In this document: positions 1-49,905 of the stretch, piece after piece
Numbering within the stretch: position 1 is the first letter of the stretch
Layout: every line of letters begins with the position of its first letter
Assembly: GCA_021325435.1 (NCBI GenBank)
Contig: JAJPHE010000055.1
Span: 1 to 49,905, forward strand
Length of the DNA stretch: 49,905 nucleotides
Reading direction: 5' to 3'
DNA from: Actinomycetota bacterium
GTDB lineage: Bacteria; Actinomycetota; Acidimicrobiia; Acidimicrobiales; JAJPHE01
Position numbers and translations under genes: made by a program
The notes under the pieces: model-generated
What the model was told of the DNA's origin: nothing
Databases searched by the model: none
The model's input: the letters and a program-made list of their open reading frames with translations, nothing else

Positions 1-1
1 C

Positions 2-79
2 CTCCACGGCTGCCTCCGAAACGGCACCCTCTACGACGAACACCTCGCCTGGGGACACCGATCCACAGCTGCCGCTTGA
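2..79 (+). CDS. C-terminal fragment of a probable IS110-family transposase (partial)
   Basis: Frame 2 is open from the window edge to a TGA at 77-79 and encodes the last 25 residues of a protein whose body lies upstream. The tail contains LHGCLRNGTLYDEHLAW followed by a short basic, alanine-rich end. This pattern (small hydrophobic helix with HGCL, then a YDE..AW segment) is what I recall from the C-terminus of IS110-type transposases of actinobacteria, which use a RuvC-like DEDD domain and a C-terminal serine domain. Only the tail is visible, so intactness cannot be judged. It could instead be the end of an unrelated protein. Confidence 0.5.
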   Translation, partial: LHGCLRNGTLYDEHLAWGHRSTAAA

Positions 80-105
80 CGAGTTAGGGCCGTGGGATGT
101 CTAAC

Positions 106-133
106 CGACCGCGGAGGTTGGCCTCCGCGGTCG
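106..133. terminator. 12-bp perfect hairpin, terminator-like
   Basis: CGACCGCGGAGG at 106-117 and its exact reverse complement at 122-133 flank a 4-base TTGG loop. It lies between the stop of the transposase fragment and the convergent stop of the MaoC gene at 166, so it could end transcription from both sides. There is no T-tract on either side, so it is not a canonical intrinsic terminator. It might also be a mobile-element end structure. Confidence 0.5.
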
Positions 134-165
134 TCCCCCTGCGGCGACCGGGGCGCTCCCGAGAG

Positions 166-651
166 TCAGGCGAACACCATCCGCGTGATCCAGTCGGCAA
201 CGAGGGCGGGCTTGTCTTCACCCTCGATCTCGACGGTGAGGGTGTTCGTCATGTTGATGGCGTTGCCCTTGAGCTCGATGTCCTTGGTGACGCTCCGGGC
301 TCGTATCCGCGAGTTCACCTTTACCGGGTTGATGAATCGGATCTTGTCGAACCCGTAGTTGACGCCTGCAACCATGCCGGTGAAGTTGGGCGGCGGACGG
401 TCGTCGCCTCCTTTGAGGGATCCCTGGAGGTGCACCAGCAGAGAGAGCGTGAGGAAGCCGTGGGCGATCGTCGTGCCGAACGGCCCGGCCGCGGCCCGCT
501 CCGGGTCGACGTGGATGAACTGGTGGTCGTGGGTGACGTCGGCAAACTGGTTGATCAAGTCCTGGGTAATCTCAAACCAGTCGCCGGTCCCGTTATCCAG
601 GCCGACATTGTTCTTTATCGACTCGTATGCCGTCTCCGCATTGGTAGCCAT
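166..651 (-). CDS. MaoC-family (R)-hydratase (enoyl-CoA hydratase-like)
   Basis: 161-residue single-hotdog protein. The hydratase motif is visible: the FADVTHDHQFIH segment with Asp42 and His47 at the positions of the Asp/His catalytic pair, followed by a small-residue loop and AHGFLTLSL. MaoC hydratases add water to trans-2-enoyl-CoA to give (R)-3-hydroxyacyl-CoA in the cytosol. Length matches the single-domain MaoC/NodN group. An AAGGAAG ribosome site lies 4 nt before the ATG. It is followed by the kinase-like gene upstream on the same strand, 71 nt away; a functional link is not evident. The substrate cannot be read from sequence, and the His-Asp-His around the motif differs from the GD.NP form of classical hydratase 2. 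Confidence 0.85.
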   Translation of the reverse strand: MATNAETAYESIKNNVGLDNGTGDWFEITQDLINQFADVTHDHQFIHVDPERAAAGPFGTTIAHGFLTLSLLVHLQGSLKGGDDRPPPNFTGMVAGVNYGFDKIRFINPVKVNSRIRARSVTKDIELKGNAINMTNTLTVEIEGEDKPALVADWITRMVFA

Positions 652-722
652 GGCTTCCTTTCTAGTGGATCTGAGTCCGACGTGAGACTGCTGGCGGTCG
701 CCCGGGACGGAGCGAGCCGCAG

Positions 723-1589
723 CTAGGCGCCATATCGGTCGAGCACGCGCTCGGCTCGGGCGAGCTGGCGGTCCACGTCGTCCGGGTGGTGGCGGATGGC
801 CCAGTCCGTGAACTTCAGTGACATGTGGGCCACGTAGGCCCGCAGCAGGTGCGGCTCGATGAGCGGGTCAACCAGCTCCCAGATGTCCTGGCCGGCCCCG
901 TCGAGATCGAACGCAAACGTGACCAGGTCGAAGCGGTGATCGCCTGCGCAGGCACCTTCCCAGTCGATGACACCGGTGAGGGTTCCGTCGTCGCGGGCGA
1001 GCAGGTTGCCGGTGTGCAGGTCGAGGTGGACGAGCCCGTTCGTCGGGAACCAGGAGGCGTCAGCGTCAGAACCCACCGCCTCTATGCGCTCGAGGAGGGA
1101 GGCGCTCCGTGGGCTCCAGCGCCGCATGGACGGGTGCATGGCCCACCCCTGCTCGCCCGTGGTGAGGGTGTGGATCATGAACTCACCCCAGCCGCCGCCC
1201 GAGGATGTCGGCGGGGGACCGGCGACGCCGGCGGCAGCGCTGACACACTCGACCACCCGGTCGATCATCTGTGGGGGCGCGATTCGCGCCCCATGCCCGT
1301 GGACGGACTGCCACGGTCGCCCTGGTAGGACACGCTGAGCAGCGAGCGTCCACCCGTCGACCGACTGCACGAAGGGGTACTCGGGCACGGGCACCTGTCG
1401 CGAACGCAGGGTGTCGAGAGAAGGCAGGAGGAGCCCATAACGGTCGGCGACGATTTCGTCCGGGAACCACTTGAGCACGACGGACTCGCCGTCCATCGTC
1501 GTGGCAAACCATGCGCCTTCATCGGACTCGCCGATCTCGGCGCGAGCACCGAGCTCAAAGCCCAGTTCTCGCAGCAACGCTCGATTCAT
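723..1589 (-). CDS. Aminoglycoside phosphotransferase (APH)-family kinase-like protein
   Basis: About 288 residues, with an N-terminal lobe containing a VVLKWF strand (putative ATP-binding Lys) and a C-terminal lobe with VHLDLHTGNLL, the H-x-D-x4-N catalytic-loop signature of the APH/choline kinase superfamily, followed by GVIDWE, the DFG-equivalent metal ligand. The family phosphorylates hydroxyls of small molecules; the substrate here is unknown and there is no reason to call it antibiotic resistance. I chose the ATG at 1589 (start MNRALL) rather than an open extension to 1673, because GAGGAG lies 11 nt upstream of it and the extension is low-complexity basic sequence. It shares strand with the MaoC gene downstream but the spacing of 71 nt leaves co-transcription open. 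Confidence 0.75.
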   Translation of the reverse strand: MNRALLRELGFELGARAEIGESDEGAWFATTMDGESVVLKWFPDEIVADRYGLLLPSLDTLRSRQVPVPEYPFVQSVDGWTLAAQRVLPGRPWQSVHGHGARIAPPQMIDRVVECVSAAAGVAGPPPTSSGGGWGEFMIHTLTTGEQGWAMHPSMRRWSPRSASLLERIEAVGSDADASWFPTNGLVHLDLHTGNLLARDDGTLTGVIDWEGACAGDHRFDLVTFAFDLDGAGQDIWELVDPLIEPHLLRAYVAHMSLKFTDWAIRHHPDDVDRQLARAERVLDRYGA

Positions 1590-1829
1590 GTAGCAGGGAC
1601 TCCTCGTCCCGAGCCTCGGTCGGTCTGAAGGTGCGGCTCGTCCGGTCGATGCGGCGCGGACAGGGCGGCTCATTCTTGCAGCTGCCGGCCGGCTGGTTGG
1701 AGGCTGCGGCGGGCTGTGCGGAATAGGGGTTGTGCCCTTCGCATCCTCGGCCGAGCTGCTGACACTTGCCGCTGTTCCTCAGGGAGGAGGCGCTCCGCCT
1801 CGAATTGAGCGAGCGCGTACGATCGCAGC

Positions 1830-3047
1830 TTGCCCGTCGTCGCTGACCTCGATCTGCCCTCACTCGATCCGGCCGACCCAGACCTGCGAGGAGAGCGTTT
1901 CCACCGCGCACTGGCTGACCTGGCCGGCCAGAGCTGGCTAGCCCGCACCCCGCTGGGGGTGATCGTGTTCGACCGGACCGTCTCGTTGGAGATGCTGCGC
2001 GACCGGCGCCTGTCGTTTCCGGCGGTCGAGCTCATCGAGCTGCAGGGCATCACGGAGGGACCGGTCTACGAGCGGGTAGTCAACGGCCTCCTGGCCCAGA
2101 CGGGGGAGGCGCACGGGAGGCTCAGGCGTCTCCTGACGCCGGCCTTCACTCCCGCGGCCGTCGAACGGCTGCGCCCGAGGATCCGTGGCCACGTGGAGGC
2201 GATGTGGGCCGAGGTGGCCGAGGACGGCCGGTGCGACTTCGTCACCGCTTTCGCCCGGCGTCTGCCCTCCATGGTCATCGCCGACCTGCTGGGCGTCCCC
2301 GGAGAGGACGATCGGATGGCCTCCTACTCCGAGCACCTGCAGGGCATCTTCGACCCCGCCCTCCTGGCTCAGCGCTCCGCCCTCGAGTCCGTCTACCTGG
2401 ACGCCTATCGCTGGATCGAAGCGCTGGTCGAGGCCCGCCGGCGCCAGCCCGGGGATGACCTGGCCAGTGCCCTGGTCGCCGCCGAGGCGGAGGGGGAGCG
2501 GCTGACCCATGACGAGTGCGTTTCCCTCATCGCCTCGGTGATCAGCGGCGGCACCGACACCACCCAGGCGCAGATGGCCCACGGCATGAGGCTCTTCTGC
2601 CAACACCCCGACCAGTGGCAGCTGCTGGCCGAGGACCCCACCCTGGCGGCCGCCGCCGCCAACGAGGTCATCCGCTTCGAACCGATCACGCCGTTCACCG
2701 CCCGGCTGGTCCGCGACGACACGACCTACCGGGGCGTCGGCTTCCCCGCCGGCACCGTGCTGTTCCTCTGCTCGGCCGCCGCCAACCGCGATCCGGCCAT
2801 CTTCACCGAGCCGGACACGTTCGACATCACCGCGGCCCGGCCGGCGGGGGCGGTCCTCACCTTTGGAAACGGCCCCCACTTCTGCCCCGGCGCCCACCTG
2901 GCCAGAGCGGAGCTCACCGAGCTCTACGGCTGTCTGGCCCCCCGGATGGGGGAGCCCGCTCTGCGGTCTGAGCCGGTCCTGGGCGCCCCCATCGGCATCT
3001 ACCCGGTGGAGTCGCTGGACATCGGCTTCTCGGCTCGGAGGACGTGA
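1830..3047 (+). CDS. Cytochrome P450
   Basis: 405 residues, the normal length for a soluble bacterial class I P450. All hallmarks are present: I-helix oxygen-activation segment SGGTDTT near residues 239-244, K-helix E279-x-x-R282, and the heme-thiolate loop FGNGPHFCPG with Cys352 as the axial ligand. It would hydroxylate a small hydrophobic substrate using electrons from a ferredoxin and reductase encoded elsewhere. The start is a TTG, the first possible start after an in-frame stop at 1806; no strong ribosome site is seen, so a slightly different start is possible. The stop overlaps the region leading into an uncharacterised gene on the same strand. Substrate unknown; a second P450 lies 2 kb downstream. 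Confidence 0.9.
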   Translation: MPVVADLDLPSLDPADPDLRGERFHRALADLAGQSWLARTPLGVIVFDRTVSLEMLRDRRLSFPAVELIELQGITEGPVYERVVNGLLAQTGEAHGRLRRLLTPAFTPAAVERLRPRIRGHVEAMWAEVAEDGRCDFVTAFARRLPSMVIADLLGVPGEDDRMASYSEHLQGIFDPALLAQRSALESVYLDAYRWIEALVEARRRQPGDDLASALVAAEAEGERLTHDECVSLIASVISGGTDTTQAQMAHGMRLFCQHPDQWQLLAEDPTLAAAAANEVIRFEPITPFTARLVRDDTTYRGVGFPAGTVLFLCSAAANRDPAIFTEPDTFDITAARPAGAVLTFGNGPHFCPGAHLARAELTELYGCLAPRMGEPALRSEPVLGAPIGIYPVESLDIGFSARRT

Positions 3048-3135
3048 CACGGCCCGTCACCGCCTTGGCACGCCCCGGGTCCGCGGTCGGCCCCCCTCGG
3101 CCAACGGCGCCTCCTCCTTCCACCTCCTCTGGAGC

Positions 3136-3801
3136 GTGCCGACCCACGAAGAGCTGACCGAGGTGTCCGTCAGTCTCACGGTGCTCGAGCCGCCGGCCGT
3201 CCCTCGCCTGTACTTCTGGGCGCTGCAGGCCTCGTTCGGGCCCGGAGCGGGCGCTCACCTGGGACTGCAGTGGGGGGCTGACGCGCCCCGGCGGCTGCTC
3301 CACGTCAATTGGGGCGGCTACGGAAGCGGGGGCGGCGAGCTACGAGGCAGCGAATCCGTGTTCCCCAGCTCGTTCGGCAATCCCAACACCCGCGACTTCG
3401 ACTGGGATCCAGGTCGCCCGTATCGTCTCACCATCACCAGCGACGACGAGGGATGGGCCGGACGGGTCGACCGAGCGCTGGTCCGCCATCTCCGGGCGCC
3501 CGGGGACGTGCTCACTTCGCCCATGGTCTGGTCGGAGGTGTTCGCCGACTGCGACCATCCCTCCGTCGCCGTGCGATGGTCGGACCCGGAGGTGGTCACC
3601 CGCTCGGGGTCCAGGCTTGCGGTCGGCGCCGTCACTGTCAGCTACCAGGACCGGCGTTCGGGGGGTTGTGACAACATCTCGTCGACTGTGGATGACCATG
3701 GCTTCGTCCAGCGGACCGCCACCCACCGGGTGACGCCACCGGGGGCGGTGCTGCAGCTGCCGACGTCCGTCAGAGATCCAGACCGCGGGGGATCCCGGTA
3801 G
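3136..3801 (+). CDS. Uncharacterised protein, predicted beta-rich
   Basis: The reading frame after the first P450 has coding-like composition: alternating hydrophobic strands, many Gly/Trp/Tyr turns (LHVNWGGYGSGGGE; DWDPGRPYRLTI) and a paired tryptophan pattern suggesting a beta-sandwich or lectin-like fold. I do not recognise the family; the layout reminds me of DUF3472-type proteins but that is weak. The first ATG/GTG/TTG after the P450 stop is the GTG at 3136, yet coding-like residues (SSFHLLWS) begin about ten codons earlier, so the true start is uncertain: a non-canonical start, a start inside the P450 gene or a sequencing frameshift are possible. The 3' end overlaps the convergent LLM gene by 32 nt. 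Confidence 0.55.
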   Translation: MPTHEELTEVSVSLTVLEPPAVPRLYFWALQASFGPGAGAHLGLQWGADAPRRLLHVNWGGYGSGGGELRGSESVFPSSFGNPNTRDFDWDPGRPYRLTITSDDEGWAGRVDRALVRHLRAPGDVLTSPMVWSEVFADCDHPSVAVRWSDPEVVTRSGSRLAVGAVTVSYQDRRSGGCDNISSTVDDHGFVQRTATHRVTPPGAVLQLPTSVRDPDRGGSR

Positions 3802-4819
3802 TGGTGACCTGCTGAACCCGCCGCCGGAGGTCGGCTGCCCGTTCCCGATCCTCCTCAGTGCGCACCGGCATGACGAAGCCAAACCGCGAGGCGTACTCCC
3901 GCTCGGCGGTGAGGAACTCCGGAAGGTCGTCGTAGCGGCAGGTCTGGGCCAGCTCGGCCACCGCCTCGAGGGGGACCGCCTCTCGCATCTCGTCCCAGCG
4001 GCCCTGTAGCGAGAGGGCATGCAGCTTGTCCCCGAGCTCCCCGAGACCATGGAGTTGGAGAACCTTGTGGTAGGTGCGGGTCGATCCGTAGAACGACAGC
4101 GCCTGGCGCATGGCCAGCATTCGCTCCTCGATCTCCCTGTCCTCGTCGTAGAGGACCAGGTAGCCGGTGGCCACGATTTCCACGTCGGACCAGGTCCGCC
4201 CGGCGGACTTCAGGCCGGCGCGGACCGACGGCAGCAGCACCTCGCGCATGTACTTGTCCGACATGATCCCGCCGTGGGGCATGATCACGTCCGCCCGCTC
4301 ACCACCGACCCGGGCCATGCCGGGGCCCACCATGGCCAATCCGACCTTCGGGTAGCCCATCTCGATGGGGCCGGGGTTGAAGTTGGGTGTCATGAGCGTG
4401 TAGCGGTAGCTCTGACCGACGAAGCTCGGCTCAGTTCCGTTCTGCCACGAGTCCCAGGCGGCCCGCATCATGTCGATGTACTCGCGCATCCGCGGCGCCG
4501 GGGCCGACCACGTTCCCCCGAAGCGACGCTCGTTGTGCCCCTTGACCTGGGTGCCCAGCCCGAGGCTGAACCGGCCACCGGAGTAGTGGTGGAGGTCCCA
4601 CGCCTCCATGGCGAGGACCATCGGGCTGCGGGGGAAGGCAATGGTGACCGCCGTCTGCAGCTCGATCCGCTGAGTGGTGGCCGCGGCCATGGCCATGGTG
4701 ACGATCGAGTCGTGGGCCAGCTCCCCGCACGAGACGATGTCGTAGCCCTCGTCCTCGGCCCGCTTCGCCGCCTCGCCGGCCGCCTTGGGCCATCCGCCGA
4801 TCCCGGCCATGAGCCTCAT
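3770..4819 (-). CDS. LLM-class (luciferase-like) F420-dependent oxidoreductase
   Basis: 349 residues with the TIM-barrel pattern of the bacterial luciferase superfamily: N-terminal KRAEDEGYDIV strand-helix, then ELAHDS, the TAVTIAFPRSP segment, and the GRFSLGLGTQVKGHNERRF motif typical of F420-binding members of the family, such as methylenetetrahydromethanopterin-reductase-like and mycobacterial F420 enzymes. It would use reduced or oxidised F420 (less likely FMN) to act on an unknown substrate. The ATG at 4819 begins directly with the first barrel strand. It is divergent from the second P450 (158-nt gap) and its 3' end runs 32 nt into the preceding unknown gene. Being next to two P450s suggests an oxidative catabolic locus, but this is inference. 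Confidence 0.87.
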   Translation of the reverse strand: MRLMAGIGGWPKAAGEAAKRAEDEGYDIVSCGELAHDSIVTMAMAAATTQRIELQTAVTIAFPRSPMVLAMEAWDLHHYSGGRFSLGLGTQVKGHNERRFGGTWSAPAPRMREYIDMMRAAWDSWQNGTEPSFVGQSYRYTLMTPNFNPGPIEMGYPKVGLAMVGPGMARVGGERADVIMPHGGIMSDKYMREVLLPSVRAGLKSAGRTWSDVEIVATGYLVLYDEDREIEERMLAMRQALSFYGSTRTYHKVLQLHGLGELGDKLHALSLQGRWDEMREAVPLEAVAELAQTCRYDDLPEFLTAEREYASRFGFVMPVRTEEDRERAADLRRRVQQVTTTGIPRGLDL

Positions 4820-4917
4820 GGCAACCGAACCTATCCAACCCCCGCGGTTTCTGTCGGTGAGTCCAATCGGGTTGGTGCCGCCCCCGTGAAGCCCTGAGAG
4901 CCAGCCAGGGCCGTCGG

Positions 4918-4923
4918 TATACT
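4918..4923 (+). promoter_or_regulatory. Candidate -10 element (TATACT) upstream of second P450
   Basis: TATACT is a near-consensus -10 hexamer 54 nt before the P450 ATG at 4978, in otherwise very GC-rich DNA between the divergent LLM and P450 genes. No good -35 is visible (TGAGAG at the right spacing is weak). Prediction only. Confidence 0.3.
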
Positions 4924-4977
4924 CCCGGCCGCTGGAGTCGAGGGCCGTGCGGCCCCGTGCCTCCGGCGGGGGGACGG

Positions 4978-6168
4978 ATGCCCGACGCTGGCGCGGATAC
5001 CGGGAGGTTCGACCCGGCCATCTTCGCCGACCCGGCTCACGCCGCCGATCCCCAGCCCGGCTACAAGCAGGCTCGCGACGCCGGCCCCGCCGTGCCCGGC
5101 CTGTTCGGAGGGGTCCAGCTGGTCCGCAAGAGCGCGGTGGATTTCGCCCTCCGCCATCCTGACCTCTTCTCCTCGGCCATGGAGGCGGTCGACCTCGGTC
5201 AGACCTATCCCCTCATACCGTTGCAGGTGGACCCGCCTGAGCACGTCAAGTACCGACGTCTCCTCGACCCAGTCTTCGCCCCCCAACGCATGGCTCGCCT
5301 CGAGCCGGACGTCATCGATCTCGTCAACCAGCGCATCGACGGCTTCATCCACCGGGGTGAGTGCGACTTCGCCGCCGAGTTCGCCGTGCCCCTGCCGTCG
5401 CTGGTCTTCCTCCGCCTGTTGGGCGTGCCGTCCTCCGACCTCGAGCTGTTCCTGTCCTTGAAGGACGGGATCGTCCGCCCCCAGGGATCGACGATGGAGG
5501 AGATCACCAACAGCCAGCGACTAACCGCCCAGCGCATCGACGCCTACTTCCGCCAGATCCTCGACGACCGCCGGGCCGCTCGACGCGACGACCTTCTCAG
5601 CTGGCTCATCGAGGCCGAGATAGGCGGGGACCGGCTGAGCGAAGAGGAGATCCTCGGCATCTGCTTCCTTCTGCTGCTCGCCGGCCTCGACACCGTCACC
5701 GACGCACTGGAGTGCTCCCTCGCCTACCTGGCCTCCCACCCGGACCAGCAGCGGCTCCTGAGAGACAAGCCGGAGGTGATCCCCACGGCCGTGGAGGAGC
5801 TGCTTCGCCACGAGACCCCGGTGGCCAGCGTGGGGCGGGTGGCCGCCCGCGACGTCGATGTGGAGGGCTGCCCCATCGCCAAGGGCACCAAGGTCGGCAT
5901 CTGCCTGGGGGCGGCCAACACCGACGAGCGAGCGCTCCCGGACGCCGGACAGGTCGATCTCACCCGGGCCCCCAACCGTCATCTCGCCTTCGGCGGGGGC
6001 GTCCACCGCTGCCTCGGCTCGCACCTCGCCCGCATGGAGCTGAGGGTGAGCCTGGTTGAGTGGCACCGGCGCATCGGCGAGTACCGCATCGCACCCGGGG
6101 CCCAGCTGACCTGGAGCCCGGCCCTGCGCCAGGTCGACCGCCTGCCGCTCCTGTTCGAGGCGAACTGA
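4978..6168 (+). CDS. Cytochrome P450
   Basis: 396 residues. The I-helix AGLDTVT (about 235-241), the K-helix E274-x-x-R277 and heme loop FGGGVHRCLGSHLAR with Cys345 as thiolate ligand are all intact, as is the VDPPEH substrate-region motif common in actinobacterial CYP families. Monooxygenase acting on an unknown hydrophobic substrate. I prefer the ATG at 4978, which has GGCGGGGGGA directly upstream, over the GTG at 4957. It shares only limited similarity with the P450 at 1830 outside the core motifs, so the two are not a recent tandem duplication. The redox partner is not in the window. Confidence 0.92.
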   Translation: MPDAGADTGRFDPAIFADPAHAADPQPGYKQARDAGPAVPGLFGGVQLVRKSAVDFALRHPDLFSSAMEAVDLGQTYPLIPLQVDPPEHVKYRRLLDPVFAPQRMARLEPDVIDLVNQRIDGFIHRGECDFAAEFAVPLPSLVFLRLLGVPSSDLELFLSLKDGIVRPQGSTMEEITNSQRLTAQRIDAYFRQILDDRRAARRDDLLSWLIEAEIGGDRLSEEEILGICFLLLLAGLDTVTDALECSLAYLASHPDQQRLLRDKPEVIPTAVEELLRHETPVASVGRVAARDVDVEGCPIAKGTKVGICLGAANTDERALPDAGQVDLTRAPNRHLAFGGGVHRCLGSHLARMELRVSLVEWHRRIGEYRIAPGAQLTWSPALRQVDRLPLLFEAN

Positions 6169-6230
6169 GCGCTGTCCCGGCGGCGACCGCCCCGACCGAC
6201 GCGGGCTACCGACCGGCCAGGTAGATTCTG

Positions 6231-6692
6231 GTGGTGATCCGGGTCGGGGATGTCGTGGAGGACTTCGAGCTGCCCGACCAGTCCGGCAAGCCCCGGCGGC
6301 TGACCGAGCTGGCCCAGCAGGGCCCGGTGGTCCTCTTCTTCTACCCGGCGGCCATGACCCCGGGGTGCACCAGGGAGAGCTGTCATTTCCGCGATCTGGC
6401 TGCCGAGTTCGGCGAGCTGGGCGCCTCCCGGGTCGGCATCAGCCGCGACCCGGTGGAGAAGCAGGCCCAGTTCTCGGAGAAGTACGGCTTCGACTACCCG
6501 CTGCTGTCGGACCCCGACCGTAAGGTGGCCAAGCGCTTCGGTGTCACCGAGGGCTTCAAGTTGGGCCCGGTCAAACGGACGACATTCGTGATCGACCGCG
6601 ACCTGCGGGTCGTGGAGATCATCAAGTCCGAGCTCAACATGAACGCTCACGCCGATAAGGCCCTGAGCACCCTGCGACGCATCGGCGCCTGA
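6231..6692 (+). CDS. Peroxiredoxin, BCP/PrxQ-like (AhpC/TSA family)
   Basis: 153 residues with a thioredoxin-like fold. The active-site segment is AMTPGCTRESCHFRD: peroxidatic Cys46 preceded by T43-P44 and a second Cys51 five residues later, the Prx-Q/BCP arrangement for an intramolecular disulfide. It reduces hydrogen peroxide and organic hydroperoxides using thioredoxin, in the cytosol. Start is the first of two tandem GTG codons at 6231; a weak AG-rich site is upstream. It stands 62 nt after the P450 gene and 112 nt before the formate dehydrogenase operon, so it may be its own unit. Protection against peroxides made by P450 uncoupling is possible but speculative. Confidence 0.92.
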   Translation: MVIRVGDVVEDFELPDQSGKPRRLTELAQQGPVVLFFYPAAMTPGCTRESCHFRDLAAEFGELGASRVGISRDPVEKQAQFSEKYGFDYPLLSDPDRKVAKRFGVTEGFKLGPVKRTTFVIDRDLRVVEIIKSELNMNAHADKALSTLRRIGA

Positions 6693-6804
6693 CCGGTCCC
6701 GCGGCTCGGAGGTCGACCGACCGCCGTCGTCGGGCCGGCCCGCCGGTCGGTCGAGTGAGATCCGAGGGGGCCGGGTATCGGCGGTCAGGACCAGGAGGAG
6801 AAGC

Positions 6805-9800
6805 ATGGCTCTGGATCGTTGGCCGGTGCTGCGTCAGCTTCGAGGTGAGGACCGGCTGGGCCGGGGCGCCGCCGTCAAGTCCGAGCGCTCGGAGGGGCTG
6901 ACCCCCCGAACGAGCTCGGCCGACGAAGTGGTCAAGTCAATCTGTCCCTACTGCGCCGTCGGCTGCGCCCAGAACGTGTACGTGAAAGATGGCCGGGTCG
7001 TGCACATCGAGGGCGACCCGGACTCGCCGGTCAGCCGGGGCCGGCTCTGCCCGAAGGGATCGGCCAGCCTGCAGCTGACGACGGGCGAGGCCCGGCTCCA
7101 CAAGGTCCTGTACCGCCGGCCTCACGGGACCGACTGGGAGGAGCTCGAGCTCGACCGGGCCATGGACATGGTCGCCGACCGCGTCCTCAAGACCAGGAGC
7201 GAGACCTTCGAGTGGGAAGACGGCGAGGGAGCCCGGCTGCGCCGGACCCTGGGGATCGCCAGCCTGGGCGGCGCCACGCTGGACAACGAAGAGAACTACC
7301 TGATGAAGAAGCTGTACACGGCCCTCGGGGCCATACAGATCGAGAACCAGGCCCGCATCTGACACTCCTCCACCGTTCCCAGTTTGGGGACATCGTTCGG
7401 CCGGGGCGGAGCCACCACCTTCCAGCAGGACCTCCAGAACTCCGACTGCATCGTCATCGAAGGCTCCAATATGGCCGAGTGCCACCCGGTGGGGTTCCAG
7501 TGGGTCATGGAGGCCAAGGCCCGGGGGGCGACGGTCATCCACGTCGACCCTCGCTACACCCGAACCAGCGCCCTCGCTGACGTCCACGTTCCGTTGCGGG
7601 CCGGCACGGACATCGCCTTCCTCGGGGGCATCATCAACTACGTCTTCGAGCACGAGAAGTACTTCCGTGAGTATCTCGTCTCGTACACCAACGCCACCAC
7701 CATCATCAACGATCGGTACCTCGACACCGAGGACCTCGACGGCGTCTTCTCGGGCCTCGACCGTGAGAACCGCACCTACGACTTCCACACCTGGCAGTAC
7801 GAGGGCATGGAGGTGCAGGCCGCCTCCGGCCAGCGCGACGAGCAGTACCAGGACCGCGCCGGCGGGGGAGGAACGGTCCGCCACGCCGCCCGGGGCGAGT
7901 CGCACGGGTCCGGTGGCGCCGCCATCAGCGGAGACCCCGAGCACGACCCGGAGATGCTCCACACCAGGTGCGTGTTCCAGGTGGTGAAGCGCCACTTCGC
8001 CCGCTACACACCGGCGGTGGTGGAGGAGATCTGTGGCGTCCCCCAGGACCTGTTCCTGAAGGTCTGTGAGGCGGTCACCTCCAATTCGGGGCGAGACCGC
8101 ACGACCGCTTTCGTCTACGCCGTCGGGTGGACCCAGCACACGGTGGGGGTGCAGTACATCCGGACCGCGGCCATCCTGCAGCTCCTGCTGGGCAACATCG
8201 GCCGGCCGGGTGGAGGGATCATGGCTCTCCGGGGCCACGCCAGCATCCAGGGGTCCACGGACATCCCCACCTTGTTCAACCTGCTGCCGGGCTACATCCC
8301 GATGCCTCACGCCCACGAGCACGAGTCGCTCGATGCCTTCATCGAGGCCGACGCGCCGGACAAGGGCTACTGGGGCAACATGAGGGCCTACACCGTCAGT
8401 CTGCTCAAGGCCTGGTGGGGAGCATCGGCCACCGACGAGAATGACTTCTGCTTCGACTACCTGCCCCGCCTGACGGGCAGTCACAGCACCTATGAGACGG
8501 TGCTGGCCCAGATGGACGGCTCCTGCAAGGGCTACTTCATCGTGGGCGAGAACCCGGCGGTGGGTTCGGCCAACGCCAGGATGCAGCGACTGGGTATGGC
8601 CAAGCTCGACTGGCTGGTCGTGCGCGACTTCTCCCTGATCGAGTCGGCCACGTGGTGGAAGGACGGGCCGGAGATCGAGAGCGGCGAGCTGCGCACCGAG
8701 GACATCCCCACCGAGGTCTTCTTCTTCCCGGCCGCGGCCCACACCGAGAAGAACGGCAGCTTCACCAACACCCAGCGGATGCTGCAGTGGCATTTCATGG
8801 CCCACGAGCCCGAGGGCGCCGCCCGCAGCGACCTGTGGTTCTACTACCACCTCGGTCGGATCATCCGGCAGAAGCTGGCCGGCTCCGCCGATCCCATGGA
8901 TCGGCCGGTGCTCGATCTGACCTGGGACTACCCGACCGAGGGGTCGATCGAGGAGCCGAGCGCCGAGGCGGTGCTGGCCGAGATCAACGGTTGGGACCCC
9001 GAGGGGCGCCCCCTCGCGTCCTACCAGCAGCTGAAGGACGACGGGTCGACCTCCTGTGGGTGCTGGATCTACTGCGGCGTCTACGCCGACGGGGTCAACC
9101 AGGCCGCCCGGCGCAAGCCCTGGCATGAGCAGAACTGGGTGGCGAACGAGTGGGGCTGGGCCTGGCCCGCCAACCGGCGCATCCTCTACAACCGGGCCTC
9201 GGCCGACCCGGACGGCAAGCCGTGGAGCGAACGCAAGGCCCTGGTGTGGTGGGACGAGGAGAAGGCAGAGTGGGCGGGCCACGACATCGCCGACTTCTCT
9301 TCGACCAAGCCACCCGGGTACCGGCCCCCCGAGGGGGCGACCGCCGAGGACGCGATCTCCGGCACCGACCCGTTCGTGATGCAGCCCGACGGCAAGGGTT
9401 GGCTGTTCGTGCCTTCGGGCCTGACCGACGGGCCGTTGCCGACCCACTACGAGCCCCAGGACTCGCCGTTCCGCAACCCCCTGTACCGCCAGCAGCGCAA
9501 CCCGGTCCGCCAGGTCTTCAAGCGCAAGGAGAATCGTTACCACCCCGACCCGGAGTCGCCGGGCTCGGACGTCTTCCCATACGTCGTGACCACCTACCGG
9601 CTGACCGAGCACCACACGGCCGGAGGCATGACCAGGTGGCTGCCCTACCTGTCCGAGCTCCAGCCGGAGTTCTTCTGCGAGGTCTCCCCGGAGCTGGCGG
9701 CCGAGCGAGGGCTGGAGCATATGGGTTGGGCCACGGTGGTCACCGCCCGCAACGTCATCGAGGCCCGGGTCATGGTGACCGAGAGGATGACCCCGTTGAC

Positions 9801-10050
9801 GGTGCAGGGCCGCACCGTGCACCAGATCGGTCTGCCGTACCACTGGGGCCCGAACGGGTACTCGACCGGAGACGCGGCCAACGAGCTGGTCGGCCTCAGC
9901 CTCGACCCCAACGTCCACATCCAGGAGGCGAAGGCCTTCACCGCCGACATCCGCCCCGGTCGCCGCCCCCGTGGGCCCGGCCGGGGCGCCCTGGTCGAGG
10001 AGTACCAGCGCCGGGCCGGTATCGGCGAGGAGACGGGGATGGCGATATGA
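6805..10050 (+). CDS. fdhA: Selenocysteine-containing formate dehydrogenase, catalytic (alpha) subunit
   Basis: One gene of 1,081 residues in which the TGA at 7360-7362 is read as selenocysteine (residue 186). Protein similarity to FdnG/FdoG-type enzymes runs without a break across the TGA: NQARI-Sec-HSSTVPSLGTSFGRG, where the E. coli enzymes have a Sec after QAR(V). An N-terminal 4Fe-4S ligand set is visible (Cys47, Cys50, Cys54, Cys82), then molybdopterin-binding regions and a C-terminal MGD-binding domain. It oxidises formate to CO2 at a Mo/W-bis-MGD site coordinated by Sec. An AGGAGGAG ribosome site precedes the ATG. No twin-arginine signal is present. A Gly-rich insertion lies near residues 346-385. 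Stop overlaps the next gene (ATGA). Sec decoding needs selA, selB, selC and selD elsewhere in the genome. Confidence 0.93.
7360..7362 (+). other. In-frame UGA selenocysteine codon
   Basis: The TGA is in the same frame as both flanking coding segments; the upstream part ends and the downstream part begins with conserved formate dehydrogenase sequence, at exactly the alignment position where FdnG/FdhF-type enzymes carry Sec or Cys as Mo ligand. Standard gene callers would call two ORFs, 6805-7362 and 7384-10050. Confidence 0.92.
7375..7391 (+). promoter_or_regulatory. Candidate bacterial SECIS hairpin
   Basis: GTTCCC (7375-7380) pairs with GGGGAC (7386-7391), one G-U pair, closing a 5-base AGTTT loop. 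The loop starts 18 nt after the UGA, has a GU in its first bases, and lies within the coding sequence, all as expected for the stem-loop bound by SelB in bacteria such as E. coli fdhF. Base pairing is read by eye; no folding was computed. Confidence 0.7.
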
Positions 10051-10937
10051 CCTTGACGGAGCTGCTGAGGACCGCCGGCGGCGACCCGGCGACGAATGCC
10101 GGCTACCGCGACCACCCACCCCGGATGGGCTTTTTCACCGACACGTCGGTTTGCATCGGCTGCAAGGCGTGCGAGGTGGCCTGCAAGGAGTGGAACCACG
10201 TGCCCGAGGACGGCCTGGAGCTCACCGGCATGTCCTACGACAACACCCAGGGGCTGGGGGCGGACACCTGGCGGCACGTGGCCTTCATCGAGCAGCGAAA
10301 GCAGCTCGGGAGCCAGGAGCCGGGCGTCTTCCACGACGGGCGGAACGGGAGCACGGCCGGCGGGTCGAGCCAGCTGCGCTGGCTGATGGCCTCGGACGTG
10401 TGCAAGCACTGCACCGAGGCCGCCTGTCTCGACGTGTGCCCCACCGGGTCTCTGTTCCGCACCGAGTTCGGGACGGTCGTGGTCCAGGAGGACATCTGCA
10501 ACGGGTGCGGCTATTGCATCCCGGCCTGCCCCTACGGGGTGATCGACCAGCGCAAGGGCGACGGCCGGGCCTGGAAGTGCACCCTGTGCTACGACCGGCT
10601 GTCGGTGGGGATGGAGCCGGCCTGCGCCCAGGCGTGCCCGACGGACTCCATCCAGTTCGGCGTGCTCGACGAGCTGCGCCAGCGGGCGGCCGCCCGGGTG
10701 GGCCAGCTGCGCGATGCCGGGGTCGCCGACGCCCGCCTCTACGGCCACGACCCCGACGATGGAGTCGGCGGGGACGGGGCGTTCTTCCTACTGCTCGACG
10801 AGCCCGAGGTGTACGGCCTGCCGCCTGATCCCGTGGTGACCACCCGTGACCTTCCGGCCATGTGGCGCCACGCCGCCATCGCCGCCGCCAGCCTGGCCGC
10901 TGGTGTGGCCGCCACGTTCCTGGGCCGGCGTCCATGA
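10047..10937 (+). CDS. fdhB: Formate dehydrogenase iron-sulfur (beta) subunit, FdnH/HybA-like
   Basis: 296 residues with four 4Fe-4S cysteine groups: C36/C39/C42/C46, C119/C122/C127/C131, C151/C154/C157/C161 and C178/C181/C193/C197. This wires electrons from the catalytic subunit to the membrane subunit. The final ~20 residues form one hydrophobic helix (AAIAAASLAAGVAATFL) ending in RRP, a likely membrane anchor as in FdnH. Its ATG overlaps the stop of the alpha subunit and its stop overlaps the start of the membrane subunit, so the three are translationally coupled. An open frame extends upstream to 9150 on the same strand but that part is a shadow of the alpha subunit. Confidence 0.92.
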   Translation: MTLTELLRTAGGDPATNAGYRDHPPRMGFFTDTSVCIGCKACEVACKEWNHVPEDGLELTGMSYDNTQGLGADTWRHVAFIEQRKQLGSQEPGVFHDGRNGSTAGGSSQLRWLMASDVCKHCTEAACLDVCPTGSLFRTEFGTVVVQEDICNGCGYCIPACPYGVIDQRKGDGRAWKCTLCYDRLSVGMEPACAQACPTDSIQFGVLDELRQRAAARVGQLRDAGVADARLYGHDPDDGVGGDGAFFLLLDEPEVYGLPPDPVVTTRDLPAMWRHAAIAAASLAAGVAATFLGRRP

Positions 10938-11956
10938 CCCCGCCCGAGGTGACCCGCCAAGGCGTGGCCAACCCGAGGCCCGGGCGTCAGGCGCCGACGG
11001 GCGGGCGCCGGGGCGGAGCCGAGGCCGCCATGGTCCCCGAGGCGACCTTCGACTCCTATTACGGCAAGCCGGTGATCAACCAGCCGGTGTGGGAGAGCCC
11101 GGACATCCCCGGCTACTTCTACTTCGGCGGGCTGGCCGGGGCGTCGTCGGTGATGGCGGCGGCGGCCGAGGCCAGCCGCCGGCCCCGGCTGGCCCGAGCG
11201 TCCAAGCTGGCCGCCGCCGGCGGGCTGGGGTTGTCTCTGCTGGGGTTGATCCACGACCTCGGGCGTCCGGAGCGGTTCCTCAACATGCTCAGGGTCTTCA
11301 AGCCGACGTCGCCCATGAGCGTCGGCTCGTGGCTGCTCAGCATCTACGGCCCCCTGGCCGTGGCGGCGGCCGGCAGCGAGGTCACCGGCTGGTTCCCCCG
11401 GGCCGGCACGGCCGCGGCGTTCGGTGCCGCTCTTGTCGGGCCGGCGGTGGCGTCCTACACCGGCGTCCTGGTGGCCGACACGGCCGTCCCCGCCTGGCAC
11501 GAGGGCCACCGCGAGATGCCCTACGTGTTCGTCAGCTCGGCGGCGGTGGCCGCCGCCGGCGCCGGGCTCCTCTCCGCTCCTGTGGCGGAGAACGCTCCGG
11601 CCCGCCGCATGGCGGCCATCGGGGTGGCCGGCGAGCTGGCCGGCTCCGCCCTGATGGAGAGGAGGATGGGCCTGGTCGCCGAGCCCTACCGGCGAGGCAA
11701 GGCCGGGGCCCTGGTGCGGGCCGGGCAGGGCCTCGCGGTGGTCGGGGCGGCCGGCGCCGCCCTCGCCGGCCGACGAAGCCGGCTGGCGGCGGCGCTGTCG
11801 GGGCTCGCCCTCATGGTCGGATCGGCCTGCACCAAGTGGGGGATCTTCGAAGCGGGGCTGGCCTCGGCCCGAGACCCCCGCTACACGGTGGTGCCCCAAC
11901 GCCAGCGAGCGGGGACGGTGGGCGAGCACAGGACAGGCCAGCCACCGCCCGGTTGA
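10934..11956 (+). CDS. nrfD: NrfD/PsrC-like membrane subunit of the formate dehydrogenase
   Basis: 340 residues. After a soluble N-terminus (containing YYGKPVINQPVWESPD, as in NrfD-type formate dehydrogenase partners) there are about eight hydrophobic helices, with PGYFYFGGLAG opening the first and a LGLIHDLGRPERFLNM loop after the second. These proteins carry no heme; they exchange electrons with menaquinone. This replaces the cytochrome b gamma subunit (FdnI) of the E. coli complex. ATG at 10934 overlaps the beta-subunit stop (ATGA); the longer open frame from 10862 is not needed. The operon ends here; the next gene starts 41 nt later and is unrelated. Confidence 0.87.
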   Translation: MTPPEVTRQGVANPRPGRQAPTGGRRGGAEAAMVPEATFDSYYGKPVINQPVWESPDIPGYFYFGGLAGASSVMAAAAEASRRPRLARASKLAAAGGLGLSLLGLIHDLGRPERFLNMLRVFKPTSPMSVGSWLLSIYGPLAVAAAGSEVTGWFPRAGTAAAFGAALVGPAVASYTGVLVADTAVPAWHEGHREMPYVFVSSAAVAAAGAGLLSAPVAENAPARRMAAIGVAGELAGSALMERRMGLVAEPYRRGKAGALVRAGQGLAVVGAAGAALAGRRSRLAAALSGLALMVGSACTKWGIFEAGLASARDPRYTVVPQRQRAGTVGEHRTGQPPPG

Positions 11957-11997
11957 CGCCGTCGTTTGTCGCCCAGCCCAGCGGGTAAGCGTCGGGC

Positions 11998-13047
11998 ATG
12001 GAGGCCTCACGCAAGGTAGCGGTTGTCACCGGCGCGTCGGCGGGGGTCGGCCGGGCCTGCGCCATCCGCTTCGCCGAGGAAGGCTTCGACGTCGGGTTGG
12101 TCGCCCGGGGAGAGGCGGGTTTGGAAGGGGCGGCCAAGGAGGTGGAGGCCGCCGGCGGCCGAGCGCTGTGCCTGCCCACCGACGTCAGCCGGTTCGACGA
12201 GGTGGACCGGGCCGGGTCTCGGGTGGAGGAGGAGCTCGGGCCCATCGACGTCTGGGTGAACAACGCCATGACCACCGCCTTCGCCCCCTTCTGGGAGATG
12301 GAGCCCGACGAGTTCCGCCGGGCGGTGGAGGTGACCTTCCTGGGTCAGGTGTGGGGTACCCGGGCGGCCCTCGACCGGATGCGCCCCCGCGACCGGGGGA
12401 CGATCGTCAACGTGGGATCGGCCCTGGCCTTTCTCGGCATCCCGCTGCAGTCGGCGTACTGCTCGTCGAAGTTCGCCGCCCGCGGCTTCTTCGAGTCGGT
12501 GCGGGCCGAGCTGATCCACGAGGGCAGCCACATCCGCATGTCCATGGTCCACCTGCCGGCGGTCAACACCACCCAGTTCGACTGGTGCAAGAGCGTGTTC
12601 GACAAGCATCCTCAGCCGGTCCCCCCGATCTACCAGCCCGAGGTTCCCGCCAAGTTCATCGTCGAGGCGGCCCTCGACGGCAGGAGGGCGAAGGTGGTGG
12701 GCTCCTGGAACAAGCTGCTGGTGGCGGCGTCCAAGGTCATGCCCGCCGTCGGCAACCAGTACGCGGCGATCGGGGCGTGGGAGACCCAGCTGTCCGACCG
12801 ACCCGCCGGCCCCGACCGCCCGGTCAACCTCTGGGAGCCGGTCGACTCCTCCTCGGACCACGGCTACCACGGCATCTTCGACGACAAGGCGGGGGGCTTC
12901 CTCGACCCTCAGTTCCTCCGCAGCCTGCCCCAGACGGCCCAGAAGTTCGTGCGGGCGTTGGGGATGACCGCACGCGAGAAGGCCAACCGCATCTCTGGCC
13001 GCTCAGCGTCGGGTCAGGAGCACAACCTCTCGAACAGCCGCTCGTAG
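11998..13047 (+). CDS. Short-chain dehydrogenase/reductase
   Basis: 349 residues. The nucleotide-binding motif TGASAGVG (11-18), NNA at the strand-4 end, and the catalytic YCSSK Tyr/Lys pair are intact, giving a classical NAD(P)-dependent oxidoreductase. The protein is about 100 residues longer than a minimal SDR; the C-terminal extension (WETQLSDRPAGPDRPVNLWEP and on) is the form seen in a group of actinobacterial and cyanobacterial SDRs of unknown substrate. It follows the formate dehydrogenase operon by 41 nt on the same strand but has no evident role in it. The last 34 nt overlap the convergent glycosyltransferase gene. Confidence 0.88.
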   Translation: MEASRKVAVVTGASAGVGRACAIRFAEEGFDVGLVARGEAGLEGAAKEVEAAGGRALCLPTDVSRFDEVDRAGSRVEEELGPIDVWVNNAMTTAFAPFWEMEPDEFRRAVEVTFLGQVWGTRAALDRMRPRDRGTIVNVGSALAFLGIPLQSAYCSSKFAARGFFESVRAELIHEGSHIRMSMVHLPAVNTTQFDWCKSVFDKHPQPVPPIYQPEVPAKFIVEAALDGRRAKVVGSWNKLLVAASKVMPAVGNQYAAIGAWETQLSDRPAGPDRPVNLWEPVDSSSDHGYHGIFDDKAGGFLDPQFLRSLPQTAQKFVRALGMTAREKANRISGRSASGQEHNLSNSRS

Positions 13048-14030
13048 CGGTCGACCATGGTCTCGGCCGAGTAGTGCTCGGCCACGTGGTCGCGACAGCG
13101 CTGCGGCGAGAGCCGGTCGAGGTGGGCGAGGGCCTCGGCCATCTCCTCCACGGTGTCGCGTAGATATCCGGTCTCGCCGTCAATCACCAGCTCGCGGGCT
13201 GCTCCCAGCGGTCGGGTGACAACGGGGGTGCCACAGGCCATGGCCTCGGTCATCACCAGACCGAACGGTTCCTCCCACTGGATCGGGAAGACCATGGCCC
13301 GGGCCCGCGAGACGATGTCGGCCACCTGTTCGTGGGGCAGCTCCTCCAGCACCTCTTCCTCGCCAGTGAGGAAGGGGGCCACCCGTTCGTCCCAGTAGGC
13401 GCGCTCGGTCGACTCGGCCCGCTTGACCACCATGACGAGACGCATGCCGGCTCGTCGGGCGACCTCCACCGCCTGCTCCGGTCCCTTCTCCGGGTTCGAC
13501 CGGCCGACGAAGACGACGAAGTCCTCCTTGTCGGAGCGGAACGGGTGGGTGTCGAGCGCCGTCCCGTTGGGGATCACCGCCTCGTAGTCGACGGCCGGAT
13601 TGAGCGACTTCTGGGTCTCGCTGATCGCCACCAGGTGCACCCGCCGATGAACGCGGCTGTAGTAGCGGCGGGACGGCTCGGTCCACGGGCCGTGGAGGGT
13701 GTGCACCACCCGGTGTCGATCCAAGGCGACCGCCAGCGCCGTCCCCTGCAGGGTGTGGTCGTGGACGATGTCGAACTCGCGCTCGCCGAGATAGACGTCG
13801 AGGACGTGGCTCAGTGCCAGGAACTCGTCGCCGATGTGCTCCGGCCCCGGGGCGGCGGCCAGGGGCGAGCGCAGCTCGCCGCCGGTCTCCGAGTCGCTGC
13901 TGGCGAAGAGGATGACTTCGTGGCCCCGTTGGCCCAGCCCCTCGGCGAGGGCAGCAATGACCTGTTCGATGCCCCCGTATCCCTTCGGCGGAACCGCCAG
14001 GAAGGGGGGTGCAACCAGGGCGATCCGCAT
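13014..14030 (-). CDS. Glycosyltransferase family 4
   Basis: 338 residues with a GT-B fold pattern: N-terminal PPKGYGGIEQVIAALAEGL, HDHTLQGT, then VVFVGRSNPEKGPEQAVEVA at the interdomain linker and EEPFGLVMTEAMACGTPVV, the E-x7-E donor-site motif of family GT4 retaining enzymes. It likely transfers a sugar from a nucleotide donor to a lipid or polysaccharide acceptor at the cytoplasmic face. It is the last of four minus-strand genes that follow the fluoride riboswitch, 46 nt after the flavin reductase-like gene; whether it is read from the riboswitch transcript is unknown. Acceptor unknown. Its end overlaps the SDR by 34 nt. Confidence 0.87.
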   Translation of the reverse strand: MRIALVAPPFLAVPPKGYGGIEQVIAALAEGLGQRGHEVILFASSDSETGGELRSPLAAAPGPEHIGDEFLALSHVLDVYLGEREFDIVHDHTLQGTALAVALDRHRVVHTLHGPWTEPSRRYYSRVHRRVHLVAISETQKSLNPAVDYEAVIPNGTALDTHPFRSDKEDFVVFVGRSNPEKGPEQAVEVARRAGMRLVMVVKRAESTERAYWDERVAPFLTGEEEVLEELPHEQVADIVSRARAMVFPIQWEEPFGLVMTEAMACGTPVVTRPLGAARELVIDGETGYLRDTVEEMAEALAHLDRLSPQRCRDHVAEHYSAETMVDRYERLFERLCS

Positions 14031-14076
14031 TGGTTCTTCCTGCCCTCCCGGGTCCCGGGCCGAACCACGCCCCCCC

Positions 14077-14565
14077 TCAGGGGTCGTGGCCGGGCTCCAG
14101 GTCCTTGACGGCTTGGTAGCCGAGCTGCCCCGGCCAGCGGTCGGCGGCGTGGTCCTCCACCGGTTCTAGCAGGAATCCGGTGTGGTCGCCGTCGAACCGC
14201 TTCTCCAGCACCCGCCCGACGAACCAGCGACCGCAATCCTCGAGCACCGGCACGCCCCCGGCTGCGGGCCGCCACCGGCACCGGTGGAACTTGTCCGCGT
14301 CGTCGCCCGTAACCGCCCCGAACAGCTCGGCCAGCGGACGGTCCGCGGCTGAGAGCCAGTGGACGCCGAGGTGGGAGCACCGCAGGGCGATGTCGTGGGT
14401 GTGGTTGGCCTGCGAGATCCACACCGACACCCGCGGGGGGTGAATGCTGCACTGGGAGGCGAAGCCGACCAGGCACCCGCTGGGCTGACCCTCGAGACAG
14501 CAGGTGACCACGGTCATCGGGTAGTCGAGGTCGGCGACCACCGCGCCAAATTCACTGGTCACCAC
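14077..14565 (-). CDS. Flavin reductase-like (FMN-binding split-barrel) protein
   Basis: About 162 residues. The DYPMTVVTCCLEGQPSGCLVGF start, the PPRVSVWISQANHTHD segment and SHLGVHWLSAADRPLAELFG are the hallmark strands of flavin reductase domain (DIM6/NTAB) proteins, which bind FMN or F420. Proteins of this family reduce FMN for partner oxygenases, or act as F420-dependent reductases. I use the GTG at 14565 because the upstream extension runs back into crcB; a TTG at 14595 is an alternative. It lies 44 nt after the second crcB gene on the same strand. Function in fluoride response is not established. Confidence 0.75.
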   Translation of the reverse strand: MVTSEFGAVVADLDYPMTVVTCCLEGQPSGCLVGFASQCSIHPPRVSVWISQANHTHDIALRCSHLGVHWLSAADRPLAELFGAVTGDDADKFHRCRWRPAAGGVPVLEDCGRWFVGRVLEKRFDGDHTGFLLEPVEDHAADRWPGQLGYQAVKDLEPGHDP

Positions 14566-14609
14566 TTGGTATTGCCCGACCCGGCGGCGGATCAAGCGTC
14601 CGGTGACGA

Positions 14610-14981
14610 TCAGGCCCGCAGCGCTGCCACCAAGCCCAACCCCCCGGCGGCCAGGCTCGCGGCCAGATTGGCGAAAGTGAAGGAGGCGGACACGGCGGGC
14701 GACCCTTCCTCGGCCAGCCGCACCGTCTCCCACGCCGCCGTGCTCCACGTGGTCATGCCGCCGCAGAACCCGGTGCCGATGACGGCCTGGGCCCCGCTCG
14801 ACCCGGCATGACGCAGGACCACGCCGGCCACCACGCCGAGGATGAACGAGCCGATGACGTTCACCGTCAGGGTGCCGAACGGGAACAACCCCGATGCCCG
14901 GTCCTGGACCCAGCCGTCCAGGAGGTAGCGCGACACCGCCCCGGCCGCCCCGGCCAGCCCGACCGCTAGCGCCAGAGCCAA
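14610..14981 (-). CDS. crcB: CrcB/Fluc fluoride channel subunit (second of pair)
   Basis: About 123 residues, four hydrophobic helices. The conserved Fluc core is visible: GAAGAVSRYLL, GTLTVNVIGSFILG (Asn and Gly of the pore) and GFCGGMTTWSTAAWE, the T/S-lined track with the central sodium-site region. Fluc forms dual-topology dimers that export fluoride through the cytoplasmic membrane. I choose the TTG at 14981, with GGAGGG upstream, because it gives the normal family length; it overlaps the first crcB gene by 16 nt. Together with the neighbouring copy it is likely a heterodimeric channel, as in many Gram-positive bacteria. Confidence 0.9.
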   Translation of the reverse strand: MALALAVGLAGAAGAVSRYLLDGWVQDRASGLFPFGTLTVNVIGSFILGVVAGVVLRHAGSSGAQAVIGTGFCGGMTTWSTAAWETVRLAEEGSPAVSASFTFANLAASLAAGGLGLVAALRA

Positions 14982-15499
14982 CCGGCCCTCCGCCGGTCGA
15001 AGGCCCGGGCGGTGAGGATCCCGGTCCAGGCCACGGCCACCCCGGCGAAGACCGTCATGCCGACATAGGCCGCCGCCGTCGCCCCGTGCCCTCCACGAAC
15101 GAGCAGGTCCGACTCGACGGCCAGGCTGGACATCGTCGTCCAGGCGCCCAGCACGCCGACACAGAGGAAGGGCCGGAGGTAGCGGGCCGGGCGCACCCGC
15201 TCGAGCAGGACGGTGAGGATGAAGCCGAGCAGGAAGGCGCCCGAGGTGTTGATGGCGAAGGTCGCCCACGGGAGATGGCCCGGGGCCGGCTTCCAGGCCA
15301 GCTCGAGGCCGTAGCGCCCGAGGGTGCCGAGGAACCCGCCGACGGCGATGGCGCCCAGGACGTCGTGCTGGCGGGCCCGGCGGACATGGGCGACGGGCCG
15401 GTGGGTGAGCGCCGGCTCGGCCGGATCGTCGGGGGCGAGGTCAGGGTCGACGGGCAGGCGCTCGTCGTGGTGCTCCCAACGGTGTCGGCGTGGCTCCAT
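14966..15499 (-). CDS. crcB: CrcB/Fluc fluoride channel subunit (first of pair)
   Basis: 177 residues: an N-terminal hydrophilic extension of about 45 residues, then the four-helix Fluc core with GGFLGTLGRYGLE, FAINTSGAFLLGF and CVGVLGAWTTMSSLAVE. The ATG at 15499 has AGGAG upstream. Starts 25 nt after the 3' end of a fluoride riboswitch, giving strong context for the function as a fluoride exporter. The gene overlaps the second copy by 16 nt (translational coupling). The charged N-terminal extension, rich in His/Arg/Asp, is unusual for the family. Confidence 0.92.
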   Translation of the reverse strand: MEPRRHRWEHHDERLPVDPDLAPDDPAEPALTHRPVAHVRRARQHDVLGAIAVGGFLGTLGRYGLELAWKPAPGHLPWATFAINTSGAFLLGFILTVLLERVRPARYLRPFLCVGVLGAWTTMSSLAVESDLLVRGGHGATAAAYVGMTVFAGVAVAWTGILTARAFDRRRAGWLWR

Positions 15500-15523
15500 A
15501 TCTGCTCCTGAACGGTCTCCAGT

Positions 15524-15572
15524 GGCAGACGCCATCAGCCGACACGGCGGTTCCGGGGGGCGTCATCCCCTC
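15524..15572 (-). ncRNA. Fluoride riboswitch (crcB motif) controlling the crcB operon
   Basis: On the minus strand, GAGGGGATGACGCCCCCC, then GGAACCGCC, then GGCTGATGGCGTCTGCC reproduce the crcB-motif order: GATGA loop, GGGG/CCCC stem, GACGCC/GGCGTC outer stem, AAC-CGCC pseudoknot strand and the terminal GCTGATGGC-T-T core. It matches the Thermotoga petrophila aptamer layout closely. It lies 25 nt before the crcB ATG, and the AGGAG ribosome site follows directly, so control of translation or attenuation is expected, with fluoride turning expression on. No downstream terminator hairpin with a T-tract is obvious, favouring translational control (inference). Confidence 0.9.
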
Positions 15573-15631
15573 GGGGGCCCAGGATAGGCCAGCAACTGGA
15601 TCGTCCCGCCCCCGGAGTTCGGCTGGAATGG

Positions 15632-18600
15632 ATGGCCGTGGTGCGCCTCGTGTACCCCCCGGACCTTCCGGTCAGCGAGCACAAGGACGAGATCTTGGCC
15701 GCCGTGCGCGACCACCAGGTCGTGGTCCTGGCCGGGGAGACGGGATCGGGCAAGACGACCCAGCTGCCGAAGATCTGCCTGGAGCTGGGGCGCGGGGTGA
15801 ACGCCGTCATCGGGCACACCCAACCCCGCCGCTTGGCGGCCCGGACGGTCGCCGAACGTCTGGCCGAGGAGCTGGACGAGCCCCTCGGAGGTCTCGTCGG
15901 ATACCGGGTGCGGTTCACGGACGTGGTGGGGGAGGCCACGAGGGTCCAGGTGATGACCGACGGGATCCTCCTGGCCGAGATCCAACGCGACCGACTCCTG
16001 CGTCGTTACGACACCCTGATCATCGACGAGGCCCACGAGCGCAGCCTCAACATCGACTTCCTCCTCGGGTACGTGAAGACCCTGCTCGGCCGCCGCCCGG
16101 ATCTCAAGGTGATCATCACCTCGGCGACCATCGACACCGAACGCTTCTCTCGCCATTTCGACGCGCCGGTAGTGGAGGTCTCCGGGCGCAGCTACCCGGT
16201 TGAGGTCCGCTACCGCCCCTTCGGCGACGACCCGGAGCGGGCCGTCGATCAGGTGCAGGCGATCGGCGACGCCGTCGTCGAGGCGGCCGGTGAAGGTCCG
16301 GGCGACGTGCTCGTCTTCCTCAGCGGCGAGCGCGAGATCCGCGACACCGCCGAGGCCTTGCGTGACCTCGCCCTGCCCGACACCGAGATCCTGCCTCTCT
16401 ATGCACGGCTTTCAGCGGCCGAGCAGCACCGGGTCTTCCGTCCTCACTCCGGCCGGCGGGTGGTGCTGGCCACCAACGTGGCCGAGACGTCTCTCACCGT
16501 GCCCGGGGTCCGTTACGTGATCGACGCCGGCACGGCCCGGATCTCGCGCTACAGCCGGCGCACCAAGGTTCAGCGGCTACCCATCGAGCCGGTTTCGCGG
16601 GCGTCGGCCGATCAGCGGGCCGGCCGGTGCGGACGGATCGGCCCCGGTGTGTGCATCCGCCTGTACTCCGAGGAGGACTACCTCGGGCGACCGGAGTTCA
16701 CCGAGCCGGAGATCCTGCGGACCAACCTGGCGTCGGTCATCCTGCAGATGGCGGCCGTCGGCCTGGGCGACATGAGTGGCTTCCCGTTCGTCGACCCCCC
16801 CGACGCCCGGGCGGTGAAGGACGGCATCGCCCTGCTGGAGGAGTTGGGCGCCTTCGAGCGGAGCGGGCACCACCGACGCCTGAGCCCGCGGGGCCGCCGC
16901 CTGGCCCAGCTCCCCCTCGACCCGAGGTTGGCCCGCATGGTGCTCGAAGCGGAGGCCAACGGCTGTCTGAGAGAGGTCACCGTCATCGCCGCCGCCCTGT
17001 CCATCCTCGACCCCAGGGAGCGCCCGGCCGGCCAGGAGCAGGCCGCCGACGCCGCTCACGCCCGCTTCGCCACCGGCGACTCGGACCTTCTCAGCTATCT
17101 GCGCCTGTGGGAGTACCTGCAGGAACGCCAGGCGGAGATGACCTCCAGCCAGTTCCGCAAGCTGTGCCGCTCCGAGTATCTCAACTACCTGCGGGTGCGC
17201 GAGTGGCAGGACGTGTGCGGCCAGCTTCGCTTCGCCACCCGGGGCCTCGGACTGCGTCCCAACCGCCAGGCGGGAGCGCCGTACCGGATCCACCTGTCGC
17301 TTCTTGCCGGCCTCCTCTCCCACGTAGGCATGTGGGACCCGGCTCGCCGCGAGTACCGCGGCGCCCGCAACGCCCGGTTCGCCATCGCCCGCAGCTCGGT
17401 CCTGCACCAGCGCTCGGCCCGCTGGGTGATGGCCGCCGAGCTGGTCGAGACCAACCGGATGTGGGCCCGCAACGCCGCCCGCATCCGACCGGAGTGGGCC
17501 GAGAAGGCCGGCGACCACCTGGTGAAGCGGACCCACAGCCAGCCGTTCTGGGACTCGGCCCGGGGGGCGGCCATGGTGGACGAGCGCGTGACCCTGTACG
17601 GCCTTCCGCTGGTGGCGGGTCGGCCCGTCGCCCTGTCTCGGACCGACCCGGATACGGCCAGGCAGATGTTCGTTCAGCACGCCCTGGTCGAGGGGGAGTG
17701 GGCGGGTGACCACGAGTTCCAGCGGCACAACGACAAGCTCCTCGAGGAGCTGCGCCAGCTGGAGGACCGGGCCCGCCGGCGCGACCTGGTCGTGGGCGAC
17801 GACGTCATCTTCGCCCTGTACGACGAGCGCGTCCCCTCTGAGGTGGTGTCGGCGAGGACATTCGAGCGCTGGTGGGCCCGGGCCCGCCGCGACCGGCCCG
17901 ACCTGTTGACGTTTCCTGCCGAGGCGCTGATCTCGCCCGGTGCCGCGGGCGTGGACCTGGGCGCCTTCCCCGATTCCTGGCGTCAGGGCGATCTGGTGCT
18001 GCCCCTCGTCTACGAGTTCGACCCCGGCTCGGACCACGACGGGGTGACGGTCGAGGTGCCGGTGGCCCAGCTCAACCAGGTGCAGCCGAGCGGGTTCGAC
18101 TGGCAGGTCCCCGGTTTCCGCGAGGAGCTGGTGACGGCCCTGATCCGGCTGTTGCCCAAGCCGGTCCGACGTCACCTCGTGCCTGCCGCTGACCACGCCC
18201 GGGCCTTCCTGGAGCGGACGGGGCCGCCCGACGGCCCCCTCGAGGAGGCCCTTCGTGGCGAGCTCGGGAGGATGGCAGGCGTGGAGGTCCCCGCCGCCGG
18301 CTGGGGGCGAGACCGCCTGCCCCCCCACCTGGTCGTGCACTTCCGGGTGACCGACGAGGGCGGGCGGGTGCTGTCCGAGGGCGACGATCTCGAGGAGCTG
18401 AAGTGCCGGCTGCAGGGGAGGATGAGCGACGCCCTCGCCGGTGCCACCTCCATCCCCCGGCTGTCCGGCCGGACCGAGTGGGAGTTCGGCACCATCCCGC
18501 CGGTGGTCGAGACCGCCGTGTCCGGACTACCGGTGCGGGCCTACCCGGCGCTGGTCGACGAGGGCGCCACCGTCGGGCTCGAGCTCCTGCCCAGCCCCGA

Positions 18601-19297
18601 GGAGCAGTCTGGGTCGATGTGGGTGGCGACCCGCCGGCTGCTGCTGCTGGCCGTCCCCGCCGCCCCGGCCCAGGTCGAGCGAGGCCTGGCCAACCGGGCC
18701 CGCCTGGCCCTGGCGCGGGCGCCGGGCGGAAGCACGCAGGCCCTCGCCGACTGCCTCGAGTGTGCCGCCGACCGGATCCTCTCGGAGCACGGCGGGCCGG
18801 CATGGGAGGAGGCGGGCTTCGACGCCTTGCGGGCGGCGGCCCGGCGTCATCTCGGGTCGTACGGCCTGGCCGTGGCCCAGCTGGTGGCCGACGCCCTGGA
18901 GACGGCCGCCGCCATCCGTGAACGGGCCGACTCCCTGCGGGCCGCCGTCCTGCGCCCGGCGGCCCAGGACATCCACCGGCAGCTCGATTCCCTGCTGGCG
19001 CCGGGGTTCGCCACCCGCCTGGGCTGGGAGCGCCTCGGCCATCTGCGCCGGTATCTCGCCGCCGTCGAGCGCCGGCTGGACAAGCTCCCCGAGAGCCCCC
19101 AGCGCGACCGTCAGCGGATGGAGACTGTCGGGCGACTGGAGACCGCACTTGCCGGGGTTGCCGGGGACTCGCGGGCGACGGAGATTCGCTGGTTGATCGA
19201 GGAGCTGCGCGTGAGCCTGTGGGCCCAGACCCTGGGTACGCCGGAGCCGGTGAGCGAGTCGCGCATCCGCCGGGCCATCGCAGGACTGCGCCGCTGA
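15632..19297 (+). CDS. hrpA: ATP-dependent RNA helicase HrpA (DEAH-box)
   Basis: 1,221 residues, close to the ~1,300 of E. coli HrpA. Walker A GETGSGKT (35-42), DEAH at 132-135, SAT motif (TSATIDTERF), then the second RecA domain ending in SADQRAGRCGR (motif VI), ratchet/winged-helix region and a long C-terminal extension (DUF3418 region) specific to HrpA. HrpA unwinds RNA with ATP and helps release stalled or collided ribosomes. The ATG at 15632 starts directly before the motor domain. It is divergent from the crcB operon, with 132 nt between them. The 26 nt gap to the methyltransferase gene suggests co-transcription. Confidence 0.94.
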   Translation: MAVVRLVYPPDLPVSEHKDEILAAVRDHQVVVLAGETGSGKTTQLPKICLELGRGVNAVIGHTQPRRLAARTVAERLAEELDEPLGGLVGYRVRFTDVVGEATRVQVMTDGILLAEIQRDRLLRRYDTLIIDEAHERSLNIDFLLGYVKTLLGRRPDLKVIITSATIDTERFSRHFDAPVVEVSGRSYPVEVRYRPFGDDPERAVDQVQAIGDAVVEAAGEGPGDVLVFLSGEREIRDTAEALRDLALPDTEILPLYARLSAAEQHRVFRPHSGRRVVLATNVAETSLTVPGVRYVIDAGTARISRYSRRTKVQRLPIEPVSRASADQRAGRCGRIGPGVCIRLYSEEDYLGRPEFTEPEILRTNLASVILQMAAVGLGDMSGFPFVDPPDARAVKDGIALLEELGAFERSGHHRRLSPRGRRLAQLPLDPRLARMVLEAEANGCLREVTVIAAALSILDPRERPAGQEQAADAAHARFATGDSDLLSYLRLWEYLQERQAEMTSSQFRKLCRSEYLNYLRVREWQDVCGQLRFATRGLGLRPNRQAGAPYRIHLSLLAGLLSHVGMWDPARREYRGARNARFAIARSSVLHQRSARWVMAAELVETNRMWARNAARIRPEWAEKAGDHLVKRTHSQPFWDSARGAAMVDERVTLYGLPLVAGRPVALSRTDPDTARQMFVQHALVEGEWAGDHEFQRHNDKLLEELRQLEDRARRRDLVVGDDVIFALYDERVPSEVVSARTFERWWARARRDRPDLLTFPAEALISPGAAGVDLGAFPDSWRQGDLVLPLVYEFDPGSDHDGVTVEVPVAQLNQVQPSGFDWQVPGFREELVTALIRLLPKPVRRHLVPAADHARAFLERTGPPDGPLEEALRGELGRMAGVEVPAAGWGRDRLPPHLVVHFRVTDEGGRVLSEGDDLEELKCRLQGRMSDALAGATSIPRLSGRTEWEFGTIPPVVETAVSGLPVRAYPALVDEGATVGLELLPSPEEQSGSMWVATRRLLLLAVPAAPAQVERGLANRARLALARAPGGSTQALADCLECAADRILSEHGGPAWEEAGFDALRAAARRHLGSYGLAVAQLVADALETAAAIRERADSLRAAVLRPAAQDIHRQLDSLLAPGFATRLGWERLGHLRRYLAAVERRLDKLPESPQRDRQRMETVGRLETALAGVAGDSRATEIRWLIEELRVSLWAQTLGTPEPVSESRIRRAIAGLRR

Positions 19298-19323
19298 CCG
19301 GGTCCGGCCGCCAGAATGGCGCC

Positions 19324-20115
19324 ATGGGTGGCGAAGTCGAGGAGCTGGCCCGCCGCTGGTCCGATCAGCTGGCCGAGTGGGCGATCCCCGCTGACATCCT
19401 CGAGCGGGCGCCGGAGTCGCCGTGGGGCTTCCCCACCGCCGTGTTCGCCCAGGCGGCCCGGGACGCCATGGAGGAGGAGACGCCTAGCCCGTCGCGGCGA
19501 CGGGCGCTTGAGGCGCTGGGCGGGGGCGGCACCGTGGTCGACGTGGGAGTGGGCGCCGGGGCGGCCAGCCTGCCCCTGTGCCCCCCGGCGACCCACGTCG
19601 TCGGCGTGGACGACAGCGAGGCCATGCTCGGAGCCTTCGCCGACGGCGCCGCCCAGCGCGGCGTCGCCCACGACGAGGTGCGGGGCCGCTGGCCTGACGT
19701 CGGCCCCGCGGTGGCCTCCGGTGACGTGGTCGTGTGCCACCACGTGGTCTACAACGTCGCCGACCTCGTCCCGTTCGTGGACGCTCTTCACTCGCACGCC
19801 CGGCGGCGGGTGGTGCTGGAGCTGACGGCCGAGCATCCGCAGGCCGAGCTCAACCCGCTGTGGCTGGCCATCCACGGCGTCGAGCGACCCACAGGGCCGA
19901 CCGCCGCCGACGCCGAGGCGCTGCTGCGGGCCATGGGGCTGCCGGTGGTCGTCGAGCGGTTCCGGCGGCCCACCCTCTGGAACCACCAGCACCGGGCCCA
20001 CCGGGTGGAATTCGCCCGGCGCCGCCTGTGCGTGGGGCCCGAGCATGACGCCGCCATCGAGCAGATGCTGCCGGAGGGGGACCGACAGCTGGTCGCACTG
20101 TGGTGGGACCGCTGA
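19324..20115 (+). CDS. Class I SAM-dependent methyltransferase
   Basis: 263 residues. Motif I is VVDVGVGAGAASLPL, followed by VVGVDDSEAML as the acidic strand-2 end that binds the ribose of SAM, and the strand-4 segment DVVVCHHVVYNVADLVPF. The catalytic partner or acceptor is unknown; the fold is of the methyltransferase 11/25 type. I use the ATG at 19324, 26 nt after the hrpA stop; the frame is open upstream to 19219 but that part is a shadow of hrpA. It ends just before the hydrolase gene at 20133, likely in the same transcript. Confidence 0.82.
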   Translation: MGGEVEELARRWSDQLAEWAIPADILERAPESPWGFPTAVFAQAARDAMEEETPSPSRRRALEALGGGGTVVDVGVGAGAASLPLCPPATHVVGVDDSEAMLGAFADGAAQRGVAHDEVRGRWPDVGPAVASGDVVVCHHVVYNVADLVPFVDALHSHARRRVVLELTAEHPQAELNPLWLAIHGVERPTGPTAADAEALLRAMGLPVVVERFRRPTLWNHQHRAHRVEFARRRLCVGPEHDAAIEQMLPEGDRQLVALWWDR

Positions 20116-20132
20116 GCGCTACGTTGGCGCCA

Positions 20133-21386
20133 ATGATGGCAAGACCCAGGCCGGAGGGTGTCCTGCGGGCGGTGGGGCGCTTCCTCACCGACCCCCGCAC
20201 CGTTGGCGTCGCCCAGGCCGCTCCCCGCACCGTCGCTTTCATGGCCCGCAACTGGTCCGCCGGTCGGGCCGAGCCCGCTGACTCCGAGGAGGAAGGGGCG
20301 CGCTTCGGATCGTCGGTCGGCCTGGCCGCCCAGGTGCTGCTGGACGAGGTGCTGATCTCCGCCATGCGCAACCCGCGGCTCTTCCCGCACGGGGACGACT
20401 ACCGGCGGGCCGGCGACGACGTGCGGGCCGCTCTCGCCATCTGGAGGCGCGAGGGCTGGCTGGACGACCCCGAATCGTTCCACGCCGAGCCGACGGCCCC
20501 GGCGGACTGGGCGGTCACCCACCACCGGTCGTTCGACCAGTTCTACGAGCACCTCACGTTCCCCAGCGCCTATCGGCCCCGCCCCGGAGAGCCGGGCGGT
20601 ACCCGGTGGACGTCGCACGAGCCGAACCGGACCGCCCACGCCTACGTGGTCCGTCACCGCCGCCCGGGGCGGCCGTGGCTGGTGTGCATCCACGGGTTCG
20701 GAATGGGGCGGGCGGCCATGGACCTGCGGGCGTTCCGGGCTTCCGCCCTGCACCGGATGGGGATCAACCTGCTCCTTCCCGTGCTGCCGATGCACGGCCC
20801 CCGCCAGGACCCCGGCGCCCAGGTCGGTGAGGGCTTCATGTCCATCGACCTCATCGACGCCGTGCACGGCATGGCCCAGGCCGCTCTCGACATCCGCACC
20901 GCCGTCCAGTGGATCCGGGCCACAGAGGGTGACGTCCCCGTCGGCGTCTACGGGATCTCCCTCGGCGGGTGCGTCACCGCCCTGGTCGCGTCGCTCGAGA
21001 GGGAGCTGGCCTGCGCCATCGCCGGCATCCCCGCCACCGACCTGCCCGGCCTCTACCGCCGCCACGCCCCCCCGGGCGTCCGACGCCGGGCCCTGCAGGC
21101 CGGGGCCCTCGGGCCAGAGGCGGACGCCGTCTACTCGGTCGTGTCCCCGCTGGCCCTGACACCCAAGCCTCCGCGGGACCGGCGCTACGTGTTCGCCGGG
21201 GTCGGCGACCGCATGTCCACCTCCGGTCAGGCCCGCCGGCTCTGGGAGCACTGGGAACGCCCGAAGATGGCCTGGTACCCCGGCGGGCACCTCGGCTTCT
21301 TCTGGCAGGGAGCGGTCACGTCCTTCGTCACCGACGCCCTCGTCGAGTCGGGGCTGGCTACCGGGTCGCTTTCGCCCGCTCAGTGA
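20133..21386 (+). CDS. Alpha/beta hydrolase (ABHD18-like)
   Basis: 417 residues. The oxyanion strand LVCIHGFGMG, nucleophile elbow GISLGG and a late acid-base pair (FAGVGDRMS; GGHLGFF) give an intact Ser-Asp-His pattern. An N-terminal ~150-residue region precedes the hydrolase core. Likely an esterase or lipase-type hydrolase on an unknown substrate. ATG at 20133; an ATG follows immediately at 20136, so either may be used. It lies 17 nt after the methyltransferase, and its last 29 nt overlap the convergent WS/DGAT gene, an enzyme of neutral lipid synthesis, so a lipid substrate is plausible but not shown. Confidence 0.82.
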   Translation: MMARPRPEGVLRAVGRFLTDPRTVGVAQAAPRTVAFMARNWSAGRAEPADSEEEGARFGSSVGLAAQVLLDEVLISAMRNPRLFPHGDDYRRAGDDVRAALAIWRREGWLDDPESFHAEPTAPADWAVTHHRSFDQFYEHLTFPSAYRPRPGEPGGTRWTSHEPNRTAHAYVVRHRRPGRPWLVCIHGFGMGRAAMDLRAFRASALHRMGINLLLPVLPMHGPRQDPGAQVGEGFMSIDLIDAVHGMAQAALDIRTAVQWIRATEGDVPVGVYGISLGGCVTALVASLERELACAIAGIPATDLPGLYRRHAPPGVRRRALQAGALGPEADAVYSVVSPLALTPKPPRDRRYVFAGVGDRMSTSGQARRLWEHWERPKMAWYPGGHLGFFWQGAVTSFVTDALVESGLATGSLSPAQ

Positions 21387-22764
21387 GCTCGTCGAGGGCT
21401 CCGGCGGTGCAGTCGGCGAGCTCCCAAAGGTCGGGCACCAGCTCGCGGCAGGCGACGAAGCCGAACCCCACCGAGTCCTGGTAGCTCAGCACTGTCACGT
21501 TGAGGCCCATCCCGTCGAAGATGGGGCCGAGCGGGTAGAGGGCGACCAGCTTTCCTCCGGCGAAGTAGAGGGGGATCGGCGGCCCCGGCACGTTCGACAC
21601 GAGGAAGTTCATGGCCGGCGGATGACGGTCGGCCAGTTCCATGCTCGAGTACAGGCGGATGGCCAGGCCGAGCAGCCGGGGGCTGGTGAACTCGGTCCAG
21701 TTGGTGAGCACGTCGGCCCCGAGGGCGCGGAACTCCTCCTTGGCCCCCTTGGTCCGGTCGTGGATGCGGCGCAGCCGCTCGACGGGGTCGTCCACGTCCG
21801 TCGCCAGCGACACGAACATGGCCGAGATGAAGTTGGCGCCGAAGCCGCCGGCGGCGTCGTCGTCGCCGCGGGTCGACACCGGCACCCCCGCGATCAGGGG
21901 GCGGTCGGGCAGGGCGTCACGATCCTCCAGCCAGCGACGGACGGCGCCGGCGCACAGGGCCAGGATCACGTCGTTGACCGTGGTGCCGAAGGCGTCCTTG
22001 ACGGCCCGCACGTCCGCCAGCGGCACCGAAGAGAAGGCGATGCGGCGGTGCGGGGTGATCGGGGCGTTGAACGGCGTTGCCGGGGCGGTGAACGGTGTCG
22101 CCATCCGGGCCGAGTCGGAGCGCAACCGGCGTCGGACCAGTTCGAAACCGGCCCTGGCCGTGTCGGCCACCGCCCGGGGCAGGATCAGCGGCTGGCGGGC
22201 CCGTGACGCCAGGCCGTGGGCCAGCAGCTCCAGGTCCGAAGGGATGCGCTCCGGGGTCGGCAGCTCGCCCGCCGGCTCGGGCAGGCGAGGCTCGAGGTCG
22301 AACAGGTGCATCATCAGGTTGGCGCCCGACACCCCGTCGATCGTCGAGTGGTGCATCTTGGCCACCAGCCCCACGTGGCCGTGCTCGAGTCCCTCGACGA
22401 ACCACATCTCCCACAGCGGGCGGCCGCGGTCCAGGGGGATGCCGGCGATCTGCTCGGTCAGCTCGGCCAGCTGGCGGGGGCCGCCCGGTGACGGCAGGGC
22501 GACCCGGTGGAGGTGGGCCTCGAGGTCGAAGTCGGGGTCCTCGACCCACACCGGGTGGGCCAGGTCGAAAGGGACTCGGACCAGCTTGCGGGTGAAGGCG
22601 GGTGAGAGCCCCAGCCGGCTCCGCATGAACTCGCGCATGCCCTCGTAGGAGTAGCCGCCCGGCATGGTGGACGGGTCGAAGACGAGCACGCCGGTCATGT
22701 GCAGCTGGTTGCTCGGCGTCTCGGCGTAGAGAAAGGTGGCGTCCAGACCGTTCAGGCGTTCCAT
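21358..22764 (-). CDS. Wax ester synthase/diacylglycerol O-acyltransferase (WS/DGAT)
   Basis: About 468 residues with the active-site HHxxxDG motif as MHHSTIDGVSG (His138, His139, Asp143) and the conserved family start MERLNGLDATFLYAET. This bifunctional enzyme esterifies acyl-CoA with diacylglycerol or fatty alcohol, making storage lipids in actinobacteria. I place the start at 22764, which begins with the family consensus; an upstream ATG at 22782, directly preceded by GGGAGG, would add six residues. It is transcribed with the FAD oxidoreductase and acyl-CoA dehydrogenase upstream: gap of about 28 nt. Convergent to the hydrolase with a 29-nt overlap. Confidence 0.92.
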   Translation of the reverse strand: MERLNGLDATFLYAETPSNQLHMTGVLVFDPSTMPGGYSYEGMREFMRSRLGLSPAFTRKLVRVPFDLAHPVWVEDPDFDLEAHLHRVALPSPGGPRQLAELTEQIAGIPLDRGRPLWEMWFVEGLEHGHVGLVAKMHHSTIDGVSGANLMMHLFDLEPRLPEPAGELPTPERIPSDLELLAHGLASRARQPLILPRAVADTARAGFELVRRRLRSDSARMATPFTAPATPFNAPITPHRRIAFSSVPLADVRAVKDAFGTTVNDVILALCAGAVRRWLEDRDALPDRPLIAGVPVSTRGDDDAAGGFGANFISAMFVSLATDVDDPVERLRRIHDRTKGAKEEFRALGADVLTNWTEFTSPRLLGLAIRLYSSMELADRHPPAMNFLVSNVPGPPIPLYFAGGKLVALYPLGPIFDGMGLNVTVLSYQDSVGFGFVACRELVPDLWELADCTAGALDELTERAKATR

Positions 22765-22792
22765 CGGCCCATTCTCGCCCATCCTCCCGGCG

Positions 22793-24376
22793 TCAGGAGG
22801 CGGGACCGAGGTCGGCCAGGACCCGCATGGCGGCGTTGCGGCCGTTCAGGCCGATGACGCTCCCGCCGGGGTGGGTGGCGGCGCCACACAGGTAGAGCCC
22901 CGCCACGGGGGTGCCAGGCGAGAAGCGACGGTCCCACATCTGGTCGGGCAGGCACTCGCCCTGAAAGATGTGCCCGCCCGTCAGCCCGATCCGTTCCTCG
23001 ACGTCGGCCGGCCCCAGCACCTGACGGTGGACGATGACGTCGGACACGTCGGGGCAGAACCGGGCGATCTCGGCGATGGCCCCGTCGGCTGCCTCCTCGC
23101 GCCGCGCCGCCCACTCGTCCCCGGCGAGGGCCGGAACGTACTGGGCGAACACGCTCATGGTGTGGCCGCCCGGAGGCGCCACCGTGGGGTCATAGGCAGT
23201 CTGGAAGTACAGCTCGCACCAACGGGGGGTGGGCACGCCCGCCCGAGCCTGCTCGTAGGCCTCCTGGGTGGCGTCGATGCCCCGGCTGATGGTGACCATC
23301 GCCCGGTGCGGCCGCACCCCGGCGCCGGCGGGGAAGGCCGGAAGGCGCGAGAGGGCGCAGTTGATCTTCAGCACCGGGCTGTCCGACCTCCAGTCGGAGA
23401 CCCGCTGGGCGAAGGCGTCGGGCACCCCGTACTGGCAGAGTCGGATGGTCCGCTTGGGGTCGGCGTTGGACACCACCGCTCGGCAGCGCACCCGCTCACC
23501 GCCCTCCAGCTGCACCCCTTCGCCGGGAAGCACGGCGGCCACCTCGACGCCGCTGGCGACCACGGCGCCGGCCTCCAGGGCCGCGTCGGCCAGGGCGAAG
23601 GACACCCGTCCCACCCCGCCCTCGACGAAGCCCCAGGCGCCGGCCTGGCCGTCGATCGATCCCGAGGCGTGCATCAGGTGGACGGCGGCGGTGCCTGGGT
23701 CCCGCGGTCCGGCGAAGGTGCCGATGATGCCCTGCCCGTGCAGGGCGGTGCGCAGCCGCTCGTCGCTGACATGTCGTTCGACGACCTCGGCGATGGAGGC
23801 ATGGAAGAGGACCTCGAGCGCCTCGGCGTCGCCAGCGACGAGCTCCTCGAGCTCGGCCCGGTCGGGCGCCTCGCCCAGCCAGGCGTCGCGCCGGCCCCGG
23901 CGGAGCTGGTGGGCGACCCGGCGAAACAACGCGCCGTAGGCGAGGTAGCCGTCCACGTCGGCGGGGGCCAGCTCGGCCACCGCCGCCGCGCTCTTGGCCT
24001 CGTCGTCCCACAGGGCGATGGAGGTGCCGTCGTCGAACGGGCACCAGAGGTGGGGGTCGACGAGGTGGACGCGATAACCGCGCCGGCGCAAGCCGAGCTC
24101 CTCCACCACCCGGGGGTCGAGCAACCCCACCAGATAGGCGCAGGGGCTGATCAACCAGGCCGGATCGGAGAAGGGCTGCTCCAGGGTGCAGGCTCCGCCC
24201 AGCTGCGGGCGGCGCTCGAGGACCAGCACGCTCAGGCCCCCGCCGGCCAGGTAGGCGGCCGCGGTCAGCCCGTTGTGGCCTCCGCCGACCACGACGACGT
24301 CCCATTGCCGGGCGGCCAGCTCGGACATCGGGGCGGGCAGTCCGACCCGGCCGAGGGCGTCGGCGACGCTCGTCAC
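22793..24376 (-). CDS. Phytoene dehydrogenase-like FAD-dependent oxidoreductase
   Basis: 527 residues. The N-terminal FAD motif is WDVVVVGGGHNGLTAAAYLA, followed by LERRPQLGGACTLEQ, the phytoene desaturase/PYROXD2-like pattern, and a C-terminal GLYLCGAATHPGGSVIGLNGRNAA FAD-closing segment. It could desaturate or isomerise a hydrophobic polyene or lipid; carotenoid genes are not seen nearby, so a carotenoid role is not supported. I take the GTG at 24376, which overlaps the stop of the acyl-CoA dehydrogenase (GTGA); an ATG at 24328 starts just before the FAD motif and is an alternative. The gene lies between the acyl-CoA dehydrogenase and WS/DGAT on the same strand. Confidence 0.87.
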   Translation of the reverse strand: MTSVADALGRVGLPAPMSELAARQWDVVVVGGGHNGLTAAAYLAGGGLSVLVLERRPQLGGACTLEQPFSDPAWLISPCAYLVGLLDPRVVEELGLRRRGYRVHLVDPHLWCPFDDGTSIALWDDEAKSAAAVAELAPADVDGYLAYGALFRRVAHQLRRGRRDAWLGEAPDRAELEELVAGDAEALEVLFHASIAEVVERHVSDERLRTALHGQGIIGTFAGPRDPGTAAVHLMHASGSIDGQAGAWGFVEGGVGRVSFALADAALEAGAVVASGVEVAAVLPGEGVQLEGGERVRCRAVVSNADPKRTIRLCQYGVPDAFAQRVSDWRSDSPVLKINCALSRLPAFPAGAGVRPHRAMVTISRGIDATQEAYEQARAGVPTPRWCELYFQTAYDPTVAPPGGHTMSVFAQYVPALAGDEWAARREEAADGAIAEIARFCPDVSDVIVHRQVLGPADVEERIGLTGGHIFQGECLPDQMWDRRFSPGTPVAGLYLCGAATHPGGSVIGLNGRNAAMRVLADLGPAS

Positions 24377-25575
24377 CCCGGGCGGGGCAGCAGGCGGTCG
24401 GAGATGATGCGCAGCTGGATCTCGGACGTGCCTTCGAAGATCTTGGTCAGGCGGGCGTCGCGCCAGTGTCGCTCGACGGCGAAGTCCGTGGTGTAGCCGG
24501 CACCCCCGTGGATCTGGAGGGCCTCGCTCGTCACCCGCTCGGACATCTCGCTGGCCAGGTACTTCACCATCGACGCCTGGGCGTCCACGGCCACGCCGGC
24601 GTCGGCGTCCGCCGCCACCTGGTACATGAGGGCCCGACACGCCTCGATCTCCGCCGCCATGGAGGCGATCTTGAACCGGATGGCCTGGAAGTCGGAGATG
24701 GGCCGGTCGAACTGGCGGCGCTGCTGGGCGTAGGCGACGGCGTCTTCGAGCCCGGCCCGGGCCAGGCCGATGCTGCGGGCCGCGGTGTGGACCCGGGCCA
24801 CGGACAGGCCCCGGGTCACGTTGCGGAAGCCGGCCCGGTCGTCACCCTCCGCCTGGCGTCCCAGCAGGTTCTCCGCCGGCAGGCGGAAGTCGTCGAAGGA
24901 CAGCTCCCAGGTCTTCCAGCCGTGGTAGCCGATCTTGCGGACCGGGTTGCCGGAGATCCCTGCGGGGAAGCTGCCCGGCTCTTTCGGGATGAAGAAGTTG
25001 CGGATGCCCGAGTAGCGGTTGGCCGGGTCGTAGGGGGTGGTGCGCGCCACCAGCACGATGAAGTTCGCCTGGTCGGCGAAGGTGCACCACATCTTCTGGC
25101 CGTTGATGACGTACTCGTCGCCCTGGAGCTCGGCCCGGCACCGGATCGATGCCACGTCGGAGCCGGCGTCCGGCTCCGACAGGGCGAAGGCTCCGAGCAG
25201 CTCCCCTTTGGCCATCAGGGGCAGCAGGCGCCGGCGTTGGTCCTGGCTGAAGCCGCCCCCGAGCCCGTTGCCCCGGGCGATGATGCTGGCGCAGCTCATC
25301 CAGGCCCGGGCCAGCTCCTCGGTCACCAGGCAGTACTCGAACAGGCCGAGCCCGAGACCCCCGTACTCCTCGGGGATCAGGATGCCGAAGAAGCCCATCT
25401 CGCCCATGGCCCGCCGCAGCTCGAGCGGTATCTCGCCCTGGACGGGGTCGAGCTCGTTGGCCACGGGGAGGACCTCGCGCATGGCGAAGTCCCGCGCCAG
25501 GTCCCGTATCGCCGTGCGATCCTCGGTGCGGTAGGGGGTGGGGATAGAAGCCGGCGGCACCGGCAGGAGGTCCAT
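24373..25575 (-). CDS. Acyl-CoA dehydrogenase
   Basis: 400 residues. FAD and substrate-binding strands show as FALSEPDAGSDVASI and QKMWCTFADQANF, and the C-terminus has KIFEGTSEIQ, where the Glu after Phe (residue 381) is the usual catalytic base. It oxidises an acyl-CoA to the 2-enoyl-CoA with electrons passed to ETF. The ATG at 25575 lacks a ribosome site but has TATAGT 9 nt upstream, suggesting a leaderless transcript. Divergent from the kinase gene at 25648 (72 nt apart) and coupled to the FAD oxidoreductase gene downstream. A longer open frame on this strand (to 26127) is not coding. Confidence 0.93.
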   Translation of the reverse strand: MDLLPVPPASIPTPYRTEDRTAIRDLARDFAMREVLPVANELDPVQGEIPLELRRAMGEMGFFGILIPEEYGGLGLGLFEYCLVTEELARAWMSCASIIARGNGLGGGFSQDQRRRLLPLMAKGELLGAFALSEPDAGSDVASIRCRAELQGDEYVINGQKMWCTFADQANFIVLVARTTPYDPANRYSGIRNFFIPKEPGSFPAGISGNPVRKIGYHGWKTWELSFDDFRLPAENLLGRQAEGDDRAGFRNVTRGLSVARVHTAARSIGLARAGLEDAVAYAQQRRQFDRPISDFQAIRFKIASMAAEIEACRALMYQVAADADAGVAVDAQASMVKYLASEMSERVTSEALQIHGGAGYTTDFAVERHWRDARLTKIFEGTSEIQLRIISDRLLPRPG

Positions 25576-25584
25576 CGGCGGGCC

Positions 25585-25590
25585 ACTATA
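25585..25590 (-). promoter_or_regulatory. Candidate -10 (TATAGT) of the acyl-CoA dehydrogenase
   Basis: TATAGT on the minus strand ends 9 nt from the ATG at 25575, so a start site about 6-7 nt downstream would place the mRNA 5' end almost at the initiation codon: a leaderless arrangement common in actinobacteria. No -35 is evident. The 72-nt divergent gap also holds TACCAT at 25621-25626, a weaker candidate for the plus-strand kinase. Confidence 0.4.
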
Positions 25591-25647
25591 GGTAGGTGCC
25601 CCCGCCGACCGGCCCGCCGTTACCATCCGGCGGGGGAAGGGGGAGCG

Positions 25648-26778
25648 GTGGAAGCTGAGGCCAGCGGGGAGCCCGTCGCCCCGCCGCCCACCGAGATGCG
25701 GCGGTCCTCGCGTGACGCCGCCGCCCTGGCCGGGCGGCTGGAGCGCTGGCTGGCCGGGCGGCTGCCCTCCGGCGCCGATCCGTCGGTCCCCGAGGTCGAG
25801 TCCACCTCGGCCAACGGGATGTCGAGCGACACGGTGCTGTTCCGGGCCGCCTGGACGGAGGGCGGCGGTCGCCGCCAGGCCGATCTGGTGGCCCGGCTGG
25901 CCCCCGACCCGGGCGACGTTCCCGTCTTCCCGTCCTATGACATGGGTCGCCAGTTCGACACGATCCGGCTGGTGTCGGAGCTCACCAGCGTGCCGGTGCC
26001 CACTCCCCGCTGGTGTGAGGCGGATCCGTCCTACCTCGGAGCTGCCTTCTTCGTCATGGACCGCGTCGAAGGTGACGTGCCCCCCGACGTCATGCCCTAC
26101 AACTTCGGCGACAGCTGGCTCTACCACGCCTCACCGGACGAGCAACGGCGTCTGCAGGACTCCACCGTGGGGGTTCTCGCCCAGCTCCACTCGATCGACG
26201 GTGCCGAGCGGCGGTTCCCGTTCTTGGACTTCGGCGGGAACGGCTCGTACCTGCGCCGTCACGTCGACCACACCCACGCCTGGTACCGGTTCGCGGCCGA
26301 CGACGGAGTCCGCTCCCCACTGGTGGAGCGGGGCTTCGCCTGGCTGGAGGAGCACTGGCCGTCGGACGAGGGCGCCCCCGTCCTCAGCTGGGGTGACGCC
26401 CGCATCGGCAACGTCATGTACCGCGACTTCGAGCCGGCCGCCGTGCTCGACTGGGAGATGGCCGGGCTCGGCCCCCGCGAGCTCGACCTGGCTTGGATGG
26501 TCTACGCCCACCACGTTTTCGAGGACATGGCCCAGCGGTTCGGGCTGGGGGGCATGCCCGACTTTCTCCGCCTCGAGGACGCGGCCGGCACCTACGAGTC
26601 GCTCACCGGCTCCACCCCCCGCCATCTCGACTTCTATCAGGCTTACGCCTCGGTGCAGTGGGGCATCGTCTTCCTTCGCACCGGGTGCCGGCAGGTTCGC
26701 TTCGGCGAGCGGGAGATGCCCGACGACGTCGACGACCTCCTCCATCACCGGCCGGCGCTGGAGCGGATCCTGTCCTGA
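25648..26778 (+). CDS. APH-family kinase, ACAD10/11-type phosphotransferase
   Basis: 376 residues. The catalytic loop is SWGDARIGN (Asp250, Asn255) and the metal site DWEMAG (Asp268), as in the phosphotransferase domain of acyl-CoA dehydrogenase family members 10/11 and bacterial homologues. The usual His of H-G-D is Trp here, which I have seen in many bacterial relatives. Members of this clade phosphorylate 4-hydroxyacyl-CoAs in levulinate and 4-hydroxy acid catabolism, but the substrate here is unknown. GTG at 25648 has GGGGGAG upstream. It is divergent from an acyl-CoA dehydrogenase and followed by the unknown gene at 26807, 28 nt away, likely co-transcribed. Confidence 0.85.
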   Translation: MEAEASGEPVAPPPTEMRRSSRDAAALAGRLERWLAGRLPSGADPSVPEVESTSANGMSSDTVLFRAAWTEGGGRRQADLVARLAPDPGDVPVFPSYDMGRQFDTIRLVSELTSVPVPTPRWCEADPSYLGAAFFVMDRVEGDVPPDVMPYNFGDSWLYHASPDEQRRLQDSTVGVLAQLHSIDGAERRFPFLDFGGNGSYLRRHVDHTHAWYRFAADDGVRSPLVERGFAWLEEHWPSDEGAPVLSWGDARIGNVMYRDFEPAAVLDWEMAGLGPRELDLAWMVYAHHVFEDMAQRFGLGGMPDFLRLEDAAGTYESLTGSTPRHLDFYQAYASVQWGIVFLRTGCRQVRFGEREMPDDVDDLLHHRPALERILS

Positions 26779-26806
26779 GCGAGTGGCGGGGATACGGTGC
26801 CGGCTG

Positions 26807-27904
26807 ATGCCCGTGCCCCTCGATGAGTTCCCCGTCCACCAGGTGCCGTTGTCGATGGGCCAGGTGGGCAGCAGCGATCGCAACTTCTACGACCGCTGCT
26901 ACTTCAACGCCCACGATCGCGGTCAGGGGACGTTCCTCGTCACCGGGCTCGGCGTCTATCCCAACCTGGGGGTGATCGACGCCTACGCCGTGGTGCGCCG
27001 CCAGGACCGCCAGCACGTGGTGCGCTGCTCCGGCTCGCTGGGCGACGACCGAATGCGCCAGGAGGTCGGGCCCTACCGCATCGAGGTGGTGGAGCCGCTC
27101 CGGCGGATCCGGCTGGTGTGCGACGCCGCCGCTCACGGCATCGCCTTCGACCTGGTGTGGGAGGGCTCGTTTCCTCCACTCGATGAGCCTCGCCACATCA
27201 TGAGGGTGGGGCCCCGGACCATCCTCGACGGCTGCCGCTTCGCCCAGGTGGGCACCTGGACGGGAACGCTGCAGGTCGATGGAGAAGAGGCGGCGGTGGC
27301 CGACTGGGTGGGCACCCGCGACCGGTCCTGGGGTATCCGTCCGGTGGGCGAGCCGGAGCCGCCGGGGCGGGCCGGCGACGAGCCGCGGGAGGGTTTCTGG
27401 TGGCTGTACGTGCCGCTCCGCTTCGATGACCATGCCCTGGTGCTGATCCTGCAGGAAGACCCGGACGGCTACCGGACGCTCAACGAGGCAGCCCGGATAT
27501 TCCCGGACGGGCGGGTCGAGCAGCTCGGCTGGCCCGAGGTGGACATCTCCTACCGTCCCGGCACCCGGATGCCCGAGACGGCGACCATCGCCATCGGCCG
27601 GGGGACGGGCCCCCGCATCGAGGTGTCGCTGCGCACGTACCAGGCGGTCGTGCTCCACGTGGGCGCCGGCTACGGCGGCGACCCCGACTGGTCCCACGGT
27701 CAGTGGAAGGGACCGGCGTGGATCGAGGGTGCGACCTACGACCTGTCGGACCCGACCGTGGCCGGCCGGGTGCCCTTCGGGGTGATCGACCATGTGGCCA
27801 GAGCGGAGTGCGAAGGGGCGGAGGGCTGGGGCCTGTTCGAGCACGCCAGCCTCGGCCGCCACGACCCCACCGGCTTCGCCGACTGGGCGTCAGTCGCCCC
27901 CTAG
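26807..27904 (+). CDS. Uncharacterised protein, DUF7064/DUF7065-like (lipocalin-type fold suspected)
   Basis: 365 residues, soluble, rich in Trp, Gly and Asp; no signal peptide or membrane helix. N-terminal FYDRCYFNAHDRGQGTFLVTGL and VVRRQDRQHVVRCSG segments look like the N half of a large, mainly actinobacterial family of unknown function with two beta domains (AttH/CrtC-like fold is possible). C-terminal GLFEHASLGRHDPTGFADW is Gly/His-rich. It lies 28 nt after the kinase and is likely in its operon, so a role in the same lipid or hydroxy-acid pathway is inferred. It ends 3 nt before the convergent hydrolase gene. Not a named enzyme. Confidence 0.72.
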   Translation: MPVPLDEFPVHQVPLSMGQVGSSDRNFYDRCYFNAHDRGQGTFLVTGLGVYPNLGVIDAYAVVRRQDRQHVVRCSGSLGDDRMRQEVGPYRIEVVEPLRRIRLVCDAAAHGIAFDLVWEGSFPPLDEPRHIMRVGPRTILDGCRFAQVGTWTGTLQVDGEEAAVADWVGTRDRSWGIRPVGEPEPPGRAGDEPREGFWWLYVPLRFDDHALVLILQEDPDGYRTLNEAARIFPDGRVEQLGWPEVDISYRPGTRMPETATIAIGRGTGPRIEVSLRTYQAVVLHVGAGYGGDPDWSHGQWKGPAWIEGATYDLSDPTVAGRVPFGVIDHVARAECEGAEGWGLFEHASLGRHDPTGFADWASVAP

Positions 27905-27907
27905 AGC

Positions 27908-28714
27908 TCAGGCGATCTCTCGGAGGAACCCGCCAATGATCTCGGCGTAGCGGCCGGGGCGGAGGCGGAGCTCGGCCATGCTCGACACCACCTCGAGGCG
28001 GGCGCCGGGCACGGCGTCGGCCACGGTCCGGGCGTCGTCCACCGGGTGCATGGGGTCGTGGCGGTGGGCGATCACGAGGGTCGGGACGGCGCCGGCGGCC
28101 AGCGCCGCCGGTCCGGAGCGGACGTCGTCCTGGTTGTCCATGAGGCCCCGCAGCATGGCCGACCCGGCCGCCGGCTCCAGCGACAGGAGGTCGGCGGCGG
28201 CCGCCACCTCGGGCTGGCGGAGCCGGCGCAGGCGCCCGGAGGCGGCGGCTACCGGACGCATGGATTCGCCCAGCCCGCCGAGCAGGCGCGACAGGGGCCG
28301 GAACACCCGCTCGGCGGTGGGCCGGCCGGCATCGAGCACTGGCATCTCGACGATCGCTCCCGCCAGTCGTCCTGGATGGCAGGCGGCGAAGGCCAGGGTC
28401 ACGTCGGCTCCAAGTGACAGGCCCCCGACCACGGCCTGCTCGACCTCCAGGACGTCGAGCAGCCGGGCCACGTCGGACGCCATGAGCCGCCACGAGTAGG
28501 AGCCGACGTCGGCCGGCCGGCTCGAGCGCCCGTGGCCCCGCAGGTCGAGAAGGAGGAAGCGGTGGGACGGGAGCCGGTCGGCCAGGCGCTCGAACAGCCG
28601 GCGGGAGAAGAACAGCCCGTGGAGCATCACGACCGGCAGACCGCCGGGCTGGCCGCGCTCGGCGTACCAGAGCTTCACGTCCCCGTTGGCGATCTCCGGC
28701 ATGGCGCTCATCAT
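27908..28714 (-). CDS. Alpha/beta hydrolase-fold protein lacking a clear catalytic His
   Basis: 268 residues. The oxyanion strand VVMLHGLFFSRR, the LLLDLRGHGRSSRP loop and nucleophile elbow GGLSLGAD are intact, and RHDPMHP supplies an Asp after strand 7. The catalytic His, normally in a GAGH-type loop about 25 residues from the end, is absent: that segment reads VVSSMAELRL, and there is no His after MHP. So it may be a non-hydrolytic fold member or use a different base. The first ATG is used; ATGs at 28711 and 28702 are alternatives. Convergent with the DUF-like gene 3 nt away. It lies 75 nt before the PAP2 gene in divergent orientation. Confidence 0.8.
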   Translation of the reverse strand: MMSAMPEIANGDVKLWYAERGQPGGLPVVMLHGLFFSRRLFERLADRLPSHRFLLLDLRGHGRSSRPADVGSYSWRLMASDVARLLDVLEVEQAVVGGLSLGADVTLAFAACHPGRLAGAIVEMPVLDAGRPTAERVFRPLSRLLGGLGESMRPVAAASGRLRRLRQPEVAAAADLLSLEPAAGSAMLRGLMDNQDDVRSGPAALAAGAVPTLVIAHRHDPMHPVDDARTVADAVPGARLEVVSSMAELRLRPGRYAEIIGGFLREIA

Positions 28715-28789
28715 GCCCGGCGTCGCCGCCGCCCCGACACCTGCTGTCTAGCCTGGGGTCAGGAGAGGGGCGGCAGGAGGTACGGCGAG

Positions 28790-29620
28790 GTGTGGCTGTC
28801 GTGGGACATGGCGTCACTCCTGGCCGCCGGGTTGGCCGCCTTCGGGTGGGTGACCCGCCGGCGGGGTCAGCGGTGGCGGCTGGTTTCCGACGTCGCCGTG
28901 GAAGCCTCGCTGGTGGCGGTGCTCTACTCGATCTGGCAGCTGATCGGCACGTTCACCGACCGGCGGGTTACCGGGGCCGAGCAGCACGGCCTGTGGGTAT
29001 GGAATCTCGAACGGGCGATGCACCTGCCGAGCGAGCTTTCCGCCCAGCGCCAGCTGCTGCCCCACCCGCTGCTCGTGCAAGCGGCCAACGGGTTCTACGC
29101 CATCGTCCACGTGCCCGCCCTCGGGGTCTTCCTCGTCTGGCTTTTCCTTCGTCACCGCGACCGCTACCCGGCCTGGCGCAACGTGCTGGCTGTGCTCACG
29201 TTCGGGTGCTTCGTCGCCCATCTGGTGCCGGTGGCGCCCCCTCGCCTGATCCACGGGCTCGGTTTCGTCGACACCGGCGCCCTCTACCATCAGTCGGTCT
29301 ACGGGCCCATGGGCACCGGCATCTCCGACCAGCTCTCGGCCATGCCCTCGGTGCACCTGGCCTGGGCCTGCCTGATCGCTCTGGCCACCATCCAGGCGGG
29401 CACCAGCCGGTGGCGGTGGGCGGTGGTCCTCCACCCCCTGGCGACTCTGTATGTCGTCACCGTCACCGGGAACCACTTCATCCTGGACGGGGTGGCGGCC
29501 GCGGTGGTCCTCGGCCTGTCCGTCGTCCTGGTCCGGCTTCCGTCGCTGCTGAGGCCGGCGCCGGCTCAGGCCTCCCCGTCGCTGGCCGCCGGAACCGTCG
29601 CCAGCCGCCCGGCCCGGTAG
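28790..29620 (+). CDS. PAP2-superfamily phosphatase/inositol-phosphotransferase-like membrane protein
   Basis: 276 residues with five or six hydrophobic helices. The PAP2 motifs read SAMPSVHLAW (Ser and His of motif C2) and GNHFILDGV (motif C3), which is the Aur1/Ipt1-like branch of the family. The enzyme would dephosphorylate a lipid phosphate or transfer a head group at the membrane. I use the GTG at 28790 because GGAGG lies 9 nt before it; the ATG at 28808 has no ribosome site. The 3' end overlaps the convergent pirin gene by 55 nt. Substrate unknown. Confidence 0.83.
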   Translation: MWLSWDMASLLAAGLAAFGWVTRRRGQRWRLVSDVAVEASLVAVLYSIWQLIGTFTDRRVTGAEQHGLWVWNLERAMHLPSELSAQRQLLPHPLLVQAANGFYAIVHVPALGVFLVWLFLRHRDRYPAWRNVLAVLTFGCFVAHLVPVAPPRLIHGLGFVDTGALYHQSVYGPMGTGISDQLSAMPSVHLAWACLIALATIQAGTSRWRWAVVLHPLATLYVVTVTGNHFILDGVAAAVVLGLSVVLVRLPSLLRPAPAQASPSLAAGTVASRPAR

Positions 29621-30531
29621 TCCTCGAAGGCCTGGACGATCTCTTGGCGGGTGTTCATGACGAACGGCCCCGACCACGCCACCGGCTCGCCGATCGGCCG
29701 GCCGCCGAGCAGCAGCACCTCGAGGTGTGACGAGGGGCCGTCGGGCGCGCTGGCGGCGTCGATGACGAGGGTGTCGCCCTCCCGTTCAAAGACCACCAGC
29801 TGGCCGGTCCGCACCGGCGCCCCTTCGGGGCCGGCCACCCCTCGGCCGGCGAGGACGTAGGCGAGGGCGTTGAACCCCGGTGTCCAGGGCACCACCAGCC
29901 GGGCACCGGGCGGCAGGGTGGCGTGGGCCATCGTCATCGGCGTGTAGGTGGCGCCGGGGCCCGGCTGGTCGCTGAGTTGGCCGGCGATGACCCGGACGAG
30001 CGCTGCCCCGTCGTGGCTCCCCAGCAGACCGACCCGGTCCGCCCGCAGGTCCTGGTAGCGGGGAGGGACCCATTTCTGGGCGCGGGGGAGGTTGACCCAC
30101 AGCTGCACTCCGTGGAAGAGGCCGCCGCTGGCCACCAGGGCCTCGGGGGGCCGCTCGATGTGCTGGATGCCGGCGCCGGCGGTCATCCACTGGGTGTCCC
30201 CGTTGGTGATGAGGCCACCGCCGCCATTGGAGTCCTGATGCTCGAAGGTTCCGTCGATTATGTACGTGACGGTCTCAAAGCCGCGGTGCGGGTGCCAGGG
30301 CGTTCCTTTGGGCTCTCCGGGGGCGTATTCGACCTCTCCCATCTGGTCCATGTGGACGAAGGGGTCGAGGTCTCGCAGGTCGACGCCGGCGAAGGCCCGC
30401 CGGACGGGGAACCCCTCGCCCTCCAAGCCCTCGGGGGCGGTGGTGACCGAGCGCACCCGGCGGGGGACGGCCAGGGCCGGGACCGCGAGTCGGGGTAGCA
30501 GGGACGGGTCTTCGACGGTTATGGCCGGCAC
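29566..30531 (-). CDS. Pirin-family protein
   Basis: 321 residues with the bicupin layout of pirins. Metal ligands of the N-terminal cupin are evident: WHPHRGFETVTY (His80, His82) and GAGIQHIERP (His124, Glu126), and the family segment DPFVHMDQMGEV precedes them. Bacterial pirins bind iron and some act as quercetin dioxygenases or redox-sensitive regulators; the role here is unknown. The ATG at 30531 starts just before the cupin region. The 55 nt at its 3' end overlap the PAP2 gene, in a convergent arrangement. Confidence 0.9.
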   Translation of the reverse strand: MPAITVEDPSLLPRLAVPALAVPRRVRSVTTAPEGLEGEGFPVRRAFAGVDLRDLDPFVHMDQMGEVEYAPGEPKGTPWHPHRGFETVTYIIDGTFEHQDSNGGGGLITNGDTQWMTAGAGIQHIERPPEALVASGGLFHGVQLWVNLPRAQKWVPPRYQDLRADRVGLLGSHDGAALVRVIAGQLSDQPGPGATYTPMTMAHATLPPGARLVVPWTPGFNALAYVLAGRGVAGPEGAPVRTGQLVVFEREGDTLVIDAASAPDGPSSHLEVLLLGGRPIGEPVAWSGPFVMNTRQEIVQAFEDYRAGRLATVPAASDGEA

Positions 30532-30607
30532 GGGCGCACCTCCAGGGTCGCGCCCACCTCAACATCGTTGACGACGCAACTGTTCCGGCAGGGGCGGGGT
30601 CGGTCGG

Positions 30608-30835
30608 TCAGGCGGCCCGGGGGTTGGACCGGCGCACCCGCTCCTCGGCGCAGCCGCACCGGCCGGCCAGATCCTGGCAGCGACTCGACGAGCCGTGGGA
30701 GGCGGGGCCCAGGTCGCAGTCGTCGTCCGTGCAGGACCACGTCCCGTCGGCGTGCTCGACCAGGGTGGAGTGGCAGTGGTCGAGCCCGTCGACGCAGTCG
30801 GGGCATCCGGCGCTGGTGGCACGACGCTTGCTCAT
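30608..30835 (-). CDS. Small Cys-rich protein (probable zinc-binding)
   Basis: 75 residues. Contains CPDC, then HCHST, SCTDDDC and two more Cys pairs near the end (RCQDLAGRCGC), with the actinobacterial pattern C-P-x-C-x-x-G-L-D-H-C-H, ...C-x4-C that I have seen in small proteins of unknown function; zinc coordination is likely. The ATG at 30835 has GGTGGG directly upstream. An open GTG two codons earlier at 30841 is possible. It lies alone between the pirin gene and divergent dodecin, so a role cannot be assigned. Confidence 0.7.
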   Translation of the reverse strand: MSKRRATSAGCPDCVDGLDHCHSTLVEHADGTWSCTDDDCDLGPASHGSSSRCQDLAGRCGCAEERVRRSNPRAA

Positions 30836-30938
30836 GCCCACCAGTGTGGGCTGACCCTGTAACAGTGGGGTGGATCCCGGGTGGAATGCACCCGGCGCCG
30901 GGCCGGGGCGGCGGTCGCTCCGGCCAGAAGGGAGAGAA

Positions 30939-31154
30939 GTGCCCGACCACGTCTACCGAGTCACCGAGGTCGTCGGATCGTCGGCCGACAGCCTCGACCG
31001 GGCCATCCGCAATGGTGTTGCCCGGGCGGGGCGGACCCTGCGCAACCTGGACTGGTTCGAGGTGACCGAGATCCGCGGTCACATCGAAAGCGGCGAGGTG
31101 GGCCATTTCCAGGTGACCATGAAGGTCGGGTTCCGCCTGGACGACGCCGATTGA
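30939..31154 (+). CDS. Dodecin-family flavin-binding protein
   Basis: 71 residues, the family length. Reads PDHVYRVTEVVGSS, then SLDRAIRNGVARAGRTLRNL (helix), WFEVTEIRGHIESG and VGHFQVTMKVGFRLDD, i.e. the alpha-beta-beta fold of dodecins, which store and buffer flavins as a hollow dodecamer. The aromatic Trp in LDWFEV is the usual flavin-stacking residue. Start is GTG at 30939 with an AAGGGAGAG ribosome site. Its stop is 11 nt from the convergent DUF2249 stop. Confidence 0.93.
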   Translation: MPDHVYRVTEVVGSSADSLDRAIRNGVARAGRTLRNLDWFEVTEIRGHIESGEVGHFQVTMKVGFRLDDAD

Positions 31155-31165
31155 CGCCGGCCCGC

Positions 31166-31405
31166 TCAGGACACTCGCTCGACCCGCACCCGCCAGATCG
31201 GTGACCCCGGTTGGAGCACGTCCCAGTGGAAGGCCTCGGAGTGGTCCATGGCCAGCCGGGCTCGCAGCGTCCTCGGGTCCTGGTCCGACACCAGGGTGAA
31301 CGACTCCCCGGGGGCGAGCGCCAGGAAGCGCTCGACGACGGTGTCCTCGCGCCGGCCGGGCGGGACGGCCCGCACGTCCAGTACTCCTCCGCCCTGGTCC
31401 TCCAC
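31166..31405 (-). CDS. DUF2249 domain protein
   Basis: 79 residues. Reads LDVRAVPPGRREDTVVERFLALAPGESF, then DQDPRTLRARL and WDVLQPGSPIWRVRVERV, which is the single DUF2249 domain (alpha/beta, SirA/TusA-related). These proteins are linked to sulfur transfer or to metabolism of nitrogen oxides in some genomes but the biochemical role is unknown. GTG at 31405 has GGAGGG upstream. The distance to the dodecin stop is 11 nt, so convergent transcription reaches both. Confidence 0.88.
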   Translation of the reverse strand: MEDQGGGVLDVRAVPPGRREDTVVERFLALAPGESFTLVSDQDPRTLRARLAMDHSEAFHWDVLQPGSPIWRVRVERVS

Positions 31406-31491
31406 TGGTCACCCTCCGGTTCGACGGTCGCACCACGCTAGGCCCGAGGGCATGGCAGTGGCTGACGGGGAAAAGTTGGATAATTGCCGGC

Positions 31492-33045
31492 ATGGAGGGT
31501 GAGGGGCCGAGCACGTCCCGTCCGGAGCCGCCCGGCCGACCACCGCCGACTTCGGCCGACCACCTGCGACTGCTGGTCGACAGCCTGGTCAACTACGGGA
31601 TCATCACCACCGACCCTGACGGCCGGGTGCTGAGCTGGAACGCCGGCGCCGAGAGATGCACCGGTCACCGGGCCGACGAGGTGGGGGGCCGGCATGTCTC
31701 CTTGGTGTACCCGGAGGACGAGGTCCGGTCCGGTCGCCCCGACCAGCAGCTCGCCGTGGCCGTGGCCGAGGGCCACGTGGCCTCGGAGGGCTGGCGGGTG
31801 CGCAAGGACGGTCGAGCGTTCTGGGCGAGCGAGGTGATCACCGCCCTGCGGGGGCCTGACGGCCGCTTGCGCGGCTTCGGTGTGGTTCTCGGCGATCTGA
31901 CCGATCGACGCCGGGCCGAGCAGCTCCTGCAGGAGAACGAGGAGCGGCTGCGGCTCTACGTCGACAGCGTCACGGACTACGCCATGTTCATCCTCGACCC
32001 CGAGGGGCGGGTGGCGAGCTGGAACCCGGGGGCGGAGCGGCTCAAGGGTTACCGGGCCGACGAGATCATCGGTCGCCACTTCTCGACCTTCTATCCCGAG
32101 GAGGACATCCGCTCTGGCAAGCCCCGCCGCGAGCTGGAGGTGGCCGCCGCCCGGGGCCGGGTCGAGGACGAGGGCTGGCGGATCCGCAAGGACGGGTCAA
32201 GATTCTGGGCCAACGTGGTGATCTCGGCCCTGCGCACCCCCACCGGCGAGCTGCGCGGGTTCGGCAAGGTGACCAGAGATCTCACCGAGCGCAAGCGGGC
32301 CGAGGACGCCCTCAAGGGGGCACTCCAGCGCGAGCGCGAGACCGCCGCCCGCCTGCGCGAGCTCGACCAGATGAAGAACGAGTTCGTGGCCATCGTCGCC
32401 CACGACCTCCGCTCGCCGCTGGCGGTGATCAGCGGGTTCACCGACCTCCTCCTCGAGGGGGAGCTGGAACCCGACCAGCAGCGCGAGGCCCTCCGGGCCA
32501 TCGGCCGCAGCGTCCCGTCGCTGGTGGCGCTGGTCGACGACGTGCTCGAGGTGGCTCGCATCGAATCCGGGGAGATGCACTACGAGCGGGCCCAATGCAA
32601 TGTCCGCGAGATCGTCGAGGGGGCCGTTCAGGACAATCGCCCGGCCGGACGGCCGGGCGACATCGTCGTGAGCGTCGAGGACGACCTACCGATGGCCTTC
32701 GCCGATCCCCGCCGCGTCTGGCAGGTCGTGTCGAACCTGCTGTCCAACGCCATCAAGTTCTCGCCGCCCGAAGCGGTCATCGACGTGCAGGTGCGGTCCG
32801 AGCCGGGCGCCATCCTCGTGTCGGTCGTTGATCGGGGTGACGGAATCGCCCCCGAGCACCTGCCCAAGCTGTTCGAGCGGTTCTCTCGCCTGCCCCGCCC
32901 GGCGGGGGAGATGAACCGAGGAAGTGGGCTCGGTCTCTACATCTCGAGATCGCTGGTCGAAGCCCAAGGTGGACGCATCTGGGCCGAGAGCGTCGTGGGT
33001 GAGGGCAGCACCTTCAGCTTCACCATCCCAAACTCCGAGGAGTGA
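31492..33045 (+). CDS. Sensor histidine kinase with tandem PAS domains, HisKA and HATPase
   Basis: 517 residues, soluble, no membrane segment. PAS1 (about 25-140) and PAS2 (about 153-270) share a long repeated pattern (SWN.GAER, RADE..GRH, EGWR.RKDG..FWA). Then a short coiled region, the H-box VAHDLRSPL with His304, and an ATP-binding domain with N (LLSNAIKF), G1 (DRGDGIAP) and G2 (GSGLGLYIS) boxes. It autophosphorylates in response to an internal signal sensed by the PAS domains. No response regulator is next to it, so it is an orphan kinase. The ATG at 31492 starts a short disordered Pro-rich stretch. Its end is 9 nt from the convergent acyl-CoA dehydrogenase. Confidence 0.94.
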   Translation: MEGEGPSTSRPEPPGRPPPTSADHLRLLVDSLVNYGIITTDPDGRVLSWNAGAERCTGHRADEVGGRHVSLVYPEDEVRSGRPDQQLAVAVAEGHVASEGWRVRKDGRAFWASEVITALRGPDGRLRGFGVVLGDLTDRRRAEQLLQENEERLRLYVDSVTDYAMFILDPEGRVASWNPGAERLKGYRADEIIGRHFSTFYPEEDIRSGKPRRELEVAAARGRVEDEGWRIRKDGSRFWANVVISALRTPTGELRGFGKVTRDLTERKRAEDALKGALQRERETAARLRELDQMKNEFVAIVAHDLRSPLAVISGFTDLLLEGELEPDQQREALRAIGRSVPSLVALVDDVLEVARIESGEMHYERAQCNVREIVEGAVQDNRPAGRPGDIVVSVEDDLPMAFADPRRVWQVVSNLLSNAIKFSPPEAVIDVQVRSEPGAILVSVVDRGDGIAPEHLPKLFERFSRLPRPAGEMNRGSGLGLYISRSLVEAQGGRIWAESVVGEGSTFSFTIPNSEE

Positions 33046-33054
33046 GCGGGCGTC

Positions 33055-34293
33055 TCACCTGCGCAGGTTGGTGCGCACCTCGCGGAACGGCACGTCGGAG
33101 TCGACGGACGGCTCGCGGGGCAGTCCGAGGGCCCGCTCCCCGATGATGTTGCGCTGGATCTGATCGGTCCCTCCGGCGATCGAGCCGGCCGGCACCGACG
33201 TGATGATCTCGGCGATGACCCCCTCGGCCGGCGAGTCCGGTCCGGTGAGCATGGCGTGGGCCCCGGTCATGGCGGCGTGGGCGGCCGCCGAGCGGCGGGC
33301 GATCTCGCTTCCGGCCAGCTTGGCGACCGAGCCCTCCGGGCCGGGCTGGCCGCCGCGGGCCCGGGCGGCGCGGGAGCGCTCCACCGTCCAGCGGGCGGCC
33401 CGCTCGAGGGACAACGCCGCCGTCACCGCCTGGCGATGGACGGCCGACGCTCCGGTCGCCACCGCCCGGCTGGTGAGGAGGTCGGGCCGACCCGCTCGCT
33501 GCGGGTACCACTCGTAGGTCTTGGCGTACTCGGCCGCCTCGGCGGCCGCCTCTTGCGCCGTCCTGCCCCTCACCCCGGCGGGCACGGCGGCCAGGCGGGC
33601 GACCGGCAGCCCCCGCTCGTGGGCCAGGGTGGTCAGAGCCACGCCCCACCCGCCGTTGACGTCGCCCACGATGTTGGCGTGGGGAACCCGGGCGTCAGTC
33701 AGAAAGACCTCGTTGAACGACGCCCGCCCGTTCATCTGGCGTAGCGGTCTCACCTCGACGCCCGCCTGGTCCATCGAGAAGGCGAAGTAGGTGATCCCGC
33801 GGTGCTTGGGGGCGTCCCAGTCCGTCCGGGCCAGCAGCATCCCGTAGGCCGCCTGGTGGGCCCCGGTGGTCCAGACCTTCTGGCCGTTGACCACCCACTC
33901 ATCGCCGTCGCGCACGGCCCGGGTGGTGAGCCCGGCCAGATCGGAGCCGTTGCCCGGCTCGCTGAACAGCTGGCACCACTTGTCCTCGCCCGTGAGGATG
34001 CGCCGGAGCAGGCGCCGGCGGAGCTCGTCGGAGGCGTGGGCGAGCAGAGTGGGGGCCGCCAGCGCCATGCCGGCGCCCGTGGCCGGACCCACCGCCCCGA
34101 CAGCGGCGAACTCCTCGGCCACCACGGCCGCCTCCTCGCCGTCCAGGCCCCTCCCGTAGCAGTCAGACGGCCAGCTCGGACAACCCCAACCCGAGTCGGC
34201 CAGCCTCGACCGCCAGTCGGCGAGGGGCAGGTCGGGGTCCCAGTTGGCCTCCAGCCAACCGCGCACCTCGGCGCGCACCTTGCTGACGCTCAT
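33055..34293 (-). CDS. Acyl-CoA dehydrogenase
   Basis: 412 residues, family fold: N-terminal helical domain, FAD strands KWCQLFSEPGNGSDLAGL and QKVWTTGAHQAA, and the C-terminal GGTDQIQRNIIGERALGLPREP, which closes the FAD site. It is of the FadE26/FadE17-like type common in actinobacterial steroid and branched-chain catabolism. I take the ATG at 34293; the open frame beyond overlaps the MarR gene. It is read on the same strand as that MarR gene, 58 nt downstream of it. A partner acyl-CoA dehydrogenase lies in the divergent operon at 39029, so a heteromeric FadE pair is possible. Confidence 0.92.
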   Translation of the reverse strand: MSVSKVRAEVRGWLEANWDPDLPLADWRSRLADSGWGCPSWPSDCYGRGLDGEEAAVVAEEFAAVGAVGPATGAGMALAAPTLLAHASDELRRRLLRRILTGEDKWCQLFSEPGNGSDLAGLTTRAVRDGDEWVVNGQKVWTTGAHQAAYGMLLARTDWDAPKHRGITYFAFSMDQAGVEVRPLRQMNGRASFNEVFLTDARVPHANIVGDVNGGWGVALTTLAHERGLPVARLAAVPAGVRGRTAQEAAAEAAEYAKTYEWYPQRAGRPDLLTSRAVATGASAVHRQAVTAALSLERAARWTVERSRAARARGGQPGPEGSVAKLAGSEIARRSAAAHAAMTGAHAMLTGPDSPAEGVIAEIITSVPAGSIAGGTDQIQRNIIGERALGLPREPSVDSDVPFREVRTNLRR

Positions 34294-34351
34294 CGGGACG
34301 GATCCGGTCGGATGCCGTGAGAGTAGGCGCCCACCGCCTCGCTCCGGGCGG

Positions 34352-34831
34352 TCAGCGCTGGGCCGTGAGCACCCGACGGTCGCGCCACGTGTCGAGGGCG
34401 TCGGCCCAGGCCAGCAGGCCGTCGAAGCAGCCGGAGGCGTCCCCGCCCTCGGCCGCGATCTCCTCCAGCCGGGTGGCGATGACCGCGTCGGCCTGGCGGA
34501 GGGTGCGCTTCCCCTTGGAGGTGAGCAGGTGGGTGACCTTGCGCCGGTCGTCGGGGTCGTCTCCTCGCTGCACAAGACCGCGGGCAATGAGGCCGTCCAC
34601 CAGGGCGGTGACGCTCGGTCGGCTCACCGACAGGTTGCCGGCCAGCACCGACGCCGCCGCCGAGCCCCGCGATAAGAGGGCCAGCACCCGGTACTGGGGC
34701 AGGGATAGGTCCATCTCGCCCAGTGCCACCTCGACCTGCTTGGCCAGGCGGGCCGCCGCTCGCGCCGCCCGGGCCGCCCGGTCGACCCCCACGCTCGGGC
34801 CGCCACCCGCCTCACCACTTGTAGCTGTCAC
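34352..34831 (-). CDS. MarR-family transcriptional regulator
   Basis: About 159 residues. The winged helix is clear: LPQYRVLALLSRGSAA, SVSRPSVTALVDGLIARGLV (recognition helix), then the wing DPDDRRKVTHLLTSKGK, and a C-terminal dimerisation helix. MarR proteins repress catabolic genes and release DNA on binding an aromatic or CoA-type ligand. I use the GTG at 34831 with GGAGGG upstream; the frame is open to 34921 into the promoter region. It is read before the acyl-CoA dehydrogenase and is divergent from the thiolase-led operon, so it may control both. Strongly similar to the MarR at 45913. Confidence 0.9.
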   Translation of the reverse strand: MTATSGEAGGGPSVGVDRAARAARAAARLAKQVEVALGEMDLSLPQYRVLALLSRGSAAASVLAGNLSVSRPSVTALVDGLIARGLVQRGDDPDDRRKVTHLLTSKGKRTLRQADAVIATRLEEIAAEGGDASGCFDGLLAWADALDTWRDRRVLTAQR

Positions 34832-34898
34832 TTGCCCTCCACGGCCGCGGCCACCCCCAGCTCGCCGGGCCCGCTCGGCACCGACATGGTTCGAGACA

Positions 34899-34926
34899 CG
34901 AATAATACGGTCGGTTGACATTATCG
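34899..34926. promoter_or_regulatory. Candidate MarR operator with divergent promoter
   Basis: The inverted repeat CGAATAAT (34899-34906) / ATTATCG (34920-34926) is the only AT-rich stretch between the two divergent genes. It holds TTGACA (34915-34920) as a -35 for the thiolase operon, though its -10 is weak, and TATTAT on the other strand (34907-34902) as a -10 for the MarR gene. MarR bound here would block both. The repeat is imperfect. Confidence 0.5.
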
Positions 34927-34992
34927 TGGCCCGGGGACACCATTGTCGCCCGCCGGGGGCCCGCCGGGGCGCCTCCAGGTAGTGGGGGGAAT

Positions 34993-36159
34993 GTGAGTTA
35001 CGACCCAGCCGAGCTGAGGGGAAAGGCGGCCATAGTCGGGGTGGCCGACGCCGCGTCCCCCAGCGGCGAGCTCGAAACCTACGGCCGGGCCCTCGAAGCG
35101 GCCATGGTGATGGAGGCGCTGGCCGACGCCGGCCTCAGCCTTTCCGACGTGGACGGGGTGCTGAACGCCGGAGATTCGATGGGCCTCGCCGAGTACCTCG
35201 GCATCCGGCCCCGGTACACCGACAGCACCTCGGTCGGCGGGTCGAGCTTCGAGGTCCACATCGAGCACGCGGTGGCCGCCGTGGCCGCCGGCCTGTGCGA
35301 GGTGGCGGTCACCGTGTACGCCCAGACGCCCCGGGGCGACCGGCGGCGTCCGGCGGCGGGGGGTCCCTGGCGCCGGCCGGGCGCCATGCTCGAGTGGGAG
35401 GCGCCCTACGGGCTGCTCATGCCGATGGGCGCCTACGCCCTGGCGGCCAGCCGCCACATGGGCGTGTACGGCACCACCCCCGAGCAGCTGGCCCAGATCG
35501 CGGTGTCGACCCGCCAGTGGGCGGCCATGAACCCCCGGGCCCGCTACCGCGACCCGTTGACGGTCGCCGACGTGCTGGCCTCGCCCTATGTGGCCGAGCC
35601 GCTCCACCTCCTCGACTGCTGCCTCGTGACCGACGGCGCCGGCGCCGTCGTCGTCACCAGGGCGGACCGGGCCCGCGACCTGGCCAAGCCGCCGGCCTAC
35701 GTGCTCGGGGTCGGCTCCTGTCACGACCACGCCATGATCAGCGAGATGCCCGACCTCACCACCACGGCGGCGGCGGTATCGGGTCCGGCGGCGTTCTCCA
35801 TGGCCGGGGTGAAGCCGGGCGACGTCGACCTGCTGATGGCCTACGACTCGTTCACCATCACCGTGCTGCTGTTGCTGGAGGATCTCGGCTTCTGCCCGAA
35901 GGGGGAGGGTGGACGCTTCGTGGAGGACGGGAAGCTGGGGCCGGGTGGAGCCCTGCCCACCAACACCAACGGCGGGGGGCTCTCCTACACCCACCCAGGC
36001 ATGTACGGCATCTTCCTGCTGGTCGAAGCGGTGCGCCAGCTGAGAGGAGAGGCCGGCGACCGCCAGGTGGACGGGGTTGACGTGGCCGTGGCCCACGGGA
36101 GCGGGGGAGTGCTCTCCTCCATGTCCACCGTCGTCCTCGGTGGGGAGGGGGCCCGATGA
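34993..36159 (+). CDS. Thiolase-like protein (Ltp2/SCPx-type), probable retro-aldolase-like
   Basis: 388 residues, thiolase fold: VGVADAA, TSVGGSSFEVHIEH and the C-terminal VAHGSGGVLSS. In thiolases the first region carries the nucleophilic Cys; here it is GGSS (Ser84/85), so the normal Claisen activity is unlikely. YDSFT (Tyr284) and LSYTHPG (Tyr332) are at positions resembling the active-site tyrosines of Ltp2, the aldolase of steroid side-chain degradation. GTG at 34993 is preceded by GGGGGAA. It overlaps the DUF35 gene (ATGA), the same gene order as in Ltp2/ChsH2-type pairs. Confidence 0.85.
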   Translation: MSYDPAELRGKAAIVGVADAASPSGELETYGRALEAAMVMEALADAGLSLSDVDGVLNAGDSMGLAEYLGIRPRYTDSTSVGGSSFEVHIEHAVAAVAAGLCEVAVTVYAQTPRGDRRRPAAGGPWRRPGAMLEWEAPYGLLMPMGAYALAASRHMGVYGTTPEQLAQIAVSTRQWAAMNPRARYRDPLTVADVLASPYVAEPLHLLDCCLVTDGAGAVVVTRADRARDLAKPPAYVLGVGSCHDHAMISEMPDLTTTAAAVSGPAAFSMAGVKPGDVDLLMAYDSFTITVLLLLEDLGFCPKGEGGRFVEDGKLGPGGALPTNTNGGGLSYTHPGMYGIFLLVEAVRQLRGEAGDRQVDGVDVAVAHGSGGVLSSMSTVVLGGEGAR

Positions 36160-36575
36160 CAGCCAGGTTGGAACCTCCGGTGTCCCCCGAGGCCGCACCT
36201 TTCTGGGACGCCACCCGACAGCGCCAACTGATGCTCCAGTGGTGTCGGGCCTGTGACCTGCCGGTCCACCACCCCCGGGTGCTGTGCCCCCGCTGCGGCG
36301 GCACGGACCTCGACTGGCGCGAGGCCGCCGGCCGGGGACGGGTCCACGCCTTCACCGTGCTGCACCGCCCGGGGAACCCGACCATGGCCGAGCGGGTGCC
36401 CTACGTGGTCGCCCTGATCGACCTCGAGGAGGGAGCGAGGATGATGAGCAACGTCGTGGGCTGTGAGCCCGGCCGGGTAGCCGTGGGCATGCCGGTGCGG
36501 GTGGGCTGGGAGGATCTGCCCGACGGCCGTGCCCTTCCCGTGTTCGAGCCGGCCGGGGAGGCCGCCGGTGACTGA
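36156..36575 (+). CDS. DUF35 OB-fold/zinc-ribbon acyl-CoA-associated protein
   Basis: 139 residues. The N-terminal zinc ribbon has CRAC and CPRC pairs (four Cys), followed by an OB fold (GRGRVHAFTVLHRPG, PYVVALIDLEEGARMMSNVVG). DUF35 proteins form complexes with thiolase-like enzymes: the DUF35 domain of ChsH2 is essential for Ltp2. The ATG overlaps the thiolase-like stop by 4 nt, and its end overlaps the ligase gene by 8 nt. It probably stabilises and completes the active site of the thiolase-like partner. Confidence 0.92.
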   Translation: MTARLEPPVSPEAAPFWDATRQRQLMLQWCRACDLPVHHPRVLCPRCGGTDLDWREAAGRGRVHAFTVLHRPGNPTMAERVPYVVALIDLEEGARMMSNVVGCEPGRVAVGMPVRVGWEDLPDGRALPVFEPAGEAAGD

Positions 36576-38184
36576 CACCGCCGAGCGCACCGCCAGCATC
36601 CTGTCGGCCGCCGCCCGGGGGATGTCAGTCGCCTTCCACGCCGCCGAGGCGCCCGAACGGACGGCGATCATCTCCCCCGCCGGCGACCGCACCTTTGCCG
36701 AGTTGAACGCCCGGGCCAACCAGCTGGTCCGCCTGCTGCGCCGGCGCGGCCTGGCCAGGGGGTCGAGTGTCGCCCTCCTCTGCTCCAACCGACCCGAGTT
36801 CGTCGAGACCTACGCCGCCTGCAACCGGGCCGGGTTCCGTCTGACGCCGATCAACTGGCACCTGCAGGCCGACGAGGTCTCCTACATCGTCACCGACTGC
36901 GGGGCGGAGGCCCTGGTGGCCGACAGCCGCTTCTCGGAGGTGGCCGCAGCAGCAGCCACCGCCAGCGACGGCCTCGTCGTGAAGCTGTCAGTGGGGGGCG
37001 ACATCCCCGGGTTCGAACCGTACGAGGCCGCCGTCGCCGCCGAGGACGACAACGACATCGACGATCCGGAGCTCGGGGGGACCATGCTCTACACCTCGGG
37101 CACCACCGGGCGCCCCAAGGGGGTCAGGCGTCCGCCGGCCGGTGCCGGGGGGCGGGGCCGGGTCTCGTTCGTCCCCGCCGGTTACCGGGCCGGTGAGGAC
37201 CTGCACCTGTGCACCGGGCCCCTCTATCACGCCGCCCCTTTGGCTTTCTCGCTGTCGGTGCCGCTGTTGTACGGGGTCGGTGTGGTGCTGATGGACGGTT
37301 GGGACCCGGAGGAGACCCTGGCCCTGGTCGACCGCCACCGGGTGACCCACACCCACATGGTGCCGACCATGTTCCACCGGCTGGTCGCCATCCCCGAGTC
37401 GACCCGCCGGCGCTACGACGTCTCAACGCTGCGCTACGTGCTGCACGGCGCCGCCCCCTGCCCCGTGCCGGTGAAGCGGGCCATGATCGAGTGGCTGGGC
37501 CCGGTAATCCACGAGTACTACGCCGCCACCGAGGGCGGGGGCACCGCTATATCTGCCTCCGAGTGGCTGGAGAAGCCGGGGAGCGTGGGGCGCCCCGTCG
37601 AGGGCCAGGTGATCCAGGTCTGGGACGACCAGGGGAACGTCCTGCCCGCCGGCGAGGTGGGCCAGGTCTTCATCAAGGCGCCGGCGGAAGGCCGGTTCGA
37701 GTACCACAACGCTCCGGAAAAAACGGCCTCGACGTATCGGGGAGACTTCTTCACCCTGGGCGACGTCGGCTACTTCGACGAGGACGGCTACCTGTTCCTG
37801 ACCGGCCGCAGCGCCGAGCTGATCATCTCCGGCGGGGTCAACATCTACCCCGCCGAGGTCGACGCCGCCCTGCTCACCCACCCGGCGGTGGCTGACGCCG
37901 CCACCGTGGGAGTGGCCAACGACGAGTGGGGCGAGGAGGTCAAGGCCGTCGTGCAGCTGAAAGAGGGCTACCGGCCCGGCGCCGAGCTGGGCGCCGAGCT
38001 GATCGAGCACTGCCGCCAGCGCCTGGCCCACTTCAAATGCCCCCGCACCGTCGACTTCGTGCCCGAGCTGCCCCGCCACGACAACGGAAAGCTCTACCGC
38101 CGCCAGGTCCGTGACTGGTACCGCGACGGCACCCCGCCGGCGGGTCTGGTGGCGGGCAGCCCCGAAGGCGCGGGCCGGTCGTGA
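36568..38184 (+). CDS. Acyl-CoA synthetase (AMP-binding, FadD-like)
   Basis: 538 residues. Adenylation motifs are intact: LYTSGTTGRPKGV (P-loop), the YYAATEGG segment (A5), TGRSAELIISGGVNIYP (A8 hinge) and NGKLYRR (the catalytic Lys near the C-terminus). It activates a carboxylic acid to its CoA thioester with ATP. I choose the GTG at 36568, 8 nt before the DUF35 stop; an upstream ATG would lengthen the overlap. It is the only CoA ligase in the cluster, so it likely supplies the substrate for the following dehydrogenases. The P-loop region carries an insertion (about 20 residues of Pro/Gly/Arg) after the motif. Confidence 0.93.
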   Translation: MTDTAERTASILSAAARGMSVAFHAAEAPERTAIISPAGDRTFAELNARANQLVRLLRRRGLARGSSVALLCSNRPEFVETYAACNRAGFRLTPINWHLQADEVSYIVTDCGAEALVADSRFSEVAAAAATASDGLVVKLSVGGDIPGFEPYEAAVAAEDDNDIDDPELGGTMLYTSGTTGRPKGVRRPPAGAGGRGRVSFVPAGYRAGEDLHLCTGPLYHAAPLAFSLSVPLLYGVGVVLMDGWDPEETLALVDRHRVTHTHMVPTMFHRLVAIPESTRRRYDVSTLRYVLHGAAPCPVPVKRAMIEWLGPVIHEYYAATEGGGTAISASEWLEKPGSVGRPVEGQVIQVWDDQGNVLPAGEVGQVFIKAPAEGRFEYHNAPEKTASTYRGDFFTLGDVGYFDEDGYLFLTGRSAELIISGGVNIYPAEVDAALLTHPAVADAATVGVANDEWGEEVKAVVQLKEGYRPGAELGAELIEHCRQRLAHFKCPRTVDFVPELPRHDNGKLYRRQVRDWYRDGTPPAGLVAGSPEGAGRS

Positions 38185-39005
38185 GCGACCTGGACGGCCG
38201 CATCGCCCTGGTGACCGGGGCCAGCCGCGGCATCGGAGCGGCCATCGCCGAGCGCTTCGCCGCGGTGGGGGCGGTGGTGGCCATCAGCGCCCGGACCGTC
38301 GACACCCCGCACCCCATCCTGTCGGGAACCCTCGAGGAAACGCTGGCCCGCATCGACGCCGTCGGCGGCCGGGCCATCGTGGTGCCTGCCGACCTGTCAC
38401 ACCACGAGGACCGGACCCGTCTCGTGGCCGAGGTGCAGGAGGAGCTGGGGCCGATCGACGTGCTGGTGAACAACGCCGCCGTCACGTACTTCGAGCCCCT
38501 GGTGGACTTCCAGGAGCGCCACTACGACCTCATGTTCGAGGTGCAGGTGAAAGCGGCGGTGCACCTGGCCCAGCTGGTGATCCCGGGTATGAAGGCCAAC
38601 GGCCGGGGCTGGATCCTCAACATCTCCTCGGGGGCAGCCCGACACCCCGACCCGGTGGCGGCCACCCGCGAGGGCCGGCCGGTGCGGGGCCTGGGCGGCA
38701 CCGTCTACGGGATGTGCAAGGCGGCCCTCGAGCGGCTGAGCTCGGGGTTGGCCGCCGAGCTGTACGACGCCGGGGTGGCGGTCAACGCCCTGTCGCCGGC
38801 CCGGGTCGTGCCCACGCCGGGCACCCTGCACCACCACCTGGTGCGAGAAGACACCCCCGCCGAGCTCGTCGAGCAGCCCGAGGTGATGGCCGAGGCTGCC
38901 CTGGCCCTGTGCAGCGGCGATCCCAAGGTCCTCACCGGGCGGGTGACTTACAGCCAGCCGCTTCTCGACGAGCTCGGCATTCCGGTGCCCGGCGCCGCCG
39001 GTTGA
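38181..39005 (+). CDS. Short-chain dehydrogenase/reductase
   Basis: 274 residues. TGASRGIG (12-19), NNAAV and YGMCK (Tyr/Lys) give a classical SDR. A GTG start overlaps the ligase stop (GTGA). It is likely an NAD(P)-dependent 3-hydroxyacyl-CoA or hydroxysteroid dehydrogenase in the cluster; the short insert between strand 2 and helix (TVDTPHPILSGTLEET) is also seen in SDRs of CoA pathways. Its stop is followed by an AAAGGAG ribosome site for the next gene. Confidence 0.9.
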   Translation: MSDLDGRIALVTGASRGIGAAIAERFAAVGAVVAISARTVDTPHPILSGTLEETLARIDAVGGRAIVVPADLSHHEDRTRLVAEVQEELGPIDVLVNNAAVTYFEPLVDFQERHYDLMFEVQVKAAVHLAQLVIPGMKANGRGWILNISSGAARHPDPVAATREGRPVRGLGGTVYGMCKAALERLSSGLAAELYDAGVAVNALSPARVVPTPGTLHHHLVREDTPAELVEQPEVMAEAALALCSGDPKVLTGRVTYSQPLLDELGIPVPGAAG

Positions 39006-39028
39006 GCAACACGAAAGGAGTCTTGGTC

Positions 39029-40225
39029 ATGGAGCTCGACCTGGGTCCCGAGGCCCGCAAGTTCCGCGACGAGCTACGTCAGTGGCTGGAGGCCAACCAC
39101 CCGGGCGACCTGGGAGACCCCGGGCCCCGCGGCATCCTGCCCCCCAGCCCGGCGGTGGACGCCTGGACCGAGAAGCTGCAGCGGGCCGGCTACCTGTGCG
39201 TCTCCTGGCCCAAGGAGTTCGGTGGCCGGGGGTTGACCGGCGTCGAGGTGGCGGTCATGAACGAGGAGTTCGCCCGGGCCGGCGTGCCCCGGGTGACACG
39301 GGGGATGGGGGAGTGGCTCGTCGGGCCGTCGATCATCGTCCACGGGACCGACGAGCAGAAGGCGTTCTTCCTGCCCCGCATCATCGACGGCACCGACCGC
39401 TACTGCCAAGGGTTCTCCGAGCCTGACGCCGGCTCGGACCTCGCCGGGTTGAAGACTCGGGGGGTGGTGGACGGCGAGGAGGTCGTCATCACCGGCCAGA
39501 AGGTGTGGACCTCAGGAGCGCAGGCCGCCAACATGATGTTCTGCCTGTGCCGGACCGACCCGGACGCCCCCAAGCACCGGGGCATCTCCTACGTGCTGTT
39601 GCCCATGTTCCGGCCGGAAGGGGAGTCCAACGGGATCGAGCTGCGGCCGATCCGGCAGATCACCGGGCAGTCCCACTTCACCGAGACCTTCATCCACGAG
39701 GCCAGGGCCCCCATGTTCAACGTGATCGGTGGGCTGAACAACGGCTGGCGGGTGACCATGACCACGCTCGGCAACGAGCGCGGCGGCAACGCCACCACCC
39801 AGCACGTGCAGTACGAGCGCGAGTTCTGGGACCTGGTAGGCACCGTGCGCAAGGTCGGGCGCGAGGCGGAGCCCCTGGTCCGCCAGGAGCTGGCCTGGGC
39901 GTTCACCCACGTGCAGATCATGAGGTTCGCCGGTCTGCGCACCCTGTCGGAGGTGATCGCCCGCAAGGAGCCGGGGCCGGGCGCCTCCATCAACAAGATG
40001 TTCTGGTCGGAGTACCACCGCCGCTTCGGCGAGGTGGCGATGAACATCCTGGGGCCGGCGGCGATGATCCGGCCCGAAGGTGACGGCTACCGGTTGGACA
40101 AGTGGCAGCAGACGTTCTTGCAGAGCCGTTCGGGGACCATCTGGGGAGGCACGGCCCAGGTGCAGCGCAACATCGTCGGAGAGCGGGTCCTCGGCCTGCC
40201 CAAGGAGCCAGGAGCGGAGAAGTGA
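39029..40225 (+). CDS. Acyl-CoA dehydrogenase
   Basis: 398 residues: N-terminal helical region, GFSEPDAGSDLAGLKT and QKVWTSGAQAA strands, and C-terminal GGTAQVQRNIVGERVLGLPKEP. The pattern matches the acyl-CoA dehydrogenase at 33055 (same C-terminal segment), so both belong to the same subfamily and may form a heteromer or act at different steps. ATG at 39029 with AAAGGAG 8 nt upstream. The gene's stop overlaps the next SDR start (GTGA). Confidence 0.93.
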   Translation: MELDLGPEARKFRDELRQWLEANHPGDLGDPGPRGILPPSPAVDAWTEKLQRAGYLCVSWPKEFGGRGLTGVEVAVMNEEFARAGVPRVTRGMGEWLVGPSIIVHGTDEQKAFFLPRIIDGTDRYCQGFSEPDAGSDLAGLKTRGVVDGEEVVITGQKVWTSGAQAANMMFCLCRTDPDAPKHRGISYVLLPMFRPEGESNGIELRPIRQITGQSHFTETFIHEARAPMFNVIGGLNNGWRVTMTTLGNERGGNATTQHVQYEREFWDLVGTVRKVGREAEPLVRQELAWAFTHVQIMRFAGLRTLSEVIARKEPGPGASINKMFWSEYHRRFGEVAMNILGPAAMIRPEGDGYRLDKWQQTFLQSRSGTIWGGTAQVQRNIVGERVLGLPKEPGAEK

Positions 40226-41127
40226 GCGGAATCTGCGACGGGCGGGTGGTCATCGTCACCGGCGCGGGGCGGGGAATCGGTCGTGAGCACGCCCTCGAGT
40301 TCGCCCGCCAGGGCGCCAAGGTGGTGGTCAACGACCTGGGCGTCGACGTCGACGGCAGCCGCCCGGCGTCGGAGCCGGCCAACGAGGTGGTCGACGAGAT
40401 CAAGGCCATGGGCGGGGAGGCGGTGGCCAACGGGGACGACGTCTCCAGCTGGGAAGGGGCCCAGCGGCTCATCAACTCGGCCGTGGAGAGCTTCGGAACC
40501 CTCGACGTGCTGGTCAACAACGCCGGCATCCTGCGTGACCGGATGCTGGTCAACATGACCGAGGACGAGTGGGACGCGGTGATCAAGGTTCACCTGAAGG
40601 GAACCTTCGCCCCCACCAGATGGGCGGCGGCCTACTGGCGCGAGAAGGTCAAGGCCGGCGAGACGGTGGACGCCAGGATCATCAACACCAGCTCCACCTC
40701 GGGCATCTTCGGCAACCCGGGCCAGACCAACTACGGGGCGGCCAAGGCCGGCATAGCCGGGTTCACCATCATCGCCGCCCGCGAGCTCGGCCGTTACGGG
40801 GTGACGGTCAACGCCATCGCTCCCGGCGCCCGCACCAGGATGACGGAGAACCTCACCCGCCCCGGGCGGGCGGAACCCAAGCCGGGCGACTTCGACCCCC
40901 GCGACCCGGCGAACGTCTCGCCGTTGGTCGTGTGGCTGGGAAGCGAACGCTCCCGCGACGTGACCGCCCGAGTCTTCCTCGTGTCCGGTGGCCGGATCGG
41001 GGTGGGCGAGGGGTGGCGGCGGGGCCCCACCGCCGACGCCGAGGGCCGCTGGGACCCGGCCGAGCTCGACGAGGTCGTCACCGGGCTCGTCCGGCAGGCG
41101 GAGCCGGTCACCGGCATGCAAGGCTGA
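40222..41127 (+). CDS. SDR, MFE-2-like 3-hydroxyacyl-CoA dehydrogenase
   Basis: 301 residues. TGAGRGIG (13-20), NNAGILRDRML, and YGAAK catalytic Tyr/Lys. The segment NDLGVDVDGSRPASEPANEVVDEI and NNAGILRDRM are the marks of the dehydrogenase domain of peroxisomal multifunctional enzyme 2 (HSD17B4) and its actinobacterial relatives, which oxidise (3R)-hydroxyacyl-CoAs, including steroid side-chain CoAs. GTG overlaps the acyl-CoA dehydrogenase stop (GTGA). With the MaoC hydratase 38 nt downstream it rebuilds the two MFE-2 activities as separate genes. Confidence 0.92.
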   Translation: MSGICDGRVVIVTGAGRGIGREHALEFARQGAKVVVNDLGVDVDGSRPASEPANEVVDEIKAMGGEAVANGDDVSSWEGAQRLINSAVESFGTLDVLVNNAGILRDRMLVNMTEDEWDAVIKVHLKGTFAPTRWAAAYWREKVKAGETVDARIINTSSTSGIFGNPGQTNYGAAKAGIAGFTIIAARELGRYGVTVNAIAPGARTRMTENLTRPGRAEPKPGDFDPRDPANVSPLVVWLGSERSRDVTARVFLVSGGRIGVGEGWRRGPTADAEGRWDPAELDEVVTGLVRQAEPVTGMQG

Positions 41128-41164
41128 CGTCCAGAGTCACGGGTAGCACCGACGAGGAGGCCAA

Positions 41165-42019
41165 GTGCCCATCAACCCAGAAGCAGTGGGAACCGAGTCA
41201 GGACCGGTCGAGCGCTCCTGGACCTCGAAGGACGCCCTCCTCTACGCCCTGGGGGTGGGCGCCGGGGTGACCGACCCGACCGGGTTCGAGCTGGAGTTCA
41301 CCACCGAGAACAGCAAGGACGTCGAGCAGAAGGTCCTGCCCACCTTCGCCGTCATCATCGGGGGCGGGGGCGGCGCCATGCGCAACATCGGCTCGTTCAA
41401 CCCGGCGATGCTCGTCCACGGCGAGCAGGCCATCGAGCTGGCCGGTCCGATACCGGTCGAAGGAAAGGTCCGCACCACCAGCCGCATCACCGGCATCTAC
41501 GACAAGGGATCGGGGGCGGTCATCGCCAGCGAGGCGGTGTCGGTGGACGCCGAGACCGGTGAGCCGAGGTTCACCACCCGCTCATCGGCGTTCATCCGGG
41601 GAGAGGGAGGCTTCGGAGGCGACCGGGGACCCTCGGGCCCCCGCAACGCCCCGCCCGAGCGCGAGCCGGACCACTCGGTCACCTACGAGACCCGCCCCGA
41701 CCAGGCTCTGCTGTACCGGCTGTCGGGTGACCGCAACCCCCTCCACTCCGACCCCGAATTCGCCAAGCTGGCCGGCTTTCCGAGCCCCATCCTGCACGGG
41801 TTGTGCAGCTACGGGTTCACCGGCCGGGCCCTGCTGCACGCCTTGTGCGGGTCCGACCCGGCCCGGTTCAAGTCGATGGAGGCTCGGTTCTCCAAGCCGG
41901 TCTTCCCCGGCGACCGCCTGACCGTGCACATGTGGGTGGACGGCAACGAGGCGGTGTTCCGGACCGAGTCGCAGCGCGGTGACGTCGTGATCGACCAGGG
42001 GCGGGCGACCTTCGCCTGA
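41165..42019 (+). CDS. Double-hotdog MaoC-family enoyl-CoA hydratase (hydratase 2)
   Basis: 284 residues, two hotdog domains. The C-terminal hotdog carries the hydratase motif YRLSGDRNPLHSDP (Asp189, His194), with the AKLAGFPSPILHGL helix; the N-terminal hotdog lacks it, as in eukaryotic MFE-2 and mycobacterial double-hotdog hydratases. It hydrates trans-2-enoyl-CoA to (3R)-hydroxyacyl-CoA, matching the upstream SDR's stereochemistry. GTG at 41165 has GAGGAG upstream. It is the last gene of the operon, ending 13 nt before the convergent ABC transporter gene. Confidence 0.93.
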   Translation: MPINPEAVGTESGPVERSWTSKDALLYALGVGAGVTDPTGFELEFTTENSKDVEQKVLPTFAVIIGGGGGAMRNIGSFNPAMLVHGEQAIELAGPIPVEGKVRTTSRITGIYDKGSGAVIASEAVSVDAETGEPRFTTRSSAFIRGEGGFGGDRGPSGPRNAPPEREPDHSVTYETRPDQALLYRLSGDRNPLHSDPEFAKLAGFPSPILHGLCSYGFTGRALLHALCGSDPARFKSMEARFSKPVFPGDRLTVHMWVDGNEAVFRTESQRGDVVIDQGRATFA

Positions 42020-42032
42020 TCAGCCCGGCGGG

Positions 42033-43997
42033 TTAGTGGGCCCGCTCCGGATCAGCGTCGCTGTGTGACATCCAGGTGGCGTACATCGCCGCGTAGCGAC
42101 CGCCCCGCGCCACCAGCTCGTCGTGGGTGCCGATCTCCACTACCTGGCCCTCGTCGACCACCACGATCCGGTCAGCCTTCATGGCGGTGGTGAGCCGGTG
42201 GGCGATCAGCACGGCGGTGCGGGCCTCGAGGAGGACGTCGAGGGCCGCCTCGATCTTGGTCTCCGACAGCAGGTCGAGATTCGAGGTGGCCTCGTCGAGC
42301 ACCAGGACCCGGGGCCGGGCCATGAACGCCCGGGCCAGGGCGATCAGCTGACGCTCGCCCGAGGAGAGGGACTGGCCCCGCTCGTGGACGATGGTGTCCA
42401 GGCCGGCGGGCATGCGCTCGACCACGTCCACCAGCCCGACGGCCCGGATCGCCTCCCAGACCTGGTCGTCGGTGGCCTCCGGGTCGGCGAAGGCGATGTT
42501 GTCCCTGATGGTGCCGGCGAACAGGAACGGCTCCTGGGGCACGACCCCGAGCTGGCGGCGCAGCGAGCCGACCGTCACGTGGCGCAGGTCGTGTCCGTCG
42601 ATGAGGACCCTTCCCTGGCCCGGGTCGTAGAAGCGGGTGACCAGCTTGGCCAGCGTCGACTTGCCCGCTCCGGTGGGCCCGACGAACGCCACCGTCTCGC
42701 CGGCGGAGATGCGCAGATCGGCGTGACGGATCACCGGGTTCGTGGGGTCGTAGCCGAAGGTCACGTCTTCGAAGACGATCTCGCCGTGGATCGGCGGCAG
42801 CTCCTCGGCATCGGGGTCCTCCGGCACGCTCGGCGCCACCTCGAACAGGGTGCGCAGCTTGATGATGGAGGCCTGGCCCTGCTGATAGGTGTTGTACTGC
42901 TGGACCAGCAGCTGGATCGGCATGAGGAAGCGGTTCAGGTACAGGAAGAAGGCCACCAGGTCCCCGGGGCTCAGGGTGTGGTGCAGGACCATGTTGCCGC
43001 CGATGGCCAGGATCGCCCCGGAGCCGAGGTATCCGAGCATCTGGGTGCCGGGACCGTAGACCGCGTTGATCTGGGCGGTGTACATGTTGGCGTCGCGGTA
43101 CTCGCCCACCACGTTGCGGTGGTGCACGACGTTGTGTCGCTGACGGTTGTGGGCCGCGACGATCCGGACCCCGTGCAGGCTCTCAGCCAGGTCGGCCAGG
43201 ACGTTGGCGATGCCGTCGCGCACCCGGTCGTAACCCCGCTCGGAGGCGGCCCGGAACCAGAGGGACAGGGCGGTCAGGGCCGGCATGATCAGCACCACGG
43301 TGATGAGTGCCAGGCGCACGTTCATGGAGAACAGGAGGCCGGCGATCACCAGCATGGTGAGACCCTGGACGGTGAACTGGGCGAGACCGTCCTGCAGCAG
43401 CTGCTGCAGGTTCTCGATGTCGCTGGTCATCCGGGTCATGATCACGCCGGCCTTCTCGTCCGTGTAGAAGTCGAGACCGAGGCGCTGGAGGTGGGTGAAG
43501 ACCTTCACCCGCAAGTCGTTCATCACCCAGGCCGCCAGCCGGCCCGTCACCCGCACCTGGAGGTGCTGGGCGCCGGCGGTCACCACGATGGCGATCAGGT
43601 AGGCCACCGCGGCGGCGACGATCGCTCCGAAGTCCTTGTGGCGGCCCATGCCGTGGTTGATGCCGGCGTCGATCAGCCGGGGGCCCGCCTGGTTGGCCAC
43701 GCTGACGACGGTCACGAGCAGCACCGCCAGCGCTCCGAGGTGCCAGTGCTCGAAGAGGAGCCAGCGCAGGGTCAGCCGCCGCCCTTCTCGGGCCGAGGCG
43801 CGGTAGCTGAACCGAGCCCGGGGCTCGCCGTGGTCGGGCTCCGACGTCAGCAGCTTGTCCACCCCGGCCTGCAGTTCGGGGGGGATGCCGGCGAAGGGCA
43901 GCCCACCACCGGGGTTGGCTGCCGATCGGGGCCCCCCGGCGAACCCGGCCCCTCCGGGCGCCCCTCCGAAGACTCCTCCTCCGCCGCTCCAGGCCAT
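42033..43997 (-). CDS. ABC exporter half-transporter, canonical ATPase site (second subunit)
   Basis: 654 residues. A Gly-rich N-terminus, six predicted helices, then a nucleotide-binding domain with Walker A GPTGAGKST, signature LSSGERQLIALARAF, Walker B with catalytic Glu VLVLDEATSNLD, and IAHRLTT (H-loop). Its ATG shares one nt with the stop of the partner gene (TGATG). Together the two form a heterodimeric exporter of the TM287/288 or BmrCD type. The conserved Glu is present here and the partner site is degenerate. Substrate unknown; likely a drug, lipid or peptide. Confidence 0.93.
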   Translation of the reverse strand: MAWSGGGGVFGGAPGGAGFAGGPRSAANPGGGLPFAGIPPELQAGVDKLLTSEPDHGEPRARFSYRASAREGRRLTLRWLLFEHWHLGALAVLLVTVVSVANQAGPRLIDAGINHGMGRHKDFGAIVAAAVAYLIAIVVTAGAQHLQVRVTGRLAAWVMNDLRVKVFTHLQRLGLDFYTDEKAGVIMTRMTSDIENLQQLLQDGLAQFTVQGLTMLVIAGLLFSMNVRLALITVVLIMPALTALSLWFRAASERGYDRVRDGIANVLADLAESLHGVRIVAAHNRQRHNVVHHRNVVGEYRDANMYTAQINAVYGPGTQMLGYLGSGAILAIGGNMVLHHTLSPGDLVAFFLYLNRFLMPIQLLVQQYNTYQQGQASIIKLRTLFEVAPSVPEDPDAEELPPIHGEIVFEDVTFGYDPTNPVIRHADLRISAGETVAFVGPTGAGKSTLAKLVTRFYDPGQGRVLIDGHDLRHVTVGSLRRQLGVVPQEPFLFAGTIRDNIAFADPEATDDQVWEAIRAVGLVDVVERMPAGLDTIVHERGQSLSSGERQLIALARAFMARPRVLVLDEATSNLDLLSETKIEAALDVLLEARTAVLIAHRLTTAMKADRIVVVDEGQVVEIGTHDELVARGGRYAAMYATWMSHSDADPERAH

Positions 43998-45916
43998 CAG
44001 ACTCCCTCCACGCCGAACGGGGGCGATCCGGTCGGCCCGTCCTCCCAGCCCCGGGGCCGGGTCACCGGCTCGGGGGCGGCATCCACGTCGGTGTCGGCCG
44101 CCTGGGCCAGCACCTCGACGTACAGCGGGTTGGTGGCCATCAGCTCGTTGTGGGTGCCGTCGGCGACTATCCGCCCCTGATCCATGAGGACCACCCGGTC
44201 GGCCAGGCTGATCGTCGAGAGCCGGTGGGCGATGATCAGGGTGGTCCGTCCCCGCATGAGCACCCGCAGGGCCCCGTGAATCTGTTGCTCCACCTGAACG
44301 TCAATGGCGCTGGTGGCGTCGTCAAGCACCAGGATGGGCGGGTTGACCAGCAGGGTGCGGGCGATGGCAATGCGCTGGCGTTGGCCGCCCGAGAGCGTGT
44401 AGCCCCGCTCGCCCACGACGGTGTCGTAGCCCGCCGGCAGCTGGCGGATGAACTCGTCGGCGCCGGCGGCCTCGGCGGCGGCGGCGATGTCGGCAAAGTC
44501 GGCGTCGGGGCGGCCGTAGGCGATGTTGTCGCGGATGGACACCGAAAAGAGGAACGGCTCGTCCAGCACGATGCCGATCTTGGAGCGGAGGCTGGCCAGG
44601 GTCAGCTGGCGGACATCGTGGCCGTCGATTCGCACGGCGCCGCTGTTCACGTCGTAGAAGCGGCTGAGCAGACGGGCGACCGTCGACTTGCCGACCCCGG
44701 TCCGCCCGACCATGGCCACGGTCTCGCCGGGGCGCAGGTGGAGCTCGAATCCCTCGAGGACCAGTGGTCCACCCTCCAGGTAGGAGAAGTCCACCGAGTC
44801 GAACCGGACGTCACCGGCGCACTCGACGAGGTCGATGGCGCCCGGACGGTCCACGATGGTGGGCGCCTCGTCGAGGATCTCGTAGATGCGTCCGGCGGAG
44901 GCGGCGGCTCGCTGGCCCATCATGATGAGCATGCCGAGCATCTGGAACGGGGCCTGGAGCATCACGATGTAGAAGCTGAAGGTGAGGATGTCGCCCACCC
45001 TGAGGTGGCCGTGGACCACCAGATAGCCGCCCACCAGTAACACCAGGGCGAGGCCCAACTGGCTCAGGTTCTGTACGACCGGGGTGAACCGGGCCCGGAT
45101 GTCAGCGTCCTTCACATACGCCCACTGGAGACGGTCCGCCGCTCGGGCCAGCAACCGCAGCTGGCGGGGCTCGCCGGCGAAGGACTTGACCACCCGGACG
45201 CCGTTGATGTTCTCGTCGACGATGGTGGCCACGTCGGCCAGGCGGGACTGGATCAGCCACGAAACTGGAAACATGAGGCGCCTCATGCGCACGCCGAGCA
45301 CGTAGACGAATGGCATGGTCGCCATGGCGACGAAGGCCGGCGGCACGCTGATCGACAGCATGTAGCCGAAGGCGACCACGGCGATGGCGCACTGCACCAG
45401 GATGGAAGGGGCGAAGGTCAAATACATCTGCACCGATCGGATGTCGGAGTTGGCCCGCGAGATGAGCTGTCCCGACTGCACCCGGTCGTAGAAGGGGAAA
45501 GACATCCGGGTCAGGTGCTCGTAGATGATGTTCCGCAGGTCGAACTCGATGCTGTAGGCGGTCCGCATCAGGCACAGCCGTGACACGTAGCCGGTCAGTC
45601 CGGCCGCCACCGCCAGGACCAGGACCAGTCGCACGTAGTGGTCGAGGGCGCCGGCGCGGCCCAGCTCCGACACGGCGTCGCCCAACAGCTTGGGGATCTG
45701 GACCTGCAGAACCAGACCGGTGAAGGACAGGATGAGGGCGGTGGCGAAGGTGCGCCGGTGGGACAGAACGATCGGCAGCGCCCGCCGCAGCCAGCTCTTG
45801 TCGCGGTCGGGGTCGATGGTGGCCCGCGGGGCCGAGTAGCGGGGATCCACCGCCATCGGCACGAAGGGGGAGCCCGGCAGTTCCTCGACGGCGGCGTGGC
45901 CGCGCCCCAACCTCAT
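43997..45916 (-). CDS. ABC exporter half-transporter, degenerate ATPase site (first subunit)
   Basis: 639 residues: N-terminal six-helix membrane domain, then a nucleotide-binding domain with Walker A GRTGVGKST, signature LSGGQRQRIAIAR, but Walker B LVLDDATSAID, i.e. Asp where the catalytic Glu is normally found, and IAHRLST. This is the non-canonical half of a heterodimeric exporter. The ATG at 45916 overlaps the MarR stop (ATGA), and the next subunit begins one nt before the stop of this one, so all three are translationally coupled. Confidence 0.94.
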   Translation of the reverse strand: MRLGRGHAAVEELPGSPFVPMAVDPRYSAPRATIDPDRDKSWLRRALPIVLSHRRTFATALILSFTGLVLQVQIPKLLGDAVSELGRAGALDHYVRLVLVLAVAAGLTGYVSRLCLMRTAYSIEFDLRNIIYEHLTRMSFPFYDRVQSGQLISRANSDIRSVQMYLTFAPSILVQCAIAVVAFGYMLSISVPPAFVAMATMPFVYVLGVRMRRLMFPVSWLIQSRLADVATIVDENINGVRVVKSFAGEPRQLRLLARAADRLQWAYVKDADIRARFTPVVQNLSQLGLALVLLVGGYLVVHGHLRVGDILTFSFYIVMLQAPFQMLGMLIMMGQRAAASAGRIYEILDEAPTIVDRPGAIDLVECAGDVRFDSVDFSYLEGGPLVLEGFELHLRPGETVAMVGRTGVGKSTVARLLSRFYDVNSGAVRIDGHDVRQLTLASLRSKIGIVLDEPFLFSVSIRDNIAYGRPDADFADIAAAAEAAGADEFIRQLPAGYDTVVGERGYTLSGGQRQRIAIARTLLVNPPILVLDDATSAIDVQVEQQIHGALRVLMRGRTTLIIAHRLSTISLADRVVLMDQGRIVADGTHNELMATNPLYVEVLAQAADTDVDAAPEPVTRPRGWEDGPTGSPPFGVEGV

Positions 45917-46356
45917 GCCCGACCTGCCGCCTTGGCGGCGCGGTAGCGGTCGAGGGCCTGGCGCCACCGGGCCAGCCCGCCCAGCGCCTCGGCGGCCTCG
46001 GCCTCGTTGGCGAGGAAGCCGGCGATTTCGGCCAGCCGGCCGTCCACGGCCGTGTCGGCGGCCGCCAGGACCCGTTGTCCTTCGGCGGTGAGCACGTGTC
46101 CGACCCGACGGCGGTCGCCCGCTTCGTGGCGACGCTCGATCAGCCCCCGGGCGACGAGGCCGTCGGCCACGGCGGTGACGCTCGGGGGCGTGACCGCCAT
46201 GCCCCGGGCCAGGTCGGAGGCGGGGGCAGATCCGTCGGCGAGGAACATCAGGAGCCGGTACTGGGACAGCGACAGGTCCACGGTCGCCAGGCCCACCTCG
46301 ACCTGACGAGCGAGGCGGGCGGCGACTCGGCCGGCCGCGGGGGAAGAGGTGAGCAT
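45913..46356 (-). CDS. MarR-family transcriptional regulator
   Basis: 147 residues, winged helix: LSLSQYRLLMFLADGSA, VTPPSVTAVADGLVARGL (recognition helix), GDRRRVGHVLTAEG (wing). It shares most of the motif residues with the MarR at 34352, including PSVTA.DGL.ARGL, DLSL.QYR and DRR.V.H.LT..G, so the two are paralogues. Likely represses the ABC exporter and itself. The ATG at 46356 has no ribosome site, suggesting a leaderless mRNA. An inverted repeat overlaps the promoter 6-29 nt upstream. Confidence 0.92.
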   Translation of the reverse strand: MLTSSPAAGRVAARLARQVEVGLATVDLSLSQYRLLMFLADGSAPASDLARGMAVTPPSVTAVADGLVARGLIERRHEAGDRRRVGHVLTAEGQRVLAAADTAVDGRLAEIAGFLANEAEAAEALGGLARWRQALDRYRAAKAAGRA

Positions 46357-46361
46357 ATGCT

Positions 46362-46385
46362 TAGGCTATCGAATAGTTAGACCTA
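46362..46385. promoter_or_regulatory. Candidate MarR operator upstream of the exporter operon
   Basis: TAGGCTA (46362-46368) and TAGACCTA (46378-46385) form a near-perfect inverted repeat with one extra base in the right arm, and the centre CTAT-CGA-ATAG (46366-46376) is itself palindromic. On the minus strand TAGCCT is a possible -10 (46368-46363) leading to the ATG at 46356. This AT-rich patch is the natural site for autoregulation by the MarR protein. Confidence 0.5.
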
Positions 46386-46507
46386 CGGCAAAGGGTCTCA
46401 GGCCGAGGTTCGTCGGTCCGGGGAAGCCGACGACGGCGGAGGATTGGTGGTGCCGCCGTACCTTTTCTGGTGAAATGGGAGGAAGCCGGGGAACGGCAGG
46501 GGGAGCC

Positions 46508-46849
46508 ATGGCACTTGGCGGGGTGCGGGGTATCGCGGTTCCAGTGGGGGAGGCGCGCGGGGAGGCCTCGCCCCGCCAGCGGCTGCGGCGCAAGCTGGCC
46601 AATGAGCTGCTGGCGGCGGCGGCCCAGCACGCCATCGTGACCGACGAGCTCCAGGAGCTGGAGCGGCGCCGGCGGGGCGGAGAACTGAGCAACCGCGACC
46701 TGCTGCGGGTGCAGGAGCTCCGCCGGCGCAAGCTGATGGCCCGTCTCCGCCACGACCGGGCCCACCGGCGCCTGGTCGGGCTGCTGGCCACCGGCGTGGC
46801 GGTGGAGGGCCTCAGCCGGGCCAGCTACGGCGACGGCCCGGCGGTCTGA
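46508..46849 (+). CDS. Small basic helical protein of unknown function
   Basis: 113 residues, very rich in Arg, Leu and Glu, with predicted long helices (RQRLRRKLANELLAAA; ELQELERRRRGGELS). No motif is recognised. The ATG at 46508 has GGGGGAG just before it; the frame is open 53 codons further upstream into the MarR promoter region and another ATG at 46475 is possible. Its end is 7 nt from the convergent penicillin-binding protein gene. Coding potential is moderate because the composition is simple. Confidence 0.5.
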   Translation: MALGGVRGIAVPVGEARGEASPRQRLRRKLANELLAAAAQHAIVTDELQELERRRRGGELSNRDLLRVQELRRRKLMARLRHDRAHRRLVGLLATGVAVEGLSRASYGDGPAV

Positions 46850-46856
46850 GGCCGAC

Positions 46857-48776
46857 TCAGCCCACCGAGGCGAGGAAGCGGGCGGCGACCGGCGCGGCCA
46901 CCTGACCGCCGACCCCTCCCCCTTCGACGAGCACGGCGAAAGCCAGATCACCTCGGAACCCGATGAACCAGGCGTGGGTCTGGGGGGGCGTGTCATGGCC
47001 GAACTCGGCCGTTCCCGTCTTGCCGAAGACCGGCACCCCGGGCAGGTTGGCGGCGGTGCCGGTTCCACCGGTCACCACGGCCCGCATCATGTCGCGCAGC
47101 GCGCTCTGGGTCGCCGGCGGAAGGGTGGCCGGCGCCGGGGGCACGTCCTGCTGCGGCGGATCGGCGACGAGCAACGGGGCATGCCACGAGCCGGCGTCGA
47201 CGGTGGCCGCCACCATCGCCATGGTGAGCGGGCTGACCAGGACGCGGCCCTGGCCGATGGCGTCCGAGGCCAACTCGGCCTGGTCGACCGGGCCGGGGAC
47301 GCTCCCGTTGAAATAGGGGATCGGTATGGCCAGCCGGGCAGCCACCCCGAAGATGTCGGCGGCGGCGAGCAGCGAGCCCGGTCCGAGGCCGGCGGCCAGG
47401 TTGACGAAGGCGGTATTGCAGGACCGGGCGAAATCCTCGCTGAACGGCACCGGTCCCGAGGTCTCCCCTTCGAAGTTCACGAACTTCTTGCCGTCGACCA
47501 CCGTCGACGGGGGGCACGGCACCGGCGTGTCCGGCGTGACCCCGGTGGCGAGCAGCGCCGTGGCCGTCACCACCTTGAACGAGGAGCCCGGCGGGTAGCG
47601 CCCGTCGAGGGCCCGGTCCAGCGACGAGTCGGCCGGGGTGCTCGCCGCCGCCACCACGTCGCCGGTGCTGGCCGCCACCGCCACCAGCGCCGCCGGCTGG
47701 GAGACGGTGGACAGGGCGGCCTCGGCCGCCGACTGCAGGTGGGGGTCGAGGGTGACGGTCACTGACTGGCCGGGGTGCCCAGTGACCCGGTACAGCGTCT
47801 TGGCTCGCTGTCCCTTGGAGGTCTGGACGAACACTGAGCCCGAAGGGGTTCCGGCGAGGCGCGACTGGTAGAGGAGCTCGAGCCCGGAGAGACCGACCTC
47901 GTCAGTCGCTTCGAACTCGGGGCCGGCATTCTTCAACGCCTCGGCGGTCGCCGGGCCTACTCGTCCCAACACCGCCGCCGCGAAGGTCGATGTAGGAGCC
48001 AGGTAACCAGTGGACTGCTCGAAACGCACACCCGGCAGCGGGTACAGCTGGGGTTTCACCTTCTCGTAGTCGGCTTGGCGGAGGGTGATGACCGGCACGA
48101 ACTCGTCCGGCCGGGCGGCTGCGACCGCGGCCCGCACCCGTTTGGCGTCGGCCCCGGTGGTGGCCTGGAGGGTGGTGGTCACGCCGGTGAGGTCCTTGAC
48201 CGCCGACGGCACCAGCCCGACCACGACAACCGGCTGGGGCGTGACCAGCGGCGTGCCGGTGCCGTCAAAGATGGTCGCCCGCGGGGGCAGGCTCCGCTCG
48301 CGCTCCAGTCGATCGCCGGGCCCCAGGTCGGGGTGGATGTCGGAGGGAGACCACGAGACCTGCCACGTGTTGTCCGACAGGTGCAGGGCCAGCCGGCCGT
48401 CGTAACGCCAGTCGCCCAGGCCGGCGAGCTGCAACGACGCCCGGTAGGCCGCGGTGGCCTGGTCCCCGTCGTGGTGCACTGCCCCCAGCCGGAAGTCTGC
48501 CTTCATCACCTCGAGGCGGGCCCAGGTCGATTCGAGGTCGGATTGGGCCCGCCGGCGGTCGCCGGTGAGGGCGGCGGCGCCCACCAGATCCCCCCGGGAC
48601 CAAGCCGACAGGAACCGGGCGGCGGCGGGGCCAGGATCCGGTCCGCCTCCGCACGAACTGACCACGGCGCCGAGGACCACGACCAGCCCGGACGCCAGCA
48701 GAGCCCGGCGCGGACGGCGCCGGCGTCGGCCACGGGAAGCCGGAGAGGTGGTGTCGCCTGCCTCCGGTCCCGGCAT
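46857..48776 (-). CDS. Penicillin-binding protein, transpeptidase (PBP2a/MecA-like class B), putative lipoprotein
   Basis: 639 residues. N-terminal basic region, hydrophobic stretch (LLASGLVVVLGAVV) and VSSC at 39-42, a plausible lipobox so it may be membrane-anchored by lipid or by an uncleaved helix. An N-terminal region with an NTF2-like MecA/PBP dimer domain (FLSAWSRGDLVGAAALT) is followed by the transpeptidase: SSFK (Ser398, Lys401), SCN (452-454) and KTGTAEF (586-588), all intact. It makes peptidoglycan crosslinks outside the membrane. The ATG at 48776 lacks a clear ribosome site. It is convergent with the small protein (7 nt apart) and divergent from the thioesterase gene. Confidence 0.92.
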   Translation of the reverse strand: MPGPEAGDTTSPASRGRRRRRPRRALLASGLVVVLGAVVSSCGGGPDPGPAAARFLSAWSRGDLVGAAALTGDRRRAQSDLESTWARLEVMKADFRLGAVHHDGDQATAAYRASLQLAGLGDWRYDGRLALHLSDNTWQVSWSPSDIHPDLGPGDRLERERSLPPRATIFDGTGTPLVTPQPVVVVGLVPSAVKDLTGVTTTLQATTGADAKRVRAAVAAARPDEFVPVITLRQADYEKVKPQLYPLPGVRFEQSTGYLAPTSTFAAAVLGRVGPATAEALKNAGPEFEATDEVGLSGLELLYQSRLAGTPSGSVFVQTSKGQRAKTLYRVTGHPGQSVTVTLDPHLQSAAEAALSTVSQPAALVAVAASTGDVVAAASTPADSSLDRALDGRYPPGSSFKVVTATALLATGVTPDTPVPCPPSTVVDGKKFVNFEGETSGPVPFSEDFARSCNTAFVNLAAGLGPGSLLAAADIFGVAARLAIPIPYFNGSVPGPVDQAELASDAIGQGRVLVSPLTMAMVAATVDAGSWHAPLLVADPPQQDVPPAPATLPPATQSALRDMMRAVVTGGTGTAANLPGVPVFGKTGTAEFGHDTPPQTHAWFIGFRGDLAFAVLVEGGGVGGQVAAPVAARFLASVG

Positions 48777-48852
48777 GGCGGCGCAGCCTAGAGCCCGGCG
48801 CGCCCGCCGGCCGGGGCCGGCCGCGGGTGGAGGTGGGCGGCAGGGTCCGCCT

Positions 48853-49719
48853 ATGTTCGCCCTCGTGCCGGCCTCCCTGCTTCAGCTCATCGCCGTCGAG
48901 CCAACCGGTGGCGACGTCTTCAGCGGGGGGACCCCCGACGACTGGCCCGGGGGGCGGGTCTTCGGCGGGTTGGTGGCGGCCCAGGCCCTCGGGGCGGCCG
49001 TGGCGACCGTCGACCCGGTGCACCGACCCCATTCGCTTCACGCCTACTTCCTGCGTCCCGGGCGTCCTGGCACCCCGATCTCCTACCGGGTCGACCGGAT
49101 CCGCGACGGGCGTTCGTTCACCACCCGCCAGGTGGTGGCGTCCCAGGAGGGCGAGGCCATCTTCAGCCTGTCGTCGTCGTTCCACCGCGACGAGGAGGGC
49201 CACGAGTACCAGCTGCCCAAGGCTGCCGACGCGCCCGACCCCGAGGGTCTCGACGAAGGACCCTTCGGACGGATGACGGCCCTCCGCCACATCGACCTGC
49301 GCGACGTCGGCCCCACCGAGCCGGAGGCCGACGGGACCTACCGGTCGACCCGGCGGGTGTGGATGCGCTGCGCCGGCGAGCTGCCGGACGATCCGGCCAC
49401 CCACGCCTGTGTCATCACCTTCATGTCCGACATGGGGGTGGTGATGGCGGCCAGGCCCCCGCGCGACTCCGTCACTTGGGAGGCGATGATGGGCGCCAGC
49501 CTCGATCACGCCGTGTGGTTCCACCGGCCGGTGCGGGCCGACGAGTGGCTCTTCTACGACCTGCACGCCGTCTCCAACCACAACGCCCGGGGCCTGGTAA
49601 GGGGCCTGATGCACACCCGGTCCGGCGTGCTCGGGGCGTCGGTCGACCAGGAGGCCCTGATCCGCCCGCTGCGAGGCTCGGGTCCCCGCAGCTGGGCCGG
49701 CGGGCCCGAGCTGCGCTAA
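48853..49719 (+). CDS. TesB-like acyl-CoA thioesterase II
   Basis: 288 residues, double hotdog. RVFGGLVAAQALGAAVATV in the first hotdog and the HSLHAYFLRPGRPGTPISYRV stretch are typical of acyl-CoA thioesterase II, and the second hotdog has MMGASLDHAVWFHRP with the Asp/His of the active centre. It hydrolyses medium to long acyl-CoA to free acid and CoA. The ATG at 48853 begins MFALVPASLL; the open frame upstream is a shadow of the PBP gene. Its stop overlaps by 4 nt that of the next minus-strand gene. Confidence 0.92.
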   Translation: MFALVPASLLQLIAVEPTGGDVFSGGTPDDWPGGRVFGGLVAAQALGAAVATVDPVHRPHSLHAYFLRPGRPGTPISYRVDRIRDGRSFTTRQVVASQEGEAIFSLSSSFHRDEEGHEYQLPKAADAPDPEGLDEGPFGRMTALRHIDLRDVGPTEPEADGTYRSTRRVWMRCAGELPDDPATHACVITFMSDMGVVMAARPPRDSVTWEAMMGASLDHAVWFHRPVRADEWLFYDLHAVSNHNARGLVRGLMHTRSGVLGASVDQEALIRPLRGSGPRSWAGGPELR

Positions 49720-49905
49720 GCGCGGTCGAGCTCCACCAGGCGGGCCGCTCCACCGGGACCGGAGGCCTCCAGGACGGTGCGGCCCCCGCCCGGGGGCAAC
49801 TGGCCGCCGGCATCGGCACTGGCCACCAGAGCGGTGCTCCTGCCCGTTATTCGCAGCGGATCGGCAAAGGGATCTTCGATGTCGAGGGGCTGGTCCGAAC
49901 CCGCC
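49716..49905 (-). CDS. 3' end of a gene cut by the window edge (unknown function, partial)
   Basis: On the minus strand a frame is open from the window edge to a TAG at 49718-49716, coding for about 62 residues ending RTVLEASGPGGAARLVELDRA. Codon third positions are GC-rich and the amino-acid mix is plausible for a real protein. No family is recognised. Its stop overlaps the TesB stop by 4 nt, consistent with the tight convergent ends elsewhere in the window. Confidence 0.5.
   Translation of the reverse strand, partial: AGSDQPLDIEDPFADPLRITGRSTALVASADAGGQLPPGGGRTVLEASGPGGAARLVELDRA

Follow-up and report, generated by a model that had tools for sequence, protein, structure and literature searches.

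The formate dehydrogenase gene analysed here contains an in-frame UGA (7360-7362) that is almost certainly read as selenocysteine (Sec) in a functional selenoprotein gene. The gene lies in the window, which here means the whole 49,905-nucleotide stretch of contig JAJPHE010000055.1, and belongs to a 4.0 Mb Acidimicrobiales genome that is 96% complete and assembled as a fragmented draft of 160 contigs. Judged from homology and comparison among relatives, positions 6805-10050 are one formate dehydrogenase alpha subunit gene, and the two ORFs found there should be annotated as one. This gene, its elements and the genes that follow it are:

6805..10050, + strand: fdhA, predicted Sec-containing formate dehydrogenase alpha subunit of 1081 residues, stop TGA (ORFs, family matches and PDB alignment)
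7360..7362, + strand: in-frame UGA, predicted Sec residue 186 at the Mo/W ligand position (alignment with the Sec of 1h0h/1kqf; TGA, TGY or TAG in homologues)
7375..7391, + strand: predicted bacterial SECIS apical hairpin, stem GUUCCC/GGGGAC, loop AGUUU (comparison, covariation and folding)
10047..10937, + strand: fdhB-like Fe-S subunit, four clusters and a C-terminal hydrophobic segment (sequence; matches to Fer4_11 and to TIGR01582, the latter below cut-off)
10862..11956, + strand: NrfD/PsrC-like membrane anchor subunit (PF03916, 54.5 bits; maximal ORF, true start uncertain)

The first-pass annotation had described two ORFs of one frame meeting at the TGA 7360-7362, and both the ORF listing, with ORFs at 6805-7362 (185 aa) and 7384-10050 (888 aa), and the translation bear this out. 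The TGA is the only internal one, and when it is read as Sec the frame encodes 1081 residues and ends at another TGA. The TTG at 7384 is merely the first start-like codon past the internal TGA; the frame is unbroken from 7363, and the residues HSSTVPS precede this codon in the fdhA frame. Because an ORF of 1060 aa is also listed on the antisense strand across fdhA, long open frames are weak evidence in this G+C-rich DNA, and since the long ORFs of fdhA mean little alone, the case rests on homology. The NCBIfam model NF041513 matches fdhA over residues 3-1070 with 2040.6 bits (cut-off 1400), TIGR01553 (FDH-N alpha) matches with 953.6 bits (cut-off 814.2), and the 4Fe-4S motif, molybdopterin and dinucleotide-binding domains (PF04879, PF00384 and PF01568) all score above their cut-offs. 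The sequence 3′ of the TGA had been taken for conserved formate dehydrogenase, and the extent of the NF041513 match agrees with this; no part of it is degenerate. The expectation that automatic annotation would split the gene need not hold, because NF041513 is an NCBI 'exception' model that covers the actinobacterial family.

Alignment with phmmer places residue 186 on the X (Sec) of PDB entries 1h0h and 1kqf, with both flanks conserved, in agreement with the earlier proposal that the TGA falls at the Sec Mo-ligand site of known enzymes. The ARI-U-HS of fdhA corresponds to the X-H of these structures, where the metal-ligand Sec is followed by His. The existence of solved homologues means that the placing of Sec is already fixed. 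Among 148 genomes of the order, 31 carry the formate dehydrogenase gene, and almost all of these copies contain an in-frame TGA. Together with 80 further loci from named actinobacteria (e.g. Streptomyces, Actinomadura, Amycolatopsis and Saccharomonospora), a few of which are present in both collections, the homologues have TGA at the Sec site in 89 cases, a Cys codon (TGC/TGT) in 19 and TAG in one, and the protein downstream is intact in the rows inspected. The nearest relatives (G047 and G091) share the TGA. The single TAG belongs to Geodermatophilus sp. TF02-6 (L090:4547-4549) and is followed by the same SECIS; a second apparent TAG (L050) was dropped as a fragment that lacks the region. A distant homologue with 41% identity (G115:C118:21629-23611) also has an in-frame TAG; this may mark Sec encoded by UAG, a pseudogene or the point where the frame ends.

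A further comparative signal comes from the hairpin GUUCCC-AGUUU-GGGGAC, which begins 12 nt past the UGA and thus lies immediately 3′ of it, with G and U in its loop; without mismatch, the motif occurs once in the window. The loop reads RGUYU in all 89 UGA-type genes, and the six rungs of the stem are paired in 100, 100, 99, 100, 100 and 100% of them. The one variable rung joins the wobble bases of a Val codon and a Gly codon and is paired in 88 of the 89 genes (U-A 40, C-G 39, U-G 7, G-C 2; one break). As both bases are synonymous, selection on the protein does not account for the pairing. Among 351 variable third-codon-position pairs surrounding the UGA, this rung ranks highest in mutual information (0.77 bits) and in pairing (99%). 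None of 20,000 shuffles reached this pairing (shuffle maximum 86%); the shuffles ignore relatedness, for which the ranking against other wobble pairs in the same sequences serves as the control. The 19 Cys-type genes lack the SECIS: three of its six rungs are paired in them at ≤37%, and Ala, Val or another residue replaces the Pro (CCC). The folding energy of this one sequence does not beat that of shuffled sequences over 59 nt (z of 0.35) and beats it only modestly over 36 nt (z of -0.8) and 21 nt (z of -2.8), so that the case for the SECIS rests on comparison and not on energy. The alignment gives a clean actinobacterial consensus, GUNCCC-RGUYU-GGGNAC, which could help to find more selenoproteins.

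The first-pass annotation had also predicted a complete Sec decoding system in this organism. Family searches and, for tRNA-Sec, ARAGORN recovered all of its components above curated cut-offs: selA (C60:65796-66917; 417 bits, cut-off 268), the adjoining selB from C60:66983 on (263 bits, cut-off 242), selD on C65 (341 bits, cut-off 125) and tRNA-Sec(UCA) at C66:13136, whose sequence is close to that of tRNA-Sec across the order. The selD frame itself (L163) passes through a TGA in GAG-U-ACK, where SelD enzymes have their active-site Cys or Sec, and SelD is probably a second selenoprotein of the genome. The window has no tRNA at all, so the sel genes are on other contigs, and the Rfam search of the window returned no tRNA-Sec or other recoding element. 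The only Rfam match in the window is a fluoride riboswitch (RF01734, 15519-15579, - strand, 42.5 bits) upstream of two ORFs on the same strand (14966-15535 and 14610-15269) that look CrcB/Fluc-like by eye. Past the selD TGA (L163, C65) there is a perfect 8-bp hairpin, AGCUCGCC-CCU-GGCGAGCU. In the relative G091, selC and selD-, selA- and selB-like ORFs are grouped at most a few kb away from the fdh operon. Across the 148 genomes, tRNA-Sec above cut-off accompanies UGA-type formate dehydrogenase in 26 of 29 genomes, against 59 of 119 others (Fisher p 5e-5), where 59 is a lower bound, since relaxed filters were applied in a repeat search to six genomes only. Three fragmented genomes with UGA-type genes (G047, G080 and G135) have no tRNA-Sec above cut-off, and this counts against the Sec reading.

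In a tree of 107 formate dehydrogenase proteins, the Cys forms make up one side of a single branch with support 100, and under midpoint rooting this clade is nested among the Sec forms. Its members (L027, L074, L079, L083, L101 and 14 others) come from several families. Sec therefore looks ancestral in actinobacterial formate dehydrogenase and Cys derived. Because the Cys forms are one nested clade, one Sec-to-Cys change is enough in this sample, and the distribution suggests one such switch followed by horizontal spread across families.

These comparisons also bear on other explanations of the UGA. Under translation table 11 alone the locus is two ORFs, as it would be if a true nonsense mutation had split a former Cys-type gene and left a pseudogene. 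That origin is very improbable given that TGA stands at exactly the same place in 89 homologues with the protein intact on both sides, that a SECIS absent from the Cys forms is conserved and the sel genes are complete, and that the Cys forms are one clade inside the Sec forms in the midpoint-rooted tree, with Sec the apparent ancestral state. Bacteria are known to read through UGA with near-cognate tRNAs, and this is the point in favour of suppression by a standard tRNA for Trp, Cys or Arg instead of Sec decoding. Such suppression has hardly any likelihood in view of the conservation of this one position, the covariation of the SECIS, the dedicated tRNA-Sec and SelB, and the Sec found at this site in solved relatives. 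A sequencing or assembly error at 7360 might be suspected in so fragmented a draft, but it is less probable still, as the same TGA recurs in other, independent genomes, those of the nearest relatives among them.

With Sec decoding as the preferred reading, a mechanism can be proposed in which the hairpin at 7375-7391 would recruit SelB-GTP-Sec-tRNA(Sec), Sec would be inserted at UGA 7360, and the ribosome would continue into the remainder of the enzyme. The side chain of this Sec would then ligate the Mo or W, whichever the metal, of the bis-pterin cofactor and take part in formate oxidation. In the operon fdhA leads, followed by the fdhB-like Fe-S gene, whose ATG overlaps the fdhA stop (ATGA), and by the NrfD-like anchor gene. 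Electrons would pass from the FeS clusters of FdhA to the FdhB-like subunit, on to the NrfD-like anchor and probably to quinone. The frame, the homology, the Sec position, the conservation of the SECIS and the sel genes can be read from the sequences; the insertion of Sec itself, the metal, the direction of catalysis (formate oxidation) and the coupling to quinone are what we infer for the enzyme. Reading of the fdhA sequence revealed no RR with a hydrophobic stretch in the 40 residues that lead up to the Fe-S domain, and hence no evident twin-arginine signal; the NF041513 model also starts at residue 3. This makes a cytoplasm-facing enzyme the better guess. In the family search, the third gene matches NrfD and not a cytochrome b gamma subunit.

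A second tRNA-Sec(UCA) is present in the same bin, at C125:2208 (68.5 bits; L001/L160:2207-2307). It is well folded, has a long variable arm and is diverged from the C66 copy along much of its length, with stems that, paired by eye, are kept by compensating changes; the acceptor stems are GGGGAUG/CAUCCCC in the second and GGAGGUG/CACCUCC in the first. Its contig of 11 kb has a stretch of lower G+C content with a 1190-aa ORF, and it carries an ORF that, judged by eye, looks like a transposase of the IS21 type. No other genome among the 148 of the order has two tRNA-Sec, and among the 395 genomes of the class three others do; in each of these the two copies score equally and may be repeats. Plasmid and phage searches with the C125 tRNA-Sec yielded only a handful of matches, which are confined to some 75-95 nt of the tRNA itself at 76-81%, and no further copy of the C125 transposon was found in the genome. 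The gene may come from a mobile element or from a contaminant (binning error). It is unlikely that both tRNA-Sec(UCA) genes, strongly diverged as they are, function in this organism, with the C125 copy acquired on a mobile element and acting as another Sec tRNA for UGA under an identity or regulation of its own.

The sequence evidence indicates that the organism makes selenoproteins and that it probably oxidises formate, and the fdhA of the window opens no new question about recoding. No bacterial selenoproteins are more widespread than formate dehydrogenase alpha and SelD (PMC5029168). The alpha architecture of fdhA, its aligned Sec and an Fe-S beta subunit recur in E. coli FdnG (1KQF) and in the tungsten formate dehydrogenase of Desulfovibrio gigas (1H0H). 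The comparison with FdnG/FdoG suggested in the first-pass annotation thus holds for the aligned Sec, whereas a plain enzyme of that type is not what was found: the evident twin-arginine signal is missing and the NrfD-like anchor replaces the FdnI cytochrome b. In Geodermatophilaceae, a formate dehydrogenase of the same family with Sec at UAG was already known (PMC5330540), and the TAG of Geodermatophilus sp. TF02-6 is in line with that decoding; the window gene has the standard UGA. The Sec-containing 'FDH-O' of Streptomyces incarnatus NRRL8089 has an in-frame UGA directly followed by a SECIS, and selABCD are in the genome (PMC4498112, 2015). The window gene and its genome are alike in UGA, SECIS, selA, selB, selC and selD; the sel genes of S. 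incarnatus cluster near the formate dehydrogenase, whereas here they lie on other contigs of the draft (C60, C65 and C66). Compared with the actinobacterial family NF041513 (formate_DH_Act), fdhA is a full-length member in which no difference was found. Sec-containing formate dehydrogenase with UGA read-through is a well-known arrangement in the phylum, of which the window gene is an ordinary case.
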